From positions 137,280,207 to 137,344,206 of the forward strand of contig NC_050098.1 of the NCBI RefSeq assembly GCF_902167145.1: DNA of 64,000 bases, in the 5' to 3' direction. Under the pieces are notes generated by a model. The model was not told the origin of the DNA. It did no database searches and saw only the letters and a program-made list of their open reading frames with translations. This stretch comes from Zea mays (Eukaryota; Streptophyta; Magnoliopsida; Poales; Poaceae). The translations under genes were made by a program, and so were the position numbers. This document shows, piece by piece, positions 1-64,000 of the stretch (positions within the stretch are counted from its first letter, which is position 1; every line of letters starts with the position of its first letter).

Positions 1-451
1 CCCCTATATGATACTATGTAGGCACATCAGCAAGATTCCCTCACTTATATTCACTCTTCCCGCAACGGCCCTCCCTATAAATTTTCCTATATATCCCTCT
101 ACAAATAAAATATACATATCAATCCAACTACCATAACCACCTTATTTTTTCAATTTTTTGTTTTCTGCACGTATGGCATGTTCACATGTTCATTTTCAAA
201 TTTTTTCAAAGTACAAATTAAATGTCCCTCAAAAATTCTGCAGACCATAATGGCTCAAATTAAGTTGAAATTAATTTCGAAATTGAATAACTACTTACTT
301 AAGTTTTTTGCGTGGTTCAAATTTGTCTTAAACATTAAGTACATTCATATGTTTCGTACACCATTAAGGAATACAAAGGATTTAATTTACCTTTACAAAG
401 TAGGATCCAATTTAGTCGAGCAGAACAGAGTTCCGTACGCGACAAGCCTTC
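1..451. other. Left flank, probably the 5' part of the PIF/Harbinger element; no gene
   Basis: This AT-rich stretch lies left of the SIRE insertion. Removing the SIRE element and one copy of its 5-bp target duplication joins it to position 18202, just upstream of the Harbinger transposase remnant, so it is probably the outer part of that element. A 93-codon open frame (178-459) shows no recognisable domain. I saw no terminal inverted repeat, so the true Harbinger end may lie outside the window. Confidence 0.4.
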
Positions 452-1681
452 CTTACTGAAAGTTGCATAGAGGGGGGTGAATAGGCAAGTGGAAACTTTT
501 TTCAACAAAAACTATAAACGAACTGGGTAAAACCGGTTCAACCGGTGTCAAAACCGGTTCAACCGGTTTGCACGAGCTCAACTAAAGAATGAGATATAAA
601 ACTGAATTGATCTCGAAATCCACCCAGTTAACTTTGGAAATGAGATGTTCTAGTTGATCCACAGGGTTCAAAGTAGTAGATCTGAGAAGGGCACTTCTCA
701 AAATCCACAGACCAAAAAGATATAAACAAATCTTCCACGTAATGGTGAGAGAACGAAGAACACAAACAAACACAATGAGCAAGAACACAAGAGACACAAG
801 ATTTATCCCGAGGTTTGGTCACACCACCAAGGTGCCCTACTTCCTCGTTGAGGCGCCCACAAAGAGTCGGGTCTCTTTCAACCCTAATCCTCCTTTTGCC
901 GATCACAAAGGTCAAGCCCACACAATAATCTTTGCTCAAACGAGCGGGTAATACAAACTTTCTTGTGGTCTTCCACAAGATTTGGAGACTCACAAGAGAC
1001 ACCTAGTCGTCTAGGAGCTAGAAGCTCCAAGATTAATGAATCCACAAAGAACTCGATGTAGTACCAAAGCTCGAATGAAGAAGAGCAAGAGAGATTTAGA
1101 GATGAACCACAAAAACCGCAGCTCTCAAACTCACTCAAAGATTTCTCTCCAAAGATTTGAAATGGGAGAGGCAAGAGGTGTGAGAGAGAGACTGGGAGGT
1201 GTTTCTCAGGTTAGAAATGGAGTCCAAGTCGTGCTCCGCTGTGGGGGAGAGAGGTAGGAGTGAGTATATATAGGTGGGGCTCCAAAACTAGCCGTTTTTG
1301 ACTTTTCTGCACAAAAACCGGTTGAACTGGACCCAAAACCGGTTGAACCGGTTTTCAAAAAGCTACACACAACTTTTTGGCTGACACATCAGACTGGCAG
1401 AAAAAAGTGAACAGTGCAAAAACCGGTTGAACCGGTTTCCACCAGACTGAAAACCGGTTGAGTGTCCTGCTAAAACAGTATTTAAATACCAGCTGAACCA
1501 GCCTGAAAACCAGTTGAACCAGTATTTTCCAGAGAGCAGTTTTGGCCAAGATAGACTTAAAAAGGTTGTACTACATACTTTCACTAAGGATTAATAAGGG
1601 TAAAATAGAAGTTTTGGATCAAGGATTTTGAGCTTTAGTACCAACACCAACCTTCTTTATGGATCCCCCTGATAGTACGAC

Positions 1682-2351
1682 TGTTGGGGACTTGTTCTCA
1701 AATGCTATGAGTTAAGAACAAGACAACACAGACTGTTAAAGGTTAATACCCTTCGCCCTTCGAAACATTATCTCCCTTAGGATATAATGATCTTCAGACG
1801 AAGGTCATGAAGGAAGTACCTTCATCATCACAATATATATTAATGAAAGGAGAAGCATGTGAAATATGAGAGATAAGATGAATAATCATATAACATCATC
1901 AATATAGCTTTATTATATCATTATGGATAAATAAGAACAATATTGAATACATTTGTACCTTCGGCTTGATAGAAGGCAAAAAGTCCAAGCGTGACGCACG
2001 AACGAATACAAGTCAGCGTGAACAGTACGGGGGTACTATTCATCTATTTATAGACACAGGGCGCAGCCTATGTAAATTTACATTTATGTCCTTGATATTT
2101 ACTATTGACTTATAGACAACCCAATGAGGACTAGATAGCCTTTTCCCCTTTAAGTCGGTTCCTTTTTCTGCCAATGAACCGAAGCTTCCTTGCGCGTAGC
2201 TTCAGAGCAATATCAGCCTTCGTATCAACCATGCTTTTCACATCGTGTATGGTTTTAACCCGAGTCTGAAGGTACCTGTCCATATATTACACTTGGGAAA
2301 CATTGTCAAATCATGTTTTTGAGGACCTTCGGAAGACGAAGGCCCCCAACA
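1682..2351 (-). repeat. 3' LTR of the Tat-like element
   Basis: On minus it begins TGTTGGGGGCCTTCG and ends GTCCCCAACA. It aligns along its full length with 8468-9138 with only scattered differences. CCGAAGG-type motifs occur throughout, as in many grass Gypsy LTRs. A TATAAATAG box on minus lies at about 2043-2051. Confidence 0.92.
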
Positions 2352-2366
2352 GTAGCCCCTCGCAGT
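2352..2366 (-). promoter_or_regulatory. Polypurine tract of the Tat-like element
   Basis: On the minus strand GCGAGGGGCTACT directly precedes the LTR start TGTTGGGGG. This is the expected place for the plus-strand priming tract and fixes the element's orientation as minus. Confidence 0.75.
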
Positions 2367-2505
2367 ATTAATTTGTTAAGATAATGAATTCAGACTGCGA
2401 TATGGACGAAGGCCTTAAGCCGAAGGTCCGAAAAAACACCTTCCCTTTGCTAGAATAGCAATTATCAATGACAGATGGGACCCTCCAATTTGCAGCGCAC
2501 TGGGC

Positions 2506-2515
2506 GTATAAATAT
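2506..2515 (+). promoter_or_regulatory. TATA box of the antisense gene
   Basis: GTATAAATAT on + lies about 140 bp upstream of an ATG in good context (ACCATGTCTGG, 2650). It sits inside the element just after the 3' LTR, so the antisense gene appears to have its own promoter and need not depend on the LTR. Confidence 0.6.
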
Positions 2516-4778
2516 GGACTCACACCAGCTGCATTTGATACACTATTTCTGCCATTTGCATTATTTTCTCAATCTTTTAGCTCTTGCCCACTAGCGCTCA
2601 CTAGATTTTCAAGTTCTCTGAACTTCGGTTTAAAAGATGCATTTTTACCATGTCTGGTGAAAAGATGTCCCAGGAAAAGAAGGTTGTTGTGGAAACGAAG
2701 CTGACTAAAGAGGCGAAGCTGTTTGTGGAGAAGAAGGCTGTGGATCCTTATGTTGCTGGATTTGTTGAGTCGATGGCAAAAACAAACACAGAGAAAATTA
2801 CTAAAGAGATACTGGAAGGTTTATCTGAAGATACTGGTGACAGCGATAGCTATGATGTGGAAAGTGGGGATGAATATTCTGAGGATCGGCCTTGGCGACC
2901 AAGCCATTCAGTCTTCGGAAAATCGACCATCAAACAGAGTCATCTTGAGAACATGAGAGGAAGGTACTTTTGAGACATGTCTATTGTGAGGGCTAGCGGA
3001 GACAACAACGTCCCTGCCCCTGAGGAAAACGAAGTTGTAATTTACCGAAGTTTTTTCAAGGCTGTGCTTCGGTTCCCTTTGAGCAAGTTTGTAGTTGAAG
3101 TGTTGAAAATCTTCCAGATCTTTCTCCATCAGATTACCCCCAAAGCTATAGTAAGGATGGGGATTTTTGTCTGGGCAGTAAGGAGTCAAGGGCTAGAGCC
3201 AAGCGCGAAATGCTTCTGCATCATGCACAAACTTCTATATGAGACGAAGGCCATGGGTAAGGAACAGTACCACAACAACTTCGGTTGTTATGGATTTATC
3301 GCTCGCCCCAATGCAAGTCACCCGGTGCCAACATTTCGGAAGAGATGCCCCGGAGCTTGGATGGAAGAATGGTTTTATGTGAAGAATGATTTGAAAGCGA
3401 GGGAAGACATTAAGGAAGTCATCATGCGCCCCATCTGGTCCCGCTTCGGCCTCCGAAGGCCGAAGGTAGAAATTGATGAGACAGTCGAAGCATGTCAGAG
3501 GGCCTTCAACACTGTTTGTTCCTTTATTGGGACAAGAGATTTAATTCAAGAACATATAGCCTTCAGGGTATGGCCGCTTGTAGACAGCTGGGAAATGCCG
3601 AAGGAGACCACCACCGACTCTAACAAAGATGGGTTGGTCCGGCTGAAGTATACCTTCGGATTTGGGGATAAATTTGATAAACCAAATGATGACTGGCTGA
3701 AGTGCATTGAAGCTACTAGCGACGAGTTACTTGGGGCATATTCCAAGACCGAGGACAATGCCTTGTCCACAGCCTTCAGGGGTCGGAATAAGAAAAGGTT
3801 GAACAGGGTATTTGATGCTACTGGCTTCGTATACCCTAACTATTGTTACCCGCTGCGAGGGCAGGGGTAAAAAGAAAGATTGCTGCTTCTGGAAAGGTTG
3901 CCTCTTCAGTCATCACAACTGAGCCAAAGGGCAAGAAGATGAAGGTTCTGACTCACCGGCCACGTTACATTGAACCGGTCGTGATACCTGAATTTGGCGA
4001 AGGGGCCTCTTCAGCTGCCGAGACAAAAGAAACTGTTTCGTCTGCATAGAGCACTGAAGAGCCGGCTGTAATGCCGAAGGTACTTTCAGTCGAGTTAGTT
4101 GAAAAGAAGGTTGATAAGGCTGAAGGGCCAAAAATTGAAAAAATAATGAAGATGCCGGAGATTTTGAGCCCTCCAACAGAGGCAACAATGTCGAAGGTGC
4201 AGAAGGCTTCTCCCGCAACTCCCAAGAAGAGAAGGATGGCAAACGTGCTGGACGTTGTACTGGAAACAACAAAGACCTTGAGTCCTGCTCTCGCAAAGAA
4301 AGTCGCTCCAACTGAAACCAAGTCACAGGCCGAAGCTGAAACTAGACATGCAGAAGTCAAAGTTGCGCAAATTCACGCTGAAGCCGAAGCTGGGCCTTCA
4401 GTGCCCACCGAAATAGAGCCTGCCGTACTTGAAGAAGAAGCGACAGAGTAAATTGCAAGTGAAAAGATCAAAAATCATGTTCCCGAAGCTTCGAACAAAA
4501 ACACTGACTACATTATTCGTCATGCTTCGAGAAAAGAATTATCCAAAGAAGAAATACTAGAAGCACAACATTATGCCCAAAAATTGAAATATCCGAAGGG
4601 AGCGTTAGTGTTCAATGGTAGTGGCGAAGAAGACTTTCTGTACTGTCTCCCGGATAACAAAGAAATATCTGTTTGCCGGGAGATAGGTAAAAGCATCGGA
4701 TTCCCGAAGCTAGAAGACAGCCTTTCGATTTTGTCGAAGGATGAACTTGCTGACAGCCTGGCATATAATAGTATAAAG

Positions 4779-4846
4779 GTAAAAAGTTTTACTTTTAAAT
4801 TAGAAACCAGCATATTCCATTGTCATAATTTTTTGCTTTTTTACAG
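4779..4846 (+). other. Intron 1 of the antisense gene (68 bp)
   Basis: The intron starts GTAAAAAG, ends TTTTTTACAG and is AT-rich. The upstream exon ends on a complete codon (AAG, 4776-4778) and the downstream exon resumes in frame with GGC TTG ATT. Confidence 0.7.
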
Positions 4847-5639
4847 GGCTTGATTCTTAGTAATGCCCTGAAGGCACAAAATAAAATTGAAAACGAAAGC
4901 TATACAATGGCCCTGAGTAACCTTCGCTCAGAGGTGATTGAATTGAGAAACGAAGGTCTTGAAAAGGACAAAATCTTAATTTCTCTAGTTAACAAAGTCA
5001 AAGAAGATGATGCTATTTTCAAAGCTCAGGCCGAAGCCCAAAAGGTTGAAATTGAAGACCTTCGGAAGCAACTGGACGAAGCTAAAGAAAAATGCGCACT
5101 CGCAAAAGCTAACTGAGAAATCAGCGAATATTGGAAAAATCATTTAGAGAAAAATGTTGAAGAACTTCGCACGTCCAAGGAAAGATGCTTTGAAAAGTCC
5201 TTGGACTATGTGAAGCAAATAAAGGCTAGCTTCACCAACGTGGGCGCCTACTCTACCGAAGAAAACTTCATACGAGGCGACCCCGAAGGCGTTATTGAAT
5301 GGATAAGCGGAGAGGCCGAATCGTTCGAAGAAATCTTAAGTGATCGCGGGGATGTCTGTGCATTTTCCGGTGCGTGTGGGATTTCAGCTATCTTGGAGAA
5401 GGCGGGATGTGATCACATCAAGACCATGGCCTAGGCCGAAGCTGCCTATTCCGCAGATGACACGAAGGATCCTTCAACTGAAGCAACCTTGATGGGCGGA
5501 AAGTTCTATAATGATGTCTGGGTGAATGGCGGCCGAGAGATGGCTCATGAAATTATAAAGAAAAGTGAAAAAGACACCCATGACTCCCGGATAGAAGCGA
5601 GACAAGCTGAAGAAGCTGCAGAGCGCGAAAAGCATATAG

Positions 5640-5708
5640 GTAATATCTTTTGATGTTCAGCTTCAGCATTTGTTCTTATGGCTTCGGACTAATTAAGTTT
5701 CCCTACAG
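5640..5708 (+). other. Intron 2 of the antisense gene (69 bp)
   Basis: The intron starts GTAATATC and ends TCCCTACAG. It splits a codon after its first base; splicing continues the frame to the TAA at 5873-5875. Confidence 0.65.
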
Positions 5709-6339
5709 CTGAATTATCTCCGCCACCGGAACCGTTCGATCCTCTGGCCGATCCAGAAACGAAGGAAGCACTAGAGATCATTAACATGGCTGAATCTATT
5801 GTTGACAAAGTCGTCAATAAATTATTAAATGAAGTTGCGGAGAAAATCCTGAAAGAAGACTACCACTTATTGTAAAAATATTTTTAAATGGTCAATGTAA
5901 GAGACACTAGAATGGACATTATGCTTTTATTGTAACGAAGGTATAATATTTGATGTGTGTAACTTTGGATCGAATATGTAAATTATTGTAATTTATTTGT
6001 TTACGTTGCATGAAATTTACATACATACCGTTTTTGAGCCTTTAGCGAAAAAACACCTTCCCTTCTTTTCATGCTTCGTAAAGAAAGAAGATCCGTTGTT
6101 CGTAAAAATAAATAGAACCATGCTTCGGAAAGAGAGATCCCTCTTTTGTGTGCAGGCTGACGAAGCTGTAATTCGAAGCTTACTTCATGTAACTTTGACA
6201 ATATTTTCCAAAAATCGGCTCCGTATTCCATGTCATTGATGCAATATGATGTATGATGTGATGATATGCGAAATAATGTGATGATATGATGCAAAATGAT
6301 AATGATGCCGAAGACACATACTCACACTCCCACTCTGGA

Positions 6340-6745
6340 ACACAATCTCTTCATTCCCTTAGGAACGACTGGAATCTCTTTGCCGTTTATTTTTCGGCTT
6401 CACCGTTTATTTTTGGTGTAAGTTCTGCATCCCCTTAGGAACGTCTTTTGAACTTCTTCGCCTTCTATTTCGGTGGTATAAGTTCTGCATCCCCTTAGGA
6501 ACATCTTTTGAACTTCTTCGCCTTATATTTTGGCGGTATTTGGCTCTGCATTCCCTTTGGAATGAATTTTGAGCAGAAAACTTACACTGCGCTCCCTTAG
6601 GAACGACTTTTTTGTAGCTTCGACAAAACTTACGCTGCGCTCCCTTAGGAACGACTTTTTTGTAATTTCGGCAGTTTTTAGCTCTGCATTCCCTTAGGAA
6701 CAACTTTTGAGCTTTGGCAATTTTTGAGCTTCGTAAGTCTGTGAA
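6340..6745 (-). repeat. Diverged tandem repeat in the untranslated zone between gag and the antisense gene
   Basis: About seven copies of a core like TGCATYCCCTTAGGAACGACTTTT (ambiguous in places) recur every 45-65 bp, separated by TTCGCC- or TTCGGC-containing spacers. Tandem repeats in this zone are known in Tat-lineage elements and can seed satellites. An open frame over the repeat (6407-6760, minus) follows the repeat period and is not considered a gene. Confidence 0.75.
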
Positions 6746-6940
6746 GAAGATATATTCCATTCTGATAGAAGCAAAATTATTACAAGGAATTAAAACTAGA
6801 TTTACAGTACTTGTTCCTTATTGAAAATCAAAACGACATAGAACATAAAAGTATTTCAGAGGTAGGATATCGCTCAATAAATGTGCTTTGATTCTGGCAC
6901 AGTACTGTTGACTATGCGAGCTTCGGATTCCTCCCTAAAT

Positions 6941-8407
6941 TCACGTTGCTGTTGGGAGTGCTGGCGCCCTTCTGGCTGCTGGCTTTGGGAATAGGTTGGT
7001 TGCAGTGGTGGTGGGGTGGGAGCTATGGCCATGAAGCTGTGAATGGCTAGCCGAAGCAACAGAAGCTGCAGGATGATTGCCCACATATTTTGGTATGTAG
7101 GGAGAGTGGCACGAAGCAGTGTGCAAGACCTGCTTCGGCTGATTCTGCCGAGCTTCGGCTTCTGCGATCTCCTTTTGCTTCAGAATGGTGATTTGGCACA
7201 TTCTGGTAGTATGGCCCTTGTCCTCACCACAGAATAAACAATAGATCTTCCTGGGCTGATCCCCATATCTCCCTCCGAAGCCCATGGCGCCTCTGCCCCT
7301 TGGAGCCGGCGGCCTGAAAGAGCTTTGCTGTTGCCCCGAAGATTGTGAGGTGTACTGTGGCCTCTGAAGCTGGCTTCCTTTGTCATCATTCTGACTGGAA
7401 TTGTGGATTGACCTGACATGCCTCGAGTGGACTCTTCCTCCGAAGCCTCTGGTCATCTCCTAGAATCTGTAAGCTTCCTCCCTTCTTTGGCGGAAGTCGT
7501 TGTCAGCCCAGATGTACTCATCCATCTTCTGAAGGAGCTTCTCCAGAGTTTGTGGGGGCTTCCTGGCGAAGTATTGAGCCGTAGGTCCTGGTCGAAGACC
7601 CTTAATCATGGCCTCAATGACAATTTTGTTAGGCACTGTGGGCGCTTGTGCCCTTAGTCGCAAGAACCTTCGGATATATGCCTGAAGATATTCCTCATGG
7701 TCTTGCGTGCACTGGAACAAGGCCTAAGCTGTTACTGGCTTCGTCTGAAAGCCTTGGAAACTGGTCACCAGCATGTCCTTGAGCTTCTGCCACGATGTGA
7801 TTGTCCCTGGCCAAAGGGAAGAATACCATGTCTAGGCCACGTTCCGGACTGCCATGACGAAGGACTTAGCCATGACAGCTGCATTGCCTCCATATGAGGA
7901 TATTGTTGCCTCATAGCTCATCAGAAATTGTTTTGGGTCCGAGTGCCCATCGTACATGGGTAGTTGGGGTGGCTTGTAGGATTGTGGCCATGGGATAGCC
8001 TGCAGTTCTGCTGCCAAGGGAGAAGCATCATCAAAAGTAAAGGTATCATGATTAAAATCATCATACCATCCATCTTTGTTGAATAAGCCCTCTTGACGAA
8101 GCTCCCTGTGTTGGGGCCTTCGGTCTTGGTCATCTTGAGCAAGATGACGCACTTCTTCAGTAGCTTCGTCGATTTTTCTTTGAAGATCGGCCAGCCGAGC
8201 CATCTTCTCCTTTTTCCTTTGCACTTGTTGATGGATGATTTCGATGTCCCTGATCTCTTGGTCCAACTCCTCCTCGTGGAGTGTTGGACTGGTGGCCTTT
8301 CTCTTCTGGCTTCGAGCCTCTCGAAGAGAGAGAGAGAGAGTCTCCTGGTTTGTGTCCAGTGGCTGCAGTGCAGCAGCCCCTGGCGCTGTTATCTTCTTCG
8401 GCGGCAT
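6941..8407 (-). pseudogene. gag: Gag polyprotein of the Tat-like element, three premature stops
   Basis: The likely start is the ATG at 8405-8407 (MPPKK...), 60 bp inside the PBS. The frame continues for about 488 codons. A Lys/Glu-rich helical N-terminus precedes the retrotransposon gag domain (about 8060-7500), seen in YDGHSDPKQFL and in the region starting YLQAYIRRFLRLR. An Arg/Gly-rich segment and a zinc knuckle, CLFCGEDKGHTTRMC (C-x2-C-x5-H-x4-C), follow. In-frame TAG stops lie at 7832-7834, 7724-7726 and 7457-7459; all could be CAG-to-TAG changes. The protein would form the particle and package RNA. No protease follows. Confidence 0.85.
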
Positions 8408-8450
8408 GATGAAGGTCAGTGCTTTACCGAAGGTTATGGAAGTGAGTTCA

Positions 8451-8467
8451 CCGGAGGTGGGCGCCAA
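8451..8467 (-). promoter_or_regulatory. Primer binding site region of the Tat-like element
   Basis: On minus, TTGGCGCCCACCTCCGG follows the 5' LTR immediately. The position and TGGCGCC start fit a tRNA primer binding site. I do not assign the tRNA. Confidence 0.65.
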
Positions 8468-9138
8468 TATTGGGGACTTGTTCTCAGATGCTATGAGTTA
8501 AGAACAAGGCAACACAGAATGTTAAAGGTTAATACCCTTCGCCCTTCGAAACATTATCTCCCTTAGGATATAATGATCTTCAGACAAAGGTCATGAAGGA
8601 AGTACCTTCATCATCACAATATATATTAATGAAAGGAGAAGCATGTGAAATATGAGAGATAAGACGAATAATCATATAACATCATCAATATAGCTTTATT
8701 ATATCATTATGGATAAATAAGAACAATATTGAATTATATTTGTACCTTCGGCTTGATAGAAGGCAAAAAGTCCAAGCGTGACGCACGAACGAATACAAGT
8801 CAGCGTGAATAGTACGGGGGTATTGTTCATCTATTTATAGGCACAGGGCGCAGCCTGTGTAAATTTACATTTATGCCCTTGATATTTACTATTGACTTAT
8901 AGACAACCCAATGAGGACTAGATAGTCTTTTCCCCTTTAAGTCGGTTCCTTTTTCCGCCAATGAACCGAAGCTTCCTTGCGCGTAGCTTCGGAGCAATAT
9001 CAGCCTTCGTCTCGACCATGCTTTGCATATCGTGTATGGTTTTAACCCGAGTCCGAAGGTACCTGTCCATATATTACACTTGGGAAACATTGTCAAATCA
9101 TGTTTTTGAGGACCTTCGGAAGACGAAGGCCCCCAACA
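8468..9138 (-). repeat. 5' LTR of the Tat-like element
   Basis: This 671-bp LTR pairs with 1682-2351. Its last dinucleotide on minus has changed (TG to TA at the plus-strand left edge, 8468-8469). A TATAAATAG box on minus at 8831-8839 is the likely promoter for gag RNA. Confidence 0.92.
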
Positions 9139-9982
9139 ACGACGATTCTTGTATTCAAGTTAAATAAAATATAATTAAGTAAACTCCTTGAGTCATTAGT
9201 GTCTCATGAGTGATTTCTCCATGGCGTTGCTTCATAAGGATCACAAACATCTTTGTCTCACCTTTTGAAGCAAACACAAATCGAGTCTGTGACTTGTACC
9301 ATTTCACCATATATGAGTTCAAATCATGGCTTCAAGTCACCTTACTGATGCATCAACATATTATAACTCTTCATAGATGATTAGTTCATCGACTTAGTGC
9401 AAGTACTCTCTTCTTCACCTTAGCCATGGTACCTCGGTCCACACGCCGTCGCTTGGCCTTCACCTTCGCTTAGTTCCTCGAAGCCCTTTCCTTGCTATCT
9501 CCACCCTATCAAGCCATTCTTGAGTCACATCATATTGAGCATCCATTAAGAGAATCATTTCTTCGATATTGTGAATGTTGCTTGAAAGTCATCTAGATAT
9601 AAATGCTAAGATCAATCAAGCTCTAGTTTGATTCTCATAGAAGCATATATGGACTAATAGTAATATGGTCAAGCCAATTCACGATTCCTCATATCTTATT
9701 CACTTAATCACTTCAACCTCTATTCTGATCATATTTATGTATAGTGATTTCTCAGGTCTTGTCCATATATTCAAACCAATATAGAGACCATATTATATCC
9801 ATTTGCATTGTCTCACTGGTTATTTAACCTTGTGTTGAACCTTTGTTCACTGATCATTATACACTATTCAAGTATGTTCATCATACTGAATTTCCTGTTC
9901 AACACTTAGCAAACTTGTTAGACCTTTAAATGTGTTGTTATCCAAATCACCAAAACACACAAAAGGGATGAATGCACTTTCA

Positions 9983-9999
9983 ATGTCCCCCTTTTTGGT
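9983..9999 (-). promoter_or_regulatory. Polypurine tract of the SIRE-like element
   Basis: On minus, ACCAAAAAGGGGGACAT lies directly against the 3' LTR start TGAAAGTGCATTC. A purine tract of this form is typical of SIRE elements and fixes the minus orientation. Confidence 0.8.
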
Positions 10000-12900
10000 G
10001 ATTGATGACAACACATTTGAAGCTTACATAAGATTTGATAAATAAGATTTTGAATCCTATGATATAGTTTCCTCCCCCTAAATATGTGCATTTTAGAAAT
10101 TACCAATTTTGTACACAAATGACAAAAGCACATATTTGGGTTAAAGTATGGAGACAACTTATATCATACTATTCGTGGGGTGCATTGTGTCATAAAATAA
10201 ACATAATGCTCATGATATATTATGCACTCATCAATTTCCTGCACCTTATGTTTTACTTATTATTCTCCCCCTTTTGTCAATTATTTCTCCCCTTTTCAAA
10301 AGTCTTCTTACACTTAGTTACATAAGATTAAAGGTAAGCTTTAATGCACAATTTCTCCCCCTTTGTCATAAATCTCCAAAAAGGATACAAAGAATATAAA
10401 GGGTAGAAATTATGATTAAGCAAGATTTGAACACACTATCATGAAAAGGGTCCTTACATGGCACAAAGGTAATGGAGAAGTGACATGAAGTGATGTACCT
10501 TTACATTTTACCTTTTCAAATGGATTCCAGACTTATGTTGGATTTAGAATTCATTTGCAAGCTCTTGTTGGCATAATTGCGACATAGGTCCAAGATATCA
10601 AATGAAGATTGTCATACTCAATCGAAGGTGAATCTTGATACCTGGAGTCTAGATGTCACCTAGTATTCTCTTATCACAACAAGAGGCAACATGAAAATTG
10701 CACAAGTATGGATTCTACAGCTAGTGATCATGTACGAAAAATATCAATTGAAAACCACCAATTGATACAATTTGTTAGATAAGCAGATCACTAATTGCAT
10801 ATTACACTAAGTTCTCCTCAAGTTTTAGTGCGCACATATATATGAATTTAATTGATACCTGTTGACAGTACTTATTTGCAATTTAAAGTATCATTAGCAT
10901 AAAAGGAGTATCAACTGAACATAATCATGCAACATAAGGAACATGTGCACTATTTAATCAATTAAGTGCTAGACAGGAGAATTTATAAGCTATGCTACTT
11001 TAGACTTTTGCAATCCAAAAGGATGTGATACATATTTACCAATGTTAGATGACGTTGGAGTAGCATATACAAGAGAAACTCATTCTCTTATGAAATGTAT
11101 AAAAGATACATTTATTGGAGCAAATAATCTTTGATACCCATCAAAGTTTGTAGTGGAAGCGGTTGTCTTTGCCCAAAAATTCCTTTCTAATTTGAGACTA
11201 CACACATAATAGATTTGAAAATGAAGTTAGTCTCAAAGATTCAAATTATAGACTATTCTCCCCCTAAATGTGTGCATACAAGTGATGAATACTTGTTTAG
11301 CTTATGCACTTGGATTTGTGGGGATTAAGTTCTACAATTTGAACCTTGGTACAAATAAAGTATGAAAATGTGAAATTGTACAATTGAAGGAATTACTCAT
11401 AATCAAAAGATATACTAATAGACATGATATGCAATATTTTAAGCCAAGATTCTTGAGAAGTTAGCATGTTTGACTCATACCTCACTAAGATGACTTAAGA
11501 CTAACTTATGACATCACCACAAGAAGTATTAATCAAATATCTAGAGATTCTATAATAGTCACCACAAGTGCAACCTTATGGTGAGACTTAAGATATTGCA
11601 TATACATGCACACACTAGCATGTAAGAGCCTAGATACAAAAAATGTAATACAATAGTTCATGGAGTGACGCACCTTTGTTCTACGCCACATGGTCTCCCT
11701 TATAATCATGAATTTCCATCTTAGCTTTTGATAGGCTTGACATTTCAAAGAGAAACTTATTCTCTTCAAACGATCAAGAGAAACTCATTTTCTTGATAGG
11801 TTCAAGAGAAACTCATTTTCATTTCTATGGAACCATTTATCCTCATTTTATGTTCTCCAAGGTGTGAGACTACACAACATGAACTTGAAAGAAATCATTA
11901 GTCTCACAAGATATAGGCTAAACTCTCCCTCAATTTGTGCATGCAAGAGTACACAAAGTACACTTATGCACATCAACAATATGAGGTTAAAGGAGATGTT
12001 TGCACTATATCTTGGTTTAACATAACATGCTTTACATAGTTGATGAAAATTAAGCCAATTGAAGTTTAAGAACTGAAAGTATATCAATTGAAATCCTAGG
12101 GTAAAGCATGCTAATATGAACCTCAAACCTCATAATGAAGGATATCATATAAATATGTCACTACATCTTCATTATTTGGTTGACAAAAAGTGTAACTCCC
12201 TTCTTTAATCACTGTGATCTTTTTTCTCATTATGATTTCATGCAACCAAGTGATCTTGAACTTCTTTCATCTTTCTTGATTCGATCATACTTGATATGAG
12301 ATCAATTGAAACTCAATGATTGAAACAACCAAGACTCTTATATCTGTAGATTTTGAATCCATCTTGAAAGCACTTGGAAAGACCTTATTGAAACACTTAG
12401 AAAAGAGAGCATTAGAAACACAAGGGAGGGTTTCAAAAATAATAATCCTTATATGCGGATGGAAAATGAATCATCATTCTTGAAACCCATAAGGACAGAC
12501 TAAATTCCTTTAAATTAGTGCACACATATAGTTGATGTCAAAGTTATATGCACTATTGAACATTTTACATTGCAAGGAATTTAACCTATACTATGGTACA
12601 TCCTACTAAGGGTAGAATACTAAAACAACTGAAGGAGAGGAAATTTTCATACCTTGGCCTCTTATCAACTTCATCTTACTTTAGTTGAATAGTATCCTTC
12701 AAGCTTGTGATTTATCCAATTTAAAAATAAGCACCATCTCTTAACATAGATTTTCTATGGATAAACTCAACACAAGAGATGACATTAGTAGCACAAGCAA
12801 TAGTTTCTTATTTAGCAACCCTTTATATGTGGAAGGCAAGCTAGTTGCTAACATAGAGAAACCTCATAATATGGAGTAAATTTCCCTTGAGCCCTTATGC

Positions 12901-15651
12901 ACAATATATTTTGAATGACATGGATAATATGCATGGTTATTCAATGAAGTCTAAAGGGCTCACTAAATCCATATTATGGTGAGTGTCTAAGATAGAAGAA
13001 TCAAATCCAAATTAACTAGAGAGAGAATACATCACATAATTTTGCATCGTTGACCATATGATAACATTCATTTATCTTACAATTGGACCTTTATTTCATA
13101 ATCAACAACTGATGTATATCCTCAAGTGCTTCTTTTTCTTAGTGGCTACACAAGTCACAAAAGAGATAAGGTTTGAAAATAATATGCACTTGAGATTCAT
13201 TTGTTACCATCCTTGCTACTATCTCCAAATATGATTTATACATTCATTATCAAGCACCCAACTTGATCTATTGAAGGAGTGGTCCTACAAAACAAGTTTA
13301 AGCTTCATATTCTGGTACCCAATTTGAATTGGGTCCTATGAGATTAGTAGTAAGAGCCTTGAGTACCCACACAATCCTTATTGTGGCCTTTCTCTGTGTA
13401 GGCACCCACATATAATTGACAACCATCTTACATGGTTTCAAGTCAATATTTAATTACACAAAAAACTAGAGTTAAGAATAGGAGCATTTTCTCCTTTTCT
13501 TGATACATCATTATGTTGCCTTCTTGATGATGAACCTAGCTTGACCTTGGGTGCACCTAGCTTATCAAGGTTAGTCGCACAAGCATTCATATCATAAAGA
13601 CAAGTTATGCATGGAATTTACAACTTAGTGATCCAATTCAATGTGAGGCATATGGATACCGATTGAAGTAGATGTTTAAGATATCAAAATATGTGTTTCC
13701 AAAATTTAGAGAGTATGAATTAGTAATTGTACGTTTTACAGTTTAAAAATCATATCCATGTTAGTGCATATGTATGTGATGAATATCAACAAAAAGAATT
13801 CTTATGCACTTTTAGATTTAAAGATAAGGGAATTTTAAACTGCATCAAGAGTAGCTATTAGAAAACAAAGATTACAATCAATATGAATAAGATACAAATT
13901 TACCATTTTGGATTGTCTTAGTATAGCTTACTCAAGGGAAACTTATTCTTTATGACATAAGATATATAATGTTCTCCCACTAGATATGTGCATCAAGTAT
14001 TTGAATGACTTGCCATATGCACTTTCAATTCAGTTAAGAGTCTCATGAGGAGTACATTACATATCATGCTCAAGACATAACAAATTTGCAATGAATTAAC
14101 TTATGCCTAAGAATACTTACCACCATATAGAACATACCATTTGTTATACCAATTTGAAAGATCTTACTATCTGTGGTGACACGTAGTATTCTTCTTTTCA
14201 TCATTTGTGGAGACTTCCTTCTTTAGCTTGTTATCTCTCTTCCTTTTAATACTAGTTGAAAAGGAACTTTGAAAAGAGATATTAGTAGTACAAGGAAGTA
14301 TTTAATGAATGGTGATCTTTAGATATGAATTGCAAACAAATCATCATTTATGAGGCATAAAGGCATAAGTTAAATTCCTTTTAATTTAATGCACATGGAG
14401 GAGTGAATTAACAATATGCACCAATTTATAAATTTAAGCCAAAAGGAATTCAACCTTCATATTGACATTTCTTTCCATAGAATAGATTATTACCAATTGA
14501 AAGAATGCCACTTGAAAGGAACTACTATTGATCAACTACCAATTGAAGCAACTAGTTCCATACCTTTACCTTGAGAATTTCTAATCTTTCTTTTAGGTGA
14601 AGATTAACCTTTAATGCTTGTGATTTTATCAATTGAAAGAGCACAATCTCTACTTGTAAATTTCCATGAAATATCTTAAAAGGGATTGCATTTTTAAACA
14701 CAAGCAATAGTTTTCTATTTAGCAACCTCTAGTATATGAATGGCAAGAAGCTTACTAAAATAAGGAAACCTCATGATATGAACTAAATTACCCTTACAAG
14801 CATCATGCATAACACTTGATTTAAACAAGGTGAAAATAGCATGATTATTTAATTAAGTTTACATGGAAAGTTTAATTCATAGCATGGTGAGTGATTAATG
14901 TAGAAGACTCAAAACCAATTTAAACGAGAATGAATACATCACATAGTATTGGTTCGATCTTCTTTGAATGTTGAATGGCATACTCCATTTGAGAAACACA
15001 TTCTCATGTTGTGAGACTACATAAACACTTAGATAGAAACATTAGTCTCACAACTCTAGTCATATAGAGAAGTTCCCTTTTGATAAGTGCTTTAAGAATT
15101 AGAATTTCTTACTTAGCACTCTATCCATTTAAGAATTCGGGATAATCCTCTTTATGTCTAGGTCATGGCAATAATACGATAATTCATTTGAAATATGCCA
15201 CGAATTAATTATCATCAATTAAAGTATGTAGATTGCCACATATGAGAATAACAAATATGCAATCTACCATATGATTGGAACTTTTCAAAGACACGGTAAA
15301 ATATTTTAAGTTCATTCTCAAGTGCTTCATTTTTCCTTTATGTGGCTACGAAAGACACAAAGGAATATACTAATTAAAAGCAATGCACACTTAAGATTTA
15401 ATTGTTACCATCCTTTACATATCCTTAGTTGTAGGCCTTTTGCTTGACTCCCACAAAAGTTAATCCTTACTCCCTACAACACAAGTTCTTGCTAGAGATG
15501 AATATGAAGTTAGTGATATAACAACTAAATTAATCTTTGGGTCAATCTTAAAGGATAGACAATGTAAGATTGATAGCTTGATATGAGAATTGAGTTAAAC
15601 CGCTCAAGCACCCCAAAACTACATATCATCTTCGGGTACCTGCAAAACTTA
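10000..15651 (-). other. Non-coding interior of the SIRE-like element with ancient internal duplications
   Basis: No frame of meaningful length and no pol motif is visible in 5.6 kb of AT-rich sequence. Blocks recur in the same order about 1.9-2.2 kb apart: around 12420 and 14296, 12795 and 14700, 12935 and 14857, 13120 and 15320. A variant of the gag C-terminal WVPK motif near 13314-13373 parallels the one at 15652-15740. The zone therefore looks like repeated copies of a gag-3' and UTR module, not a decayed pol. Confidence 0.55.
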
Positions 15652-16128
15652 TTAAGTACATTTTGGTACCCATCTCACGATGGGTCCATCAAGGCTAGCC
15701 AATAAGGACTTAGGCACCCAAATAGACTTAGTCCTAGAATGTGGTGAACTCATCACCTTTCTAGCACAAGTGTCATTTTTGGGTCTCCCAAGAGAATATG
15801 AATGAATTGACATGATAGGCTTAGGAAACTTACTCATGGGACAATCCTTGCATAGGTGTCCCTTTCTTCAGCAAGTGTAGCAAATCTGATTTTTAATTTT
15901 GCAAGGCTCCTTCTTACCTTGCTTCTTGTTTGCTACTTGGTTAGTGCGCCTCTTTCTTTCTAAAGTTAAGCCACTATCTTTTATGTAGGGACATGACTTA
16001 ATCTCATGTCCCTTCTCATAACATTGATAACACTTTCTAGTGCATCTTCTTTTATTTGGAAGAGTGGCTTGTTTGTTACCTTATGTGGAGCATGTGGAGG
16101 CATGGTTGAGGCACTTGTCATGAGCTTT
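15652..16128 (-). pseudogene. gag: SIRE-like gag C-terminal fragment with two zinc knuckles
   Basis: On minus the fragment shows CYQCYEKGHEIKSC (a canonical C-x2-C-x4-H-x4-C knuckle) and, about 45 codons later, a second knuckle, CYTC-stop-RKGHLCKDC, with a TGA inside it. A Ser/Lys-rich linker and SIWVPKSLLASLDGP follow, a motif typical of the gag-pol junction of SIRE elements. The upstream two-thirds of gag is missing: the left edge of the 5' LTR joins directly at about 16130. Nucleocapsid-type RNA binding is the family role. Confidence 0.75.
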
Positions 16129-16130
16129 GC

Positions 16131-18196
16131 ACGAGCTGGGTAAAACCAGTTCAACCGGTGTCAAAACCGGTTCAACCGGTTTGCATGAGCTCAACTAAAG
16201 AATGAGATATAAAACTGAATTGATCTCGAAATCCACCCAGTTAACTTTGGAAATGAGATGTTCTAGTTGATCCACAGGGTTCAAAGTAGTAGATCTGAGA
16301 AGAGCACATCTCAAAATCCACACACCAAAAAGATATAAACAAATCTTCCACGGAATGGTGAGAGAACGAAGAACACAAACAAACACAATGAGCAAGAACA
16401 CAAGAGACACAAGATTTATCCCAAGGTTCGGTCACACCACCAAGGTGCCCTACTTCCTCATTGAGGCGCCCACAAAGAGCTGGGTCTCTTTCAACCCTTA
16501 TCCTCCTTTTGCCGACCACAAAGGTCAAGCCCACACAATAATCTTTGCTCAAACGAGCGAGTAATACAAACTTTCTTGTGGTCTTCCACAAGATTTGGAG
16601 ACTCACAAGAGACACCTAGTCGTCTAGAAGCTAGAAGCTCCAAGAGTAATGAATCCACAAAGAACTCGATGTAGTACCAAAGCTCGAATGAAGAAGAGCA
16701 AGAGAGATTTGGAGATGAACCACAAAAACCGCAGCTCTCAAACTCACTCAAAGATTTCTCTCCAAAGATTTGAAATGGGAGAGGCAAGAGGTGTGTGTGA
16801 GAGAGAGTGGGAGGTGTTTCTCAGGTTAGAAATGGAGTCCAAGTCATGCTCCGCTGTGGGGGAGAGAGGTAGGAGTGAGTATATATAGGTTGGGCTCCAA
16901 AACTAGCCATTTTTGACTTTCCTGCACAAAAACCGGTTGAACCGGTTTTCAAAAAGCTGCGCACAGCTTTTTGGCTGACACAACAGATTGGCAGAAAAAA
17001 GTGAACAGTGCAAAACCGGTTGAACCGGTTTTAAAACCAGTTGAACCAGTTTCCACCAGACTGAAAACTGGTTGAGTGTCCGGCTGAACCAGTATTTGAA
17101 TACCAGCTGAACCAGCCTAAAAACCAGCTGAACCAGTATTTGAATACCAGCTGAACCAGCCTGAAAACCAGCTGAACCAGTATTTTCCAAAGAGCAATTT
17201 TGGCCAAGATAGACTTAAAAAGGTTGTACTACATACTTTCACTACAGATTAATAAGGTAAAATAGAAGTTTTGGATCAAGGATTTTGAGCTTTAGTACCA
17301 ACACAAACCTTCTTTATGGATCCCCCTGATAGTACGACAATTCCTATACTCAAGTTAAATAAAATATAATTAAGTAAACTCCTTGAGTCATTAGTGTCTC
17401 ATGAGTGATTTCTCCATGGCGTTGCTTCATAAGGATCACAAACATCTTTGTCTCACCTTTTGAAGCAAACATAAATCGAGCCTGTGACTTGAACCATTTC
17501 ACCATATATGAGTTCAAATCATGGCTTAAAGTCACCTTACTGATGCATCAACATATTATAACTCTTCATAGCTGATTAGTTCATCGACTTAGTGCAAGTA
17601 CTCTCTTCTTCACCTTAGCCATGGTACCTCGGTCCACAAGTCGTCGCTTGGCCTTCACCTTCGCTTAGTTCCTCGAAGCCATTTCCTTGCTATCTTCACC
17701 CTATCAAGCCATTCTTGAGTCACATCATATTGAGCATCCATTGAGAGAATCATTTCTTCGATATTATGATCCTTGCTTGAATGTCATCTAGATATAAATG
17801 CTAAGATCAATCAAGCTCTAGTTTGATTCTCATAGAAGCATATATGGACTAATAGTAATATGGTCAAGCCAATTCATGATTCCTCATATCTTATTCACTT
17901 TGGCTTGACCAATCATCTTAATCACTTCAACCTCTATTCTGATCATATTTATGTATAGTGATTTCTCAGGTCTTGTCCATATATTCAAACCAATATAGAG
18001 ACCATATTGTATCCATTTGCATTGTCTCACTGATTATTTAACCTTGTGTTGAACCTTTGTTCACTGATCATTATACACTATTCAAGTATGTTCATCATAC
18101 TGAATTTCATGTTCAACACTTAGCAAACTTGTTAGACCTTTAAATGTGTTGTTATCCAAATCACCAAAACACACAAAAGGGATGAATGCACTTTCA
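16131..18196 (-). repeat. 5' LTR of the SIRE-like element, lacking its last ~61 bp
   Basis: It matches the 3' LTR from position 518 onward, but the counterpart of 457-517 is absent and gag sequence follows at once. It has a 2-fold repeat of a ~53-bp unit (about 17080-17185; AACCAGCTGAACCAG-type) where the other LTR has one unit. The TATA stretch on minus is at about 16877-16886. Confidence 0.88.
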
Positions 18197-18368
18197 CTTA
18201 CCATGCATTACGAATTTGTTGTGCACCGAATATTTCTGCGCGATTGAACTATGACATGAATATTCGACTAAGTTTCCATTGCAAGCACCCATGCGACAAC
18301 CATACACAGCAAGACACATGAGGCTTCCAGTGCAAGACATGAGATTGCGACACAAGCTCCCTCCATCT

Positions 18369-18382
18369 CGCCTATATATATG
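18369..18382 (+). promoter_or_regulatory. Probable TATA box of the Harbinger transposase gene
   Basis: CGCCTATATATATG precedes the first in-frame ATG (18403) by about 25 bp. The distance is short, so translation may begin at a later ATG or the transcription start may differ. Confidence 0.4.
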
Positions 18383-18402
18383 GGTACCCACACTTCCCAT
18401 TT

Positions 18403-19706
18403 GTGTGCACATCCCACTCCTCAACTGAAGCTAACAAGCCTTTGTGTGCTATATCGCCTTTGCGTAGTGACGATGATTCGAAGTCGAGTGATAGTGACGA
18501 CAACACACTTATGCTTGCCACTCTTCTTACCCTCTCTATTGAGGTTGCACGCCGTAGGCGTAGACATTCCGGTATCCCTCGCCGCATGATTCACAGGGAT
18601 CATTATGCCGGAGAGAACCTCATCCACCATCACTACTTCGACACGAACCCCGTGTATCCACCCCACGTGTTTCGCAGAAGGTAACAACTACATACTTCTA
18701 TTATTATGTTTTGCATTAACAGTGTCTTTCATACTTTAGCTATTACATTTTATAGGTTCCGCATGAGTAGGTTGTTGTTCCTCCGCATTATGGAAGGACT
18801 GCAACAACAGGATAGTTACTTTACTCAACGGGTCGACGCAACTGGCCTGGCTGGACTTGGACCACTTCAAAAAGTATGTGCATCAATGTGGATCCTTGCT
18901 TAAGGCTTACCTACTGATGTCGTAGACGAGTACATACAAATAGGCGAGTGTACCGCTAGAGGATTCCTTATTCATTTCTGTCGCGCACTAATTGCATATT
19001 TTTAGTGGGTGGTATCTACGAACTCCTAATGAAGCTGACATTGCACATATTATGCACAATAGCGAGTCGAGGGGGTTTCTAGGAATGTTGGATTCCATAG
19101 ATTGCATACATTGGGAGTGGATGAACTGTCCAACCGCGTGGCGAGGACAATTTTATGGGCATAATTCAAGACCTACCATGATACTCGATGCTGTCACAAC
19201 GTACGATCTGTGGATTTGGCATGCTTGGAACAAACATCGACATGAACGTGCTACACCGATCGCCAGTATTTGACCATATGACAAGCGGTCGAATGCCAAA
19301 CTGGCCAACTTTTGTGAAAGCCATTCGACACCCTTATGAGGAAAAGAAGATATATTTCACACAAATGCTGGAAAGTTACAGAAAGGATATTGAGCGCACA
19401 TTTGGAGTTCTTCAAGCACGATGGGCAGTGCTGCGTGGTCCTGCTTACGGTTGGGATCGCAACCGTCTAACCGAGATAATAACTGCATGCATAATAATGC
19501 ACAACATGATTGTGGAAGATGAAGGTGACTTTGCAGCAAACACCGATTTCAGAGAGAGCAGTTCTGCTATTGAACCGCGCCAACTCATTGAAGAAGGACA
19601 CTCCGATTGGGTGATTAATCACTTCGATCTTCATCGCGAGGAAAGGTCTTGCACACTACAAAATGATCATGTCGAGCATTTGTGGGCAAGACGTGGAAGT
19701 ATGTGA
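18403..19706 (+). pseudogene. PIF/Harbinger transposase, frameshifted and internally deleted
   Basis: An Arg-rich N-terminus leads into a YPPHVFRRR motif. An intron at 18681-18755 (GTAACA...TTTATAG) restores the frame to RFRMSRLLFLRI. A TAA at 18901-18903 and a TAG near 19004 follow. In a shifted frame from about 19004 come GWYLRTPNEADIA and LDSIDCIHWEW (first catalytic Asp), then, after another shift, NIDMNVLHRSP (second Asp region). The family's usual YYLADGIYP segment is missing between HRSPVFD and WPTFVKAI, a deletion of roughly 25-30 residues. The C-terminal IERTFGVLQARWA (catalytic Glu) and CIIMHNMIVEDE are well kept. The DDE transposase would cut and paste the element, but this copy cannot be active. 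Confidence 0.85.
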
Positions 19707-20213
19707 GCTTCTTCCAAGTTAACTAGGTACTTGCAACTTCAATTAAATAAGTGTAATGCCCGACGTGGCTTAGTTCATTTATGTTCATGTTGACACAAGT
19801 AATGCTTATGTCACGTTAGGGTTAATTGTCATGGTAACTTGTATCAGTTACTACTAGTGTTTGTTTGCCTTTGAACTCATCTGTGCAAAAGGGCTATTTA
19901 GCATTACACTTTAAGATGGTTGTTTATAAGGAAACTACAACATAAGTAAAGAATAAACCATTAAATTATGAGTACAACAATTCACCCTTACATGAATATT
20001 ATATAAGCTGCGCAACAATTATTCATATGTCTTTCAAGATAGACCTATGCACTGTTAACGTTACAACAACTAATGGTACCGACATATCTCAATTGACCTC
20101 ACCATGACAACAACTTTATAAAGTTTGACAAGACAAATAACTGAAATGAACTTATAAAATTGTTCTCATACAGGACAGGGAAACCAAAGCACTGCATGTC
20201 AAAAACACCCATT
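19707..20213. other. Spacer between the convergent Harbinger genes
   Basis: I see no reading frame or RNA feature in this AT-rich stretch. It would hold the 3' untranslated regions of both genes. Confidence 0.5.
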
Positions 20214-20633
20214 TTAGCGAAAACTAAAAATTAACTGTTGCAAGTGTTTTTTGTGCTCCACCATCATACGCCATACTTTAGGGTCAACCTCGTCTTCACT
20301 CATACGTTCCAGCTTCGCCAACTGTTCTTCGACCTTATTTAGTTCTTGTAGCCTCAATTCTCTTTCACGAATGCTTAACTTTTTATCCACCAAGTCCAAC
20401 CGCTTGTTCTCAAGTTCCCTATCTTGTTCTTTTAGCATATCTTTCTTCACTCCCTTTTCTATATTACGCTGAAGTTGTTTTTAGTTAATTCTTGGAGACA
20501 GCTTAAGTATTCTGTAGACGTAGTTGAAGCAGCCTTATTTCTTTCAGTTTTAGAAGAGTCACGTCCAATCAGTGGCGGACGCAGGACCAGAATCCATGGG
20601 GTCCAAAAAAACGCATGGCAAAATCATGTATTA

Positions 20634-20750
20634 GGGCTAGTTTGGAAACCCTATTTTCCTAAGGGTTTTTCATTTTCCCAAGGGAAATTAGTTCATTTTC
20701 CATTGGAAAATTGAAAATCCCATTGAAAAATAGGGTTGCCAAACTAGCCC
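20634..20750. mobile_element. Tourist-like MITE (117 bp) inside the hAT element
   Basis: The sequence is nearly self-complementary end to end: GGGCTAGTTTGGAAACCC on the left and its complement, with one or two changes, on the right. The flanking 3-bp TTA copies (20631-20633, 20751-20753) are the target type of PIF/Harbinger MITEs. It has no coding capacity. Confidence 0.75.
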
Positions 20751-20931
20751 TTACCATAAAAAACTAGTGTTTCATAAAATTTAAGTTTCATATCTATACA
20801 AAAAGGAGCAATAATCATCATGTACTTATCTAATCCGATTATTCATCTCATGCTCAATCTGTTAAAGTGAGGAGTTCAGACTTAGCGCCGCGGAGCCCAA
20901 CACAGCACTGAAGAGTGAAAGTGTAGCCTAC

Positions 20932-23821
20932 TGTCACACCCGGTTTTAGAAGGCAAACCGAATGTGAACCATGTACGTGCCAGGATCAACAATTCACGTA
21001 CACAGCAGTTACATAACATGGACATCATCACACAGTGCTCAAATAGTATTAAAAAGGGGAATAATAGTCGATTACATCATATGTCTGAGACACCCACATA
21101 GTCTTTACAATAAATCAAAGTGCGGAAAAGAAACGTAGATAAACGCGGCCTTCACAGGCAGCCAACTGGGGTTGCCGCTAACCCACGCCTAGAACTCATC
21201 ATAATCTTGGAACTCCTGATGGTCTCCTTCCACGGCTTCATCTTCTCCTGAGCAATGGTTGCAATGCTGACAACCTGGGGATGGGGGGTTTGGTGTGTAG
21301 AGCAAGGGTGAGTACACATCAACATACTCAGCAAGTATCCTGTTTGGCTGTAGTGGACTAGCTTTATGTGGGGGTAAGTCAAGCAGTTGCTTTTAGTTGG
21401 TCAGATTATTATTACTAGTAGAGAAAGCCAAGTTTTAGATTTAACCCACGTTATTAACCCAAACGTACTCCTTTCCAAATGGAAAGAGTACCACTTACCA
21501 TTACCAAAGTCAAAACCAAGAACCATCAGTCTCATTGCCACCTGCAATCCGAACATCTCTGATCAAGTACCACTAATCACTGGAGCTCCCTTGGCCGCTC
21601 ATAACCACGAGCACGGCTGATATATCAGTTTTCATACACTCTGCAGAGGTTGTGCACTTTACCCACAAGCCGTGATTCCCTTTCTGCCCGGAGAGAGCTA
21701 CTCCCCATTGACCACTACCTAGGTGGTCCAGCAGGGCATCACTACGTAGCCTTTACAAAGATTCCCCGGGGCTGTAGCCGCCCGTTAGGTTTTCTAAATG
21801 CACCACACTCCTCTCCAAGGGGCGAACCCAAGCTTGACAGAGCGAGCCGCATACACCGAGCCCCATTGACGGCACGACGGCTAAGCGAACTACACCCCGA
21901 ATCCTCTAATTATTCAGCTAAGGGCACCCCATTCCACCCTCATGGTTGCACTATTTTCCCAGGCGGTCATCCAACGAACAGGTTCTTACGGAGAGGCACT
22001 CGAGAAACCGCTCGAGCCCCCTTGAAGACCACAAATATAACATCATAATAAAAGAGGGGAAAACAGCGTATCATTGATAATTCTCATCATGTTCATTGAT
22101 TAGAGTTGAGCAATAGCATAAGATTAAGCAATAATAATCCAACCCAAATAGGTAAACAAGGACATGGATAACAAAACTAGTCAATCCTTAGGTATAACTG
22201 TGAAATGCGGGAGGTGAATTAAAGAATGTATAGGACAAAGATAGGTCAAGGGACACTTGCCTCTACCAACCGACTACTGCTCAGAGGCTTCTCCTGCGAG
22301 TTCTTCAGGCTCCTCAACCAGATCGTTCTCTATGCGAGCGCAAACATACATACATAATACAAAAGAACAATACACCATACAATAGAATGCAGTAAATAAA
22401 CAGACGTTCCACACGGGCTCGCAATTAAGGTTAAGAGAGAAAGAAAAAGACAGTCGAGAAACGATCACGTTACATGATTATAGATTAAATTACTCGCTCA
22501 ATGGAAGGGAATTAATTTGAACACTACGTTCAGCATAAAGTAAAGTCGAGCTCCACATTTAATTATTGTAAACAATTGAAGGTGAATGAAAGGGAGCCGT
22601 CGCACGCCGAGACGTACAACACGACATTTAGATTGAATTAAGAAGTGAATGACTCGCCGCGCGACAGAGCGCACAACGAGACACTTGCACTAATTTTTAA
22701 AGAGACGTTAAGCATCGTGCGACGAAGCGCACGACGACATACGCCAACAGGACTGAGTTAAAAGTGGAACGTCGCGCGTCTGGACGCGCGACATCGCACC
22801 TTAAACAACCTGAAATTAAAATAGATCGTCGCACGACGAAACGCGCGACACAACACTTTAATATTCATAAATTAAAAGAATCGTCGTGCGATGAAGCGCG
22901 CGACGCAGCACATCGACTAAACAATTTAAAATAGATTAAAACGAGATTAAGCGCAGTGCGACTACGGTCGCACGCGCGAAAGCACGTTACGCGAACCGTG
23001 AGGCACGCGGGACGCGAGTCGCCGGGGCAGGGGCGCGGCCGAGGGCGGGGCGCGGGGCCGGGCACGGCCGCCGGGGCGCACGACGAGGGCGCAGCCGCCG
23101 GGGCACGGCCGGGGAGCGGGGGCTCGCGACGAGGCGGGCTTGGCGAGGCGAGGGCGCGGCGGGCAGGGGCCGAGCCGCCGGCGTCGGGCGCGGGTAGGGG
23201 GCGGGCGCGACCGGGACGGGGCCCGCAGGGGCACGCGCGACAGGGGCAGGGGAGGGCGCACAGGGGAAGAAGGGGAGGGGAAGGAGAGAGAGAGGGAGAG
23301 GAAGGGGAGCGGAAAACTCACCTCCGGGGATCCAAATTCCGGCGATCTCGACTCCAAACCCTAGGGCACCACGGGGAGAGAGAGGTGGAAGAGGGAGAGG
23401 GATGTTGCTGCGCGGGAAATCCAAATGAGAGAGGGAGAGGAGGAGGGGGCGCATGGGGAGGTGGGCAGGGGCGCCAGGGGCGCGCGGGTCGGGCCGGGCT
23501 GGACCGGGCTGGGCTGGGTTGGGTCGGGCCACTTCGCGGATCGAAACCCACGACACACACGTCTGTCAAACAGACTCCAGTCGCGAACCGAAAACCGAGA
23601 CGGAACGAGACGGACACGCAACATCAGACAAAGAAATGTGCTTCAGCATGATGCAACACCCATGACACTTAGGTTTTGGTTTATACATGACACGGACACC
23701 TGTCACTATACTGGTTTGAAATTGGGAAGAAAGAGCGAAACAGGAAGAGAAAAGAGAGTAACGCCCGAATTTGGTGAGAGAAAAGAAGAAAAAATTCTAT
23801 CCCCAAATTCAGGGCATTACA
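20932..23821 (-). repeat. Solo LTR of a Tekay-type Gypsy element (2.9 kb)
   Basis: The ends are TGTCACACCC and GGGCATTACA, with perfect CCTAC duplications at 20927-20931 and 23822-23826. The sequence matches both LTRs of the full element at 46063-58623 over most of its length but with more differences. With no internal region and intact TSDs, it is a solo LTR left by LTR-LTR recombination. It carries the same CpG hairpin array and G-rich block as its relatives. Confidence 0.9.
22585..22990 (-). repeat. CpG-rich hairpin array in the solo LTR
   Basis: About seven imperfect inverted repeats of the form GTCGCGCGACGAAGCGCGCGAC recur every 55-60 bp, separated by AT-rich spacers. Many units here have G-to-A or C-to-T changes (for example TCGTGCGATGAAGCGCGCGAC) relative to the younger LTR copies. 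Confidence 0.7.
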
Positions 23822-25721
23822 CCTACCCAAACCAAAACTTGCTTTTGTTTTCTTCGTAGGAACCATACCAGAGTCACCCAACAATGTTTGCAGGTGACAC
23901 ATGCATACGCGGGCACGACACTCCCTCAACTTGCATCCTCACTATGAGGATGTGACTCTACCTTGGAGTTGGAGGCCAGTCGGTCCGACTCCCAGGCCGC
24001 TGAGGCCGAGCAAACGAGAAGGCAAGTCTTCCTAGGTCCCAGCTCCTTCGGTCCTTCCGATCCCTATAGTGCGTGCTTTTATCTGACGTGAGTGTGCCCT
24101 GGCCTGTCGTGAACAATAGAGTTGGCCCATTGGCCCAGCCGCGCTAAGAGCTTTTAGCTTTGTTTTGGCCTACACAAAATTTGATCTTTTCTGTTTTTTA
24201 GTGAATAAACATTAGATATAATAGAGGTATTAAAAATTGAGGGGGGCATGGCTCACTTTGCCCCCTGTGGGTCCGCCCCTACGTCCAAGCAGCCTTTTAC
24301 CAGTCAAACCAGCTGAACCACTATCTGTTTCATCTACACCAACAGAAGGACCAGAACTAGATCCAATTGCTTTGTCGTGTAATCCTCGGAATGAAGTGCC
24401 TTGACATATGCTCTGCCATTTGGGTTCGCCCTTGCCAGCAATGCATGAAATGGAACGGTTTGTTCTTCTCATGTTCAAACAAAGTAGCAACCTTAGAAGT
24501 CTGTAAACATAGAACAAAGTGTAAGAATTTGAACATTTTCATAGTAATGATTTGGTCAGTACAAAACAATTATTCATAACTTTGTTCATTGTGTACCTTG
24601 TCGTCGTCAGTCAACCCACTTTGGTTCTCTCGGAGCACTCTGGCGTAGCATCCTGAGAACTTCCCAACATCTGCCCATATTTTGTCCCACTTGCTGCTAA
24701 GGGCTCTATTCAATCTACAAGGGTACTCACCCCTTTGTTCATTGTACATTTTTTCTATTCTTGCTCAAACTCCCTCCTTTGTCTAGTGTGCACAATAGGA
24801 TCACTACTTATTTGCAATCAAGTTGTGCAAAGTAAAATGTCTTCACCACCAGTATAGTTTTGTTCCTTCGTTTTTTTGGTTTGGCAACAGGGGTAGGAGT
24901 TTTTGAAGAGCTATTTATCTCGTGAACACTATGTTCTGCATCGGATTCCAAGTTCACAGGAAGTGAATGAATGGTATTAGAACCCTGTAAAGGTGTGCTA
25001 GTGTTTGAAGCTAGCAATGATTCGGCAAATGGATTTGCATGAATAGAAGCAAGAGGATTACTGATAAGGTTCATAAAAGGGTTCCAATAAAGAGCTAATT
25101 GTGTTGCTTGTATCATGGTGGATTGAGAACTTGTATTTCCTATCTGAATGGGAGCCCGCATAGTGGTTGGACCATGCGATGGATTAGGAAAATTAATGTT
25201 TCCCATCATGGTGCAATCCACAGGATGCTGCTGAATGAAGCCCCTAGGCCATAGAGGTAGTTGAATGTGAAAGTCCTGAGCACGTGAATTATGTCCCCTT
25301 CGCCTGAGCATTTGTGTCATTGTTTGCTGGGTCCATTCTATTAAGTGTGGACATGGGAGAACATGAAGTGAAAAGCTTGATACACAATGTAACGGAAATT
25401 ATAATGAACAATCGTACTTATGATAAATTTGTAAACATGCTAAGATACCCACCACATATACAAACACCGTAATTATGGAAGCAAGTGAAGCATTGTTTGA
25501 TAAACAAGGATAGTACTTGATGACAACACATTCATAATACTCGAAATAAGAACTAAGGTCCTTACATAATACCAGATATTGGCAACTACATGCCACTTAG
25601 ACATAAACTGACATCATAACTTATTTATCATTGTAGAGGACACAAGCTAACAATACTTGGCTTAAGGAGACGACTCCATATAAGTTCATAACTTCTAAAC
25701 CTCTAAAGTAGGAATAAAAGG

Positions 25722-26085
25722 CTACACCAAATTCCAGTAGCTATTACGCGTGAACCTATCAGAGTCGTTGAAGTACCACTCATCACTAACATCGGCGCAG
25801 TAGAACTCGTCTTCATCAGATCGATGAGATAGTGTTGGAGGGGTCAACGGAGTTGTTGGTTCAACACTTATGTCACCCCTCGTACTTAGCAATTTGTGGA
25901 AATGCTTGCACTTTTGCCTCTAAGGCATCTTGTTGTAGAAATTCTAGTCTTTATTTGATGGCAAATAAGGTCTTAGCTACGATCTCTTCATCATTCATGA
26001 CCCCCAGTGATTTGGTGGCATCCTCGGCATAGTCAACAAGGACTTTAAGCAAAGCCTTCATGTTTTCTCCCGTCGAGGATGCCAT
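25722..26085 (-). pseudogene. Unassigned small acidic ORF upstream of Harbinger ORF1
   Basis: From an ATG at 26083-26085 a frame runs 44 codons (MASSTGENMKALLKVL...) to a TAA at 25951-25953, then continues in the same frame. A single-base frameshift near 25885-25895 switches it to a frame ending in an acidic, aromatic tail (DEFYCADVSDEWYFNDSDRF) and TAG at 25722-25724. The total is about 120 codons with one stop and one indel, which looks like a decayed real gene. I do not recognise the family. It lies on the same strand as ORF1 and upstream of it, so it may be a further Harbinger gene, or its first exons. Confidence 0.45.
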
Positions 26086-26191
26086 GATGATAGGTGCTGC
26101 AAACAGTTAATATATGAAGTAACAACTGCATACACGGTACAAAACATATAGTCACATCGACTTGAAAACTGTAAGCTTAGAACATAATTAC

Positions 26192-29100
26192 TGTAACACC
26201 CCCGGTGTTACTGTAACTAAAACTTGAGCATAACATCATAAGCATTGGCATTGCATATGGTTGACACACTTAGAGTGCATTCACTAGGCAAAAATTTCTA
26301 ACAAGTTGTACTGTTTTGGTGTTTTGCAAATAGAACCCTAGAATGAGGGACTTAACCCTAAATAGGGACCAGGAGGGTAAAACATAACCCAAATTGAGAA
26401 AACCTAAAAGCTTTAGGGGAATAGTCATAAAATGTTCCCAAGAATGAACTTGAATCACATTCATACCCCTGGATACCAAAAATCCTAATTGGAACCCTGA
26501 AAACCCCTAAATCTAAACCCTAGGGGCCTATGTGTAAAAACATTGCACATTTGGACTAAAGTGTAAAAACTACAATGTTAAAGCATATAAAGTCATTTGG
26601 TTCACAAATGTGTGGACTTGTAAGCCAAATATTGGATTTTGGACTTAATTGCAAAATGGACCTCAATTGAGTTCTATACTAAGTCTGAAATTCAGTGTTG
26701 AGGGCTCAACTTTGGAGCTTTGCATCTTTCAAATTCTAGGGTTTTTGCCCTAGGTCACCACATCAAAATTGTAGCTCAATCATAGGAGAACAACTTTGCT
26801 TAAGAGTGTAAGCATAGTTGTTAAGAAGATATTGGAGATAATTAAGCCTAAAGTCTGGCTGTCAGGCTGGTTCCACTCTGAAATTCAGACTTTCAGTGTA
26901 ACAGAGCCATCTTTGGGTTTGAATTCAACCTTGATCTAGTGCTCAAATGAGTTCAATCCTTATAGTCGAAGTATTTCTGGTTTGTAGCTCTACAATTTTG
27001 CTGCAGAGCATGGAGTATGTTACCATATAGATTTGTGAGAAAATCGAGCCTAAATGTTGACTGTCAGGCGCTCTGAATAAGTGCTCGCCATGGTACAGTG
27101 ACTGAAACGGATCAGAACGCCAGCGCGGCTGTCCTCACCGCCGACGGCTCCCTCCGCCGTGATTCGTGTCACCGGCGTCGGGATTAGTGCCAGGGTGGAT
27201 GGATAGCGCTGCGGGGTAAAAGAATCTTCGCCGCCGGTGAGCTGGACTCCACTCCGGCTAGCCGCGATACCTCTCCCCTTTCTCACCGCCCTCGGATTGG
27301 AATCTCATCGCTGTCGTGCCATCTTCGTTGTCCGTCGCGTGTCTCTGGCTATCTACCGCATCACGGTGACTCACCCTTGCTCTCCGTTGATCGCCGGAGC
27401 AATTGCCACGGCACTGGACACCTAGCTGTTGCGCCAGTGCTCTTCTTCTTTCTCTGGCCGCCGCGCGTCTCGCTCGATTCACCGGCCACCGCTTGCGAGC
27501 GCTATAAATTGAGCCCGCGGCTAGCTTCGCAACATCATCACGCACCACCACACCCAGTATTGCTCCCAATCGTTCACCAAAGAGCACTAATTTCAAACTT
27601 CCCCCAAAACTGTTTTCTGCCACCGCGAAGAGTGCCTCACCGCGGCCAGCGCAATTCGAGTCAGCTCACGCCTTCTGCTCCCTCAATTGAGTATTCTCAG
27701 GTACCCGTGATGCTCCTCGACCTATCCAATTGCATTATACCGCCATGAATCGCTTGGAACATGTTGTTCCTTTAAGTTTCTCCGCTGTCACCATAGGCAG
27801 AGGGGTGTAGAGCTTCAATTCAAAAATTGAGTGAGGGGAAATACTTCTTTGGGGTAGAATCAGGGGTAAACCGAAGACTAGCGCCAGTCTTGGCCCCCTC
27901 CGGCCGGTCTAGCTCGCCGGAGATTGGATTTCCTGTGTGGAGCGCCGTCGAGGACGTGTCGTGTAAAGGAATAGAAGACCGAGGGCTTCTCTGCAATTTG
28001 TCAGCGACACAAAGAAACAGTAATAGAACCCAGTTATAGTTAGCCAAAACCCCGAGGCCCTTTCTGCAAAACCTCCCTCGCGGGCGCGCGCAGCACGTTT
28101 TAGCGTGGACTTGGGCTGCCTGGGCTGAAACCGGCCCAGAACTGTTGCTGGCTTTTTCCTTTTCTTTTTCTTCCAGAGCCAAATAAATTGTAGGAAATTG
28201 TAGAAAAATCCTAAAATTGTCAAACCAATTTTCCTAGACTTCTTATTTTCCATAGAATTTAATAAAATAGTTTACTGATTTTTAGATTAACTAAGGAATT
28301 TTGGAGTATTTAAGTAGCCTAAAGCATTGCTTCTGGATTTTTAGAAAATAGATGATAATTCCATAAATACCCAAATTTTTATATGAGCTCTACACATTAT
28401 AGAAGCCTTGGGTAGAGTTTGGTTTGATTTGGACCTTGTTTGATACTTAGAACCAAAACCCTACCCCCTGCCCTTTGAACTCATTTACTAACTCCGGAAA
28501 CCCTAAGTTCTCGGAGTTCCGTGAAGAAAAGTTGTATTCAAGACATTAGATAATAAATCCTTATTATCTTTCCACTCTCATGAGCATTACATGGCATTCA
28601 TTCTTATATATACCTATATGGTTATATTTAGAAAACGAAGAAGAAGTCGAAGTAACTGAAGAGAAGACACCACCACCTTCGGAATCTCAGGCCGGAAATT
28701 GTTTCTACTTTGATATTTGTGGATCCGAGCCTGACTCACCTATCAACGAAGGCAAGCCCCAGTGCATTTGTCACCCTCCTTGATGTTTTAAAATCTTTCT
28801 CACTTGCTTGATGCATTAGGTGATAAGAGTTGATTGATAAAACAATTCCTGCATTACCTTCCTTGAATTTGATTACCTTCCTTGATCACCCGTTTTACAA
28901 AAGATTTTGATGCTTAGCCTTGCTTTAGAAAAACAAAATGTTTTGTTTTTACAAAAGATGATATGGCAAAAGTGGGTGGGATGTTTTCGAAAATAAAACT
29001 TGATGGTGGATCCATCAGGGCCATGATGGGTTCAACATCGGAAAAGATGTACCTCTGCCAGGTACCAAACTTTGGGTTTGAAATGATTAAGCTGAGACGA

Positions 29101-30227
29101 GGCGGGTGACTTGCACGAGAAAGGAGTCTCAGTGTAGTGTATCCGTCTGAGTCGATTAAGGACCGTGTCGATGTAGGCTTGCTGACCGAGGACCCTTTAA
29201 CTGGTCACATGCCTCGTCATGGGTAAGCCTTGCCTTAGGCAGACTAAGGCCAGAATAAGATAACACAGAATGGGCGTGGAGCGGTGGCGAGAGTAGCGTG
29301 TACCCTCCGTGGCAAGAGGCTGGACGGTGGTGTTTCTGTGCTCTCGGTTCGCGTGAACCTGATCTGGTCTTAAGAACCCCGGTGGCGGGTTGACATATGC
29401 AAGGGTTAAGTGCTACATATGTCGTGTGATTGGAGATCCTCAGCTGAGTATAATCGATTCGGATCGTCGTACCTTCGCGGTCATGAAGACTTGGTCACTG
29501 CCCTATACGTAGAACTCCACTAAAGATAAAGGGATTGATGAGAAATTGGCTAGTGCAGGTCAAGTGATTGAACTAGGGTAGAAAGAACTCTAGTCGCAGG
29601 TAATTTTACTTAACTTAACAAATAAAACTGGATTTTTAAGGATCCACTTTAGTAAGCATTTCTGCAAAACAGAGTCTTTGATCATTGAGAAACCTTACCT
29701 TGACTCCCTGATAACCAGCATACCCTTGAGAGTCTTTTCTTTAGTCGGGTAAGACTTGCTGAGTAATTCCATACTCAGGGTTTTATTCCCCGTTGTTTTT
29801 AGGTGAGGAAGCGACAAATTTTTGTTGTTTTTGCTCTAAGGTGGTGCCAAAAGAAGAACGCAAGGAATGAAGTGCGCGAGGAAAGGATCCTCCATTTAGG
29901 ACTTTTGTGTAAAAACTTATCGGGAGGAGTTTTTGCCTCCCTTGGTATGTGTAATAATATTACTCTGCACTCCTAGGATATAATCTGGTCTGTACATATT
30001 CAACTTGATCTTACTTTAAAATAAAGGTAAGTTTATGTAATCGCTTCCGCATTCTCGTAACTCTGATGCTTGTAATGTCTGCGTGACGAGTGAAACGCTC
30101 TTGGGAAAGGTGAGAAAAGCAGATACCGAACTTGTCAAGTGATTCAGGAGCACCTACAGGGTTGTCTGAAATCCGTTGGAAAAGGACAACTGTAGGTGGG
30201 CCTAATTACTTGGGAGGTTCCGTCACA
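26192..30227 (+). repeat. 4-kb solo LTR of a Gypsy (probably Tekay-like) element
   Basis: The block starts TGTAACACCCCCGGTG, ends GAGGTTCCGTCACA, and has perfect ATTAC duplications at 26187-26191 and 30228-30232. No gag or pol sequence lies inside, so it is a solo LTR. The TGTAACACCC start and overall size resemble Tekay/Del LTRs read on +, but the sequence is a different family from 46063-49207. A GC-rich, gene-like block lies at 27080-28180 and a short Glu-rich frame at 28580-28783; neither is recognisable. Confidence 0.8.
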
Positions 30228-30232
30228 ATTAC

Positions 30233-31278
30233 GATAAGAGTCAGAAATAAAATGTGGGTCCTTAAGTACTAGTACTACAAATTATAACTATGATGAATGG
30301 AGACCTGGATTGAATAATGGCCTTAATCCCCCAAAACAATAGTAAGTGCACTCTTTATAGAGCAGTAACCATATCACTATACCCTTCAAAACTATCTTGC
30401 ACTTCATGAAAGCATGGTTTTATGGTACGGGATGACAGTAATCACCAACTTTATTATACGTAAGACATGATGAAGTTATGTATCTTGTAAAGTATGTGAA
30501 ATATGTGTAAATGCAATTGAGTATAATGTAACCAAAACTGGGATTGGTTATGAAAAAGTAGACTAATTTGTATAAAAAACATTGTTGCTAGGGACATATA
30601 CTATTGATGGAACCGGGACTCATTGTTGAGATTACTATGAGCATTGTATGTCATCAGTGTAAAACAAAAATAAAATGACAAGATAAAAACAAACATTAAT
30701 GTATACAAGGGCATGAAGATGTCATGCGCTTAACATGATGTATTAATTAAGTATATGAAAGAGGAAATACATATGTACCATTAATTTTTACAATAGCATC
30801 AGAAGACCAGACTATCAAAAGCAATTCAAGTTCCCCTAAACCGCAACCTTCTTGGTGTAACAGAACATTAGGCACAATAATAAAACATGTATGCATGATG
30901 TGATATGTAGTGCAAAAATTAATTTATGAACTCTAGATGTACCTAGGACTTGGCAGACATTATGTATAAGGTTTACGGCTTAACCTTGGATTTGAGCACA
31001 TGTATGTGTAATAAGCAAATCAAAGGTTCTATGAATGTGTTGCATGACCCTAAACCCTAAAGGAAAAATAATCCCAAACTAGACATACTGCCAGGAGTAG
31101 GAAATATGGAATGGACTAGTACCATGTGCAAGCCATTAGACACATATCTGGATGATGACAATGTTGGTGATAATGTTTAACGGTTGACTGCAAAATCGGG
31201 TTCTTTAACCAGATCCATCTTTAGACAAGTACTGATGCAAGTGTTCCAAATGGATCCTTAATGAATTATTGGGCTTAA
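30233..31278. other. No recognisable feature
   Basis: This AT-rich stretch has no convincing frame or repeat boundary. It may be the remaining end of the Harbinger element or host spacer DNA. Confidence 0.4.
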
Positions 31279-31749
31279 CTACAAAACTAAGAACGAACAA
31301 AATCCTAAATCAAATGAACACGGATTAACCTGGGAGCCAGATTGAGATGTGCTTCGTACCTGAGGAAGGCAAGATCTACGGTCCAAGAGTGAGCAGTGAA
31401 GGGGAGAAATCCGGATCTGAGGATGTCGTCGACGGTCGGAGTGGAGGGAGACGGATGCGGCGACGAAGAATAGCCTCGACGGAGTTGGATATGTCGGTGC
31501 TTGCTCCTCCTCCGCACACGGGATTGCTTCTTCACCGCCTCGTCGTCGTGCACTTGCGCCTGCTCGCCGTCGAGGTCCACCGGATCCGAATCGGCCTTCT
31601 TCCTGCAGATCCGACGCCGCGTCGCCCGCGCTCGCTCGAGGTCCACGGACGCGTCGAACCGTAGCGGAGCTGACCGAGAAGTTTCTTCCCCAGGGCGCGG
31701 GCGTAGGCGTCCGCGAGAAGCGACGGAGGGGGGAGAATAGGGAACTCAC
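31279..31749 (-). other. GC-rich possible exon, unassigned
   Basis: In AT-rich surroundings a 470-bp GC-rich block has two overlapping long minus-strand frames (31279-31749 and 31305-31646). The second has a Lys/Arg-rich segment followed by Ser/Pro-rich sequence. GT donors on minus, CAG|GTACGA (about 31358) and CAG|GTTAAT (about 31330), could end an exon. It could be the 5' exon of a minus-strand gene, a gene fragment or chance. I recognise no family. Confidence 0.25.
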
Positions 31750-33396
31750 CCCATACTTGCCAGCTCAACCGCCACCTCCATGGATGAGCAGAGGACGTGT
31801 TAAAAAGAATCAACAAGAAAGAGAACTCACCTCTGTCCTTTTGGCCTGAGATGGGAAACGTCGCCCTCCATGCATGAGGTGATGCCCACCTTGACAACTA
31901 TATTATGGGCTAGCGTATGAGAAAGAAAACAAACGCAGAGAAGAAAGGCTTTGATGCAGGAGAAATAAAGTGAAACATTATACTCATAACCATAATAATG
32001 GGTAAATTTTTCACAACTCTATGTCTAGATTGGTTTTGAAAGATGTCAGAGCATGAAAAAATTTGCACTACATCTCCAAAAACTCAATAGAGTTAACAAC
32101 TCTAAAGTTTATCTGTTTAGCAAGATTTTATCCAACTTTACTTAAAGTTTAGCTTTGGAACCATGTCAAACAGGCTCTGCAGCACGTTATGGGCAATGTT
32201 ATTGTCGAGAGTTTTAATGAATGGTGCACCTCTGCTCAGCATGGACAAATGAACTCATGGGAAGCCCTGCTTTTGCACGGTATCAGGTCATGGAAAATCC
32301 TGCAGATTGCTTGCTCAGCATATGCCCAAGTTGTTTGATTACCAGCCCATGCCAAGGTAGAGGTAGAGCTGATACCAAAATTGGACTCGGTGTGCTCCCT
32401 CTTACTACCAAAAAGAAGGCCTTGAATCATACTAGTAATGGAGTACCTAGGCAGGCATCGATATGTAATTTCTACATGTTTAAAATGTCTGAACACTTTA
32501 GAGAGAACCAGGATGTCCGAAAAAAATAGTACCATGCTTTTGCTATGCAAAGTTCTGTTGCAGTTGCAGAGCATATGCTTACAGCAACAGAAAACAATAT
32601 TCCACTAGCTAGATGCCATAAATGTGATACTAAACAAAAGATATCGTGAGGGGAAGAGGTGAAGGAAAATTACCACAAAAAAACTAAATTCAAGAAATAA
32701 TTATGTTTCCTGTGCCAAATCTTCTATTTAGGTTTCAGTAGTTGTGCCAAGATAAAATCAAGAAATATGAAGCACTGAATTCATCTGCATTAATCTTTCC
32801 TTAAGATCCAATCCACCAGCTCTAATAAATGTCAGCTCGACAAGAGATTCAGGATCTAAACCTCCACCTCGTGAGAGCAGTTAAAGATGAATGGAGGCAT
32901 GTGTACAAAATATATGAAACACAAACAGGTTATGAATATCTGCTACTTTATTTATCAATCTCTCTACAATGTTTTAGTGAAAGAACAAAAAGCCTTTCTG
33001 ATCATTCAAATGATAAAATAATTTCTGTTATTTTGGTAACTTAGTAAGAATGTACAGTTCTGGCATAAATTTGGCACAATAAATACAATTATATCACAGC
33101 ACCATACCTTGACTTGGTTTTGTCCTTCTCGTGTCATAGATTCTGCACTTCTGCAGAATACCATGATTTGCCACATTTTCAAGTACATTGCATTGTGTCT
33201 TCAGTCATTACGAAATGAAGCCATCCTTGATCAGCTGCTCTAAAAGGTTTACATTTCAAGTCACAGCCTTCAGCGTCTCTGATTCCTACTTGATAAAAAT
33301 GACTGATACAAATTTCTTCATGGTTTTACAGCCTGACACTGCATATGGAGGCATCCAGCATAATGATCTCGTCTCCTTTATAGCAAAAGACCAAAC
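31750..33396. other. No recognisable gene; 3' flank of the PPR gene
   Basis: Only short open frames without recognisable domains occur. A segment at about 32049-32178, with GAGC/GCTC ends and an AACAGGCTC terminus resembling Tourist-type ends, may be a decayed MITE, but its target duplication is unclear. The part next to 33396 would hold the 3' UTR of the PPR gene. Confidence 0.4.
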
Positions 33397-35097
33397 TTAA
33401 GTCAGTTGTAGATACAGATGCTCAAGGATGCTGTAAATCTCATCGGAATTAGGGTGGCTGGACTCTCCCATCAAGAACTCATGAACAACATTTTCCACTT
33501 CAAGCCAACTGCACCCTGCTGTTTTCTCAATACCCTTTCCTCTCATTGATTGCCACACAGTCTCAACAAATTCCCATTGCTGACCACGAGCCAACGTGTT
33601 GGCAAGGAGTACATAAGTTCCAGGATTCCTGGGTTCAATAGCAATGAGCTCTCTCGCTGCAACCTTACCGACTTCAACATTGCAATGCTTCCTGCATGCA
33701 TTGATCAAGGCTCCCCAGACACCTGCATGTGGTTCCATTGGCATTGCCCGTGCTAATTCGTATGCTTCCTTAATGAGTCCAGCTCGGCCATAGAGATCCA
33801 CCATGCATGCATAGTGATCTGGGGATTGCTCAATTGCATAATTTGTTTTCATAGATTCAAAGTAGAACTTCCCATCATGAACTAGTCCAGCATGAGCACA
33901 AGCTGACAAAACGCCAAGCAAAGTGACCGCATCTGGCTGCAATCGTTCCTTAGACATCTCATCGAAGACCTGAAGTGCATCTCTGCCATGTCCATGGCGT
34001 GCAAGAGCACAGATCATCACATTGTAAGACACTGTGTCCTTTAAATGTGTCTCAACAAACAACAAATGAGCTTGGCTGATACTACCACACTTAGCATACA
34101 TGTCAATCAATGAATTCAGCACATGGAAGTTCATTTCGACACAGCCTTTCCTCAAAATCCCATGCACCTGTCTTGCAACTGACAAAGAACCAAGCTGTGC
34201 ACAGGCAGACATCAGCACAGCCATCGTCGCGGGATCAGGTTGGAATCTGGCGAGGCGCATACGATTGAACACAGCAACTGCATCAGCCCATGACCTCTCC
34301 TGCGAGTATGCAGCAATCGCCATGTTCCAGCTGTTCACATTCCTGTCTGGCATCTCTTCAAACAATTCCCTTGCCACACCTGCACCCCCCTGCCGCAAGT
34401 ACCCCATCATCAGCGTGTTCCAAGAGATTAGGTCCCTTTCCACCATCCTATCAAACACAACCCGCCCAGACTCCACATCCCCTGCCCTGACGTAGCACGC
34501 CACCATGGTATTCCCCAGGACCACACTTGTGGCAGACATTTCGTCGAACACCCTCCTCGCATCCGCTACCCGGCCATGGTTGCCGTACATGTCAACCAAC
34601 GCGGCTCTCACGTGCTCAGCGCGTCCGAGTCCAGCATTCACCAAGAACCCGTGCACCTGGATCCCCACTCGAACGGCCCGCAGTGCCGAGCAGCACCTGA
34701 CCACGGAGCTCGCCGTGAAGGCGTTCGGGCGAGGGACACCATGCCGGAGCATGAGCCGGAACAGCGTGAGCGCCCCTTCGGCTACCGACGGAGAGGACGA
34801 GGCGTGTCTGGCGTAAGCAGCGATGGTGGCGGTCCAGAGGTAGACGTTCTCACAGGCGGTGGGGACGGCGTTGTCGAAGACTGCGCGGGCGTGGCCCGGA
34901 GAATGGGACGAGGCTATGAGGGAGACGGCGGCGCGAGCGGGGAGAGGGAGACCCCGGACGAGGAGCTGCACTTGGAGCTGCCTCGCCGCTGCGGGGGTCA
35001 TTGCGCGACGGGCAAGGCCAGCCAGGAGCGCGGGGAGAGAGCCGGCGTCCAGACGGGCGCTAGGTGGCAGAGCCACCGCGCTGCTACCATGGTACAT
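33397..35097 (-). CDS. Pentatricopeptide repeat protein, PLS class with E domain (566 aa)
   Basis: This is an intact single-exon frame starting ATG TAC CAT GGT and ending TAA at 33397-33399. Roughly ten PPR motifs are visible from about residue 85 to 460, with typical cores such as SWNTLMMGYLRQG, VLNSLIDMYAKCGSISQA, ITLLGVLSACAHAG-like VTLLGVLSACAHAG and HYACMVDLYGRAG. The C-terminus has an E/E+ segment (WGALINACRKHCNVEVGK, GCSWLEVENVVHEFLMGESSHP) and stops before a DYW deaminase domain. PLS-class PPR proteins bind organellar RNA, and E-type members mostly guide C-to-U editing with a DYW partner; the target cannot be read here. The N-terminus is Ala/Leu/Arg-rich but not a clear transit peptide, and a Copia LTR starts only 3-11 bp upstream of the ATG. 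Confidence 0.92.
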   Translation of the reverse strand: MYHGSSAVALPPSARLDAGSLPALLAGLARRAMTPAAARQLQVQLLVRGLPLPARAAVSLIASSHSPGHARAVFDNAVPTACENVYLWTATIAAYARHASSSPSVAEGALTLFRLMLRHGVPRPNAFTASSVVRCCSALRAVRVGIQVHGFLVNAGLGRAEHVRAALVDMYGNHGRVADARRVFDEMSATSVVLGNTMVACYVRAGDVESGRVVFDRMVERDLISWNTLMMGYLRQGGAGVARELFEEMPDRNVNSWNMAIAAYSQERSWADAVAVFNRMRLARFQPDPATMAVLMSACAQLGSLSVARQVHGILRKGCVEMNFHVLNSLIDMYAKCGSISQAHLLFVETHLKDTVSYNVMICALARHGHGRDALQVFDEMSKERLQPDAVTLLGVLSACAHAGLVHDGKFYFESMKTNYAIEQSPDHYACMVDLYGRAGLIKEAYELARAMPMEPHAGVWGALINACRKHCNVEVGKVAARELIAIEPRNPGTYVLLANTLARGQQWEFVETVWQSMRGKGIEKTAGCSWLEVENVVHEFLMGESSHPNSDEIYSILEHLYLQLT

Positions 35098-35100
35098 TGG

Positions 35101-35438
35101 TGTTCCTTGTTAGTACCTGTTTGTCAGTTAGGACTTAGCTGCTCCTTTTTTCAGTTAGTCGGTTTTCTTTTGATTGTTCAGTCTGAATAAGCTGGCCCGT
35201 CAGTAGTGTTTGCAGTCTCAGGAGAGTGTTTGTAGGACGTGTGATGACACGATCAAGAAATACGGCATGAAGTGCATATAAGAGTCGAGTCTGTTTTAAT
35301 TTGATATATAAGTTTTACACAGCACCAAAACCACCTGTCTCTAGGTCTTCACCAAAACCACGTGTCTCTAGTTCTTCAGTTGATCGGAGAGTTTGTGTGT
35401 GTGAGCGTCGGCAGCTTAACTCATCGGTATTTGCAACA
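35101..35438 (+). repeat. 5' LTR of a truncated Copia element, abutting the PPR start codon
   Basis: The right edge is fixed by TTTGCAACA followed by a tRNA-iMet-type PBS. The left edge is TGTT at 35101 or 35108, making an LTR of about 331-338 bp. A CATATAAG box lies at about 35275. The 3' LTR is absent, so the left boundary and TSD cannot be verified. Confidence 0.6.
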
Positions 35439-35440
35439 TT

Positions 35441-35453
35441 TGGTATCAGAGCC
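35441..35453 (+). promoter_or_regulatory. Primer binding site (tRNA-iMet type) of the Copia element
   Basis: TGGTATCAGAGCC is the standard complement of the 3' end of initiator tRNA-Met and lies just inside the LTR. Confidence 0.9.
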
Positions 35454-35570
35454 GAGGAAGAAGATCAGGAGGATGTCTATACGTCGGAGCGCTTGATGAC
35501 ACCGCAATTCTGGTGAGGACGATCGTCGCCGCGACGTCCGTGGACTCGCGAGGTCGTCATCGAGCTTGTC

Positions 35571-36369
35571 GTGGTGCCTGGATCGACCACTTACCCGGTT
35601 CTCACAAAGATGAACTACAACGATTGGGTTTTGCTGATGAAGGTGAAGATGCAAGCACACAGACTATGGGAGGCTGTGGAGATCGACGACATCGACATAC
35701 GCGACGATCGGATGGCGCTCGATGTCATATGCAGCGCCACGCCACCGGAGATGGTCTCCATGATGGTCGTCAAACCGACGACAAAGGAGGCCTGGGAAGC
35801 CCTGAAGTCGCTGTGAATCGACGATGAATGAGTGCGGAAGTCGGCGGCACAGAGGCTACGCCTCAAGTACGAGATGTTGTCGTTCTGGGGCAGCGAGTCG
35901 GTGGAGGCGTTCGCACTTTGGCTCACCGACGTTGTCGCGCAGCTCGCCATGCTGGGTGGCCCAGAGTCTCTAGAGAAGGTGGTGGAGAAGTATCTTCGGA
36001 TCGCTCGTCCAAGGTACAAGCAACTAGTAGTTTCCATCGAGACTCTACTAGATGTGTCGACCCTCACAGTGGAGGACATCACCGGTTGGCTGAAAGCGGA
36101 CGAGGATGCTGATGATGCACCACCACCGTTGACGAGGGGTAAGCTGTACCTAACGGAGGAGCAGCAGGAAGCCCGGTGGAAGGAGAAATACCGAAATGAC
36201 GCCGGCGCGTCGAAGTCCGGCAACCACAGGCGACGTCCGCGTCGGGGCACGACCCAATACCGGCAAGCAAACCGGTGCTGGGAAAGGCCACGCCGTCGGT
36301 CGTGACCAGTGCCGGAGCTGTGGCAAAACTAGCCACTAGGCCAGGGATTGCCCGTCCAAGCCCAACAAG
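35571..36369 (+). pseudogene. gag: Copia gag remnant
   Basis: MNYNDWVLLMKVKMQAH (from 35610) and AWEALKSL mark a Copia-type gag (UBN2/DUF4219 family). In-frame TGA stops at 35814-35816 and 35829-35831 interrupt it; both could be former CGA codons. The frame continues through AQRLRLKYEMLSFWGSESVEAF to about 36305. A frameshift precedes the zinc knuckle CRSCGKTSH-stop-ARDC (36310-36351). The element inserted head-to-head with the PPR gene. Confidence 0.8.
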
Positions 36370-36659
36370 GGAAGGCCCATGTCGCCTAGACTGAAGAGGA
36401 GTGACTCTACTAATGGCATGGGTCTCCTCCGTTTAGCTCCGCCCACTCTACGATGGGGACGACATCGCGTCGTCGGTAGAATCCTCGGCGCTAGAGGCTT
36501 CTGGGACTCAAATCCACCCACAGGCGGCCCCGTGGGTGTTTATCGTCGACCCCAACCTTGTTGACGCGGAGGGCAAGTGCTTGTCTGGCGTGGTGCAAGT
36601 GGAGGCCGCGACGGTGGCCAACAGTGGCTTCTTCAGGGAGTCGAGGAAGCCCACAGCAG

Positions 36660-37492
36660 CAGAGGCGGATCCAAGGGGTGGGCGGTCATGGCCCCACCTC
36701 AATTTTTATATGCTATCATACCTAGATTTAGATATACATCAAAAAAACTTTTATATAGTAGGTACAACCAAATCTAATGAAATCTAGTTTTGATCTAACT
36801 TTTTCTCGACAGTCCATTGCTCAGCCCGCTCTCCATCCAAGTCGTTCGATTCCTTCCTCTAGCGGCTAGCTATTCGGCCTACTTGTGGCTCGATCGCTCC
36901 TTCGATCATGACTGGATCAGTAGTGGGTGACCAAACCCGTCCGCTATTAGTGTCATCTTGTCTTCTCGTCACTCGTTAGTTCACGCGTTGTCGGGATCCC
37001 ACACGCAGCGCCACTACTGTGCCTCCTAGTCTGCATCGACTGGTGGGCAAGCTATTGGTGGGATCCTGCCTTAGCACCATGGTGCCACCACCATCTGCCC
37101 TCACTATGTCACCAGGGTCCCACCACGTCGTCGCAATGCAACAATTGTTGTCGCTTGCCACTGTCTACAGCCGCTTGCCCTCGCTGCCCCTCGCATGTTG
37201 CTACCTCATCATCACCATTTCAAGGCAGACTCGCCACAGCGACGCGCCGATGTGGCCGCTTCACCCTGGTGCTCTCCCCTCGCCCCTTGTTGGCCCACCC
37301 CTTTCCCTCTCTCCGTCTTTCCCCTAGGGTGGTCAAAATGGTTTTCTGATATTCATATCGTTTTAGAACGCTCCTAGTATTATCACCTAACCTCGTTATT
37401 AACATGAAGCTATTTTTATCTAGTCGTCTAGTATCATGATTTGTTTCTTATGGTGTCGCCCCACCTAAAATTTTGTTCTGCGTCCGCCACTG
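36660..37492. mobile_element. Small hAT-like element inside the Copia element (833 bp)
   Basis: The ends are CAGAGGCGGATCCAAG and, inward from the right, CAGTGGCGGACGCAGAAC. The flanking 8-bp copies CACAGCAG (36652-36659) and CACAGCGG (37493-37500) differ at one position. No transposase is present. The left end resembles the right end of the element at 20569-24280 (TAAAAATTGAGG-type subterminal sequence, GGCGGA terminus). Confidence 0.75.
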
Positions 37493-37500
37493 CACAGCGG

Positions 37501-38471
37501 CATTGGAGGCACCGCTGAAACAACTGTTGTAGTTGGCGACCCCGTCCCTAGTGGAGGAGGTGTCGATGGGTCAACCGCCGAAGCTGGTGGCCTCGTCCCT
37601 GGTGAAGAAGGTGCCACTTGATCTGCCATCTCCGGCCCCGGACCCAGTGCAGGAGGAGTCGCCCATGGCTGTGGGGAGGCCGCCAATCCTACTCACAACA
37701 CAGGAGGAGTCGCGCGCTGCGATAGAGCAGGCGTGTGTGTACCTAGTGGAAGCGTGCACCTAGAGATGCCCAAACGGGCCACCCGGTTCGGCCCGCCAGG
37801 CATGGTTAGGCCCTATGCCTAGCTCAATGGTGCGGGTAGCCATGATGTCGGCGTCTGGTATCTCGACATGGGCGTGACCAATCACATGACTGGGTCACGT
37901 GTTGTCTTCTCCAACATCGACAACAACATCATCGGAAGCGCGTGGTTCAGGGACGATTCACTCGTGAAGATCGAGGTCTCGAGGGGCGCGTGACTGTGCT
38001 ATTCGCGTGCAAGTCTAGTGAGCATCGGGAGCTCACCGAAGTTTACTTCATCCCACGCTTCGACACCAACCTCATCAGTGTCGGCCTGTCGGGCAGCTAG
38101 ACGAGGACGACTATGACATCCATGTCAGCAAGGGGTTGATGCAGATCTGTGAGGAGCGATGGTGCCTTCTTACTCGCGTGCGATACTCCCCCAACCGTCT
38201 GTACTACATCCGGCTCAACATCGTGCAACCGATGTGCCTCACCACCTAGGGCGTGGACACAGCATGGCTGTGGCACGAAAGCTTCGGACACATCAGCCTC
38301 CAGATGCTTCGGAAGCTCTCCATTGGTGACATGGTGCGAGGACTTCCACACATCGATCATATCGATCAGGTGTGCAAAGGCTGCCTGGCCGAAAAACAGC
38401 GGCGACATTCATTCCCAACGCATACCCGATGGCGTGCAATTGGCGGCCTCGATCTAGCCCCCGAGCTTTGA
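37501..38471 (+). pseudogene. pol: Copia pol remnant: protease and GAG-pre-integrase, then truncated
   Basis: WYLDMGVTNHMTG (from 37856) corresponds to the retropepsin active-site motif but with the catalytic-loop Thr replaced by Met (ATG). After frameshifts, AWLWHESFGHISLQMLRKL and QVCKGCLAEKQRRHSFP (about 38256-38420) match the GAG-pre-integrase zinc-binding domain. Integrase, RT and RNase H are missing: homology ends near 38471, where unrelated Tat-type sequence starts. Confidence 0.75.
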
Positions 38472-39017
38472 ATTGATTTGAGTACTAATCAACTCAAAGG
38501 TCTTCACAATCTGCCTTTAGAAAACTCTGGTTTATTATAACGATCGTACCTGACTGAAATTTGCCCGACTAAACCTGCGCTGGCTGAGGCTTAGCCGACT
38601 GAGTCCGAGCCGATAGTTATCCGGCTGGATGGCATTCAGCCAGGGTTTTAATGCGACCACTGACTGGGTTCCAGTCGATATAAGTCCGACTGACTCCAGT
38701 TTTAACCGTTCTTGAGTTTGTCGTTTTGTAACTTCTGTGGATATCTTATGGATCATGTTGCTTCAGAAAATCCCAAAAGTTCCAGTTTGTACACCCAATG
38801 AGTGCGTCCAATGAGTGTGTATGTTGTCTTGTCTCAAAATAGTAACCTAACGCGACAGGGGGTAGTAATGCACCTGAGCGGTTGGTATTACTCCTCTTTG
38901 GTGTTACGCCAATGGGTGTCAGTGACTCGCTCCTTTTCTTCGAAATTTACACGACTATTGAAGTCCTTGCAACCGTTCGCTATACGAACATGAGCCGAAG
39001 GGTCATCCCTTGGCCTC

Positions 39018-39026
39018 TTTAAATAG
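39018..39026 (+). promoter_or_regulatory. TATA box of the second antisense gene
   Basis: TTTAAATAG lies about 80 bp upstream of ATG 39103 (ACAATGGCCGAC), again within the element and just inside its LTR-like sequence. Confidence 0.5.
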
Positions 39027-39969
39027 ACCCCCGCTTGCGACCGTCTTCTTCACTCGCTCTGGTTTCTCTTCTCATTCTCACTTCTCTACTGACAAAACCA
39101 CAATGGCCGACGACAAGGGCAGCAAAGGCAAGCGTGGCCAGAAAGATGGGAAGCGAAAGAGCCCTCCGACTCCCCCTTCGAAAGACTTCGACGACTCTGA
39201 GTTCTCAGAGGAGCGATTCTCCTCCGAGGGCGAGGAGTCCCCACCACTGGTTCCCCTTTCGTCGTCGTCCGAGTGCTTGGATGACTCGATGGGGCTATCG
39301 GCAGCGGAGAGGGCCTATGTTCGATCCATCGAGCGAGCAGGGCTCAAGGGGTCGGACGACTCGGAGGAGGAGGACTCTGAGGAGGACTCCGAGGAGGAGG
39401 GCGGTGGCGGCGACGAGGGCGGCATCAGCGGTAATGGCAGCAGTAAGGGTGGCGGCAGCACAAGCAGTGGCAACGATAGCAGCTACGATGACGGCGACGA
39501 GGGCATCAACGGCAGGGGTGGCGGCGGCAGGGGAAGCGGCGACAACGTCGGTGGCGGGGCGCCACCGACATAAGTGTTAGTGTAGTGTAGTGTAGTAGTA
39601 GTAGTATGGAATGGAAATGATAGTGGAGAAGTGAGGACATTAGGGTCCGTTCATAATGAGCTAACCCTTTTCCTTTGTAATGATCTTCTTCTGATGAATG
39701 AACCGTAATTACTGTGTCTGATCTTGAGTTTCTTGTTCTCTTTGACTTATGCTTCGTCTTACATGTTTCTCCTTTCTTCCGTGTCCTTCTTGATTTTTAC
39801 TCTCTTAACTTGACACACCTGAATCCCAACTCTGTTCTTCAAATTGTCATCTTTGTTCATCTTTGTGAAGCCTACCTCGGGGTTAGCCTGCATTTTGGAT
39901 TGTGGAAGTACTTGTACCACTGTAAACCCGGATTGGCCAGGGGACAACATCAAGTGTTTGGCGGTGCCA

Positions 39970-40273
39970 TGTAACACCCCGTCCACTCCCGGACCAACGG
40001 TACTTACTCCTGGCTGCTCTCTAGGACCATATATTACCCCCACAAATCAACATGAGTCTTTTGTGCGCACTTTGTCCTCACTCATGCGCACCCGAGAAAA
40101 CTTCCCAGTTGGTCACCCATCCCAAATTGCTCCAAGCCAAGCACACTTAACTTGGAGGTTCTTTCGAGATAGGCTTCCGAAAAAGAAGATGCACCTTGTT
40201 GATATGAGTACTCTATTAATTTTATTAAGCCTTGGGCCAGGATATCACCATCCCCTAGGGCTAGGATATCACA
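39970..40273 (-). repeat. Cassandra-type solo LTR containing a 5S rRNA-like promoter
   Basis: The 304-bp block reads on minus from TGTGATATCC to GGGGTGTTACA and is flanked by TGCCA (39965-39969) and TGTCA (40274-40278), a 5-bp TSD with one change. Within it, 40086-40165 on minus closely resembles the 3' two-thirds of plant 5S rRNA, including the A-box region AAGTTAAGTGTGCTTGG and the C-box region GGATGGGTGACC. Cassandra is the TRIM family known to carry 5S-derived Pol III promoters in its LTRs. This is not a functional 5S gene: the first ~40 nt of 5S are not recognisable. Confidence 0.75.
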
Positions 40274-40742
40274 TGTCAGTCTTGAACTTCGTCGAGGTAG
40301 GAAGGCTGAGTATCTCAACATTCCTTTGAAGGATAGCATCAAGGGGTGGCGCTTCGAATGGTTCACCATGGAGAATCACAACAAGTCTTTACCTGCCCGT
40401 TCTGGAAGGCAGCCTGATGTCTGGGTGTCAAGTTGGATAGAGGCCCCAAGTGACTCTGAGGTTGCTGAAGCCAAAATCCGGTAAGCCGAGGTTGTTGGTT
40501 TGAAGGACAGAAGTTTGACTGCTGAAGCAATGGTTGTTGATTTTGTTTTCAAGAATATTCAACCTCTGAAAGACAGAGTTCATCTTGCCTATCTATATAC
40601 TTTGGTGAGAGACCCTTCCTGAGTGACAAACAAGCATATGTCAAAGGAAATGTTTTGAACCGGGTTGACATGATGCTGAGAGGTGTTGTTGTGAATGCCG
40701 GAGCTCCTCGTTCTTATTCTGCATTGGATTCTTCCCCCGGTG

Positions 40743-40820
40743 GTAAGTTATGACTGTCTAAATTCTGATCTACTGAATTATTATATGCTCTGTGCTTATT
40801 GTCTTATTTTATTGATGTAG
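40743..40820 (+). other. Intron in the second antisense gene (78 bp)
   Basis: The donor is GTAAGT and the acceptor TTGATGTAG, in AT-rich sequence between two blocks that read as protein. It parallels the introns seen in the antisense gene at 2650-5875. Confidence 0.55.
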
Positions 40821-41325
40821 AGTTCTTTTTTGAGTTTGTGTCCAACCCACCCATACGTGAGGAGGGTGGCAATCCAGGCCATAGAGTGTGACCTTCCCCA
40901 AATGAAATAGAGGCTATACTTGCTATGCACCGAGATCTACTTGAAGAGGAAAACTGACTCACTTCTTGATACAACCAACTGCTAATGATTATGAGATCGA
41001 CGATGTTCTTGGAATGCTGGCTAGAGAGTCATCTAAATAATGCGACTTGAGTCGGGGGTGGGGCTCCCGAGTAGTCGAGCGAAGGAGGGAAGAAAATTGG
41101 AAACCCTGAGGGTACATGACACAAGCGACCGTGTCAAATAGATGTTCATACCGAGTCAACAAAGGTGAATAAGAAGAGGAAAAGACTTCGTCGTTCGTCG
41201 GACCTGCATCTAGTGACTACCCTGATCGCGCCGAACCTTGATGATAATATGTTAAGTGTTGGTCTGGAGGATGTCGTGGAAGGTGGGAGTGGTGTGAGGA
41301 CGACTAGGTATGTATTGAAGGAGGG

Positions 41326-44300
41326 TGTCACACCCGGATTTAAGGGACAAAGTCGGGTGCATCTCATATATGCGCCAAAAAAGACAACACATATAATAAC
41401 AGAGTGTATAGAGATAAATGGCACAATACCATCAGAGTACTTATTACATAGCAGAAGTCTTACAAAATAAAAGATAAATATAAAACGAACTAAAGTCCAT
41501 CATTGGCGCCATAAAGTCAACTGGGAGACGCCACATAGATCAAGTCGAACTCCTCGTTGTGGGCTCCTCTTGAACCACCTGTTCTTCTCCTATGGGGGGT
41601 GTGAGACAGCAAGGGTGAGCTCACACATGTTCATCGCTCAACAAGTTATGGGGAATAATGTGCATGAACTCTCCAAAGGTGGGAGTTCATGTGATGTGTA
41701 AGACTGATCAATAATAGGGGTTAAAGCTGAGCATTGCTTTTATTAAGTTGGTCAAATTTTGTTAGCATTTACTAAATGTAAGTAAATACCAAACCATAAT
41801 AAGAATAGAATAAAATTAATAAATAATCCCATGCAATGCAAATGACAAATTGAATTTAGCTCCATAATTTAATCATGCGAGAGTCCTGAGCTGCTCATGA
41901 CCGTGAGCTCTGCTATTATACCGGTTTTACACTCTGCAGGGGTTGTACCCTGTACCCAAAAGTCATGTTACCCATCTGCCACGGGTTGTACGGGCCCCAT
42001 ACACCTCTACCAAGGAAGTGAGACAGGATAACACTACGAGGCCTTTACAAAGTTCCACTAGCTTCCGAAAACCCGCTACAGTATGGGAAGAGCAATTGTA
42101 GGAATCCCTCGACTGACCACCATCGCAGCAAAATCAACCCGAGAACCTCCCTACATGCCTACTCCCCTACTGCCCTTTCCCCTTTCGGGTAAGGTAGTCT
42201 TCCACTAGCTTTCCTAATTAGTCAGCCAAGGGCGTCCCATTCCACCCTTGTGGTGGCACGTGTTTCTCAAGTTAAGCTCCATGTTCCAATTAAAATTAAT
42301 GATCTTGACATGAACATAAATAACATAACAGAATAATTGGAACATGGATATAATGAAATATTAACCCAAAACCATATACAGCGATAGCAAAACTACCCAA
42401 ATGATTCGGGGGTAAACAAGGTAAAAAATATTCAGACTAGGGTGACCTATTGGGTCCCATCAAAATTAAACCTATGCGTGAATAAGTGATATTAAAGAAC
42501 ATTATTAGGTAAAAAGTGGTCAAGGGCACAACTTGCCTAGGACTTGAGATTCCAGGTACCAGGATGCTCTTCAAATGACTCGTGACCTCATTGCTAGTCG
42601 TAGCAATACAAACAAACATGGTATAGACAAAATCAACATCACACCAAACATAAGAACAAACTGCATAGTACTAATCTATGTGTTGCTACGAGATCGTGGG
42701 TTCGCGAACCACTAAATTCAGAGTTACGGTTGAGGAGTTATGATTTATGGTAGATCTATGTGATGAAGCAATTGAAACTAGGTCTTGAGTTTATTTTACA
42801 AAGATAATCTAATGAAATAATCATTTCACCTTTAATCTTAATTATAACTTGACTAGAGATTATATTTTAATCAAATTATAATTATAAGATCCGAATACTA
42901 TATTAATATTAGAAAAGTTAAACCATAAAACATAGATTAATCAAATTAGTTACCTAATTATAAAAGTATGGGATATCATATAATCATTGTTGCTATTGTG
43001 TAGTAAATATTTATATGAAGCTAACGCAACTGGAACGAGTCAATTCAGAATTAAAACAGAGGAGTTATAAATTTCTGAAGGTTTTATGTATTTGATACAA
43101 GATTAATTAAGAGATATATTTTAATATGGCTTTCATGTCAAAACAGAGACACTAGTTGATAAACAATAATATTACAAAACTATAGAAACTGGAATTACTC
43201 AATTTGGAATTAGTATGAATTTCCTATGGATTAAACAAATTCTATTCATTATTTTATATTAAAAATATATTTCCAATTCAATTTCTCTAATTTACAAACT
43301 CTCTGGACTGGGCGCATGAAAACCAGAGAGTGCAGGGGCCTCGGTGTAACAATTCCTAAGACACAGAGCGACTGGCGTCAGGACTGCGGGTTAAATCTCT
43401 AAAAACTGAGGGGCTCAATCGCTAAACCTACCGGCCGAAGCGGTATCAGTTGATATGGATCGTCCCATCAAATGCGAGCGGCGAGGATTAAATCAGCGCC
43501 CCTCACGAACCGGTATGCTTCTACGGCCGTTGGATCCTGGATCGAGGATCCAGATTTAATTCTCCCAAGTTCTAGTTCCCACCGTACGATGCGAGATTGA
43601 CGGTTCAGATCGTGTTGAACGAAACAGTATGCTATGTTCTAATCTCGTCCGCCCGCGTCCGATCCGACGGCCAGTATTTCTCCCTCACATTGCTTCAACA
43701 GGACACCGGAGCCAGCACCAGGCACACTGGCGCCGCCGCCGACCGCGGCAATCCCCCTGCCCAATTCCGGTGACCAAGTCCAATCGCGACTCTCCCCTGG
43801 GCGCAACCTATTGCCTAACGCATGGCGAACCTGACCCTAAGCTCAATTCCGTGGATGGGGCCCTGCGCACACTAGTTCTTCGCAATGACGCGGTCCGGCT
43901 ACGCCGTAGCAATTACGTCGGCGAGAATCCAACCCTCCATAGCCCCAACACGGTCATATGTGGGCGCAAATCGGTACTACGGACCAAATGAACACGGTGG
44001 GGAAAGAAATTTTACCGCAGAGGGAGTGGTAGATCGACCCCGACGGTGAAGCCCGCGTCCACGGCCTTCTTCTTCGATTCTGTTGGGCAATTCACCCTCC
44101 ACAGCCGTCTTCCGATGCTAGATCTCACTCGTGTGTGTTCCCGCTTTCTGGCACTACCCGCGACCACCACACGCACACCTCAGCAGCGGCGGCGGGACGA
44201 TACTACCCGATTTATCCCCTTCGAGCTCTCCCTGGTAATGGCGGCCGACTCTTTTGAGTTCTAGATAACGGAAGGTGGTCAAGGGTTTCGGGTGATGGGA

Positions 44301-45283
44301 ACGTGGCCTTAATACGTGCAGGTGTGCGGTGGTCTCACGAATTCTGAGGTCTCCGGCGAGCTTCTCGCGCAAGGTGGGCGCGGTCCGCGCGGCGAAGTCG
44401 GAGTGTTCAGTTGGAGAAGATGGGGAATGGTATGACAAGGGGGTCCCACGAGCCCACGAGTCAATGATAGGTGGCGCTGCGCAGGAACACACTGAGTCTA
44501 GTATGCGGGCCCCACCGGTCGGTCACTACGGCTTTGCGGGTGAGCAGATGAGAGGCTGCGATGCGGGCCCGGCCTGCCAGCGACAGCGCGCGCAGGGAGT
44601 AAAAAGTGGGCTGCCAGCGGAGGGAAAGAAGTGGGGGTAAGTGGGCCGAGTGCGGAATTAGGCCCAAAGGCGTGTCTTTCTTTTTATTTTATAATTTTCT
44701 TATCTGAATTCCTCACAATTTCAAACTTAGTATTTTGAATTCAAATTTGATGGTGAGTTTCCCAATTTGAGTGCACAAATTAAGTACCAACCTGAAGAAT
44801 TATAATTATTTATATATATTTTTCTTTGTAATATATTTTCCATTTTTGTTTCATTCTCTTCTCCTTCCATTTTTCAAATTCCAAATACGAATTTGTAATT
44901 CAAACTTAGAGTCAAAATCAAAATATCCAGCATGATGCAACTTTATTTAACTATTTATTTATTACTTTATTTATTCAAATAAGTGTTCCTTAATATACAT
45001 CACACTCAACAGAGGATTTTGTTTTAAGAACTTATCTTTTGATGTGCCTCCCAAAGGTGTAGAAATTCGTTATTCATTATCTGTTTATTTTAAAAGGAGG
45101 TAATGTATACTCTTGTTAAGAGTTAATTAAATTACAAGTACAAGTATTTATACTTAAGAAGGGGAACAAATCAATAGAGTCTCTTTCTACTATTTATTTC
45201 CATCCCAATATTTAATTCTAGACTTGAATGACTTATACTTTCTTTTCTCATTTTTTTCTCTTCCATCAATTTTAGGTCTTACA
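41326..45283 (-). repeat. 3' LTR of the non-autonomous Gypsy element (3958 bp)
   Basis: It runs from TGTCACACCCGG to TTTAGGTCTTACA. Several stretches resemble the nested Tekay LTR in order and wording (for example the ACACTCTGCAG-GGTTGT and CCTTTACAAAG blocks near 41930-42060), so the families share ancestry. It includes a GC-rich block near 43400-44640. The open frames within it (43629-43991, 44154-44492, 44329-44640) recur in decayed form in the other LTR and are not called genes. Confidence 0.85.
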
Positions 45284-45476
45284 AATCCTACCCCCTTAAC
45301 AGAAATCTCGTCCTCGAGATTTGTAAGAAAAGGGTGTATAACTATATTGTCTCAGAACATATGCACAAACAAAAGTCTCGGCATGATGCATAACTCATTA
45401 GCAACACATGGGGTCAATCAGACCTTATTATTTCTCCTAAAAATAGTATCATACCAACTACTAACTAAAGTAACAT

Positions 45477-45776
45477 TTAGGTCTTACAAATAGTAATATA
45501 TATATATATATTTATGTAGCTTGGTGGAGCTCGTGGTGGTGGTGGAGGTAGTGGGTGTTGTTGTTGTTGTTGTCTTTCCAACCGTGCTTGTCTCATTTCT
45601 TGACGCATCTCCAGCCGGTCCTGATGTATTTCCTGGCGTTCTTGCCTTATCTGATTTTGCATTTCGTTCACCACGTTTGTCATTTGTTGTAGCACTTCTG
45701 TCATTTGTTGTAGCACCAGCATTTGGGCGGCAACCACTGGATCAGTTCCAGCTGGTGGAGGATTTGGAGGATTCAT
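45477..45776 (-). pseudogene. gag: Gag N-terminal remnant of the non-autonomous element
   Basis: The frame MNPPNPPPAGTDP... is followed by Gln/Met- and Arg/Glu-rich helical sequence and a Gln/Pro run, like the start of Tekay-type gag. It loses homology after about 90 codons into an (AT)n tract at 45491-45510. No gag core, zinc knuckle or pol follows before the PPT. Confidence 0.5.
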
Positions 45777-47729
45777 TTCTGTTTGCGGTTGCTTGATAGT
45801 CCTCCCTTCCTGGTATTGACCATCGGAGTTAGAAGCATATGGTAAAAATAGTTTTGCAAGAGAAATTATTTGATAGGTAGAACGAATAGGCTAGTAGCTG
45901 GTTATGAACTGAAGATTCTTTGGCAGGGCTTTATCTGTTGTTTTATGTCAAGATTGGGATAACTAGTCATTTAAGGCGAATGTCCAAAAGTATGATAGAA
46001 TCTGTCAAGATAAGATAGATATGGGTGAGGTAAACTACATGATGTAGGTCAGGATCTAGTTTTGTCACACTCGGTTTTAGAAGGCAAACCGAATGCGAAC
46101 CATGTACGTGCCAGGATCAGTTATTCACGTACACAACAGTTACATAACATGGACATCATCACACATTGCTCAAAATAGTATTAATAAGGGAAATAGTCGA
46201 TTACATCATACGTCTGAGACGTCCATATAGTCTTTACAATAAATCAAAGTGCGAAAAAGAAACGTAGATAACCGCGGCCTTCACAGGCAGCCGACTGGGG
46301 GTTGCCGCTAACCCACACCTAGAACTCGTCGTAATCTTGGAACTCCTGGAAGTCTCCTTCCACAGCTTCATCTTCGCCTGAGCAGTGGTTGCAATGCTGA
46401 CAACCTGGGGATGGGGGGGGGGTTTGGTGTGTAGAGCAAGGGTGAGTACACATCAACATACTCAGCAAGTATCCTGTTTGGCTGTAGTGGACTAGCTGTA
46501 TGTGGGGATAAGTCAAGCAGTTGCTTTTAGTTGGTCAGATTATTACTTACTAGTAGAAAGCCAAGTTTTAGCATTAACCCAAATTATTAACCCGATGTAC
46601 CCTTTCCAAACGGAAAGAATACCACTTACCAGCACCATAGTCATAACCAAAACCATCAATCTCATAACCACATGTACCAAAGTATCTCTGATCAAGTACC
46701 ACTAATCACTGGAGCTCCCTTGGCCGCTCATAACCGCGAGCACGGCTGATATATCAGTTTTCAAACACTCTGCAGAGGTTGTGCACTTTACCCACAAGCC
46801 GTGATTCCCATTCTGCCCGGAGAGAGCTACTCCCCATTGACCACTACCTAGGTGGCCTAGCAGGGCATCACTACGTAGCCTTTACAAAGATTCCCCGGGG
46901 CTGTAGCCACCCGTTAGGTTTCCTAAATGCACCGCACTCCTCCCCAAGGGGCGAACCCAAACTTGGCAGAGCGAGCCGCATACACCGAGCCCCATTGACG
47001 GCACGACGGCTAAGTGAACTACACCTCGGATCCTCCAATTATTCAGCTAAGGGCATCCCATTCCACCCTCATGGTTGCACTGTTTTCCCGGGCGGTCATC
47101 CATAGAACAGGTCCTTACGGAGAGGCACTCGAGAAACCGCTCGAGCCCCCTTGAAGACCACAAGCATACATCATAATAAGAGAAGGGAAAACAGCGTATC
47201 ATAGATAATCTCATCATGTTCATTGATTATAGTTGAGCAATAGCATAAAGCTAAACAGTAATAATCCAACCCAGATAGGTAAACAAGGACATGGATAACA
47301 AAAGCTAGTCAATCCTTAGGCATAAATGTGTAAAGCGGGAAGTGAATTAAAGAATGAATAGGACAGAGATAGGTCAAGGGACACTTGCCTCCACCAACCG
47401 ACTGCTGCTCAGGAGCTTCTCCTGCGAGTTCCTCGGGCTCTTCGACCGGATCGTTCTCTATGCGAGCGCAAACATACATACATCCACATATTTAATACAA
47501 AAGAACAGTACACCATACAATAAAATGCAATAAGTAAACAGACGTTCCACGCGGGCTCGCGAGTACGGTTAAGAGAGAAAGAGGAAAAGACAGTCGAGAA
47601 ACGATCACGTTACATGATTATAAATTAGCCACTCGCTTAATGGAAGGAAATTTAATGTAGACACTATGTTTAGCGTAAAGTAAAGTCATGTTTCATGTCT
47701 AGTTATTATAAGCAGGTGGAGATAAATAA

Positions 47730-48055
47730 AAGGATGGTCGCGCGGCGAGACGCGCGACAAAGCTCTCTAAAACAAATTAAAAAGTTAACGACTCGTCGCG
47801 CGACCGAGCACGCAACGAGACACTTCGCCTTAGTTAAGAGGAGACGTTAAGCATCGCGCGACGAAGCGCACGACGGCATACGTCGACTAAACTGAGTCCA
47901 AAGTGGAACGTCGCGTGAATACACACGCGGCGTTACACCTTAAACAACCTGAAACAAAAATGGATCGTCGCGCGACGAAGCGCACGACGCAACACAAAAT
48001 AGAATCTGAATTTAGACAAATCCGTCGCGCGGCGAAGCGCGCGACGCAACACGCT
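47730..48055 (-). repeat. CpG-rich hairpin array in the 3' LTR
   Basis: Six imperfect inverted repeats like GTCGCGCGACGAAGCGCACGAC are spaced about 55-60 bp apart, near 47735, 47790, 47853, 47908, 47963 and 48021. Each can fold into a stem of 7-9 bp with a GAAG-type loop. Confidence 0.75.
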
Positions 48056-48129
48056 AATTAACGAGTAATCACCGCGAGCGCGGGCGAGCGAAGATACGGT
48101 CGAGCGAGGCTGAGACGGGGGAACGGGCG

Positions 48130-48700
48130 GCCGAGCTGGGGCCAGGGCGGTTGAACCGGCCAGGGGCGGGGGCGCGCGGGCGAGCGGGGCTCGCCGCGCC
48201 GCGGGAGGGCGCTGGGCCACCACGGCCGGCCGAGCCGAGGGGCGGGGCGGGCGAGCGCCACGCGCAGGGGCCGGGGCAGGGCCGAGCGCCGCCGCGAGGG
48301 AGGCCGGGCGGGGGCCGAGCGCCGCCGGGGAGGCCGGGGCGGGGGTCGAGCGCCGCCGGGGAGGAAGGGGCGGGGCCGGGCGCCGCCGGGGAGGGAGGGG
48401 GAGGGGCCGAGCGGGGGGGGGGGGGGGGGGGAGCGGGGGCTGAGCGCCGCCGGGAAGGGAGGCCGGGCGGGGGGCCGAGCGCCGCCGCGGGCGAGCGGGG
48501 AGGGGCGGGCAGGGACGCCGCCGCGGGCCGGGGTGGGGGGGAGTGCCGCCGCGCCGGGCAGGGGCGGGGACGGGCGCCGCCGCGCCGGGCAGGGGCGGGG
48601 ACAGGCGGGGTCGCGCGCGGGCATGGGGAGAGGGAGGGCGCGCGCGGGGGGAAGAAGAGGAGGGAGAGGGAGAGAGAGGAGAAGGGGAGGGGAGCTCACC
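48130..48700. repeat. G-rich low-complexity tract (potential quadruplexes) in the 3' LTR
   Basis: The + strand is mostly GGGG-containing units such as GCCGCCGGGGAGG and GGGGCGGGG, with 19 consecutive G at 48413-48431. The equivalent run in the other LTR (57857-57873) has 17 G. The transcribed (minus) strand of the LTR would be C-rich. Confidence 0.8.
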
Positions 48701-49207
48701 TCGGGGTCCAAAATCCGGTGATCGCCGTCTCCAAATCCTAGGGCACCACGGGGAGAGAGAGGTGGAAGAGGGAGAGGAGAGGTTGTTGCGCGGGAGATCC
48801 AAATGAGAGAGAGAGAGGGGAGGGGGCGCATGGGGGGTTTGGGCGCCAGGGGCGCGCAGGCCGGGCGGGCCGGGCCGGCTGGGCTGGGCTGGACTAGGTT
48901 GGGCCGGGCCACTTCGCGGATTAAAAAAACCCACGACGAGCGCGGACCACTAAACGGAATTAAATCGCGAATCGAAATCCGGAACGGAACGAGACGAACA
49001 CTCAACATCAGACAAAAAATGTGCTTCGGCATGATGCAACACCCATGACACTTAGGTTTTGGTTTATACATGACACGGACACCTGCCGCTATATTGGTTT
49101 GAAATTGGGAAGAAGGAGCAAACGGGGAAAGAGAAAAGAGAGTAACGCCCGAATTTGGTGAGAGAAAAGAAGAAAAAAAATTCTACCCCCAAATTCAGGG
49201 CGTTACA

Positions 49208-49226
49208 AACCTATCCCCCTTAAAAG
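49208..49226 (-). promoter_or_regulatory. Polypurine tract of the Tekay element
   Basis: On minus, CTTTTAAGGGGGATAGGTT lies directly against the 3' LTR start TGTAACGCCC. Confidence 0.85.
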
Positions 49227-49243
49227 AATCTCACCCTCGAGAT

Positions 49244-52200
49244 TCAGGGTTGGCTAGCAAAGAGCTCAGGGTATTTAGCCATCAGATCATCTTCACGCTC
49301 CCAGGTTGCTTCTTCCTCTGAGTGATGATTCCATTTGACTTTGCACATTCTGATGGTCTTCCTTCGGGTGACTCTGTCTGCAACCTCAAGGATTTGCACT
49401 GGCTTCTCAACGTAGGTCAAGTCCTCCTGGACTTCAAGACCTTCCACTGGCAACTGCTCTTCTGGCACATGCAAGCACTTCTTCAACTGAGACACATGAA
49501 AGACATCATGCACAGCAGACAAATTCTCGGGCAAATTGAGCTGATAGGCCACTTCTCCATGTCTTGCAAGAATCTGATACGGACCAATGTAGCGGGGTGC
49601 TAGCTTGCCTTTCACTCCGAATCTTCTGACTCCTCTGATCGGTGACACTTTCAGATAGACAAATTCTCCGACTTCGAAACTCAGCTCTCTTCTTCTTGTG
49701 TCTGCATAGCTTCGCTGCCTCGATTGCGCTATCTTCAGATTCTCTCGGACCATCTTGATGTTCTCTTCGGCTTCAAGCAAAATGTCTGGCCCAAACACTT
49801 GCTTTTCTCCAGGCTGATCCCATTGCAACGGAGTTCTACAACTCCTTCCATAGAGCGCCTGAAATGGTGACATCTTCAAACTGGCCTGGTAACTGTTGTT
49901 ATAGGAAAACTCTGCATAAGGCAATCTCTTATCCCATCCGGACTGGTCTTGCAATGCACAGGCTCTCAACATATCTTCCAGAATTTGATTGGTCCTTTCG
50001 GTCTGGCCATCTGTCTGCGGATGATAAGCTGAACTGAAATTCAGATGCGTGCCCAAAGCTTCATGCAACTGCTGCCAGAAATGAGAGGTGAACTGCGTTC
50101 CTCTGTCTGACACTATCTTCTTTGGCACACCATGAAGACAAACGATCCGAGACATATACAACTCTGCCAATACGACACTACTGTAGTTGGTCTTGACAGG
50201 TATGAAGTGGGCTGACTTGGTCAAACGGTCCACTACTACCCAAATGGAATCGTAGCCGGCTCGAGTGCGAGGCAATCCGACTATGAAATCCATACCAATT
50301 TCATCCCATTTCCACTGAGGGATCTGCAACGGTTGCAACAATCCAGCAGGTCTCTGGTGTTCTGCCTTAATTCTTCGACAACTATCGCACATAGCTACAT
50401 GCTCTGCGATTTCCCTCTTCATTCCGTACCACCAGAATTTCTTCTTCAGATCCTGATACATCTTCTCACTGCCAGGGTGAATCGAATAGGCTGTCTCATG
50501 AGCTTCCTTGAGAATCAACTCCCGAATGGACTGGACATTGGGAACACACAAGCGGTCTTTGAACCATATCACGCCTTCTGCATCTTCTCGAAAATCTTTG
50601 CCTCTGCCATCTAGAATCAGTCGCCGGATCTCACTGATCTTCTCATCATTCTTCTGCGCTTCTTTGATTTCGCGCTCCAAGGTAGGTTCCAACTCAACTG
50701 TGACTCCTCGCGAATTGTTCAGAAATCCGAGACTCAACCTGTCAAACTCCTTGGCCAACTCATAAGGCATCGGACGAGCGACCATCAGATTGACTTGACT
50801 CTTTCTGCTCAAAGCATCTGCCACTACGTTTGCTTTGCCTGGATGGTAATGAATTTCCAACTCATAGTCTTTAATCAACTCTAACCATCTTCGTTGCCTC
50901 ATGTTCAACTCTGACTAAGTGAATATGTACTTCAGACTCTTGTGGTCTGTGTAAACATCGCATTTCTGTCCATACAGATAGTGCCTCCATGACTTCAGTG
51001 CGTGAACCACTGCTGCCAACTCTAGATCATGGATTGGGTAATTCTTCTCATGAACCTTCAGCTGTCGGGACGAGTAAGCCACAACTCTTCCCTCTTGCAT
51101 CAACACACATCCCAAACCTGTGTAACAAGCATCGCAATACACCGAGAAGGGCTTGTGCACATCAGGCAAGACTAGGACAGGCGCTGTTGTCAACTTCTCT
51201 TTCAGCGCCTCAAAGGCCTCTTGACATTTCTGGGTCCACTTGAACTCAACCTTGTTGCCTAGCAACGCTGTCATTGGTTTCGCAATCTTCGAAAACCCTT
51301 CAATGAATCGCCGATAATATCCGGCCATTCCAATGAAGCTCTTGATTCCTCTAGCATCTGTTGGCGCTTTCCAGTTCAGAATGTCTGCCACTTTCTTCGG
51401 ATCCACAGCCAATCCTTCTTTGATGATTATGCGACCCAAGAACAGGACCTCACTGATCCAGAACTCACACTTGCTCAACTTTGCATACAACTGGTGCTCT
51501 CGCAATCTCTGCAATACCATCCTCAAATGATCTGCGTGCTCCTCTTCGCTTTGAGAATAAACCAGAATGTCATCAATGAATACCACCACAAACTTATCAA
51601 GGTAATCCATGAATACACTATTCATCAAGTTCATGTAGAACGCTGGCGCATTGGTCAAACCAAAAGACATCACTGTGAACTCATACAAACCATACTTGGT
51701 AATGAATGCCGTCTTCGGAATGTCCGAAGGTCGGATCCTGAGCTGATGATAACCTGACCTCAGATCAATCTTGGAGAACACACTGGCTCCTCTCAACTGG
51801 TCGAACAGATCTTCAATTCTGGGCAAGGGATACTTGTTCTTGATCGTGACCTCATTCAAAGCTCGATAATCAATACACATCCTCTTGGTGCCATCTTTCT
51901 TTTCCACGAACAAGACAGGGGCGGCCCAAGGCGAGGTGCTTGGCCGGATGTAACCTTTCTCTGACAACTCATCAATTTGCTTCTTAAGCTCAACCAACTC
52001 TGGTCCAGATATTCTGTAAGCTCTCTTGGAGATAGGGGTGGTTCCAGGAAGAAGCTCTATAGCAAACTCAACCTTCCGCTCTGGTGGCATACCCGGTAAG
52101 TCCTTTGGAAACACATCTGGGAACTCGGACACAACCTTGATACTCTCGATTGGGTCTGCTTCACCGCTATCAACAGCTATCTGATAACAACTTCCTTTCT

Positions 52201-53797
52201 TTGGCTCAGGCGGGACTAACTCGGTCACCACTTCCTCTCCTAGTGGGGACACCAACTTGATTGTCCTCTTATCACAACTGATAACTGCCTGATACTTATC
52301 TAGCCAATTCATCCCTAGGATGACATCTATTCCCTGAGTACCCATTACTATAAGGTTGGCGGGACACGCTATCCCCCTTATTTCCACACTTATATTCAAA
52401 CAAATGCTATCGGCTCGAATTCTACCACCGGCTGAGTCGATTTGAATGGGGGTTGACATGGTAGTAACTGGAAGATTATGTGCTTCTACCCATGATGCAG
52501 TAATGAAAGAATGCGTTGCTCCAGTATCAAATAACACTTCTGCAATATGGGAGTCGACTGGGAACATACCTACTATCATGCCGGGGGTCTCCTGAACTGC
52601 TTCAGCTTCCAAGTGGTTCAGCCTTCCATGATTGTAGCGCGGCTGAGAGCGATTGCCTGTTCTGGGCTGAGGCACATTCTGCTTTGCTGGGGCATTGGGG
52701 CCTGACTGCTGCTGGGCTGCCTTCTTCGGACATTGCATCACCCGGTGGCCTTGCTCTCCACAGTGGAAACATGCTCTGTTTCCAACCTGAGCTGGTGCTG
52801 CCTGATTGTTCTGCTGGTTTGTTGGGGTAGGAAGACGAGGTGCCTGCTGATTCTGCCTCTGAAACTGACCTCCTGACTGATTGCTCTGACGGTTCTGGTA
52901 CTGATGCTGAGGATACTGCCTTTGAAACTGCTGATGCTGCTGAGGTGGACGCTGGTTCTGCCTGAACTGCTAAGGTTGATTGCCTGAGAAACGAGGACGA
53001 TTGCTGCTTCCAGGCTGGGGTCCACTGATCTTGCACTTACGATCTTCCATCTCCTTGCGCTTCCTCTCTGTCATGATTGCTCTGTCAATCAGGTGCTGGA
53101 ATATTGGGAAGGTGTGATTCATCAGTTGGTACTGCAGAGGGTCAACCAAGCCTCTCAAGAAACGGTACTGCCGCTTGGCGTCGGTGTTGACATCTTCAGG
53201 AGCATAGCGAGACAATTGCAGAAACCTGTCCCGGTACTCACTGACAGACGATGGCCCTTGCTTGAGGGCCAGGAACTCCTCCTTCTTCACAGTCATCAGA
53301 CCTGCGGGAACATGGTACTGACGAAAGCTACCTCTGAACTCTTCCCAAGTGATGGCGTCAGGGTGGGCATGGGTGGCGAGGTAAGACTCCCACCATGATT
53401 GGGCTGCTCCTCTCAACAGACGGGGACCATACAGAACTTTCTCCCTGTCATCGCACTGAGCGGTATGCAACTCACGCTCCACAGTGCGCAGCCAGTCTTC
53501 AGCATCCATGGGGTCAGAAGAATGAGCGAACGTTGGTGGATGACCTCTCATGAATTCAGCACGCTTGTCTCTGGGCATCTGAGGCTGAGGTGGGGCCTGC
53601 TGCTGTTGCTGCTGCTGCTGCTGAATGGCGGCCAAAGTCTGACCGATGGCTTGAACTACCTGAGTTTGCATCAGAAACATCTGCTCGATGGACATCGGGG
53701 GCGGGGGCGGCAGGTGCTGCTGCTGGGGCACCTCTACCTGTTGAGCGGCTCGCTCCTGCTGAGCACGCCTTCCTCCTCTGCGCCTGTTCTCTGACAT
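49244..53797 (-). pseudogene. gag-pol: Tekay gag-pol polyprotein, two amber stops
   Basis: The frame runs from ATG 53795-53797 (MSENRRRGG) for 1517 codons. Stops are TAG at codon 276 (52970-52972) and codon 962 (50912-50914); both could be former CAG. Domains are gag (about 50-270), zinc knuckle [14 protein letters not shown] (343-356), aspartic protease DTGATHSF (from 424) and reverse transcriptase with FIDD at 740-743. RNase H begins around residue 900 with a DACYTGLG motif. Integrase follows with an H-H-C-C zinc region and MDFIVGLP, SDRGTQFTS and GQTERTNQ motifs carrying the catalytic D, D, E. A C-terminal chromodomain-like segment (KVKWNHHSEEEATWE) ends it. It would supply particle, protease, cDNA synthesis and integration. 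The final chromodomain type is known to target H3K9-methylated chromatin in chromoviruses. Confidence 0.93.
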
Positions 53798-54200
53798 CTG
53801 CAGAATGCAACCACACATCAGAACTGATCTGGCAAATCTTGCAGCATAAGAAAAGAGTATAGAATTCTTCGACAGCACTGAACAAATGAGCATCTTCACT
53901 GATCTCCAACACAGACCACACAGCTTCTCAGATAAAGAGGAGAGTGGAATAAAAGGTTTCCCAACTATATAACTAACTCCATTAACATAATAGGTAAACC
54001 TAAATGCGGGGGATACCCACACTCTGGTGACAGTCATTACAAAGATCCAAACCAAACATCGTTCATCATGACAAACATAAATGCACAGGATATAGCAAAC
54101 TACCCTGTCTAACTAAGACTAACTAAGACTGAGACTGACGCTAAGACTGTAGCTTCTATGTATATATTTCGTATTAATTACACGATCCAACTCTAACGAG
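53798..54200 (-). other. Intron-like spacer between the extra ORF and gag
   Basis: The 400-bp spacer on minus is T-rich and ends TTGCATTCTGCAG immediately before the gag ATG, which looks like a 3' splice site. No matching donor was pinned down. The gag frame is open through its last 86 codons, which is probably chance. Confidence 0.4.
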
Positions 54201-55214
54201 CTATGGTTCTAGATTTATCTTGGTCTTGCAGTCGGGGTTGCCATAAGACTGGTGTCCACGCTGAGGTGAGCGGTACGGGTGCTGAGTCCCGACGGGAGCG
54301 GGGGAACCACCATCCAAGTGACGACGTTCCGCGCGCTCAGCCCACAGCAGGGCGATCTCAGCACGAGCCCTACTCAGCTCGTCTAGTGCATGGTCCAGCT
54401 CCGTGTTTAGCACGGCGGCTAGGTTGACTGTGCTGCTCAACCTAGGATTGCCCTCACCGACAGGTGAGACAATCACGCCTCCTGTGCTGCCAGATGGACG
54501 GCGGGGGTAATACTTCAGGTCAAGACCGTCAGCTGCCCCACCGAAAACCGAGCAGTAGTGCGAAAGCGCACGCCGTGCAGCATCTTGCATGGCTGCCTCA
54601 GCTGAGTCCCTCTCAGAGATGGAATAGTGCTCTGAGCAGGCCTCCGCACCCTGGAGACTGTTCTCCGGGCAGCGCACCAAGCAGGTTGCCTCCCAGCGGT
54701 CCGGGTAGACCCCGCGACTGTGCTGGTAAACCACACAGCGATACTCGACGGACCAAGTATGCCGGTTAAATGCCCGACGTAGCAGGGTGTCGAGCGCATC
54801 GTGGAAGTGACACCCGTGAGCAGCGTCGCGAGTGATGGGTCGAGCAACCCATCCTTCCGGCTCAGGGTTAGCAGAGAAGTCAGTGTCGTGGCTCGAGCTG
54901 TCGTCGCCACCTCCGTCGTCTGGGTCTCCTCCAGCAGCTACTCCAGAAGCTGGGACGCCCGGTGGTGATGCAGGGGGCACCTCCAAAGGAAGCACAGGGG
55001 AGCAGCTCCTCACAGACTCTATCTCCTGGTGGAGCGAGAAAGAAGAGCCCTGCTGCTCCTGTCGTCGACGTTCCTGCTCCTCACGCAGGCGGTGGTGTAG
55101 TCTCTCCAAGTGGCTGGACTGTCCAGCCACAGGACGGCGAAGCGGACGCTCAGCAAGGCGGGAGGGTAAGAAGGGGATGACTGACTTTCATGCAGTGTGT
55201 CTAAGTCGAGCCAT
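54201..55214 (-). pseudogene. Extra ORF upstream of Tekay gag; histone H3-tail-like start, one stop at codon 9
   Basis: On minus an ATG at 55212-55214 opens a 338-codon frame, 244 bp downstream of the PBS. The first codons read M-A-R-L-R-H-T-A, then TGA (55188-55190), then K-S. This parallels the H3 N-terminus A-R-T-K-Q-T-A-R-K-S, with the TGA where H3 has Arg8. The remaining 329 codons are open. They comprise a Gln/Glu/Arg-rich helix (about 35-58), a Ser/Pro/acidic low-complexity part (60-118), a globular segment (about 135-225) with helix-strands-helix spacing like a double-stranded-RNA-binding fold, and a predicted coiled coil (about 264-298). ORFs of unknown function occur before gag in some grass Gypsy elements; I cannot name this family. 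Reinitiation could start at a later codon such as the GTG at 55128-55130. Confidence 0.7.
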
Positions 55215-55457
55215 CTACAAAAGACATCGCAAGCAAAAGGGTGAGAACAGAATTGATATGACCAGCAAATAATGAATCGTAAGTAAATGAAGGATTAGAA
55301 TAAAACATGATTTTCAGCAAGGTATAATATATAGTAGAACATAGGTTTGGTCGGTATGACCAACTTTTGAAGGGATATCAAAGTCAAGGCAGAGACAGAG
55401 GTCTATAGTCCTTAGAACGACCATTCTACTCTAGGTTAGCGGTCCTACAGTCAGCAC

Positions 55458-55470
55458 GGCTCTGATACCA
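55458..55470 (-). promoter_or_regulatory. Primer binding site (tRNA-iMet) of the Tekay element
   Basis: TGGTATCAGAGCC on minus, 4 bp inside the 5' LTR edge, is the standard initiator-tRNA complement. Confidence 0.95.
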
Positions 55471-55474
55471 CTTA

Positions 55475-58400
55475 TGTCACACCCGGTTTTAGAAGGCAAA
55501 CCGAATGCGAACCATGTACGTGCCAGGATCAGTTATTCACGTACACAGCAGTTACATAACATGGACATCATCACACAGTGCTCAAAATAGTATTAATAAG
55601 GGAAATAGTCGATTACATCATACGTCTGAGACGTCCATATAGTCTTTACAATAAATCAAAGTGCGAAAAAGAAACGTAGATAACCGCGGCCTTCACAGGC
55701 AGCCGACTGGGGGTTGCCGCTAACCCACACCTAGAACTCGTCGTAATCTTGGAACTCCTGGAAGTCTCCTTCCACAGCTTCATCTTCGCCTGAGCAGTGG
55801 TTGCAATGCTGACAACCTGGGGATGGGGGGGGGTTTGGTGTGTAGAGCAAGGGTGAGTACACATCAACATACTCAGCAAGTATCCTGTTTGGCTGTAGTG
55901 GACTAGCTGTATGTGGGGATAAGTCAAGCAGTTGCTTTTAGTTGGTCAGATTATTACTTACTAGTAGAAAGCCAAGTTTTAGCATTAACCCAAATTATTA
56001 ACCCGATGTACCCTTTCCAAACGGAAAGAATACCACTTACCAGCACCATAGTCATAACCAAAACCATCAATCTCATAACCACCTGTACCAAAGTATCTCT
56101 GATCAAGTACCACTAATCACTGGAGCTCCCTTGGCCGCTCATAACCGCGAGCACGGCTGATATATCAGTTTTCAAACACTCTGCAGAGGTTGTGCACTTT
56201 ACCCACAAGCCGTGATTCCCATTCTGCCCGGAGAGAGCTACTCCCCATTGACCACTACCTAGGTGGCCTAGCAGGGCATCACTACGTAGCCTTTACAAAG
56301 ATTCCCCGGGGCTGTAGCCACCCGTTAGGTTTCCTAAATGCACCGCACTCCTCCCCAAGGGGCGAACCCAAACTTGGCAGAGCGAGCCGCATACACCGAG
56401 CCCCATTGACGGCACGACGGCTAAGTGAACTACACCCCGGATCCTCCAATTATTCAGCTAAGGGCATCCCATTCCACCCTCATGGTTGCACTGTTTTCCC
56501 GGGCGGTCATCCATAGAACAGGTCCTTACGGAGAGGCACTCGAGAAACCGCTCGAGCCCCCTTGAAGACCACAAGCATACATCATAATAAGAGAAGGGAA
56601 AACAGCGTATCATAGATAATCTCATCATGTTCATTGATTATAGTTGAGCAATAGCATAAAGCTAAACAGTAATAATCCAACCCAGATAGGTAAACAAGGA
56701 CATGGATAACAAAAGCTAGTCAATCCTTAGGCATAAATGTGTAAAGCGGGAAGTGAATTAAAGAATGAATAGGACAGAGATAGGTCAAGGGACACTTGCC
56801 TCCACCAACCGACTGCTGCTCAGGAGCTTCTCCTGCGAGTTCCTCGGGCTCTTCGACCGGATCGTTCTCTATGCGAGCGCAAACATACATACATCCACAT
56901 ATTTAATACAAAAGAACAGTACACCATACAATAAAATGCAATAAGTAAACAGACGTTCCACGCGGGCTCGCGAGTACGGTTAAGAGAGAAAGAGGAAAAG
57001 ACAGTCGAGAAACGATCACGTTACATGATTATAAATTAGCCACTCGCTTAATGGAAGGAAATTTAATGTAGACACTATGTTTAGCGTAAAGTAAAGTCAT
57101 GTTTCATGTCTAGTTATTATAAGCAGGTGGAGATAAATAAAAGGATGGTCGCGCGGCGAGACGCGCGACAAAGCTCTCTAAAACAAATTAAAAAGTTAAC
57201 GACTCGTCGCGCGACCGAGCACGCAACGAGACACTTCGCCTTAGTTAAGAGGAGACGTTAAGCGTCGCGCGACGAAGCGCACGACGGCATACATCGACTA
57301 AACTGAGTCCAAAGTGGAACGTCGCGTGAATACACACGCGGCGTTACACCTTAAACAACCTGAAACAAAAATGGATCGTCGCGCGACGAAGCGCACGACG
57401 CAACACAAAATAGAATCTGAATTTAGAAAAATCCGTTGCGCGGCGAAGCGCGCGACGCAACACGCTAATTAACGAGTAATCACCGCGAGCGCGGGCGAGC
57501 GAAGATACGGTCGGGCGAGGCCGAGACGGGGGAACGGGCGGCCGAGCTGGGGCCAGGGCGGTTGAACCGGCCAAAGGCGGGGGCGCGCGGGCGAGCGGGG
57601 CTCGCCGCGCCGCGGGAGGGCGCTGGGCCACCACGGCCGGCCGAGCCGAGGGGCGGGGCGGGCGAGCGCCACGCGCAGGGGCCGGGGCAGGGGCGGGCGC
57701 CGCCGCGAGGGGAGGCCGGGCGGGAGCCGAGCGCCGCCGCGAGGGAGGCCAGGCGGGGGCCGAGCGCCGCCGGGGAGGCCGGGGCGGGGCCGAGCGCCGC
57801 CGGGGAGGAAGGGGCAGGGCCGAGCGCCGCCGGGGAGGGAGGGGGAGGGGCCGAGCGGGGGGGGGGGGGGGGGCGAGCGGGGGGCCGAGCGCCGCCGGGG
57901 AGGCCGGGGCGGGGGCGCGCGCCGCCGCGGGCGAGCGGGGAGGGGCGGGCAGGGACGCCGCCGCGGGCCGGGGTGGGGGGGAGCGCCGCCGCGCCGGGCA
58001 GGGGCGGGGACGGGCGGGGTCGCGTGCGGGCATGGGGAGAGGGAGGGCGCGCGCGGGGGGAAGAAGAGGAGGGAGAGGGAGAGAGAGGAGAAGGGGAGGG
58101 GAGGGGAGCTCACCTCGGGGTCCAAAATCCGGTGATCGCCGTCTCCAAATCCTAGGGCACCACGGGGAGAGAGAGGTGGAAGAGGGAGAGGAGAGGTTGT
58201 TGCGCGGGAGATCCAAATGAGAGAGAGAGAGGGGAGGGGGGGCGCATGGGGGGTTTGGGCGCCAGGGGCGCGCAGGCCGGGGCGGGCCGGGCCGGCTGGG
58301 CTGGGCTGGACTAGGTTGGGCCGGGCCACTTCGCGGATCAAAAAAAACCCACGACGAGCGCGGACCACTAAACGGAATTAAATCGCGAATCGAAATCCGG

Positions 58401-58623
58401 AACGGAACGAGACGAACACTCAACATCACACAAAAAATGTGCTTCGGCATGATGCAACACACATGACACTTAGGTTTTGGTTTATACATGACACGGACAC
58501 TTGCCGCTATATTGGTTTGAAATTGGGAAGAAGGAGCAAACGGGGAAAGAGAAAAGAGAGTAACGCCCGAATTTGGTGAGAGAAAAGAAGAAAAAATTCT
58601 ACCCCCAAATTCAGGGCGTTACA
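55475..58623 (-). repeat. 5' LTR of the Tekay element
   Basis: This 3149-bp LTR is nearly identical to 46063-49207. Visible differences are mostly single bases and length changes in the G-rich tract (17 versus 19 G, and block indels near 57700-58020). It should carry the promoter for the genomic RNA; no clear TATA box was found near the 5' end on minus. Confidence 0.95.
57140..57470 (-). repeat. CpG-rich hairpin array in the 5' LTR
   Basis: The same six inverted-repeat units are present as at 47730-48055, with only isolated base changes (for example CATCGCGCGACG becomes CGTCGCGCGACG near 57262). Confidence 0.75.
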
Positions 58624-60381
58624 AGTTTGATGTTAGGTGGGGATAAATAATTAATCAATTCATCATGACTCTATTGGTTGGGTTAGCTCTTGTTGCTCAC
58701 GGTTGAGTTGCACTCATTTAGGTTTAAGTGCATGAGGGGAGAACAAGGTTTACAGGAGTAGGATCTAGTTTATTTCACTAGTGTTAACTTGTTAAGTGAC
58801 CCACATTAGATTGAATAAGCTTTAGCTTAGTACAAGTTGAGTGTGTTATGTCAAATTTCAGTTGGGTGACTTTGTTTTAGGCAGGGCTTGGAAAAACAAT
58901 GATGTATATCATTGAAAATAAGTAGGTCAAACTGGTAGATTAATTTTTTATATATAGACAGATTAGGCAATTTATCATGACTATGTAAGTCGCTGGTACA
59001 TGGCTGAGTTAGCCAAGTTGATCGAAGTCACCAATTTAGGCTTGAGTGAATTAAGAATATGGCTTTATCCTTTGTATCAGCATTAAGTAACTCACACTAA
59101 ATGAGATCATATTAATTTAGATAGGTCTACTTCCTTTTACCGGTATCACTAATCTGTTCAGGTAGGCCACATTAGATTAAGTCACACTAGATTAGATCAC
59201 ATTAGATTCTATACTCCCATTTAAGAATATCATTTAGTTAAGCATATCAAGCTGACTTTATATTTATGAAATTCCAATATATATATATATATAAGTGGAA
59301 CTTCCAATTAGTATATTTTTATACCTAAAATTTTCATGCCATTAACAGGTGTGGCATAGAAAACAAGGGTATAGTGCATCAGGTTTTAGCTATTAGGTGA
59401 GTGTAGAGAAGATTTGGAGGTAAAAGGAAGTTAAGTAATGGAGACTTTTATTCCGGGTGGTGAATCTTGATTCATCTGAAGATCTATTTCTACTCATATC
59501 CTTCATTGTCGAAGTTAACCTTCTTCTTGGGTCTGGTCTAGGGACCATTGGTTGCGGTGTTAGATGCCATTATCTGACTTGAGATAGCAATTGCGGGTAC
59601 ATGGGGCAGGTAGGTTAAACAAAGTTTTACTTTGCTTTTGGGATAAATGGGTTGGGCAACCTATAACATAGGCTAGGTCGTGGTTTCACGAACGAATTGG
59701 TTTAAGACACCAATTTAAGTTTAGAACCCATTCATATGAATATGGTCTAATCTGTGTTACCAGTATTAACTAACTTGTTTAAGTAACTCCCTCTAGATTA
59801 GATCATACTAGATTAGGTAGGGTCTAGATTAGATTGGATATAACTAGATTAAACTAGTTTAAGTTAGATAGATCTACCAGGGTAGAATATATATTATTAG
59901 TATATGTTGGAATCTTTTGAGATATGATGGATTATATGGTGTAGGTAGGTCAGAATCTCGGTTAGGTTAAAATAGAGGGGTTATGCAACCATCGAATGGT
60001 TAAGGTAGTTGCATAAAGCTGAGTTGGTCAGTCATTCTTAACTTAATGCAAAGTGAATTAAGTTAAAACATATTTTATAGAAGTAGAGTCTCATTTATTT
60101 CATTGGTATTATCCTTCTTGTTAAGTAACTTACATTAGATTAGTTCAACATGAGATTAGCCTTCATTAGGTTAGATTAATCCATCACATTAGATCAGATC
60201 TAAGTATGACTAGCTTCGATTAGATAAGATCCAATTAATTTGGGTTAGATCATGATCATGGTGGGATAAGTCAAGTGGTTTTAGTCACACAAATATAACT
60301 CAGATCTGATCTCATTAATTAGATCATGGTTGTTACTTTAGGATGAGATAAGTAGGGTGGTTAGGATAAGACGAATCTTTC

Positions 60382-60482
60382 AAGATAAGATGAATCTATT
60401 AAGATAAGAGAGAATCTTTTAAGATAAGATGGATCTATTAAGATAAGAGAAAATCTTTTAAGATAAGATGGATCTATTAAAC
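60382..60482. repeat. 39-bp tandem repeat, about 2.6 copies
   Basis: Units begin at 60382, 60421 and 60460 with AAGATAAGATGGATCTATTA and differ by one or two bases. The third copy is partial. Confidence 0.85.
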
Positions 60483-60900
60483 TAGATATATTTTTAATAG
60501 AGAATATTATGTGTTGTCTATTTTATAAATATTTTCCCTTATGTCTAGGTGTATATGCAGATGCAATTGTGGACATTACTCCACAACCCATCACACTCAA
60601 TCAAAGATCCAAATCAGACAAGTATCATAAGAACAAACACTCAAGCATATAAATACCTATAAAAATAATTTTTGTTTTTGTTCATAAGAGTAGGTCTCCT
60701 ATTCCTAAAGGTCACTTTAGGTACAACATTTTAAAGTTTGAAATCCACATTTGTCTTTAGAAAGAAGAGGTAAGAATAATCAGAGTAAAGCGGAAATGGA
60801 TGAGAAAAGATTAAGAAAAGTTTAGAAAGAATCAGAGTAGCATAGGTAAGCAGACAATGGTTGTCCAGTTCTATCTAGGTTTCGTCCTACATTCAACATT

Positions 60901-60912
60901 TCTCTAATACCA
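60901..60912 (-). promoter_or_regulatory. Primer binding site of the non-autonomous Gypsy element
   Basis: TGGTATTAGAGA on minus, 4 bp from the LTR edge, is a variant of the initiator-tRNA complement TGGTATCAGAGC. The C-to-T change may reduce priming. Confidence 0.75.
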
Positions 60913-60916
60913 CTTC

Positions 60917-63900
60917 TGTCACACCCAAATTTAAGGGACAAAGTCGGGTGCATCTCATATATGCGCCAAAGAAGACAACACATATAATAACAGAGTGTAT
61001 AGAGATAAATATCACAATATCATCAGAGTACTTATTACATAGCGGAAGTCTTACAAAATAAAAGATAAATATAAAATGAACTAAAGTCCATCATTGGCGC
61101 CATAAAGTCAACTCGGAGACGCCACCTAGATCAAGTCGAACGCCTCGTTGTGTGGCTCCTCTTGATCCACCTGTTCTTCTCCTGTGGGGGTGTGAGACAG
61201 CAAGGGTGAGCTCACACATGTTCATCGCTCAACAAGTTGTGGCGAATAATGTGCATGAACTCTCCAAAGGTGGGAGTTCATGTGATGTGTAAGGCTAATC
61301 AATAATAGGGGTTAAAGCTGAGCATTGCTTTTATTAAGTTGGTCAAATTTTATTAGCAATTACTAAATGTAAGTAAATACCAAACCATAATAAGAATAGA
61401 ACAAAATTAATAAATAATCCCATACAATGCAAATGACAATTGAATTTAGTTCTATAATTTAATCATGCGAGAGTCCTAAGCTGCTCATGACAGTGAGCTC
61501 GGCTAGTATACCAGTTTTACACTCTGCAGAGGTTGTACCCTATACCCACAAGTCGTGTTACCCATCTGCCACGGGGTTGTACGTGCCCCATACACCTCTA
61601 CCAAGGAAGCGAGCCAGGGTAACACTATGAGGCCTTTACAAAGTTCCACTAGCTTCCGAAAACCCGCTACAGTTTATGGGAAGAGCAATTGTAGGAATCC
61701 CTCGTCTGACCGCCATCGCAGCAAAATCAACCCGAGAACCTCCCTACATACCTACTCCCCTACTGCCTTGCCCATTTCGGGTAAGGTAGTCTTCCACTAG
61801 CTTTCCTAATTAGTCAGCCAAGGGCGTCCCATTCCACCCTTGTGGTGGCACGTGTTTCTCATGTTAAGCTCCATATTCCAATTAAAATTAATGATCTTGA
61901 CATGAACATAAATAACATAACAAAATAATTGGAACATGGATATAATGAAATATTAACCCAAAACCATATAAAGCGATAGCAAAACTACCCAAATGATTCG
62001 GGGGTAAACAAGGTAAAATATATTCAGACTAGGGTGACCTATTGGGTCCCATCAAAATTAAACCTATGCGTGAATAAGTGATATTAAAGAACATTGTTGG
62101 GTAAAAAGTGGTCAAGGGCACAACTTGCCTAGGACTTGAGATTCCAGGTACCAGGTTGCTCTTCAGATGACTCGTGACCTCACTACTGGTCATAGCAATA
62201 CAAACAAACATGGTATAGACAAAATTAACATCACATCAAACATAAGAACAAACTGCATAATAATAATCTATACGTTGCTACGAGAACGTGGGTTCGCGAA
62301 CCACTAAATTCAGAGTTACGGTTAAGGAGTTATGATTTATGGTAGATCTATGTGATGAAGCAATTGAAACTAGGTCTTGAGTTGATTTTATAAAGATAAT
62401 CTAATGAAACAATCAATTCAACTTTAATCTTAATTATAACTTGACTAGAGATTATATTTTAATCAAATTATAATTATAAGATCCGAATACTATATTAATA
62501 TTAGAAAAGTTAAACCAGAAAACATAGATTAATCAAATTAGTTACAAAATTATAAAAGTATGGGATATCATATAATCAATGTTGCTATTGCGTAGTAAAT
62601 ATTTATATGAAGCTAACGCAACTGGAACGAGTCAATTCGGAATTAAAACGGAAGAGTTATAAATTTTAATATGGCTTTCATGTCAAAACATAGACACTAG
62701 TTGATAAACAATAATATTACAAAACTATAGAAACTTGAATGACTCAATTTGGAATTAGTATGAATTTTCTATGGATTAAACAAATTCTAGTTATTATTTT
62801 TATATTAAAAATAGATTTCCAATTCAATTTCTCTTATTTACAAACTCTCTGGACTGGGCGCATGAAAACCAGAGAGTGCAGGGGCCTCGGTGTAAGAATT
62901 CCTAAGACACAGAGTGACTGGCGCCAGGACTGCGGGTTAAATCTCTAAAAACTGAGGGGCTCAATCGCTAAACCTACCGGCCGAAGCGGTATCAGTTGAT
63001 ATGGACCGTTCGATCAAATGCGAGCGGCCAAGATTAAATCAGCGCCCCTCGCAAACCGGTATGCTTCTACAGCCGTTGGATCCAGGATCGAGGATCCAGA
63101 TTTAATTATCCCAAGTTCTAGTCTCCACTGTACGATGCGAGATTGACGGTTCAGATCGTGTTGAACGAAACGGTATGCTATGTTCTAATCTTTTCCGCCC
63201 ATGTACGATCCGATGGCCATGATTTCTCCCTCACATTGCTTCAACAGGACATCGGAGCCAGCACCAGGCACACCGGCGGCGCCACCGACCGTGGCGATCC
63301 CCCTGCCCAATTTTGGTGACCAAGTCCAATCGCGACTCTCCCCTGGGCGCAACCTGTTGCCTAACACATGGCGAACCTGACCCTAAGCTCAATTCCGTGG
63401 ATGGGGCCCTGCACACACTAGTTCTTCACAATAACGCGGTCCGACTACGCTGGAGCAATTACGTCGGCAAGAATCCAACCCTCGATAGCCCCAACACGGT
63501 CATATGTGGGCGCAAATCGGTACTACGAACCAAATGAACATGGCGGGGAAAGAATTTTTACCGCAGAGGGAGTGGTAGATCGACCCCGACGGTGAAGCCC
63601 GTGTCCACGACCTTCTTCTTCGATTCCGTTTGGCAATTTGCCCATCACAGCCGTCTTCCGATGCTAGATCTCACTCGTGTGCGTTCCCGCTTGCTGGCAC
63701 TACCCGCGACCACCGCACGCACACCTCAGCAGCAACGGCGCGGCGACGCTACCCGATTTATCCCCTTTTGAGCTCTCCCTGGTAATGGTGGCTGACTCTT
63801 TTTAGTTCTAGAGAACGGAAGGTGGTCAAGGGTTTCGGGTGATGGGAACATGGCCTTAAGACGTGTAGGTGCGCGACGGTCTCGCGAACTCCGAGGTCTT

Positions 63901-64000
63901 CGGCGAGCTTCTTGTGCGAGGTGGGCGCGGTCCACGCGACGAAGTCGGAGTGTTCGGTTGGAGAAGATGTGGAAGGGTATGACAAGGGGGTCCCACGGGT
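60917..64000 (-). repeat. 5' LTR of the non-autonomous Gypsy element (cut by the window edge)
   Basis: It starts TGTCACACCCAAATTTAAGGG and follows 41326-44455 closely, with scattered substitutions and small indels. About 0.8 kb should lie beyond the right edge. The short frames inside (61555-61800, 63313-63537) match decayed counterparts in the left LTR and are not genes. Confidence 0.88.

Follow-up and report, generated by a model that had tools for sequence, protein, structure and literature searches.

Extra open reading frames between the primer binding site (PBS) and gag, named ORF0 or 5'aORF, are a kind of frame already known from grass chromoviruses. ORF0 proteins occur in abundant grass retrotransposons, rice Retrosat2 among them (PMC3485330). 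Retrosat2, RIRE3, RIRE8 and grass homologues carry the frame upstream of gag, possess LTRs of more than 3 kb and exceed 12 kb in length; in the available text their LTR ends are TGTCACACCC...GGGCGTGACA, and the word 'histone' is absent from the main text (PMC3485330). The threshold for a 5'aORF is 250 codons (PMC6317226). In the available part of a 2024 paper on maize and sorghum Tekay 5'aORFs, a weak DRBM-like match (TM 0.35–0.37) is reported, and the grass 5'aORFs analysed are predicted to be nuclear (PMC11728184).

The stretch of Zea mays DNA analysed here, 64,000 nucleotides in length (the window), carries on its minus strand a Ty3/gypsy chromovirus, of Tekay type by layout. The element is 12.6 kb long and bounded by two LTRs of 3.15 kb, 97.1% identical in self-comparison of the window. 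A 5-bp duplication, AAACT, is read on both flanks. The PBS, TGGTATCAGAGC, presumably accepts the initiator tRNA-Met as primer. LTR and PBS are followed by gag, protease, RT, RNase H and integrase, in this order (Pfam), and a purine tract stands ahead of the 3' LTR. The features are as follows.

55475..58623 (about), minus strand: 5' LTR, TGTAACGCCC...GGGTGTGACA (self-comparison; ends read from sequence).
55459..55470, minus strand: primer binding site (sequence).
55215..55471, minus strand: leader, GC 0.39, with four upstream ATGs, its 3' end CTTTTGTAG adjoining the ORF0 ATG (sequence).
54201..55214, minus strand: ORF0 / 5'aORF, 338 codons including the stop, with one in-frame TGA at codon 9 (sequence; relatives).
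55134..55214, minus strand: conserved N-terminal block of ORF0, residues 1–27, with H3-like residues 2–11 (comparison of clade consensuses).
54495..54863, minus strand: conserved core of ORF0, residues 118–240, predicted at low confidence as beta-alpha-beta-beta-beta-alpha (AlphaFold2, Foldseek, VIA).
53798..54200, minus strand: spacer between ORF0 and gag, GC 0.39, its 3' end GCATTCTGCAG adjoining the gag ATG (sequence).
49244..53797, minus strand: gag-pol, a single frame with two in-frame stops (Pfam on separate pieces; stop count).
49259..49375, minus strand: chromodomain-like end of the integrase, apparently with one of three cage aromatics kept (Pfam; PDB alignment).
46063..49207 (about), minus strand: 3' LTR (self-comparison).

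A frameshift between gag and pol was ruled out, one frame with two stops being present. Stops occur in both ORF0 and gag-pol, and the window copy is therefore broken. The element resembles Retrosat2, RIRE3 and RIRE8 in its extra frame, its dimensions and its similar LTR ends; this likeness is one of position and layout, not of sequence, and such names are borne by none of the relatives listed in the searches below. Its extra frame shares with the maize and sorghum Tekay 5'aORFs (PMC11728184) the position and, in a low-confidence model, an alpha/beta region of mixed type ahead of a long helix at the C-terminus; this likeness is one of layout and model.

Other repeats surround the element. A solo LTR at 20932-23821, minus strand, is flanked by GTAGG on both sides and is 88% identical to the element LTRs over the main aligned piece and 81–84% over another. 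Direct repeats of about 3 kb (41326-44450 and 60917-63997, 92–95% identical) enclose the element, the second reaching near the window end; the chromovirus seems to be nested inside another long-LTR element. Further repeat pairs, 92–97% identical (518-1527/16131-17141, 1684-2351/8470-9138 and 9139-9982/17334-18196), are perhaps other nested elements. The LTR stretches 57344-58489 and 47933-49071 are very GC-rich, with values per 200 bases that reach 0.92 in the 5' LTR, and the long frames open there on both strands are probably an effect of composition. CCAAT motifs and a TATA-like box occur near the very start of the LTR (58486-58526, minus strand); if these are used, a leader of more than 3 kb with 55 ATGs would precede ORF0.

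As the first-pass annotation of the window had stated, the minus-strand frame 55214..54201 lies between PBS and gag, opens M-A-R-L-R-H-T-A-(TGA)-K-S and is otherwise open down to its final TAG. An in-frame TAG immediately precedes the ATG, and no further in-frame ATG occurs until codon 209; without splicing, the frame therefore begins at this ATG. A sense frame of at least 250 codons thus stands between PBS and gag, as in grass ORF0/5'aORF, with one stop in the window copy and open in relatives. By position and layout it is a decayed copy of the ORF0 (5'aORF) known from grass Tekay-type chromoviruses, and it may correspond to that frame in other respects too.

Relatives are numerous. A search with ORF0, the stop read as X, found at least 846 proteins at E ≤ 1e-3, with 120 listed. 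A second search, with residues 40–335 of a distant match as the query, found 810 proteins, again with 120 listed; being limited to these residues, it left the N-terminus unable to choose the matches. A chance open frame was dropped as an explanation, since hundreds of relatives exist. The matches listed in both searches comprise 236 different relatives, among them proteins with the stop position open whose identity to the window copy reaches 95%. A further search, for more distant ORF0 families, used a length-shifted query of 637 aa and covered proteins of about 350–1115 aa; among the 7992 scored it gave one match, P0238, which also bears RT domains. No relative was found by tblastn against viral contigs and genome contigs.

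The start is visible and in register at residues 31–40 in 106 of the 236 listed relatives; the majority of the remaining 130 start at a later residue in the listed alignments. An alternative filter, Ile-Pro at residues 12–16, retains 101. The five relatives added by the residues 31–40 filter keep at least six of residues 2–11, and the conclusion is the same. Listed relatives of at least 300 residues (109) fall into three clades (n = 69, 13 and 27), whose consensuses start with MARLRHTARKSVIPFLPSRLAERPLRR in two clades and MARIRCTARKSVIPFLPSRLAERPLRR in one. The consensus across clades is MAR(L/I)R(H/C)TARKSVIPFLPSRLAERPLRR. Conservation was assessed within clades about 70% identical or more.

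Between clade consensuses, residues 1–27 show 0, 2 and 2 differences, against 68/312, 79/312 and 76/314 elsewhere. Windows of 27 residues with equal or fewer differences number 2/313, 30/313 and 64/315 in the three clade pairs; they start at residues 1–17, 31 and 119–146 and, in one pair (60 of its 64 starts listed), also at 189–207. Residues 1–27 are therefore one of a few constrained blocks. There is much variation among relatives at Arg3, Ala8 and Arg9, to H, C, W, Q and T. The pattern resembles what decaying methylated cytosines leave in copies that are dead; such decay blurs any constraint test and could mask constraint on these three residues.

The reading tentatively preferred is that of a decayed ORF0 whose intact protein is an RNA-binding accessory factor, its likeness to the H3 tail being coincidental or secondary. 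Intact ORF0 would bind RNA, perhaps structured or double-stranded, through the beta-alpha-beta-beta-beta-alpha core, which helical regions flank on both sides. It may act in the nucleus or on the element RNA, for instance by shielding it from silencing or by helping its handling or export. The first 27 or so residues would be a conserved basic peptide motif of ORF0 itself, making contact with a partner, with RNA or with the import machinery. The protein may be made from a spliced mRNA with its acceptor right before the ATG.

RNA binding by ORF0 is suggested by the low-confidence fold predicted for its core and by the weak DRBM-like match of the maize and sorghum 5'aORFs (PMC11728184). The fold of a dsRNA-binding domain (DRBM) is alpha-beta-beta-beta-alpha. 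The AlphaFold2 model of the core has a mean pLDDT of 52.8 and a pTM of 0.39, and the best Foldseek match with it has E 0.37. A structural match of the full-length model (mean pLDDT 42) was set aside, the best Foldseek E of 1.0 not being meaningful. Sequence searches of the PDB gave best E values of 2.3 for protein P0002 and 0.51 for the A3 profile. At E up to 1, P0002 and P0012 had no Pfam match, whereas P0074 matched three families weakly. With E up to 10, 29 families were matched by 115 members, and the dsRBD profile is not among the 25 of these that are listed.

Overlapping with the preferred reading, and rather doubtful, is the idea that the N-terminal block serves as a nuclear or organelle targeting signal or as a basic RNA-binding arm. 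Residues 1–27 of the consensus include seven Arg and one Lys but just one residue that is acidic, and the predicted nuclear location of grass 5'aORFs (PMC11728184) agrees with such a role. Against it, the IPFLPSRL stretch is strongly conserved, as would be expected of a specific contact more than of bulk charge.

The start contexts bear on how the protein is made. The ORF0 ATG directly follows CTTTTGTAG and the gag ATG directly follows GCATTCTGCAG, both splice-acceptor-like TGYAG contexts (55205-55223 and 53790-53806, minus strand). ATGs after TGTAG or TGCAG number 5 of 2480 in the window, both strands counted, and the ORF0 and gag starts are two of these five. The chance of both given ATGs falling among the five is about 3e-6 by our own arithmetic, the pattern having been noticed before counting. 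GC content is 0.39 in the leader, 0.39 in the spacer, 0.61 in ORF0 and 0.57 in the first 600 bases of gag. In grasses, AT-rich introns alternate with GC-rich exons. The TGYAG placement, the AT/GC alternation and the upstream ATGs thus fit with alternative 3' splice sites, and the sequence suggests that these may place either ORF0 or gag first on the mRNA. Candidate donors are GGTAAGT at 56040 and GGTGAGC at 58113; the former is a weak candidate, because its surroundings are largely identical too in three LTR copies. Plant LTR elements are generally without introns, the exceptions in the available text of a 2025 review being Ogre and EVADE, and BARE1 splices too (PMC12786077).

These contexts would also suit an export factor, translated from a spliced RNA and helping the genomic RNA, which is unspliced, out of the nucleus. 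Rev is a parallel of this type. TGYAG right before both ATGs, the AT-rich leader and spacer next to GC-rich ORFs and the four ATGs in the leader are all consistent with it, and a precedent is Cer1, whose nuclear protein from spliced RNA is needed for export of unspliced RNA (PMC12786077). The donors are candidates only and the pattern comes from one copy, and a Cer1-like or Rev-like role is considered improbable.

The first-pass annotation had proposed that the protein of this frame may imitate the tail of histone H3. Residues 1–10 of mature H3 were used as given there. A1, R2, T6, A7, K9 and S10 agree in the window copy, as claimed, and the consensus of the relatives equals H3 at 7 of 10 positions in register, A1, R2, T6, A7, R8, K9 and S10 being present in 3/3 clade consensuses. 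The A-R-K-S/T motif is likewise conserved in the ORF0 family (3/3 clade consensuses). All seven identical residues are kept in 56/106 start-aligned relatives, TARKS in 71/106, ARKS in 74/106 and the lysine in 104/106. Loss of the A-R-x-x-x-T-A-R-K-S start in stop-free relatives had been named as evidence against the proposal; within the family, such relatives keep this start (3/3 clade consensuses).

At least seven matches have a probability of 3e-7 to 6e-6 under approximate compositions, and shuffling the N-terminus (26 residues) 1,000,000 times never gave seven. The H3 comparison was a post hoc choice among many frames and known motifs, and a phmmer search of PDB chains with the first 27 residues gave no match at E up to 10. 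For any single protein such a resemblance is improbable, but it is not significant in a database sense. In the literature searched, no description of the conserved N-terminal motif or of its H3 likeness was found, a statement that covers those papers and none beyond.

The influenza NS1 histone mimic, which has been studied by experiment, is a protein of a selfish element that copies the H3 tail. The idea here is the same, with the ORF0 likeness at the N-terminus and that of NS1 at the other end of the protein. Processed A-R-x-R-x-T-A-R-K-S would imitate H3 around Lys9 (ARKS context); H3K9 methyltransferases of the host would methylate it, or host readers would bind it, and in this way silencing factors would be titrated or recruited. 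In-register identity at seven of ten positions in every clade consensus favours this, as does the fact that the sole clade-level changes in residues 2–11 (residues 4 and 6) hit non-H3 positions; two such changes would both miss the seven matches with a chance of 3 in 45 (own arithmetic). Outside H3, writers and readers have known or proposed targets in ARKS-like contexts, and G9a, WIZ and ADNP share A-R-K-S or a similar context (ARKS/ARKT) around a lysine (PMC10611923, PMC3022755); for ORF0 the likeness is one of sequence. The ARKS of ADNP aids heterochromatin association, yet an ARKS peptide carrying the methyl mark showed no HP1 binding (PMC3022755).

Conservation centred on the H3-like residues was looked for in the 106 relatives and not found: mean conservation is 0.914 at H3-identical positions versus 0.923 at residues 12–27, and the three non-matching positions in residues 2–11 reach 0.975 with both clade variants accepted. 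Ile13, Pro14, Leu16, Ser18, Leu20 and Leu25 (0.97–0.99), none of them H3-matching, are as fixed as the lysine (0.98). The block runs on through residues 12–27 with just two further matches in 16 positions (against H3 11–26). Constraint being equal over these 16 residues, the mimicry claim is not specifically supported. Imitation of H3 to engage host writers or readers is very improbable, and mimicry of any kind is improbable as a whole. Even less probable is a combined account, in which a spliced accessory mRNA of a high-copy plant retrotransposon yields an RNA-binding protein with the conserved H3K9-like tail A-R-x-R-x-T-A-R-K-S, and this tail engages the H3K9 methylation machinery of the host and thereby draws it away from, or brings it to, the element RNA or chromatin.

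The annotation had also named the element's own chromodomain as a possible partner. The C-terminus of the integrase does resemble a chromodomain (Pfam Chromo, E 6.9e-5, with a score of 23.1 bits just below the cut-off of 25.1), and a PDB search with this end matched 17 chain sequences (E up to 1, the best at 2.4e-5), including several from chromodomain proteins. Aligned weakly to HP1 beta (E 0.044), this end keeps the cage Trp and has Val and His at the other two cage positions, the first and the third. Cage positions were set after PMC3350952 together with HP1 numbering. In plant group II chromodomains the first and usually the third cage aromatic are missing, fusion proteins localise to heterochromatin, and an interacting factor was not found according to the available text (PMC3350952). 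That a methylated ORF0 tail binds this chromodomain and steers or blocks integration, although tail and chromodomain are both present in one element and group II fusions do reach heterochromatin, is thus weakened by the apparent lack of two of three cage aromatics and the missing group II partner, and hardly merits belief. Host H3K9 readers are a possible partner.

ORF0 proteins are without established function. Conservation in this family is here pinned to a near-invariant N-terminal peptide and an alpha/beta core, which give peptide and RNA-binding assays defined targets. Should the peptide prove to mimic H3K9, the transposon would have in it a direct means of working against the silencing machinery, or together with it. 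If the TGYAG-ATG junctions are used, a chromovirus would join the plant LTR elements that splice.
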